Notes under the pieces: model-generated
Told to the model about the DNA's origin: nothing
Database searches by the model: none
What the model saw: the letters and a program-made list of their open reading frames with translations, nothing else
Virus record (IMG/VR): IMGVR_UViG_3300012920_000273
Span: 1-23,485 of that record
Source: a virus
Reading direction: 5' to 3' (one strand)
DNA length: 23,485 nt
Position numbers and translations under genes: made by a program
In this document: positions 1-23,485 of the stretch, piece by piece
How the letters are laid out: the number at the start of each line of letters is the position of its first letter
Numbering within the stretch: the stretch's first letter is position 1

Positions 1-51
1 CATTAACGAACTTCACTATTTTAGACGATTGCTATCATAAGAACCATCGTC

Positions 52-104
52 AAAACCCCACCTCGAATTCATACTTGATATGATGATATGGTGGGGTTTT
101 TTTT
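52..104 (+). terminator. Intrinsic terminator, possibly bidirectional
   Basis: AAAACCCCACC (52-62) pairs perfectly with GGTGGGGTTTT (90-100) around a 27-base loop, and eight T residues (97-104) follow on the plus strand. This is a standard rho-independent terminator for a rightward transcript entering from outside the window. On the minus strand the same hairpin is followed by only about four T, so it may also weakly end gene 4, whose stop codon (103-105) lies in the T tract. Bases 1-51 hold a small inverted repeat (GACGAT 24-29 / ATCGTC 46-51) and the end of an upstream gene that cannot be assigned: one frame stops at 4-6, one at 38-40 and one at 81-83 inside the hairpin loop. Confidence 0.85.
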
Positions 105-534
105 ATTTCTTTAAATGGTCTTCGGTCAGTATTCTAAACTCGTAATTTCTATCCTTGCAATATTCTCTTGCAGCTTCCCATTTCAATTGATTAATACCAT
201 AAGTTCGTGCCTCTCTTAGGTACTTACCATAGTGTTTATTTTTCTTGGTCGGTTTCTTGGTTTGTGCTTTGGGTTTGACTTCTATAACCTCACACTTAAT
301 ATCACCTTGGGCATTCTGGTATTTTATCCAGAAGTCTGGGAAATATCGATGCACCTTTCCATCAAGACCACGATATGGTATGATTATTTCTTCACTTGAC
401 CATTCCAATATAGAAGGATTTGAGTCACAATATTTCATGAATCGGAGTTCCCACATAGAACGATAGATTACCTTAGTAGGGTCACCTTTATACTTTTTAT
501 ACTCTTTTGGTTTGAATCTTCCCTTGTAACTCAT
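103..534 (-). CDS. 4: Head completion protein, T4 gp4 family (nuclease-like)
   Basis: This 143-residue protein resembles the T4 gp4 head-completion protein (also called gp50/gp4), needed to finish the DNA-filled head before the tail attaches. The family has a TnsA/restriction-endonuclease-like fold. The N-terminus is basic (residues 1-20), followed by the typical VIYRSMWELRFMKYCD stretch (about 22-37). The nuclease-like pattern is then visible: a glutamate in WELRF, an aspartate in YFPDFWI (about 64-70), and the EVIEVKPKAQ strand (about 82-91) carrying an E-x-K motif. Length fits the family. The ATG (532-534) is preceded on its own strand by AAGG about eight bases upstream. It is the only leftward gene here and diverges from the gp48 operon; its late promoter lies at 569-576. 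The family assignment is by recognition of sequence, not a search. Confidence 0.85.
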   Translation of the reverse strand: MSYKGRFKPKEYKKYKGDPTKVIYRSMWELRFMKYCDSNPSILEWSSEEIIIPYRGLDGKVHRYFPDFWIKYQNAQGDIKCEVIEVKPKAQTKKPTKKNKHYGKYLREARTYGINQLKWEAAREYCKDRNYEFRILTEDHLKK

Positions 535-541
535 ATAAATA
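534..541 (+). promoter_or_regulatory. Late promoter TATAAATA for the gp48 operon
   Basis: Exact match to the T4 late-promoter -10 element TATAAATA, recognised in T4 by RNA polymerase carrying gp55. It lies 36 bases before the gp48 start, so transcription should begin near 546-548. Its first base is the last base of the gp4 start codon on the other strand. Confidence 0.8.
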
Positions 542-568
542 CCTTATACATATTAAAACTCACATAGG

Positions 569-576
569 TATTTATA
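569..576 (-). promoter_or_regulatory. Late promoter TATAAATA for gene 4
   Basis: TATTTATA on the plus strand reads TATAAATA on the minus strand and lies 34 bases before the gp4 start, mirroring the 36-base spacing of the opposite promoter. It ends one base before the gp48 ATG. The predicted leftward start (about 563) and rightward start (about 547) would make two divergent messages overlapping by roughly 16 bases at their 5' ends. Confidence 0.75.
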
Positions 577-577
577 G

Positions 578-2071
578 ATGAAATTCTTCAAACAGTTAAA
601 ATCAAAACTCCTTGGTTCAATCAAGGAAGACTTAAATAATGCACTTTCAACTAAACAAGGACTATTTAATTCAAAAATAGCAGGTGCATTAGATGACCTA
701 ATTGCAATGAAAACTGGTATTAATATATCAAATGTACCAGAAAAAATATCATCACAAGCATTAATAAGTGCAGAAGATAGAAGAGCAATCCAGAAAAAAA
801 CTAAAGATAGTATGGGATTTAATACTACTTCAACATGTACACCAAACTCCAGAAAAATATTAAGATTTCCTACAGATGATAATAGATTTATAGATAACTG
901 GATTATATTTAGAACAGTAAAGAAAAAATATAATGCAGAACCTTATATACCAGATGCAAAAGAAAGAGATTTCTCCAATGGAATGTCAAATATATATGGT
1001 GATGGGAATGGGAGTGCAAGTTTTGGTAGACAGGATGGATTTGGTGCTTATGGATTTGGTGGAGTCGAAAATGGTGATGGTGGTATTAAAAGTGTTATGA
1101 TGGATGACTATACGATTGCATTATATTTTCCTAATAATGTAAAAGATTCAGTTACAGTTGACTATGAGGCAAAAGATGTAGGATTAAGTGACATTGCAAT
1201 GAATGAAATACTTAATAATGGTAATGTACTTGGAGTAATTGGAGAAGCTCCTTCTATGATTTCTGAGATGTATCAGAAAGCAAAACAAGAATTGATTGAT
1301 TTTGAGTCATTTGAGTCTGGTAAAGTGGTAAGTAATCCTAAATTTAATACCTTTTCTGGGGTAGGATTTAGAGAACATAGTTATAGTTTTTCATTAAATC
1401 CATATAATGTAAATGATGCAAATGCAATTACAGCAATAATACATTCATTTAAATTACTCATGTTACCTATGTCAGCTGCAAAAAATAGAAGAAATTTATT
1501 AATGCCTGCAGAGTGGATGATAGATTTTAAAGGGCCTATATTAGGACACATAGAACATCCACAAAACTGTTTCTTAAAATCATGTGAAGTAGACTATTCT
1601 GGTGGTAAAGATATGTCATTTATTGAACAATTATCACCATCACAATCTGCAATAGAAGATGACCCAGAAACAAAAGATAAAGACGAATCAAGAGCTGCAA
1701 TAGATGCAGCTGCACAACATTATCCTAATGGAGTCGTATTAAATTTAACATTTACAGAGATATTAAACATCGATAGACTTAGATATGTTGATAGAGTATC
1801 ACCATATGCAAGAGGTAAAACTCAAAATACTCAGAGTGAATTGGAAAACTTCGAGAAAAAATTCAGAGGTGAACAAGATTCAGAGGTTGCTGCAAGACAA
1901 GCAGCTACAGAACAAACTAATGTAAGAGAACCTAGTGCAAAAGAAATACGATTAGGTTGGTCAACAGACCCAGAAGTAGCTGCAAATAATCCTAACATAA
2001 ATTATAAACCGCCAGGAAGGGGTCAAGTCACTTCTGATGGAAGAATTGTTCAATATGGTGGATACCAGTAG
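578..2071 (+). CDS. 48: Baseplate tail-tube cap, T4 gp48 family
   Basis: This 497-residue structural protein matches the layout of T4 gp48, which caps the baseplate hub and starts tail-tube assembly. Shared landmarks are a central strand like IALYFPNNVKDS, the SFSLNPYNVNDANAITAII segment (aligning with the T4 WDLTPRSTEDLMAIINIYQ region), ILGHIEHPQNCFLKSCEVDY (aligning with FGPCQIQSIRFD) and NLTFTEILNIDRL near the end (aligning with LEITMREIITLNR). T4 gp48 is about 365 residues; here there is extra Gly-rich sequence in the middle (YGDGNGSASFGRQDGFGAYGFGG written in part) and a polar C-terminal tail of about 100 residues. The ATG sits nine bases after AGG in the inverted repeat. It opens the rightward late operon; gp53 follows after nine bases. 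Confidence 0.85.
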   Translation: MKFFKQLKSKLLGSIKEDLNNALSTKQGLFNSKIAGALDDLIAMKTGINISNVPEKISSQALISAEDRRAIQKKTKDSMGFNTTSTCTPNSRKILRFPTDDNRFIDNWIIFRTVKKKYNAEPYIPDAKERDFSNGMSNIYGDGNGSASFGRQDGFGAYGFGGVENGDGGIKSVMMDDYTIALYFPNNVKDSVTVDYEAKDVGLSDIAMNEILNNGNVLGVIGEAPSMISEMYQKAKQELIDFESFESGKVVSNPKFNTFSGVGFREHSYSFSLNPYNVNDANAITAIIHSFKLLMLPMSAAKNRRNLLMPAEWMIDFKGPILGHIEHPQNCFLKSCEVDYSGGKDMSFIEQLSPSQSAIEDDPETKDKDESRAAIDAAAQHYPNGVVLNLTFTEILNIDRLRYVDRVSPYARGKTQNTQSELENFEKKFRGEQDSEVAARQAATEQTNVREPSAKEIRLGWSTDPEVAANNPNINYKPPGRGQVTSDGRIVQYGGYQ

Positions 2072-2080
2072 GAGAGATAA

Positions 2081-2806
2081 ATGACAGAAAAGTACTTTAG
2101 ACATTATCCAACCATTAATTTTGACCTTAAAAACGATGGTAATTTAATCCAAGCAAAGGATATATTTCGTAATATAAGAGTATCTAGTGATGCAGAAGAT
2201 GCCATTACTGGATATAATTATACTTATATTACAGACCAAGATAGACCAGATGTCCTTGCAACTAAACTCTATGGAGACCCTACATTATATTGGTTATTTT
2301 GGATGGTTAATCCTCATCTTGCAGTGCATAGTGACTGGCCTAAGTCTGCAAGTGTATTAGAAAAATATATTAAAAGAAAATATTCTGGTAAAGCATTGAC
2401 CACTGAGCAGTCCACAGATATTGTTTCCAGTTCGGCAAAATTTTTACAGGGAGAGAAGGTAGTAGGTTCTACCAGTTCGGCCTTCGGATATGTTATTAAA
2501 ATAGACCCAACAAACAACCAACTCATACTCAACGATATAGAAGGACAATTCGTAGTAGGAGAAACAGTCACAGGCTCCCAGTCGTCCAAAAGTTTCACTA
2601 TTAGTTCGGTTCGGAATTTTTTAGACTCACCTCACCATTATATTAACTCTAAGGGTCTCAAAACCTCTATAAGTACAGGTAATACACCAGTCACCAATAG
2701 AGAATACGAAGAGAAATTTAATCAAGATAAGAGAGAAATTAAGTATATTAAACCTAATTATATCCCAGATTTGATTAGAGAGTTTCGTAGTATGATAAAG
2801 GAATAA
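2081..2806 (+). CDS. 53: Baseplate wedge protein, T4 gp53 family, with an inserted beta module
   Basis: The N-terminal part carries the gp53 signature: DIFRNIRV (about 27-34), then KLYGDPTLYWLFWMVNP (about 62-78), equivalent to the T4 AIYGNPQLYWVLLMCND. The C-terminal 35 residues (EEKFNQDKREIKYIKPNYIP and after) also fit gp53. In T4 this protein helps lock the wedges around the hub. T4 gp53 is 196 residues; this one is 241, largely because of a roughly 63-residue insertion (about 115-177) with two GE-x-V-x-GS-x-S repeats. That insertion resembles modules in the gp7-position, gp8 and DUF4815 proteins of this window. Its DNA uses TCG, GCC and TCC codons more than the rest of the gene. A good ribosome site (AGGAGA) lies nine bases before the ATG. 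Confidence 0.85.
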   Translation: MTEKYFRHYPTINFDLKNDGNLIQAKDIFRNIRVSSDAEDAITGYNYTYITDQDRPDVLATKLYGDPTLYWLFWMVNPHLAVHSDWPKSASVLEKYIKRKYSGKALTTEQSTDIVSSSAKFLQGEKVVGSTSSAFGYVIKIDPTNNQLILNDIEGQFVVGETVTGSQSSKSFTISSVRNFLDSPHHYINSKGLKTSISTGNTPVTNREYEEKFNQDKREIKYIKPNYIPDLIREFRSMIKE

Positions 2807-2810
2807 CATT

Positions 2811-4325
2811 ATGGCAGTCACAATAGGTGATAATAGTCCCAATTCATATAGAATTCATAGTATTACTATTAGTAATCAAGAAGGTAATTCATATGAAATC
2901 AGTAATTTAATGCAGTCGTTTAGTATTACTGAGAGTATCTATCAGATGTTTCTTACTGGTAATATAACGATATTAGACGATATGAATGTATATAATCGTA
3001 TCGGATTTACTGGACAGGAATATATTCGGATACATATCAGTGGAATACAGGGGAATGAAGAAGACCCACCTGTAGATGAGCATATTGACCAAATATTTAG
3101 AATATTTAATGTTAAAATGCAAGTAAATACTCCGAAGAATGCTAAACTACAATTATATACTCTAGAATTTTGTAGTCCTTTATTATATTCTGCACGAACT
3201 CAGAGAATATCTCAGGCATATAGAGGCAAGACTGGAGATATATTAAATAAAATATGTAAGGATAAATTATTATTTACAGAGAGAGAAAAAGACTTGACAG
3301 GCCGTGTGAAAGAGGGGACAGAACTCGGTAACTTCTTTAGTGTCTTCGAGCATAGTGGGACAGAGGTGATAGGTACTGTAATACCTAATTGGAGTGTCTT
3401 TAAGACTCTGAGATACTTGAGAGATAAGACCACAGACAACTCAAAGAACTCAAGGCCTTGGGGAAACTCTTACTACTTCTATCAGACAGCCTCTGGTGGG
3501 TTTCGATTCCACAATGTAGGGGATATGTTAACCAATAAGTATCTCAACGACTCAGTGACTTTCAGGCCACGATTCTCTGATGGGGATAAGACGCTTAACT
3601 ATGATTTTGCCGATGGGACAGGGAATGATATACTATCTTATAATAAAGAAGACATTCATAATGTACTTCACAGTCATTTAGATGGTACTTACAGTGGTAT
3701 TATACAGGTATTTGATACAAAAAGCAAGACGCTTAATGTAATTGATAGCCAATTTTCTCAGCAATTCCCTCTAGATGGAGACTCTAAGTATGACTATAAG
3801 GCGCTCTCAGTCGCTCCATCATTCAGAACTGCACCAGAAGTAATCAAAGTACCACCAGATGGGGGTATAGAAGGGAGTGAATTAGACCCAGCAGTTACCT
3901 TTGGAGATGCAACAAAGACTAAGAGTATCTTAGAGACACAGAGCGCCATCACCTTTGACTATGATAATCCCTTTAACTTTACCAATGGAGTGCATAAGAG
4001 TGGGAATATGGCAGGGTCTGATGCACCACAGAAGTTTGATAGAGATAGAGTTGAGAGATTATTCGAGAACAATAGAGTTAGTATCCAGATATCTGGGAGA
4101 ACTAATATATCATGTGGTATGACTATTATGGTAGACATCAAGCAGCCCACACAGACAGCAGCTGATGTCAGAGATGAACTAACACATAATGGTAGGTTAC
4201 TTGTAGAAGGTATTACTTTCGTAGGTACACAGGATGGTCTCGAAACGCAACTCTCATGCACCACAGATGGATATCAAGACAACATGGATACATTCGTAGA
4301 CCATGAGATAGGAGTTGGAGATTAG
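2811..4325 (+). CDS. Baseplate hub protein, gp27-like
   Basis: This 504-residue protein opens with a beta-rich segment typical of hub proteins (SFSITESIYQMFLTGNITIL at about 36-55), where a strand pair describes a small perturbation of the tube-like fold. A comparable [20 protein letters not shown] occurs in T4 gp27. It contains GRTNISCGMTIMVDI near 430-445 and LLVEGITFVGTQDGLETQLS near 465-485, like the C-terminal hub strand pair of gp27. T4 gp27 is 391 residues and forms the trimeric ring that joins the gp5 needle to the tube. Position between gp53 and gp5 supports the hub role. The match is structural in feel rather than strong in sequence, so another hub paralogue is possible. AAGGA precedes the ATG, four bases after the gp53 stop. 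Confidence 0.65.
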   Translation: MAVTIGDNSPNSYRIHSITISNQEGNSYEISNLMQSFSITESIYQMFLTGNITILDDMNVYNRIGFTGQEYIRIHISGIQGNEEDPPVDEHIDQIFRIFNVKMQVNTPKNAKLQLYTLEFCSPLLYSARTQRISQAYRGKTGDILNKICKDKLLFTEREKDLTGRVKEGTELGNFFSVFEHSGTEVIGTVIPNWSVFKTLRYLRDKTTDNSKNSRPWGNSYYFYQTASGGFRFHNVGDMLTNKYLNDSVTFRPRFSDGDKTLNYDFADGTGNDILSYNKEDIHNVLHSHLDGTYSGIIQVFDTKSKTLNVIDSQFSQQFPLDGDSKYDYKALSVAPSFRTAPEVIKVPPDGGIEGSELDPAVTFGDATKTKSILETQSAITFDYDNPFNFTNGVHKSGNMAGSDAPQKFDRDRVERLFENNRVSIQISGRTNISCGMTIMVDIKQPTQTAADVRDELTHNGRLLVEGITFVGTQDGLETQLSCTTDGYQDNMDTFVDHEIGVGD

Positions 4326-4346
4326 TAGCCCTCAGCCACAGTGTTT

Positions 4347-4721
4347 TGGGACTCCTAAACTTTTTTCGCCATGCCTTTGAGATGGGGCCAAAAGTCTTGG
4401 GAAGTTGTGGGACTCCTAGAGTTTATCTGGGACTCCTAAATAATATTTAAATAGGGAGATTATATGTTAAAAAGTATATTAAATACCCATAGAACCATGA
4501 TGTATGAATTCATGGAAGTAACTGGGTTAGATGATTATGGATTAGCATGGTTTTGTTTTTTGAAAGGTGTAATATTTGCATCTATTATAGTATGGATTTT
4601 TTAAATGAGAAGATGTTTTTTGAATAGTAAGATACATGGTGCAGTTTGTACCGATGTGGATTTAGATTATGAAGGTAGTATATTAATAGACGAAGACTGG
4701 ATGGATGAGGTGGGACTCCTA
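4347..4721. repeat. Four copies of TGGGACTCCTA around the panD cassette
   Basis: An identical 11-mer occurs at 4347-4357, 4408-4418, 4428-4438 and 4711-4721. Three copies lie in the gap between the hub gene and the 46-codon gene; the fourth is inside panD, coding for part of VGLLI. The 11-mer is a near-dyad centred on its C (TGGGA / TAGGA half-sites), so it could be an operator, but it could also mark past recombination. A one-base variant (GGGGACTCCTA, 7435-7445) occurs in gp25. The gap (4326-4438) is about 49% G+C by hand count, richer than its surroundings. No tRNA, clear terminator or exact TATAAATA was seen in it; TTTAAATA at 4446-4453 is one base off the late-promoter consensus. Confidence 0.75.
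4464..4604 (+). CDS. 46-residue membrane microprotein of unknown function
   Basis: The reading frame runs from ATG 4464 to TAA 4602-4604. A clear ribosome site, AGGGAGA (4453-4459), sits four bases before the ATG. The protein starts with a short amphipathic, basic and Met-rich part (LKSILNTHRTMMYEFMEVTG), then a small acidic turn (LDDYG), then a hydrophobic stretch from about residue 27 to the end (LAWFCFLKGVIFASIIVWIF). This suggests one C-terminal membrane segment. The stop codon abuts the panD ATG (TAAATG), so translation of the two genes is probably coupled; panD itself has no convincing ribosome site. No family is recognised. A structural, membrane-contact or holin-like role cannot be told apart from sequence alone. 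Confidence 0.7.
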   Translation: MLKSILNTHRTMMYEFMEVTGLDDYGLAWFCFLKGVIFASIIVWIF

Positions 4722-5012
4722 ATCCACGAACAGGTCGATGTTTATAATAAAACTAATGGTAACCGACATACAACCTATGTGTTACCACTACCAAGAGGTT
4801 CAAATGAGGTATCAGTCAATGGTGCTGGTGCTCATTTGACCAATATAGGAGATGAATTAATTATTTGTTCCTATTGTTATATACATGATGGGAGTGATGG
4901 ACATAAAATGAAATATCATTCTCCAAGAATTAAAATAATCGACCCTAAAGACCGAATTTATAGAGAACTTTTGGGTCTGGACAAACCGAAACAGATAGAG
5001 GATAAGAAATAA
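4605..5012 (+). CDS. panD: Aspartate 1-decarboxylase (PanD) homologue, phage-encoded
   Basis: PanD is a pyruvoyl enzyme that turns L-aspartate into beta-alanine and CO2, feeding pantothenate and CoA synthesis. The proenzyme cuts itself between Gly24 and Ser25, and Ser25 becomes the pyruvoyl cofactor. Here DYEGSILID puts Gly24-Ser25 at exactly those positions. Other residues known from E. coli PanD also fall at their usual numbers: Lys9 and His11 (NSKIHG), Tyr22, Arg54, Thr57 and Tyr58 (GNRHTTY), and Asn72 in SVNGAGAH. Length is 135 residues (E. coli 126), with a short charged C-terminal tail. The whole double-psi barrel seems present, so an active enzyme is expected. It abuts the 46-codon gene upstream and overlaps gp5 by one base (TAATG), so it should be translated with the hub genes. 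A structural reuse of the fold is the main alternative. Confidence 0.93.
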   Translation: MRRCFLNSKIHGAVCTDVDLDYEGSILIDEDWMDEVGLLIHEQVDVYNKTNGNRHTTYVLPLPRGSNEVSVNGAGAHLTNIGDELIICSYCYIHDGSDGHKMKYHSPRIKIIDPKDRIYRELLGLDKPKQIEDKK

Positions 5013-6118
5013 TGGCAAACTTTACAGGACTGGGAAGTAATTTCTACACAGGAGTGGTCGAAGACCGATTTGACCCACTATCCTTGGGTCGTGTTCGTGT
5101 CCGAATATATGGATTACATACCGATGATAAGAAATTAATCTCTACAGGTGATTTACCATGGTCTGATGTCCTTATGCCGACCACTTCTCCGAGTATTTCT
5201 GGGATGGGTCTTTCTCCACATGGTTTAGTGGATGGTTCTACTGTTATGGGATTTTTCCGAGACGAGGGAGATATGCAAGACTTCGTGGTGATTGGAAGTC
5301 TCTTTGGTAGACCCTCTGATAAATTTAAAATACCGAATAACGATGGAGATAAGGCAATCAGTCGTGGGCCCGATAAAGGATTTAATGACTCTCGTTATCC
5401 AACCAGAGAGGCATATTTTGCAGGCCCTGATGCAACAAAAAATTCTAGTACTGGAAGAAACTTTGAGTTATCCAGACATAGAGATGGAAATACAAGTATT
5501 GGATGGCCTTATAGACCGAGAGAAATAGAACAGAACTTGGATGGGTCTGGTACAAAAATTGATGGTAATGAGAGAGTAAGAAAAGTTCCTGGCGAGTCCT
5601 ATCCAAAAGAAGAATATACTAAAAAACAACTTTCCGATGTCAATAAAATGGCACAGGGTGTTTACGATGCATATCCGAATAATTTTATTAAAAAATCAGA
5701 AGGTAGTACAGTAAAAGAATTACCTCGTAAAGGTAATGTTGGGCCAGTGTATCCTTATAATCATGTTATAGAATCTGAGTCTGGTCATGTCATAGAAATG
5801 GATGATACTCCATCTAAAGAAAGATTACACTTATATCACCGAACTGGTACAAGACTTGAAGTCCTTGCAGATGGGTCTCAAACTATGAAAGTCATGAACG
5901 ACTCTTACGAAATAGTATTAAAAGATAAAAAAATATTAATTGCTGGTAGTGCAGATATAGAACTTGCAAATGGTGATTATAATTTAATTACTAAAAAAGG
6001 AACTAAGAAAGATGCTGGTAATGTATTTATTACTACCGATGGTGATTGTAATATTACTTCCTCTGGTGCAATTAAATTAAAAGGTAATGTATCATTAAAT
6101 GGTACTAAGTACGATTAA
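5012..6118 (+). CDS. 5: Baseplate hub/needle protein, gp5-like, without visible lysozyme domain
   Basis: The first 110 residues form the gp5/VgrG OB-fold: FYTGVVEDRFDPLSLGRVRV (about 11-30), then DLPWSDVLMPTTSP and MGFFRDEGDMQDFVVIGSLFG. A polar linker with no hydrophobic lysozyme core follows (about 115-245). The C-terminal part (about 246-368) has the hub signature HVIESESGHVIEMDDTPSKE and HRTGTRLEVLADGS, then short beta repeats rich in D, G and N (KKILIAGSADIELANGDYNL) that fit the start of the needle beta-helix. T4 gp5 is 575 residues with a lysozyme inserted between OB-fold and helix; this protein is 368 and seems to lack it. AGAGGATAAG precedes the ATG, which overlaps the panD stop. In the virion it would form the trimeric cell-puncturing needle under the gp27-like ring. 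Confidence 0.85.
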   Translation: MANFTGLGSNFYTGVVEDRFDPLSLGRVRVRIYGLHTDDKKLISTGDLPWSDVLMPTTSPSISGMGLSPHGLVDGSTVMGFFRDEGDMQDFVVIGSLFGRPSDKFKIPNNDGDKAISRGPDKGFNDSRYPTREAYFAGPDATKNSSTGRNFELSRHRDGNTSIGWPYRPREIEQNLDGSGTKIDGNERVRKVPGESYPKEEYTKKQLSDVNKMAQGVYDAYPNNFIKKSEGSTVKELPRKGNVGPVYPYNHVIESESGHVIEMDDTPSKERLHLYHRTGTRLEVLADGSQTMKVMNDSYEIVLKDKKILIAGSADIELANGDYNLITKKGTKKDAGNVFITTDGDCNITSSGAIKLKGNVSLNGTKYD

Positions 6119-7224
6119 TGACAACCTCTAATGAACCAGTTAAAGTCCCATGTCCGAAGGTTGTTAAACCAACTGCTGATGACCTAGAAAAAATAATAAT
6201 TTTTATTGGGAATCAATATGGTTGGGAATATATTAAACCTCTTGAAGAATTATTAGGTGCATTTCCTTTATCTCATTCTTGGGATGGTATTACTTTAGAT
6301 ATACCAGAATTAGAATGGGAAGGAAAAATACAATGTATTATTGAAGAATTTAAATTATATCCTTTAGTAAAAATTGCAGAAGTATTCAGTAAAATAATAC
6401 CAGTTCCTTTAGTTGTTGTAGAACCAATTACAGGTATATCAGTTGATGTACCTAAATTAGTACAAGACCCAGATTACAAAGCAAAACTCTTAACAGAATT
6501 CCAAGAAGCTGGTGATGAGATATTAGATTTATTTGTTCCAGATTTTATTCTAGAAAACTGGGATGGTACAGATGGTATCGATGCACCAGCAATTAAAATG
6601 AGTAAAGCATGGAAAGAGTTTGTTGCAAAAATAAAAGAATTATTTCAAGGTAATATTTTTGGTACACTAGCAGAAATATTAAAAGACTCTGCTCTTGAAG
6701 CTGCAATAGAAGCAATTAAAGCAGTTGGAAGTCCATTCACAGATTATCTAGATTTATTAATAAGTTTGCCAGGCATGGTTGTAAGTGGTGGTCAATTAGA
6801 TTTTGATACCGATGCATTTCTTATGGGATTAAAAAAACAATTTAAAGAAGCAGGTAAAGATTTCCAAGAAGAATTACTTGCATACCCTTTACCAGTAGTA
6901 TCAGAAATAGCTCCTCAGGCAGAATTAGTAGGACTCGATTTACCAGAGACATTAGGTGACTTAATTGATTTAGAAGAAATAGGTGAGTTTAAAAAAGTAG
7001 ATTTTCCAAACTGGAATATAGATAAGTTAAGAGACAGAATTGATAACTTCATAAGAAATCTACCTCAAATGTTACTTGAAGCAGTTCTAGAAAAACTTTC
7101 AAAATATCTTGGGATGCTTATACCATCTGGTATACCGATACCATTTACTCTATGTTCGTTCTTAGAGTTTCTTGGTTTTCCAAAAGAGATATCTGTTTCT
7201 AATCTAGTACTAGAAGGGACATAA
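6118..7224 (+). CDS. Unknown baseplate-operon protein, mostly helical
   Basis: This 368-residue protein has no family that I recognise. It is acidic and rich in Leu, Ile, Glu and Pro. Many segments look helical (for example ADDLEKIIIFIGNQYGWEYI near 20-39 and ALEAAIEAIKAVGSPFTDYL near 200-219), with hydrophobic stretches such as ISLPGMVVSGG and a hydrophobic C-terminus (LGMLIPSGIPIPFTLCSFLE, then LGFPKEISVSNLVLEGT). No signal peptide is seen. It starts at an ATG overlapping the gp5 stop by one base and has no clear ribosome site, so it is probably made by coupling to gp5. Position between gp5 and gp25 suggests a virion or tail-assembly role, perhaps a hub, tape-measure or chaperone partner; this is inference from position. 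Confidence 0.8.
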   Translation: MTTSNEPVKVPCPKVVKPTADDLEKIIIFIGNQYGWEYIKPLEELLGAFPLSHSWDGITLDIPELEWEGKIQCIIEEFKLYPLVKIAEVFSKIIPVPLVVVEPITGISVDVPKLVQDPDYKAKLLTEFQEAGDEILDLFVPDFILENWDGTDGIDAPAIKMSKAWKEFVAKIKELFQGNIFGTLAEILKDSALEAAIEAIKAVGSPFTDYLDLLISLPGMVVSGGQLDFDTDAFLMGLKKQFKEAGKDFQEELLAYPLPVVSEIAPQAELVGLDLPETLGDLIDLEEIGEFKKVDFPNWNIDKLRDRIDNFIRNLPQMLLEAVLEKLSKYLGMLIPSGIPIPFTLCSFLEFLGFPKEISVSNLVLEGT

Positions 7225-7232
7225 ATAATAGT

Positions 7233-7649
7233 ATGAGTGATTTAATTGGAAACAAGACTAGTATAACTGCAAGACGATGGTATACAGACATCGACTTAAA
7301 TTTGACTGCACATCCTAACTCAAAAGACTTAACTCTTAAACAGGATGTTGAGTCAGTCAAAAGGTCACTAAGAAATATTATGTTGACCAATAAATATGAG
7401 AGACCCTTTAAACCAAACTTTGGTGCAAATCTTAGGGGACTCCTATTTGAACTTGCAGATGATATTACGAAATATGAAATGAGGAATCAGATAATAGAAG
7501 CAATCCAAGATTATGAACCTAGAGTAAAAATTGACGAAATATATTTAAATCAAGATAGAGCAAATAGAATGTATGTTAATATCCACTTTGGGGTTAGAGG
7601 TGTAAGAGAACCTCAAGAAATTGAAGTAATATTACAGAGAGTAAGATAA
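7233..7649 (+). CDS. 25: Baseplate wedge protein, T4 gp25 family
   Basis: This 138-residue protein closely fits T4 gp25 (132 residues), the wedge subunit that seeds the sheath. Landmarks are DIDLNLTAHP (about 20-29), DVESVKRSLRNIMLTNKYER (about 39-58), PFKPNFGANLRGLLFELAD (about 59-77) with the family-wide P-F-x-P-x-F-G pattern, and EAIQDYEPRVKIDEI (about 89-103). The same fold is found in type VI secretion (TssE) and other contractile machines. In T4 it binds gp6 and gp53 in the wedge core and starts the sheath through a handshake strand. The ribosome site is weak (AAGGG about 14 bases upstream). The next gene starts one base after the stop, so gp25 and gp6 are likely translated together. 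Confidence 0.93.
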   Translation: MSDLIGNKTSITARRWYTDIDLNLTAHPNSKDLTLKQDVESVKRSLRNIMLTNKYERPFKPNFGANLRGLLFELADDITKYEMRNQIIEAIQDYEPRVKIDEIYLNQDRANRMYVNIHFGVRGVREPQEIEVILQRVR

Positions 7650-7650
7650 A

Positions 7651-9519
7651 ATGGCAGTCAAAAGTTCACAAGTCAATATCACCGATTTAGATTTCGAAGA
7701 TATTGCAGCTAATCTAAAAGAATATTTAAAGGGTCAAAAGACTCTAAAAGACTATGACTTTGAAGGGAGTAACATTAGTTTACTCATAGACCTTCTTGCA
7801 TATAGTTCACATGTATCAGCATTCAATGCAAACATGGTTGCATCTGAGTTGTTCTTGGATACAGCACAAATAAGAAAGAATGTAGTATCTCGTGCAAAAG
7901 AAATAGGATATACTCCTACGAGTGCAACTGCCTCAATGGCAACAATTGATTTACAGGTAAATAATCCTTTAATAGGTGGTGAGACTCCTACCTCGTTAAC
8001 TCTTAATAGAGGTCATGAATTTAAAACAATATTTGATGGATTTAATTATCCATATGTTTTATTAGAATCAAAAACAATCAGTCCACTAAATGGTGTTTAC
8101 TTATTTGAAGACCTTGAAATTTATCAAGGGTCTATGAACTCTGATATCTTTCTATATAATGGACAAATCCAAAATCAAAGATTTCCATTAACCGAAGAAC
8201 TGGTTGACACCTCAAGTGTTACAGTTACAATAGAATCAACAGGTGGTTCATCATCTGCATGGTCTCAATCTACAGACATTAGTTCAGTGGACAAGAATAG
8301 TAAAGTATGGTATGTTCAAGAAAATGAACAAGGACAATTTGAGGTATACTTTGGTGATGGTGTCATTAGTGCAGAACCTTTGGATGGGGATAAGATTACA
8401 ATCTCATATCTAGTAACAAATAAAGACCATACTAATGGTGCAACATCATTTACCATGACAGACTCAATTGGTGGTAATGCAGATGTAACTTTAATTAATA
8501 AGACTGCATCTTCTGGTGGTAAGGATAAAGAAAGTATCGAATCAATTCGATTTGCAGCTTCTAAGTTTTATACATCACAAAATAGATTAGTCACAGTAGA
8601 TGACTACAAATCAAAATTACAAACATTATATCCTGGCGCAGATTCCATATCAGTTTGGGGTGGAGAAGATAATGAACCACCACAATATGGAAAAATATTT
8701 ATTGCAATCAAACCTGGCCAGAATGTAAACAAATTAACAAGTTCTGAAAAAGTTTTACTTAAAGACAAATTAAAATCACTAAATATGTTAACAGTTAGAC
8801 CAGAATTAGTTGATGCAGATATTATTGATATTATAGTCAATAGTAACTTTAAGTACAACCCTCGTGCAACAACTAAAACTGTATCTGAACTGGAAACACT
8901 GGTAAGGGCTGCAATCATTACACATGACAGTACCTATCTCAGTGGGTTTGATAGTATCTTTAGGCACTCAGTTCTAGCAAGAGACATAGACAGTGCAGAA
9001 TCTTCGATTCTCTCGAACACTACAACTGTCAAACTTAGAAAAACATTGACTCCTACATTGGGTCAATCAAAAGGTTACACAGTCGAATTTGGTGCTGGTA
9101 ACTCATTCTATAATCCACATACAGGACACAATAAACATGGTGGTGGTATTACGACTACTACTGGATTTACTGTATCTGGATTCACCGAAACATTCTACTT
9201 TGACGATGATGGGGAAGGAAACCTAAGACGATATTCATTAAGTGGTTCAACAAGAATCTATGCAGATAGTCAAGCAGGAATAGTAGATTATTCAAATGGT
9301 AAAATAACAATTAATGGTGTTAACATATTAACAACATCTAACACCGATGATACAATTCACTTTACAGTGATTCCGAATTCATATGATGCAGTTGCATTTA
9401 GAAGTAACCTTCTAGACATCAACACATCATTGATAAGTGTGACTGGTGCAACAGACACCATCGCATCTGGTGATACGAGTGCTGGGGTAGGATATACATC
9501 CTCATCTAGTTACTCCTAA
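7651..9519 (+). CDS. 6: Baseplate wedge protein, T4 gp6 family
   Basis: At 622 residues it is close to T4 gp6 (660), which forms dimers that close the wedges into the inner baseplate ring. The N-terminus has the family pattern: NITDLDFEDIAANLKEYLKG (about 9-28), then LKDYDFEGSNISLLIDLLAY (about 32-51), then NANMVASELFLDTAQIRKNV (about 59-78) and AKEIGYTPTSA. The middle carries YVQENEQGQFEVYFGDG and SSGGKDKESIESIRFAASKF before TVDDYKSKL, typical of gp6/baseplate J-type proteins. The C-terminal 120 residues are Gly/Ser/Thr-rich and more variable, as is usual in marine phages. It starts one base after the gp25 stop and ends before an 81-base gap with hairpins, which may mark a transcript boundary. 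Confidence 0.93.
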   Translation: MAVKSSQVNITDLDFEDIAANLKEYLKGQKTLKDYDFEGSNISLLIDLLAYSSHVSAFNANMVASELFLDTAQIRKNVVSRAKEIGYTPTSATASMATIDLQVNNPLIGGETPTSLTLNRGHEFKTIFDGFNYPYVLLESKTISPLNGVYLFEDLEIYQGSMNSDIFLYNGQIQNQRFPLTEELVDTSSVTVTIESTGGSSSAWSQSTDISSVDKNSKVWYVQENEQGQFEVYFGDGVISAEPLDGDKITISYLVTNKDHTNGATSFTMTDSIGGNADVTLINKTASSGGKDKESIESIRFAASKFYTSQNRLVTVDDYKSKLQTLYPGADSISVWGGEDNEPPQYGKIFIAIKPGQNVNKLTSSEKVLLKDKLKSLNMLTVRPELVDADIIDIIVNSNFKYNPRATTKTVSELETLVRAAIITHDSTYLSGFDSIFRHSVLARDIDSAESSILSNTTTVKLRKTLTPTLGQSKGYTVEFGAGNSFYNPHTGHNKHGGGITTTTGFTVSGFTETFYFDDDGEGNLRRYSLSGSTRIYADSQAGIVDYSNGKITINGVNILTTSNTDDTIHFTVIPNSYDAVAFRSNLLDINTSLISVTGATDTIASGDTSAGVGYTSSSSYS

Positions 9520-9526
9520 ACTATGA

Positions 9527-9544
9527 TTCATGTGTATGCATGAA
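9527..9544. other. Small hairpin after gp6
   Basis: TTCATG (9527-9532) and CATGAA (9539-9544) are inverted around a 6-base loop. It lies just after the gp6 stop. No T run follows, so it is not a terminator on its own; it could stabilise the gp6 message end. Confidence 0.4.
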
Positions 9545-9552
9545 GTAACATT

Positions 9553-9570
9553 CCCACATGGTGTGGGTTT
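9553..9570 (+). terminator. Possible weak terminator after gp6
   Basis: CCCACA (9553-9558) pairs with TGTGGG (9562-9567) around TGG, and TTT-A-T follows. The stem is G+C-rich and short. The T run is only three bases, so termination would be partial. It may separate the wedge-core genes from the gp7-gp8 group. Confidence 0.4.
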
Positions 9571-9577
9571 ATAAAAT
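9570..9577 (+). promoter_or_regulatory. Possible late promoter variant TATAAAAT
   Basis: TATAAAAT is one or two bases from the TATAAATA late consensus and lies 23 bases before the ATG at 9601, in the only gap between gp6 and the next gene. A strong ribosome site, AGAGAGGA, follows. The mismatch keeps confidence low. Confidence 0.35.
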
Positions 9578-9600
9578 GCTAAATTAGAGAGGAACTAAAA

Positions 9601-10068
9601 ATGGCAGATAAAAAAGTAACAGCATTGTCCGACTTAGGGACAGGCATCGCAGGTGAAGACTTGCTTCATGTTATTGACGACCCTTCTGGTACTCCAGTAA
9701 ACAAAAAGGTTTCAGTCAGTAATATTTTAAACAACCTTCCAGACTACCTTGGATTTGCAGATTCAGCTGAAGCAGTATCGTTCAGTTCAAACGCTGCAAC
9801 TGCAACTGCTGGAAAATGGGCACACTACTTAACTTCAAGTTCAAGTGGTACAGACATCCTTACATTACCAAATGGTTCTACAGGACAAATCAAATACTTT
9901 GTTCTAGTAAGTGATGGTGGTAGTTCTCCAAGAGTAACTCCTTCTGGTACATTTACTGGTGGTTCATATGTTGCACTTGATAGTGCTGGGGACAGTGTAC
10001 AAATGTTGTATACAGGTTCAACATATGGTTGGGTTGTTATAGGTGGTAACTCTTACACTGTAGCATAA
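9601..10068 (+). CDS. Small virion-type protein with a fibre-like N-terminal motif
   Basis: This 155-residue protein starts [20 protein letters not shown] and continues [20 protein letters not shown]. This motif recurs at the start of many phage tail-fibre, decoration and appendage proteins, where it makes a small beta adaptor. The rest (about 55-155) is Gly/Ser/Thr-rich with short beta strands ([34 protein letters not shown]), like a fibre-tip or capsid-decoration domain with a jelly-roll-like pattern. It has no signal peptide or cysteine. AGAGAGGA precedes the ATG. Lying between gp6 and the gp7-position protein it is probably a virion surface protein attached to the baseplate, but that role is inferred. 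T4 has no gene at this place. Confidence 0.8.
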
Positions 10069-10077
10069 GGATAGAAT

Positions 10078-13000
10078 ATGCCCATTCTCAATGATAGATT
10101 AACCGACCAACTTCATGAACTCCTACCAGAGTACATGCAAGAAGAAGGTCAAGGTTTTCAGAAGTTTCTAACTGCATACTTCGATTTTCTTGAGAAGGGT
10201 ATCCTTATATACAAAGAGGGTACAGACCTAGAACAAATAGGTTTAGAAGATGGGGAAGGAAGTCTTCTTCAAGAGAGAGGAACTTTCGACCCATCTCCTT
10301 TATCTAAAGCAAAAATAAACTACGAACAAGATACAATAGGAAATGTTCAAACAGGTTCGTGGGAAATTGGTGAATATGTAGTTGGTTCAACATCTGGTGC
10401 AACTGCAAGAATCGATGTTATTGGTGAGACATCCAATAAACTATATGTCGAAGTATTTACCGAATCACAATTTTTACCAGATGAAACAATCGTTGGACAG
10501 AATAGTGGATACACTGCAAAGACAAGTTCTTTTGAGGGTGGTGCATTATTCGCTGCAAACAATTTATTAGATTATGCAGATGTAGATAGAACTACAGGAG
10601 ACTTTTTGGAATACTTCCGAAGAGACTTTATGCCTTCGATTGATACAGATATTCTTGCAGATAAAAGATTACTTGCAAAACACATTAATAATATCTATCT
10701 TGCAAAAGGTAGTATGGCATCATATGATTTTCTATTTAGAGTTTTATTCAATGAGGATATCTCAATTAGTTATCCAAAAGATAATGTCGTATCTCCATCC
10801 AATTCAAAGTGGACAGAATCAACAGTAGTACATTTACATTCAGAGAAAAATTTACTTGATTATGCAAAAGGTAAAATAGTTAAAAAGAACATCGAACAAA
10901 AAGTAATCACCGAGATACAAGCAGATACAATTACAAGAGTTACTTCTGGAGAAGGAGATAATGTTTACCGAGTAGTAATCATGGAGCCTTTTATAGGTTC
11001 ATTAATTATTGGTGATACAGTAGAATTACAATCAAGAACAGATAGTGCAAAATTTTATAATGCAACAGTCAGAGGTATAATATCAGACCTTGACGATACC
11101 GAAGGTAATGTTTTAATTAGACTTGAATCTGGAACAGGTACAGGATTTTTTGCATCTGAGTCCGATGACTCAGAAGGTATCGAATTAGAATCTGCAACCT
11201 CAAATCCAGTTGCTGGAACAAACAACTTAATTCTTTTAGAGGAAGGAACACAAACAGATAACTCCCTCAATGAGGTTCATGGTAAAACACCAATCATGGT
11301 TAGAGAATCAGTTAATACTGCAAACTCAGAAGCTGTAATTGGTGGTGCAATGAAATCCGAAGAAGTATCAAGAGGTGCATTGTATACTAACTCAGAAAAT
11401 GTTCAAGTTAATTTACCACAATCAGAACTTGGTGTTGGTCAGTTTGCAAAGACACTTGTAGGTGAAGTACAAGATTCTAAAGTAGAAAAAATTATAGTAG
11501 ACCCTAGTAACAGAGGAACAGGATATAGTGATGGAGACCTAGTTGTATTTGATAATACCGATTCTGGTGGAACACTTGCACAAGGTGTAATTACATCTAC
11601 ATCTGGAGATATACTTTTAGAAAGTGGAACAACATTTGGTTCATTTGAATTTACTGCTGATGCAAACCAAACTACATTCTCTGGAAAAGACAAACACGAT
11701 AATCTTTTAGTTTACGATGCAGAAAAAGTTATGGTCAGAGTTAAGAGGTCAGATGAATCTCAGAACATAACTGCACAGGGTGGTTCAGTTTCATTCTCAG
11801 TATTTGAAGAAGTACGAGGAGCTGCAAATATAGGATTGAATGGTCAGTCAATTGTTTTCCTAGGAGACTATGCAAACAATACTCATGCAAAATATGTTGG
11901 ACAGGCTGGAACAGTTATAGAAGTATTTGCAGAACCAGAAGAAACAACTTTAATTCTAGAAGATGGATTACAGTCAACAGGAGAAAACAAATTACTTTAT
12001 GACCAGTCTGGTGCAAACCCAACAGGTTCAGTATCAAGAGTTAGAGTCACAACAAGTGGTGTAGGATATACATCTTTACCTAGAGCATATGCTGGTGGTG
12101 AAGTATTCTATTCAGAAAAAATCACACCTAACTTTACAATCGGAGAAAATATTACATCTGGAACTACGACAGGAGTTTTGGTTGACCACGATAAAGGTGC
12201 AAATAAACTTGTCATAGGTAAACTACAAACTACAACAGATACATCCACTTATGTTGTAGGTAATACAGTTACAGGAAGTGTATCTGGTGCAACTGCAACA
12301 GTGACACAAAACAGTTTTACAACAGGAACAGGAGTTAAACTATTACCTTATGGGGATAGTATAGGTCAGATTGGTTCACTTAGAGTTATAGAAGAAGGAA
12401 ACCATTTTGACAAGTCCTCTGGTATCCCAGAGTTTAGACATCATTTTATTTTTGGTAGAGCATCTGCAACACCTATAGTTGATACAACAGTAACAGGAGA
12501 CTTTAGTAATGCAACAGGTCAGATTAAATTTGTAGACAACGATAAAGGATTAATCTCTATAGATGTTACAGAAGGGTTCTTTAAAAACAATGAAACATTA
12601 ACTGCATCCGATGGAAAAACTTTTCAATTACTAGATGGTAATCCAGCAACAGTCAGTGCAAAAAATAATTCTATTTCTAAGATAGATGGAAACTATACAA
12701 GTGATGTGGGTTTTGCATCGTCTACTGCAAATAGAATTCACGACTCGAAATTTTATCAAGACTTCTCATATGTAATTAAAGTTGGTCAAAGTATTAATAG
12801 ATATCGTTCAGTTGTACAACAACTATTAAATCCAGCTGGTACAATTTTCTTTGGAGAGGTTGTAATTAAAAACCTAATTCAAGCAAGTGCAATCACATAT
12901 CGTTCTGGTTCAAACACAGAAGGGTTTGATGGAGATAGAGTTACTAGGTCATTTATACCAACACTTATTATTGGTTCTAAGATTGACCCAGCAAAAATTA

Positions 13001-14928
13001 TTTTAGAAGAAGGAACAGTTGCATCTGGAGAAGAAGATGTCTTCTATGCAGAAGAACAAAATATAATTTTAGAAGATACATCTGGTGTTGCAGTAACAGA
13101 AAGATTTATTGCAGATGATAGATTATCATTAGCAATTAGTACAACAGGTATGTCTCCATCTGGTTCAACATCATTTACAGTTGGTGAAACAGTATCACAG
13201 AATTTATTTAAAACTGCAAGTGGTGATATTGGAACAATTCTAGGTAGAGTTGTATCAAGTAATAGTACAACATTAGTTATAGACCAAATCAGACCAGACC
13301 ATACTGCAATGAAACAATTAACTTCCGAAGGTGGAAGGTCTGGTATCTATAGTCTATTTAAAGAAACACATGGTGATTGGAAAACAGACCAATCAGATAC
13401 CGATATAGAATTTGTACATGGTATCGTTGGTCAATCGTCTGGTTCAAAGGCAATAGTCAATACAGTAACAGATGCAAGTGTAAAAACAGACCAAGGTTCT
13501 GGTCAAGCATTTATTGTTGGAGAAGATATTACAGAATCCGATGTTGGATTATATGACAGAATTATTCGTGCAAATGTAACTGCACATGGTCATGAAGTAG
13601 TTAAGGAGATAGAGATATATCCTCACTATGCACATCACCGAATCTATTATAACACTTTAGACAATGCATTGTCAATAGGTCAAACCATAAAAAATAATGG
13701 TAAGTTAGGTCGTGTTATGGAACATGATACAGTTAATAAATTTATCATTGTCTGGTCTGGCTCAGATGCATTTGGTTCAAATGTAGGAAACTTTACTGCA
13801 AGTGCAGTAACAAATGAATCTGGTGGGACAACACACTTCACTGCAACATCAATAGAAATGCATCATGTCCACGAGATGATAGTAGACTTTTCTTTAGGTC
13901 ATAATTCTCCAGTAGTAACTCCACCTCAGAACCAAGTGGTTGACCCAGAGAATAATATTGGTGCGCCAGGCACACTTGACCCTAATGCATTCTTTAAAGC
14001 ATCTGAATTCTATGAAGGTGCAAACAGACAACAAAGAAAGAACATTACAATATTAAAAACATTTGCAAGTGCAAATACAAAGTCTGGTAGAACATTAACA
14101 GTAGTTCCAATATCTAAGGAAGATGCAAACCAACAAGGATTAAGAGGTAGTGCAAATGCAACTACAATTGCAACAGTTGGTGGATTAGATTGGGGTGAAA
14201 CAATTAAGAGTGCAAATAGAGATTCTATAATTAATAACCTTGCAACAGGAAATAGTAATCACTTAGTTCCATCCGATGCAAAAAGAATCAACTCAGTTGC
14301 AAATGTTGATGAAGAATTTATTATAACAGAAGATGGTTCATATTTAGTAGAAGAACCAGACCATGGTTTCTTGATGGCAGAACCAGAACCAGAAAAATAT
14401 AATTCATATACTACATCCGATGGTCATTATTATGTTGGAGACCTATGGTCAGTAGACCCAACAGAAGAACTAACATTAGAAAATGGTGGTCGACTTGCAC
14501 TAGAAGAGGCAACAGATTTAGAAAAACGAGAAAGATTTGTGACCGAGAGGTCATTTAACTTAGGTTCATATTTTACTATGACCGAAGACCAAGATACACT
14601 TATATTTGAGGATGGTGGTAGAATCATTCAAGAAAATGCAGTTTCATTTGGTGAACCAGTCGAAAGACTTGGCCCAACACTGGGTGACCTTGCAAAAATA
14701 GGATTCTCTCAAACCCTTAAATTTGAGGAAAGGATTACACAGGAAGATGGTGATAACATTCTCATGGAGAGTGAAGCAGGTAGATTACTTGTAGAAGCAC
14801 CATATGAAGGTGTAAAAATTAGTGATATAAGTACTTTATATCCAAAACAAAGTATTTCTGATTTACAGGAACACAAAGGTAGAACAATGGTATTAAATTA
14901 TCCTGCTTCTGTACAATCTGGTGTATAA
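10078..14928 (+). CDS. 7: Giant baseplate wedge protein in the gp7 position
   Basis: At 1616 residues this is much longer than T4 gp7 (1032), the wedge initiator that binds gp10, gp8 and gp6. The N-terminal helical part (PILNDRLTDQLHELLPEYMQ, then FQKFLTAYFDFLEKG) and the segment at about 163-238 (FLEYFRRDFMPSIDTDIL, KRLLAKHINNIYLAKGSMAS, FLFRVLFNEDISISYPK) are those of the marine phage protein found between gp6 and gp8. The rest is beta-rich modules: GEYVVGSTSGATARIDVIGE near 97-116, FTIGENITSGTTTGV, VVGNTVTGSVSGATATV and others. Near the end short LTLENGGRLALEE and LIFEDGGRIIQEN repeats recur (about 1465-1578). AAGGA precedes the ATG. The gp7 name rests mainly on order; the sequence link to T4 gp7 is weak. 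Confidence 0.7.
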   Translation: MPILNDRLTDQLHELLPEYMQEEGQGFQKFLTAYFDFLEKGILIYKEGTDLEQIGLEDGEGSLLQERGTFDPSPLSKAKINYEQDTIGNVQTGSWEIGEYVVGSTSGATARIDVIGETSNKLYVEVFTESQFLPDETIVGQNSGYTAKTSSFEGGALFAANNLLDYADVDRTTGDFLEYFRRDFMPSIDTDILADKRLLAKHINNIYLAKGSMASYDFLFRVLFNEDISISYPKDNVVSPSNSKWTESTVVHLHSEKNLLDYAKGKIVKKNIEQKVITEIQADTITRVTSGEGDNVYRVVIMEPFIGSLIIGDTVELQSRTDSAKFYNATVRGIISDLDDTEGNVLIRLESGTGTGFFASESDDSEGIELESATSNPVAGTNNLILLEEGTQTDNSLNEVHGKTPIMVRESVNTANSEAVIGGAMKSEEVSRGALYTNSENVQVNLPQSELGVGQFAKTLVGEVQDSKVEKIIVDPSNRGTGYSDGDLVVFDNTDSGGTLAQGVITSTSGDILLESGTTFGSFEFTADANQTTFSGKDKHDNLLVYDAEKVMVRVKRSDESQNITAQGGSVSFSVFEEVRGAANIGLNGQSIVFLGDYANNTHAKYVGQAGTVIEVFAEPEETTLILEDGLQSTGENKLLYDQSGANPTGSVSRVRVTTSGVGYTSLPRAYAGGEVFYSEKITPNFTIGENITSGTTTGVLVDHDKGANKLVIGKLQTTTDTSTYVVGNTVTGSVSGATATVTQNSFTTGTGVKLLPYGDSIGQIGSLRVIEEGNHFDKSSGIPEFRHHFIFGRASATPIVDTTVTGDFSNATGQIKFVDNDKGLISIDVTEGFFKNNETLTASDGKTFQLLDGNPATVSAKNNSISKIDGNYTSDVGFASSTANRIHDSKFYQDFSYVIKVGQSINRYRSVVQQLLNPAGTIFFGEVVIKNLIQASAITYRSGSNTEGFDGDRVTRSFIPTLIIGSKIDPAKIILEEGTVASGEEDVFYAEEQNIILEDTSGVAVTERFIADDRLSLAISTTGMSPSGSTSFTVGETVSQNLFKTASGDIGTILGRVVSSNSTTLVIDQIRPDHTAMKQLTSEGGRSGIYSLFKETHGDWKTDQSDTDIEFVHGIVGQSSGSKAIVNTVTDASVKTDQGSGQAFIVGEDITESDVGLYDRIIRANVTAHGHEVVKEIEIYPHYAHHRIYYNTLDNALSIGQTIKNNGKLGRVMEHDTVNKFIIVWSGSDAFGSNVGNFTASAVTNESGGTTHFTATSIEMHHVHEMIVDFSLGHNSPVVTPPQNQVVDPENNIGAPGTLDPNAFFKASEFYEGANRQQRKNITILKTFASANTKSGRTLTVVPISKEDANQQGLRGSANATTIATVGGLDWGETIKSANRDSIINNLATGNSNHLVPSDAKRINSVANVDEEFIITEDGSYLVEEPDHGFLMAEPEPEKYNSYTTSDGHYYVGDLWSVDPTEELTLENGGRLALEEATDLEKRERFVTERSFNLGSYFTMTEDQDTLIFEDGGRIIQENAVSFGEPVERLGPTLGDLAKIGFSQTLKFEERITQEDGDNILMESEAGRLLVEAPYEGVKISDISTLYPKQSISDLQEHKGRTMVLNYPASVQSGV

Positions 14929-14931
14929 ATA
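14924..14931 (+). promoter_or_regulatory. Late promoter TATAAATA, first of a tandem pair
   Basis: Exact late consensus overlapping the stop codon of the gp7-position gene. It lies 49 bases before the gp8 ATG and gives gp8 and the DUF4815 gene their own late start. Confidence 0.7.
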
Positions 14932-14933
14932 CA

Positions 14934-14941
14934 TATAAATA
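14934..14941 (+). promoter_or_regulatory. Late promoter TATAAATA, second of a tandem pair
   Basis: A second exact TATAAATA begins ten bases after the first, about one helical turn away on the same DNA face. Transcription would start near 14947, followed by the ribosome site AGAGGAAAGGA before gp8. Confidence 0.75.
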
Positions 14942-14980
14942 CTTTAATAGAAATTATTTTAACTTAGAGGAAAGGATAAA

Positions 14981-16417
14981 ATGGCAGCGATAATTACAGA
15001 GAAATTTCGTCTCCACAATGCAAAGGAATTCAAACAAAGTGCTACCGAGTCTGGTAATGCAATGTATATGTTTATTGGAAGACCTTTATCGTGGGCAGAT
15101 GATAATAACCCGCCTACTCCAGTAGACTCTCTAAACGATGAGTATGATGCATATGCAAGTATGACAGCATTGAAGAAGGTGTCAACAACAGATGTAAGTC
15201 ATGCCATAATCCGAAGAGACTGGACATCAGGCACAGTATATGACGAGTATCGTCATAACTATACTTCAAGCAACACTGCAAGTAGTGGTGCATCAACCCT
15301 ATGGGCATCAACATTTTATGTTGTCACCAGTGATTACAATGTATATAAAGTAATCTCAAATAACAATGGTGCAAACTCAACAGTAATGCCTACAGGTACT
15401 TCAACTAATATCTTAACAACAGCAGATGGATATAAATGGAAATTTATGTATTCTATTTCTGCATCCGATGTTATTAAGTTTGTAACCTCAGACTTCATAC
15501 CAGTAAAAACAATTGGTGCAAAGGCAGCGGTTGATGGTGAAGTTGGTGCATTAGGAAGTGCAGCTTCAGATGATAACTCTGCACAATGGGATGTAGAGAA
15601 TGGTGCAACAGATGGTACTATCGAACATGCAAGAGTCACAGCTGGTGGTTCTTCATATGGTTCAGATGGTAACTATAATGTTGCAATCAGTGGAGATGGT
15701 GCAAGTGGACAATTACAAGTAACAGTAGCATCTGGTGCAATTACAGCAGTAGCAGTAAATGCAGTAGGTTCTGGATACTCAGTTGCAAGTATTGATAATA
15801 GTTTGTTAAGAACTGCAACAAGTTCATCTGGAACAGGTGCAACTTTTGATGTAATCGTCAGTCCTAAAAATGGACATGGTTCAGATGCAGTAGAAGAACT
15901 AGGTGGAAACTATGTCATCGTTAACTCTCGATTAGAATATGCAGAGGGTTCTGGTGACTTCCCAACAGATAACGATTTTAGACAAATAGGTTTAATTGTA
16001 AACCCAACTAATGCTGGTGGTAATACTTTATCAAGTGCAACAACACTAAGTGCATTAAATAGAATTACATTAGCTACTGGTGCAACAATGCCAGCAGTAG
16101 ATGACACAATTGCAAATGCATCTTCAATTACTTCTGGAACTGCAACAGGTAAAGTAGTATCTGTAGATTCAACTAACAGATATGTTTACTACTTACCATT
16201 TGTTGATTCAGTAGGAAATTATAATTCATTTGCAAATAGTAATGGTGTCTTTGTAGGAAGTACACAGAAAGGTACTATTCTTGCAAGTGGTGGTGTAAGT
16301 TCTGCTTATCCAGAAGTTCAAAGAAACTCTGGTGATATTGTTTACTTAGAGAATCGTGGTGCAGTTGCAAGGGCAGCCGACCAGATTGAGGATATAAAAC
16401 TAATTATAGAAATGTAG
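14981..16417 (+). CDS. 8: Baseplate wedge protein, T4 gp8 family, with inserted modules
   Basis: Both ends fit T4 gp8, the dimeric outer wedge protein. The N-terminus has ITEKFRLHNAKEFKQS, then YMFIGRPLSWADDNNPPTPV, equivalent to T4 VTSKFR and FITFGRSEPWSS, then HAIIRRDWTSGTVYDEYR (T4 IPRRDWG). TADGYKWKFMYSISASDVIK matches GDGYVWEYLFEIPPDV. The C-terminus RNSGDIVYLENRGAVARAAD matches RHSGEMIYMENRPPIIMAMD. T4 gp8 is 334 residues; this is 478. The excess is a Gly/Ser-rich module at about 212-298 (GGSSYGSDGNYNVAISGDGA, AVNAVGSGY) and a second at about 350-434 (SGTATGKVVSVDSTNRYVYY). Both types also occur in the gp7-position and DUF4815 proteins. A strong ribosome site and tandem late promoters precede it. 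Confidence 0.92.
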   Translation: MAAIITEKFRLHNAKEFKQSATESGNAMYMFIGRPLSWADDNNPPTPVDSLNDEYDAYASMTALKKVSTTDVSHAIIRRDWTSGTVYDEYRHNYTSSNTASSGASTLWASTFYVVTSDYNVYKVISNNNGANSTVMPTGTSTNILTTADGYKWKFMYSISASDVIKFVTSDFIPVKTIGAKAAVDGEVGALGSAASDDNSAQWDVENGATDGTIEHARVTAGGSSYGSDGNYNVAISGDGASGQLQVTVASGAITAVAVNAVGSGYSVASIDNSLLRTATSSSGTGATFDVIVSPKNGHGSDAVEELGGNYVIVNSRLEYAEGSGDFPTDNDFRQIGLIVNPTNAGGNTLSSATTLSALNRITLATGATMPAVDDTIANASSITSGTATGKVVSVDSTNRYVYYLPFVDSVGNYNSFANSNGVFVGSTQKGTILASGGVSSAYPEVQRNSGDIVYLENRGAVARAADQIEDIKLIIEM

Positions 16418-16428
16418 GATAACTAACA

Positions 16429-19400
16429 GTGGCTCAAAAAACAGACCTAAATGTTAGTCCTTATTACGATGATTTTGCAGAGGATAAGAGTTTTCATCGA
16501 ATCCTCTTCAAACCATCTGCAGCGATACAAGCTAGGGAACTAACACAATTACAATCAATACTTCAAAATCAGATTGAAAGATTTGGTTCTCACATGTTCA
16601 AGGAAGGTTCAATCATCCTTGGTGCAAGAACTAACTATGACAATCAATACTTTGGAGTAAGGGTTGAGGATACAAATCCAAATGGAAGTGGTGTGTCTGC
16701 CACTGAATCTTTTCGTGCAGACTCAGTAGGTAAGTTTTTTAGAGGACTTACATCTGGTGTTGTAGGAAAGGTTGTAAATTCAAGTGCAAAAACTACAGAA
16801 GATAGTTTAACATTACATGTTAAGTACCAATCGTCTGGTAACTCTGGTACTACATTTTATACAGAGTTCCAAGATGGTGAAATACTAGATGAGGTAACAC
16901 AAGATTCAAATGGTCTTGGTGGTTATACATCTGCATCATCAAACAATCAATTTAAAGTTTACTCAGTAGCAGGTTCTACAGATGTAGGGTCTATGGCGGG
17001 TTCAGCTGCAAGTATATCCGAAGGTATTATATACACACGAGGTAACTTTGTCAAGGTGCCTGCACAAACAATTATACTAGAAAAATATTCTAATACACCA
17101 TCCTACAAAGTTGGTGTAGATATTGCAGAAACACTTACAACTTATACAGAAGATACTTCATTACTAGACAATGCAGCTGGTTCATCAAACGAAAATGCGC
17201 CAGGGGCAGATAGACTTAAATTCCAATTAATCCTTGCAAAGAAATCTTTAACTGCAACCGACTCAACAGACTTTATAGAACTAATGAGATTGTCTGCTGG
17301 TGAAGTAGTTAGAAAACAAGAAATTACAGAATACAATAGAATCCAAGAAACTCTTGCACGAAGAACATTCGATGAATCTGGAGATTATACACTACAACCT
17401 TTCACTCTTGCATTTAGAGAACATCTAAATGATTTATCAAATAATGGTGTATATACTTCAAGTGCAACTCCAGCTGGAGATGAATCTAAATTTATTGGAG
17501 TAGTATCTGCTGGTAAATCTTATGTAAGAGGTTTTGAAGTAGACAAACAAACACCTTCATTTATAACTTTTGATAAGGCAAGAACAACTGCATCAAAAGA
17601 TAATGTTGCATCTGCATTTAGAATTGGTAACTTCTTAAAGATTAATAATGTATATGGTCTACCAGATATTGGTGATACTGGAGACTTAAGTGCATTCTCA
17701 ACAGTCACACTTATGGATACTGCAAAAGGTTCAGTTGCAAGTGATGATGGTGGTGGAAATAAAATAGGTTTTGCAAGAGTAAGAGCATACGAAAACTTTG
17801 ACTCATCAAGTGATGCATTGCATTTATTTGATGTTCAAATGTTTACTAAATTAACAACAGCTTCAGTATCACTTTCTAAAGGTATGAAAGTTAAAGGTAC
17901 TGTATCTGGTGCAACAGGTATTGTTGCAGAAGGAGTATCAAGTGGAACAACAGTATTATTACATAGTGTTGTAGGAACATTTAACACTAGTGATACTTTA
18001 AGAAAAATTCAAAATAGTTCTGGTGGTGTATCAATTAGTGCAATCAGAACATTCGATATTGGTAGAATAAGAAGAGTACATCAAGATAGAGGAACAGGTG
18101 TCTTCCAAGAATTTGGTGCAGATGTTTTATTAGAAGACAACTTTACATTAACAGGTAGTGCATTTGGTACTGTCGATGGAGATAGTGCAAACGATACAAT
18201 AACAGGTGTTGCATCTAAGTTTAGTTCAGAATTAATCGAAGGGGATAAACTATTGTTCCCAGATGGTAGTACTGCATCAGTAGTTTCAGTTACAGATAAT
18301 GATACAGCAGTAGTAACTGATTTAACTGCAACATTCAATGGTACAGTAGTAAGACAAAGAGCTCAGTTCTACAAACCAGACCAAACAGTTGCAATATCTG
18401 GATTACCTAATTCTGGTATCAAAGATATTTCAATTGAAACAGAAGTTGTAAGAAGAGAAGTAATCGTACAATCAAGTGGTACAGGAATATGTACAGTATC
18501 ATCAACAGATGGTACATTCGTTGCATTCAACGAAGATGATTATCATGCATCAAGAAGTGATACAGGTGCAAAAATATCTTTATCATCTAGTGATGTATCA
18601 ATCAGTAATGGTTCAAACACTGGTACAGTAAACATCGATGTAGGTGCTAACAATGTTAATTGTAAAGTTATTGTCACAGTACAAAGAGGTTCAGTATCAG
18701 AATCAACTAAAACATTAATTAAAGGTGCAGTATTAAATGTTAACACTGCAAACTCAACTGCAAATTATGGAACATCATATCAACATCAAGATATTACATT
18801 AGGTGTATCCGATGTCTTTGCAGTAAGAGGAATATTCGAAGGTGGTAATGCAGTATCATCTGGTGGTGCAGCTGCATCAACAGACCCAGTACCACCATCA
18901 TTCACATACACAGCAGATGCTGGAAGTAATGCATTATCTACAGGTGGTGTAGAAGTTATCGGTGATGTTTCAAATGCAAGAGGTATAGTAATTGAAAATG
19001 ATTCTAATACTGTTTACTTCTATTATAAACAAGGTTCTGGTAAATTCCAAAATGGTGAAGGTATAACTTTTACAGATGGAGTTGCAAAATCTGGAACAAT
19101 TAGTAATCTATCAAATGGTTCAAAAGAAATTACAGATAACTTTGTATTTGACGATGGTCAAAGAGATGGTTTTTATGATGTATCAAAAATTACTAGAAAG
19201 ACCGCTGCACCAGCACCTAATAATCCATTGATGATTATTGTAGATTTCTTTACACATTCTGGTGCTGGTAATGTATTTACTGGTAATTCATATGGTACTC
19301 TTGCATTTGATGAAGTACCAAGTTATGTTGCAGATAGATTTGACCCAAGTGCATCGTTTGATGCAGATGGTGAGTTCCATCTTGCAGATGCAATTGACTA

Positions 19401-22400
19401 TAGACCAGTTGCAGCTAGACTGTTAACTAATCAACCAGATGCAGATATAGATGGTGGACAAGATATATCTAATATATCTTCTTTACCAATGGCATATAAT
19501 TCAACTTCATTTGAAGGAAATGGTTCTTTCAATCCAGACCTTGCAAAGATTGGTTCAAATATTACAGTAGACTACGACCACTATCTTGCAAGACTTGATA
19601 GATTGTTTTTGACTGCATTAGGAGAGTTTGTAATAGTAACAGGTGAACCTTCCGATGTACCTAAGAAAGGTGCAAAGGTTGATAATGCAATTGAAGTTGC
19701 AGAAATATTTGTACCAGCATTTACTCCAGATGTAGGAGAAATACAAACACAATTAGTACAACATAGAAGATATACCATGAGAGATATTGATGGTATTCAA
19801 AGAAGACTAACACAATTAGAAACAGCAGTTTCACTTTCTATGTTGGAAGAAAAAACAGAAACATTACAAGTTTTAGATGACGAAGGATTTGATAAATTTA
19901 AATCTGGTTTTGTTGTCGACCCATTTAAAGGTCATGGAGTTGGAGATGTATTCCATCCAGACTATGGTATTGCAGTAGACCAGAGAGAAGGTATTGCAAG
20001 ACCATCACATAGAACAAATTATTTTGATATGCAATTTAATCAAGGCATATCATCCAACATTACTAAGAGTGGTGATTTACTTACATTACCATTTACAGAA
20101 GAAGCACATATCACTTCTAACAAAGCATCACAACAGGTTAATGTTAACCCATACGATGTTGCAAACTTTGTAGGGAGAATGGAACTAAGTCCAGACAAGG
20201 ATGTCTGGCATGATATGGAAGTGCTTCCAAGTATTACTACTTCTCAAGAAGGTAACTTTGATGCAGTATTAGCTGGTGTTGAAGTAGGAACAGTATGGAA
20301 TGACTGGCAACAAACATGGTCTGGTGTTCCATCTGTAACAAACCAAGTAGGTAATTTCTTAGAGAACAATATGCTAGGTGATGAACCAGAAGAGTTCGAA
20401 TTACTTAGAGGAAGAAGATTTAGAAGAAGACGAAGAAATATTAGAAGGGGTAGAGGAAGACGAGCAGTAACAACTACACAGGTAAGAACAATTCCAACAA
20501 GAGAAAGAAGAAGTGGTATTGTAACGAATGTTGTAGAAGATATTACAACTACAAGAAATGACAGAGTAGTTGGTGTATCTGCAATCAACTTCATGAGGTC
20601 AATTGATATAACAATTTCTGGTGAGTTGTTAAAACCAAATACTGCATTGAATGTATTCTTTGATAACATCAATGTAAATGCACATTGTACTCCATCATCT
20701 GGAACTTATGGTGTTGGTGGTGCAACTGCAAAAGGAACAAAACTTAAAACAGATAACCAAGGTAAACTAAGTGCAGTCTTTACAGTACCAAATGATGATA
20801 CATTACGATTCGAAACTGGTATAAGAACTCTTAAAGTTACCGATACTGATACAGTAGATGATGCATTATCAACTACATCTGCATTTACAAACTTCATGGC
20901 AAATGGTTCATTGACTTCTACACAAACAGAAGTTATTTCTACAAGAAATGGAAGAGTAACAACTGAATCAGTAAATGAAAGTAGAGCAAATCAAATTGTT
21001 AATGTTTCTACTACAACAAGATGGGTTGACCCACTTGCACAATCATTCCTTGTAGAAAAAGAAGAAGGTGTATTTATAAACTCTATTGAAGTATTCTTTA
21101 GTGCAAAAGATGGTGGTGGATTACCAGTAACATGTTCTATTAGACAAATGTTAAATGGTTCACCAACTCAGAAAGTATTACCTTTTGCAGAAAAAACATT
21201 ATATCCAAGTGAGGTTAGTGTCAGTGCAAATGCACAAACACCTACTAAGTTTACTTTCCCAGCACCAGTATATCTGAATCCAAATACAGAATACTGTTTT
21301 GTACTTGAGTCAAACTCAAATGCATATTTAACTTGGGTTGGTCAGATGGGTGATTTCGATGTTCATACAAAAGAACCAATCGATAGACAACCATATGCTG
21401 GTGTGTTATTTAAATCACAAAACAGTTCAACTTGGACTCCAGAACAATTACAAGACTTGAAATTTAACATCAACAGATGTAAGTTTAGTTCAACATCTGG
21501 TAAAGTAGTTCTAGAAAACAAAGCAATACCAAGTAAAAAATTAAAGAACAACCCAATCGAAGTTATTGGAACAAGTGACAGAGATAGAATAAAAGTATTC
21601 CATCAATCACATGGTATGTATGATGGTGATTCTAATGTTGTAATCTCTGGTGTTGAAGGAGATAAAGATAATGGTATCTTAACTGCAACATCAAATGCTT
21701 CTGGAACAGGTGCAGCTGGTTCTTATACAGGATTATCCTTAACTGGAAGTGGTGGTTCTAGTGCAACAATTGATTTAGTATTGAATACTAATACAAGTAT
21801 TAGTTCACTTAAAATTAACAACCCAGGCTTCAACTATACAGTTGGAGAATCATATACAATTTTACAAAATCAAGTTGGTGGTTCTGGTGCAACAACTTTT
21901 GCAACAATTACAGTTGCATCTGTTGAAGACACATTGGGTGGAATACCAATCAGTAAGATTAACACAACTCACACTGCAATACAATCATTTGATTTAGATT
22001 CATATGAAATAAATGTTGCTCTAGGAGACCATTTGGGTGGTACAGACAATGTAAAAGGTGGTGGTGTTAATGTACTTGCATCAGAGAATATGTACTATGA
22101 TGTAGTTCATACTTTAGTACCTAATGTAATATATCCAAAAACATCTTTAGGTTCAGAACTATTTAAAACAAGTACAAACCAACCACAAGGTACAGGAAAT
22201 AGTTATTCTATTGCAAATGCAAGTCAAACAATTGTATTGAACGATAATAACTTTATGACTACATCTGGTATTGTTGCATCTCAGATTAACGAAACAAATG
22301 AGATGGGTTCTGCAAAATCATTTAAGTTAGAACTTGATATGACAACTGAATCTGATTTTGTATCACCAGTTGTTGATGTAGGTTCTATTGGTGCAAACAC

Positions 22401-22836
22401 TATTATGAATAGAATTGATTCAGTAAGTTCTTCTGGGGATGTTGCAAATAATACACAATATGTAGCATCAGAAGAACCAGAAGGAGATAACAACGCTGCA
22501 ATCTACTGTACAAGATTAGTACAATTAGAAAATCCAGCAACTCAATTGAAAGTTATCTTTGATGGATTCAAACCAGCTGGAACTGCATTGGGTGAAATTA
22601 AAACATATTACAAACTATTAAAAGCAGATAATACTTTACCAACAGAAGAACTTGGTTGGACTGAATTTGGAACAGAGAATGTTCCAGATGCAGACTCAAG
22701 TAAGTTTAGGTCATATGAGTATGATGCAGATAATTTAGAAGAGTTCTTAGGATTTGCAGTCAAGATTGTGATGAAGTCAAAAGACACAACACAACCATGT
22801 GCAATCAGAGCATTTAGAGGACTAGCACTTGCCTAA
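16429..22836 (+). CDS. Giant DUF4815 virion protein (baseplate/fibre attachment)
   Basis: The 2135-residue protein begins with a GTG; TAGGA lies about nine bases upstream and the frame starts at the conserved AQKTDLNVSPYYDDFAEDKS. Residues about 1-90 (YYDDFAEDKSFHRILFKPSA, IQARELTQLQSILQNQIERF, GSHMFKEGSIILGA) are the DUF4815 N-terminus known from marine T4-like phages. A repeat module lies near 486-540 (GTVSGATGIVAEGVSSGT). An Arg-rich patch is at 1327-1345 (13 Arg in 19). Residues about 1534-1640 form the DPLAQSFLVEKEEGVFINSI domain, a jelly-roll-like unit with CSIRQMLNGSPTQKVLPF and LNPNTEYCFVLESNS. The C-terminus ends AVKIVMKSKDTTQPCAIRAF. It fills the gp9/gp10 place after gp8, so it likely forms the outer wedge/fibre socket; no sequence match to gp9 or gp10 was seen. 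Confidence 0.85.
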   Translation: MAQKTDLNVSPYYDDFAEDKSFHRILFKPSAAIQARELTQLQSILQNQIERFGSHMFKEGSIILGARTNYDNQYFGVRVEDTNPNGSGVSATESFRADSVGKFFRGLTSGVVGKVVNSSAKTTEDSLTLHVKYQSSGNSGTTFYTEFQDGEILDEVTQDSNGLGGYTSASSNNQFKVYSVAGSTDVGSMAGSAASISEGIIYTRGNFVKVPAQTIILEKYSNTPSYKVGVDIAETLTTYTEDTSLLDNAAGSSNENAPGADRLKFQLILAKKSLTATDSTDFIELMRLSAGEVVRKQEITEYNRIQETLARRTFDESGDYTLQPFTLAFREHLNDLSNNGVYTSSATPAGDESKFIGVVSAGKSYVRGFEVDKQTPSFITFDKARTTASKDNVASAFRIGNFLKINNVYGLPDIGDTGDLSAFSTVTLMDTAKGSVASDDGGGNKIGFARVRAYENFDSSSDALHLFDVQMFTKLTTASVSLSKGMKVKGTVSGATGIVAEGVSSGTTVLLHSVVGTFNTSDTLRKIQNSSGGVSISAIRTFDIGRIRRVHQDRGTGVFQEFGADVLLEDNFTLTGSAFGTVDGDSANDTITGVASKFSSELIEGDKLLFPDGSTASVVSVTDNDTAVVTDLTATFNGTVVRQRAQFYKPDQTVAISGLPNSGIKDISIETEVVRREVIVQSSGTGICTVSSTDGTFVAFNEDDYHASRSDTGAKISLSSSDVSISNGSNTGTVNIDVGANNVNCKVIVTVQRGSVSESTKTLIKGAVLNVNTANSTANYGTSYQHQDITLGVSDVFAVRGIFEGGNAVSSGGAAASTDPVPPSFTYTADAGSNALSTGGVEVIGDVSNARGIVIENDSNTVYFYYKQGSGKFQNGEGITFTDGVAKSGTISNLSNGSKEITDNFVFDDGQRDGFYDVSKITRKTAAPAPNNPLMIIVDFFTHSGAGNVFTGNSYGTLAFDEVPSYVADRFDPSASFDADGEFHLADAIDYRPVAARLLTNQPDADIDGGQDISNISSLPMAYNSTSFEGNGSFNPDLAKIGSNITVDYDHYLARLDRLFLTALGEFVIVTGEPSDVPKKGAKVDNAIEVAEIFVPAFTPDVGEIQTQLVQHRRYTMRDIDGIQRRLTQLETAVSLSMLEEKTETLQVLDDEGFDKFKSGFVVDPFKGHGVGDVFHPDYGIAVDQREGIARPSHRTNYFDMQFNQGISSNITKSGDLLTLPFTEEAHITSNKASQQVNVNPYDVANFVGRMELSPDKDVWHDMEVLPSITTSQEGNFDAVLAGVEVGTVWNDWQQTWSGVPSVTNQVGNFLENNMLGDEPEEFELLRGRRFRRRRRNIRRGRGRRAVTTTQVRTIPTRERRSGIVTNVVEDITTTRNDRVVGVSAINFMRSIDITISGELLKPNTALNVFFDNINVNAHCTPSSGTYGVGGATAKGTKLKTDNQGKLSAVFTVPNDDTLRFETGIRTLKVTDTDTVDDALSTTSAFTNFMANGSLTSTQTEVISTRNGRVTTESVNESRANQIVNVSTTTRWVDPLAQSFLVEKEEGVFINSIEVFFSAKDGGGLPVTCSIRQMLNGSPTQKVLPFAEKTLYPSEVSVSANAQTPTKFTFPAPVYLNPNTEYCFVLESNSNAYLTWVGQMGDFDVHTKEPIDRQPYAGVLFKSQNSSTWTPEQLQDLKFNINRCKFSSTSGKVVLENKAIPSKKLKNNPIEVIGTSDRDRIKVFHQSHGMYDGDSNVVISGVEGDKDNGILTATSNASGTGAAGSYTGLSLTGSGGSSATIDLVLNTNTSISSLKINNPGFNYTVGESYTILQNQVGGSGATTFATITVASVEDTLGGIPISKINTTHTAIQSFDLDSYEINVALGDHLGGTDNVKGGGVNVLASENMYYDVVHTLVPNVIYPKTSLGSELFKTSTNQPQGTGNSYSIANASQTIVLNDNNFMTTSGIVASQINETNEMGSAKSFKLELDMTTESDFVSPVVDVGSIGANTIMNRIDSVSSSGDVANNTQYVASEEPEGDNNAAIYCTRLVQLENPATQLKVIFDGFKPAGTALGEIKTYYKLLKADNTLPTEELGWTEFGTENVPDADSSKFRSYEYDADNLEEFLGFAVKIVMKSKDTTQPCAIRAFRGLALA

Positions 22837-23041
22837 GATTAAAGGAAAAGAACATCTTATAAAAGATGAATATTCGAAAGCAGTTATAAATACTGATAAG
22901 GATGCATATACTTTGTATAAACGAAGAAAAACAATTATGCAAACAAAAAACAATGAGATACAACAATTAAAGTCAGAAGTCTCAGAATTGAAGATAATGA
23001 TGACACAAGTTTTGGAAAAATGCAATGGCAAAGAATGTTAG
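22829..23041 (+). CDS. Small coiled-coil protein between structural genes
   Basis: This 70-residue protein starts with TTG (22829), overlapping the end of the DUF4815 gene by eight bases. The start is favoured by AGAGGA (22816-22821) with seven bases of spacing and by the N-terminal KIKGKEHLIKDEYSKAVINT, which reads like the marine phage family of small proteins found here. It is very basic at the N-terminus, and residues about 40-62 (NNEIQQLKSEVSELKIMMTQ) form a coiled coil with Leu/Ile heptads. Two cysteines close the chain (CNGKEC). No enzyme motif is present. It may be an adaptor or assembly factor for the neighbouring fibre proteins, but this is inferred from position only. The next gene overlaps its 3' end by 17 bases. 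Confidence 0.7.
   Translation: MPKIKGKEHLIKDEYSKAVINTDKDAYTLYKRRKTIMQTKNNEIQQLKSEVSELKIMMTQVLEKCNGKEC
22885..22892 (+). promoter_or_regulatory. Internal late promoter TATAAATA
   Basis: Exact late consensus inside the small coiled-coil gene (coding for part of VINT), 132 bases before the fibre gene start at 23025. It could give the fibre gene extra late transcripts. Because it lies in coding sequence, chance is a real alternative. Confidence 0.45.
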
Positions 23042-23485
23042 TAACAATCAAACTTTAGAAGAGTTTAGACAATCCTATAACAATCTCGTAGATGAGGTTG
23101 GTGGATTAGGTACACTTAGAACAAGTCAAAAAGGTTCACTAGTAGATGCAGTCAATAGTATCATTGACCAGTATTTCTTTTTCCAAGATTTTGAGTTTGA
23201 TGGTTCAGATGGTACAAGTTCAAACAGAACATTTAGTGGAAACGATAACTTTGGTGAATCTTTAAAGTACTCTGTTAATAGAGTATTAGTATTTAAGAAT
23301 GGTGTACTACTCAGAAATGGTACAGACTATTCTGCAACCAATGGTACAAGTATTACTCTTGCATCATCAGCTGCAAACTCAGACATTATAAGAATTACAT
23401 CCTTTACAGGTTCATACGAAGGTGTTGCTGGTGCAACTCAAGGTGCAGTAACACAATGGACTAAGACTGGTGCTGGTTCTATTTA
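23025..23485 (+). CDS. Tail fibre-type structural protein, 5' part only
   Basis: The frame runs open from ATG 23025 to the window end, 153 complete codons. The N-terminus NVSNNQTLEEFRQSYNNLVD, then EVGGLGTLRTSQKGSLVDAV, matches the start of the fibre/structural proteins common in marine T4-like phages. It is followed by a beta-rich domain (SVNRVLVFKNGVLLRNGTDY, then SITLASSAANSDIIRITSFT), a small repeat used to build fibre stalks. The protein then runs into Gly/Ala/Thr-rich sequence (YEGVAGATQGAVTQ) and is cut off. The ATG overlaps the coiled-coil gene by 17 bases and has only a weak ribosome site (GGA about eight bases upstream). The position after the DUF4815 protein fits a baseplate-attached fibre. 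The full length and the receptor-binding end are outside the window. Confidence 0.8.
   Translation, partial: MAKNVSNNQTLEEFRQSYNNLVDEVGGLGTLRTSQKGSLVDAVNSIIDQYFFFQDFEFDGSDGTSSNRTFSGNDNFGESLKYSVNRVLVFKNGVLLRNGTDYSATNGTSITLASSAANSDIIRITSFTGSYEGVAGATQGAVTQWTKTGAGSI

Follow-up and report, generated by a model that had tools for sequence, protein, structure and literature searches.

We analyzed a 23,485-nucleotide stretch of viral DNA (IMG/VR record IMGVR_UViG_3300012920_000273, positions 1 to 23,485; hereafter, the window) in which a gene for aspartate 1-decarboxylase, panD, sits among phage baseplate genes. The features of the locus are as follows.

2811-4325, plus strand: tail protein of phrog_350 (PHROGs), forming the upstream flank; we call it gp27-like.
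4348-4357, plus strand: first copy of the 10-mer GGGACTCCTA, upstream of the promoter-like element.
4409-4418, plus strand: second copy of GGGACTCCTA, upstream of the promoter-like element.
4429-4438, plus strand: third copy of GGGACTCCTA, 20 bp past the second and overlapping the promoter-like element.
4436-4442, plus strand: CTAAATA, a T4-type late-promoter-like element upstream of sORF46 and panD.
4464-4604, plus strand: sORF46, a 46-residue ORF directly 5' of panD, with a C-terminal stretch that is hydrophobic by eye.
4605-5012, plus strand: panD, aspartate 1-decarboxylase, 135 residues with an ATG start (Pfam, NCBIfam, PDB, fold, and residue checks).
4674-4679, plus strand: codons of Gly24 and Ser25, the self-cleavage site predicted from the family, which would yield chains of 24 and 111 residues.
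4712-4721, plus strand: copy of GGGACTCCTA inside panD, across the codons of G37, L38, and L39.
5012-6118, plus strand: gp5-type baseplate hub (Gp5_OB), the downstream flank, whose start overlaps the panD stop.
7233-7649, plus strand: gp25 baseplate wedge, containing GGGACTCCTA at 7436.
7651-9519, plus strand: gp6 baseplate wedge, used as a clade marker independent of PanD.

The same order, with sORF46 before panD and gp5 after it, was found in the window and in 35 related loci (L001-L035). Because the gap between sORF46 and panD varies from 4 to 351 nt, other small ORFs can intervene. In all of these stretches, phage genes flank panD on both sides, as an auxiliary metabolic gene should be flanked. 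An earlier note, made from the sequence of the window alone, had placed the gene in a phage baseplate setting, and the gp27-like gene upstream and the gp5-type hub, gp25, and gp6 downstream bear this out.

By sequence and predicted fold, positions 4605-5012 hold a full and apparently intact PanD, as that note had also proposed. The protein matched the Pfam family PF02261 (Asp_decarbox) over residues 1 to 118 with 118 bits (cutoff, 25), and its nearest PDB entry by sequence was 1ppy, the precursor of Escherichia coli PanD (E = 4.5e-23). The score for the NCBIfam equivalog TIGR00223 (107.9 bits versus a cutoff of 106) was only just over, with a margin of 2 bits, and PHROGs returned no family for the protein at an E value of 0.001. 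The residues expected for processing and catalysis (K9, H11, Y22, G24-S25, R54, T57, Y58, and N72) were all present at the E. coli numbering. We then turned to AlphaFold models built on a 28-sequence alignment. The top model had a mean pLDDT of 85.2 and a pTM of 0.79; the remaining four had pLDDT values of 85.1, 77.3, 69.3, and 35.7. The predicted fold is a double-psi beta-barrel, as in solved PanD structures, and it superimposed on unprocessed E. coli PanD with Z scores of 18 to 19 and deviations of 1.6 to 2.0 Å over 112 to 113 residues (for 1ppy_B, Z = 18.8 and 1.6 Å over 112 residues). In the VIA comparison, the PanD chains listed scored Z = 11.0 to 18.9, versus 9.6 for the best non-PanD double-psi barrels (p97 type). 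A closer kinship with a nonenzyme double-psi barrel, which the earlier note had named as grounds for giving up the assignment, is thereby not supported.

To characterize the distribution of the gene, we scanned IMG/VR and recovered PanD relatives at 45 loci on 45 separate contigs, the largest of which (146,136 bases; hereafter, the 146-kb contig) held one match. At least one neighbor was homologous to a window gene in 41 of the 45 loci, giving a baseplate setting as in the window. Four loci with PanD 61 to 62% identical (L039-L042) had none of the 13 other window query genes in the surrounding stretch. In L042, phoH-like and then peptidase-like ORFs (by eye) lie downstream of panD, while ribonucleotide reductase-like ORFs (by eye) and a Pfam AMP-binding enzyme lie further upstream, and these neighbors look metabolic. 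L042 belongs to a different phage type; two of its adjoining ORFs near panD (3785-6017), the first being the AMP-binding enzyme, could use an amino acid substrate.

Presence and absence were surveyed by gp6 rather than by PanD, so as not to sample only PanD loci. From the best 80 of 178 candidate stretches, we classed the 53 with a gp6 identity of at least 50%; the other 27, with an identity below 45%, were left unclassed. Among the 27 stretches with a gp6 identity of at least 82%, 17 spanned the slot from gp27 to gp5, and all 17 carried both panD and sORF46; a piece of panD lay at the contig edge in 2 of the remaining 10. Neither gene was present in any of the 16 spanning loci of the next clades (3 at 74 to 75%, 1 at 59%, and 12 at 50 to 54% gp6 identity). 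Likewise, a PanD match was found in none of the 10 whole contigs lacking panD at the locus, one of which is a 147,284-base record. A single gain of panD at the base of the clade is the simplest reading.

Strict pairing of sORF46 with panD was contradicted by one contig, L218, which came from a motif scan and lies outside the 17 spanning loci. This contig matches L044 (98.8% identity) across gp53, the gp27-like gene, and sORF46, and the match stops just after the panD start codon begins. L218 thus carries the upstream GGGACTCCTA array and sORF46 without panD. What follows (2938-14915) is some 12 kb of other ORFs, including, by eye, neck, sheath, tube, and portal genes; panD, gp5, gp25, and gp6 were all unmatched on L218, a chance-level piece of panD (E = 0.32) aside. 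L218 is therefore either a chimeric assembly or a rearrangement in which the entire block was removed, and not a case in which only panD was lost.

One further copy came from a 30-kb contig (L051) in a Synechococcus metagenome-assembled genome (MAG; NYUU01000001.1), where panD again accompanies a phage baseplate region. Since its neighbors are the same phage genes, L051 is viral DNA that was binned with the MAG, and it does not prove that the host is a cyanobacterium; the rest of the approximately 1.6-Mb MAG had no second PanD match. In the phage collection, gp6 relatives occurred in 2,345 records and PanD relatives in 15, none of the 15 being named as a marine phage. We rejected the panD of Acinetobacter "phage MD-2021a" as a phage gene, given its neighbors pth, rplY, and prsA (in one of two records); that record (L206, 1-5330), with pth, rplY, prsA, and panD, appears to be bacterial chromosome. 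PanD matches in records of Listeria, Escherichia, Salmonella, Staphylococcus, and Enterococcus phages may be host DNA.

The active site is conserved throughout the phage sequences. Among 40 full-length rows (39 loci plus the window, with the six loci cut by a contig end, L036-L038 and L043-L045, excluded), 35 were distinct, and all 35 kept the nine processing and catalytic residues, as did L051. The C-terminal tail beyond about residue 112 is variable and is absent in some members, and the reading frame is open for at least 112 codons in all 39 complete copies and the window. Across L001-L035, panD had the lowest median pairwise dN/dS of nine genes (0.140), with medians of 0.202 for gp6, 0.220 for gp25, 0.222 for gp53, 0.327 for gp5, and 0.334 for the gp27-like gene; these ratios are rough because synonymous sites are near saturation. 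Pairs with dS outside 0.05 to 2.5 were dropped, which retained 586 of 595 pairs for panD. Median pairwise identity in the same loci was 86% for panD, 64% for gp5, and 55% for the gp27-like protein. By these comparisons, panD is evidently kept by purifying selection within the phage lineage.

The gene pair is also marked by its upstream sequence. We take TATAAATA and CTAAATA to represent the T4-type late-promoter consensus. All 36 loci had TAAATA in the 70 nt preceding sORF46, versus a background of 5.2% of 70-mers, the elements being C/T-TAAATA in 26 loci and TATAAATA in 10. It was equally regular within 70 nt of gp48 (19/19) and gp25 (22/22), and it was not seen in the 70 nt before gp53, the gp27-like gene, gp5, gp6, orf155, or gp7. 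Directly upstream of panD itself, it was found in 3 of 36 loci. On the 146-kb contig, TATAAATA preceded gp48, the head closure gene, gp8, ORFs near the capsid gene, and some ORFs outside the structural part. Counting either TATAAATA or CTAAATA, 16 of the 144 ORFs of at least 80 residues on this contig had an element upstream. By contig part, the counts were 8/57, 5/79, and 3/8, the middle part holding replication and other genes, and since 5 of the 79 ORFs in that replication part carry an element, it is not confined to structural genes. Overall, the TAAATA element fits a T4-type late promoter, and its placement suggests that sORF46 and panD start a late transcript of their own, possibly running into gp5.

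A second signal is the repeated 10-mer. Upstream of sORF46, GGGACTCCTA occurred in exactly three exact copies in 33 of 36 loci (two, four, or five in the others), the last two copies being mostly 19 to 21 bp apart. Within panD, it was exact in 31 of 36 loci and present with at most one mismatch in all 36. The 146-kb contig has four copies, all at the panD locus, versus about 0.05 expected per strand. The copies in panD and gp25 both read GGA CTC CTA, encoding Gly-Leu-Leu. Paired copies were found in 98 viral stretches; of 90 new loci examined, 30 had panD and 60 did not, the latter including two of the panD clade (L218 and the cut-off L259). Because paired copies occur in many other viral contigs, the 10-mer is wider than the panD clade. 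In sister-clade loci L102-L104, copies lie between gp5 and gp25.

At the GGGACTCCTA site within panD, V36, G37, and L38 each use a single codon in 36 of 36 rows. As a special property of the site, this codon freezing was weakened by a control. One-codon residues made up 3/36 in panD and 3/70 in gp5, versus 6/29 in gp25, 65/195 in gp6 (24 rows), and 14/45 in gp53 (25 rows, including one run of seven), so that gp25, gp6, and gp53 freeze more. The observation that still holds is the occurrence of one rare 10-mer both upstream of and within panD.

The clade belongs to the T4-like marine phages, with pelagimyophages and Melnitz as its relatives. The gp6 of the window is 42% identical to that of Melnitz, 40% to that of HTVC008M, and 41% to that of Mosig; for the gp23 of the 146-kb contig (GC content, 34%), the values are 68%, 64%, and 62%. 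Melnitz infects OM43, and HTVC008M and Mosig infect SAR11. None of these three isolates is among the 15 phage records with PanD; infection of their hosts thus does not depend on the enzyme. An Rfam search of the 146-kb contig matched a glutamine riboswitch. Such a riboswitch is also described for Melnitz (excerpted text of PMC9004378), and for pelagimyophages a riboswitch search is described as finding none (excerpted text of PMC7029224). A curlin-repeat protein on the contig (23.8 bits versus 20.7) is a weak link to Melnitz, since that phage is given as having csgF and csgG and as lacking csgA and csgB (excerpted text of PMC9004378). On the same contig (L068, 4352-8244), a protein with CHASE2 and adenylate/guanylate cyclase domains, the curlin-repeat protein, and a FecR-domain protein are encoded close together.

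We know of no cultured host for the panD-bearing clade. The tRNA-Ala was best matched in alphaproteobacterial phages, the tRNA-Asp in a Klebsiella phage (over 71% of the tRNA length), and IscA (plasmids only) provided no clear signal. The host is probably, though not provably, a streamlined marine heterotroph.

To place the phage genes relative to bacterial ones, as the earlier note had recommended, we constructed a tree of 98 rows, 36 of them from phages (35 plus L051) and the rest sampled from Bacillota, Bacteroidota, Cyanobacteriota, and a few plasmid or phage-collection sequences. The 36 phage rows formed a single clade of their own (support, 100/98) on a long stem of 1.74 changes per column, apart from the PanD sequences of phages Jace and 2-1. 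Nearest to this group were Agrobacterium PanD (95/61) and then three gammaproteobacterial sequences (80/95); neither fork is starred, and branches are long throughout. The best bacterial identity seen was about 50%, in Clostridia, from a pattern-based scan that is biased toward residues in common with the query.

What could a phage gain from this enzyme? Vitamin B5 and coenzyme A (CoA) are built in part from beta-alanine, and PanD is best known for its role in pantothenate synthesis. Taken together, the sequence and model evidence makes it probable that panD encodes a functional pyruvoyl-dependent aspartate 1-decarboxylase and that, as an auxiliary metabolic gene of a single T4-like marine phage clade, it supplies a CoA precursor. 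PanD would be made late in infection, along with gp5, and would cleave itself between Gly24 and Ser25. The mature enzyme would convert aspartate to beta-alanine, which host PanC could join to pantoate, raising pantothenate and CoA. Late expression would be unusual for a gene that boosts metabolism.

The gain would be greatest in a host that lacks PanD while possessing PanB and PanC. Table A2 of PMC7142369 lists this combination for three SAR11 genomes (HTCC1062, HTCC7211, and IMCC9063), each with one KPHMT, one PS, and no ADC, PYD3, or panZ; that is, homologs of PanB and PanC without PanD. In a host of this type, the phage enzyme would have to mature without PanZ. In an excerpt of PMC13198564, a SAR11 medium contains pantothenate at 1 µmol/L and four other named vitamins at 1 nmol/L each. 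The earlier note had suggested that PanD would matter most in hosts with incomplete pantothenate pathways; this is plausible, with the caveat that the host of the clade is not established. Yeast can derive beta-alanine from spermine. A SAR11 spermine/thermospermine synthase has been demonstrated through expression in E. coli (excerpted text of PMC11107197). With that synthase and a route like the yeast one, the SAR11 beta-alanine gap may not be total.

A fuller version of the proposal is that PanD closes the sole missing step between aspartate and the PanB/PanC pathway of the host, that the infected cell, otherwise reliant on external beta-alanine or pantothenate, thereby becomes self-sufficient for CoA, and that the late promoter is marked by the GGGACTCCTA array, with one site within panD. 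We regard this combination as tentative, and as a whole it may well not hold. The usual view of phage metabolic genes is that they reinforce steps already present in the host. If the fuller version is true, the virus would supply a missing vitamin-precursor step, which makes it a testable case. If the host is SAR11-like, viral gene content would be tied to a gap in a host vitamin pathway, and CoA supply would become a candidate factor limiting open-ocean phage production.

Despite this fit, an active PanD might serve ends other than host CoA, such as modification with beta-alanine, use of beta-alanine as an osmolyte, or removal of aspartate. Pointing in this direction, panD in L042 is close to genes for the AMP-binding enzyme and for a Nol-like carbamoyltransferase, which could act on an amino acid, and no other pantothenate gene was seen in a family-library scan of 8 of the 171 listed ORFs of the 146-kb contig. 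In the T4-like clade, however, no such partner gene was recognized beside panD, and the best-known role of the enzyme also argues for pantothenate; we consider these other uses rather unlikely. It is also conceivable that PanD is a part of the virion or of baseplate assembly, a double-psi barrel recruited between gp27 and gp5 whose catalytic residues were kept for some other reason. Its constant position before gp5 in 17 of 17 spanning loci and the late-promoter-like element of the sORF46-panD pair speak for such a part. Yet all 35 distinct rows share the same catalytic residues, a constancy that a structural role would not require. Moreover, the baseplate genes are shared with the next clades, which have no panD, and the four contigs L039-L042 have the protein with none of the 13 other query genes nearby; in L042, the one examined of the four, the neighbors look metabolic. 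A structural function is thus quite improbable. That panD is a cellular fragment, a misassembly, or a decaying passenger without function is scarcely credible: the T4-like isolates in the phage collection yielded no PanD, but the gene recurs on 45 separate contigs (one of 146 kb), is flanked by sORF46 and gp5 in the window and L001-L035, has a median dN/dS of 0.14, and is open for at least 112 codons in the window and all 39 complete copies, and the contig count, dN/dS, and VIA Z scores likewise leave pseudogene, contamination, and nonenzyme-barrel readings unsupported.

As regards known systems, the predicted fold, Gly-Ser cleavage site, catalytic residues, and core length are like those of bacterial PanD (E. 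coli and Mycobacterium tuberculosis); the differences from the E. coli enzyme include W47 to Y, I60 to L, and A88 to C. The earlier note knew of no PanD established as a phage gene, which was not quite right. Two isolated phages, the Gordonia/Rhodococcus phage Jace (gp87) and Achromobacter phage 2-1, carry annotated PanD, so that phage-borne PanD is a known kind. These proteins differ from that of the window in being 32 to 34% identical and falling outside its clade in the tree, and their genomes measure 54 and 83 kb, with panD adjoining exonuclease/ParB or RNase H/DNA polymerase genes. Because the phage 2-1 protein (L205, 2495-2890) has H in place of R54 and N72 in the alignment, it may not be a normal aspartate decarboxylase. 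Among marine phages, the S-adenosylmethionine decarboxylase (speD) of cyanophages is a pyruvoyl-dependent decarboxylase as well, of a different family and with a different substrate. Prochlorococcus phage P-HM2 (L050, 6175-6633) has an annotated 4'-phosphopantetheinyl transferase, which is CoA linked, about 2 kb before gp25 and thus likewise on the baseplate side.

Metabolic genes of pelagimyophages are discussed in PMC7029224, in whose main text the terms "decarboxylase," "pantothen," and "panD" each occur zero times. In the open-access literature, supplements apart, we found no clade-wide PanD with full catalytic residues and a late-promoter-like element in T4-like marine phages. In its genomic placement, the gene resembles the auxiliary metabolic genes of cyanophages and pelagimyophages, which are likewise cargo in the plastic parts of T4-like genomes; HTVC008M and Mosig carry different cargo genes, between gp5 and gp25.
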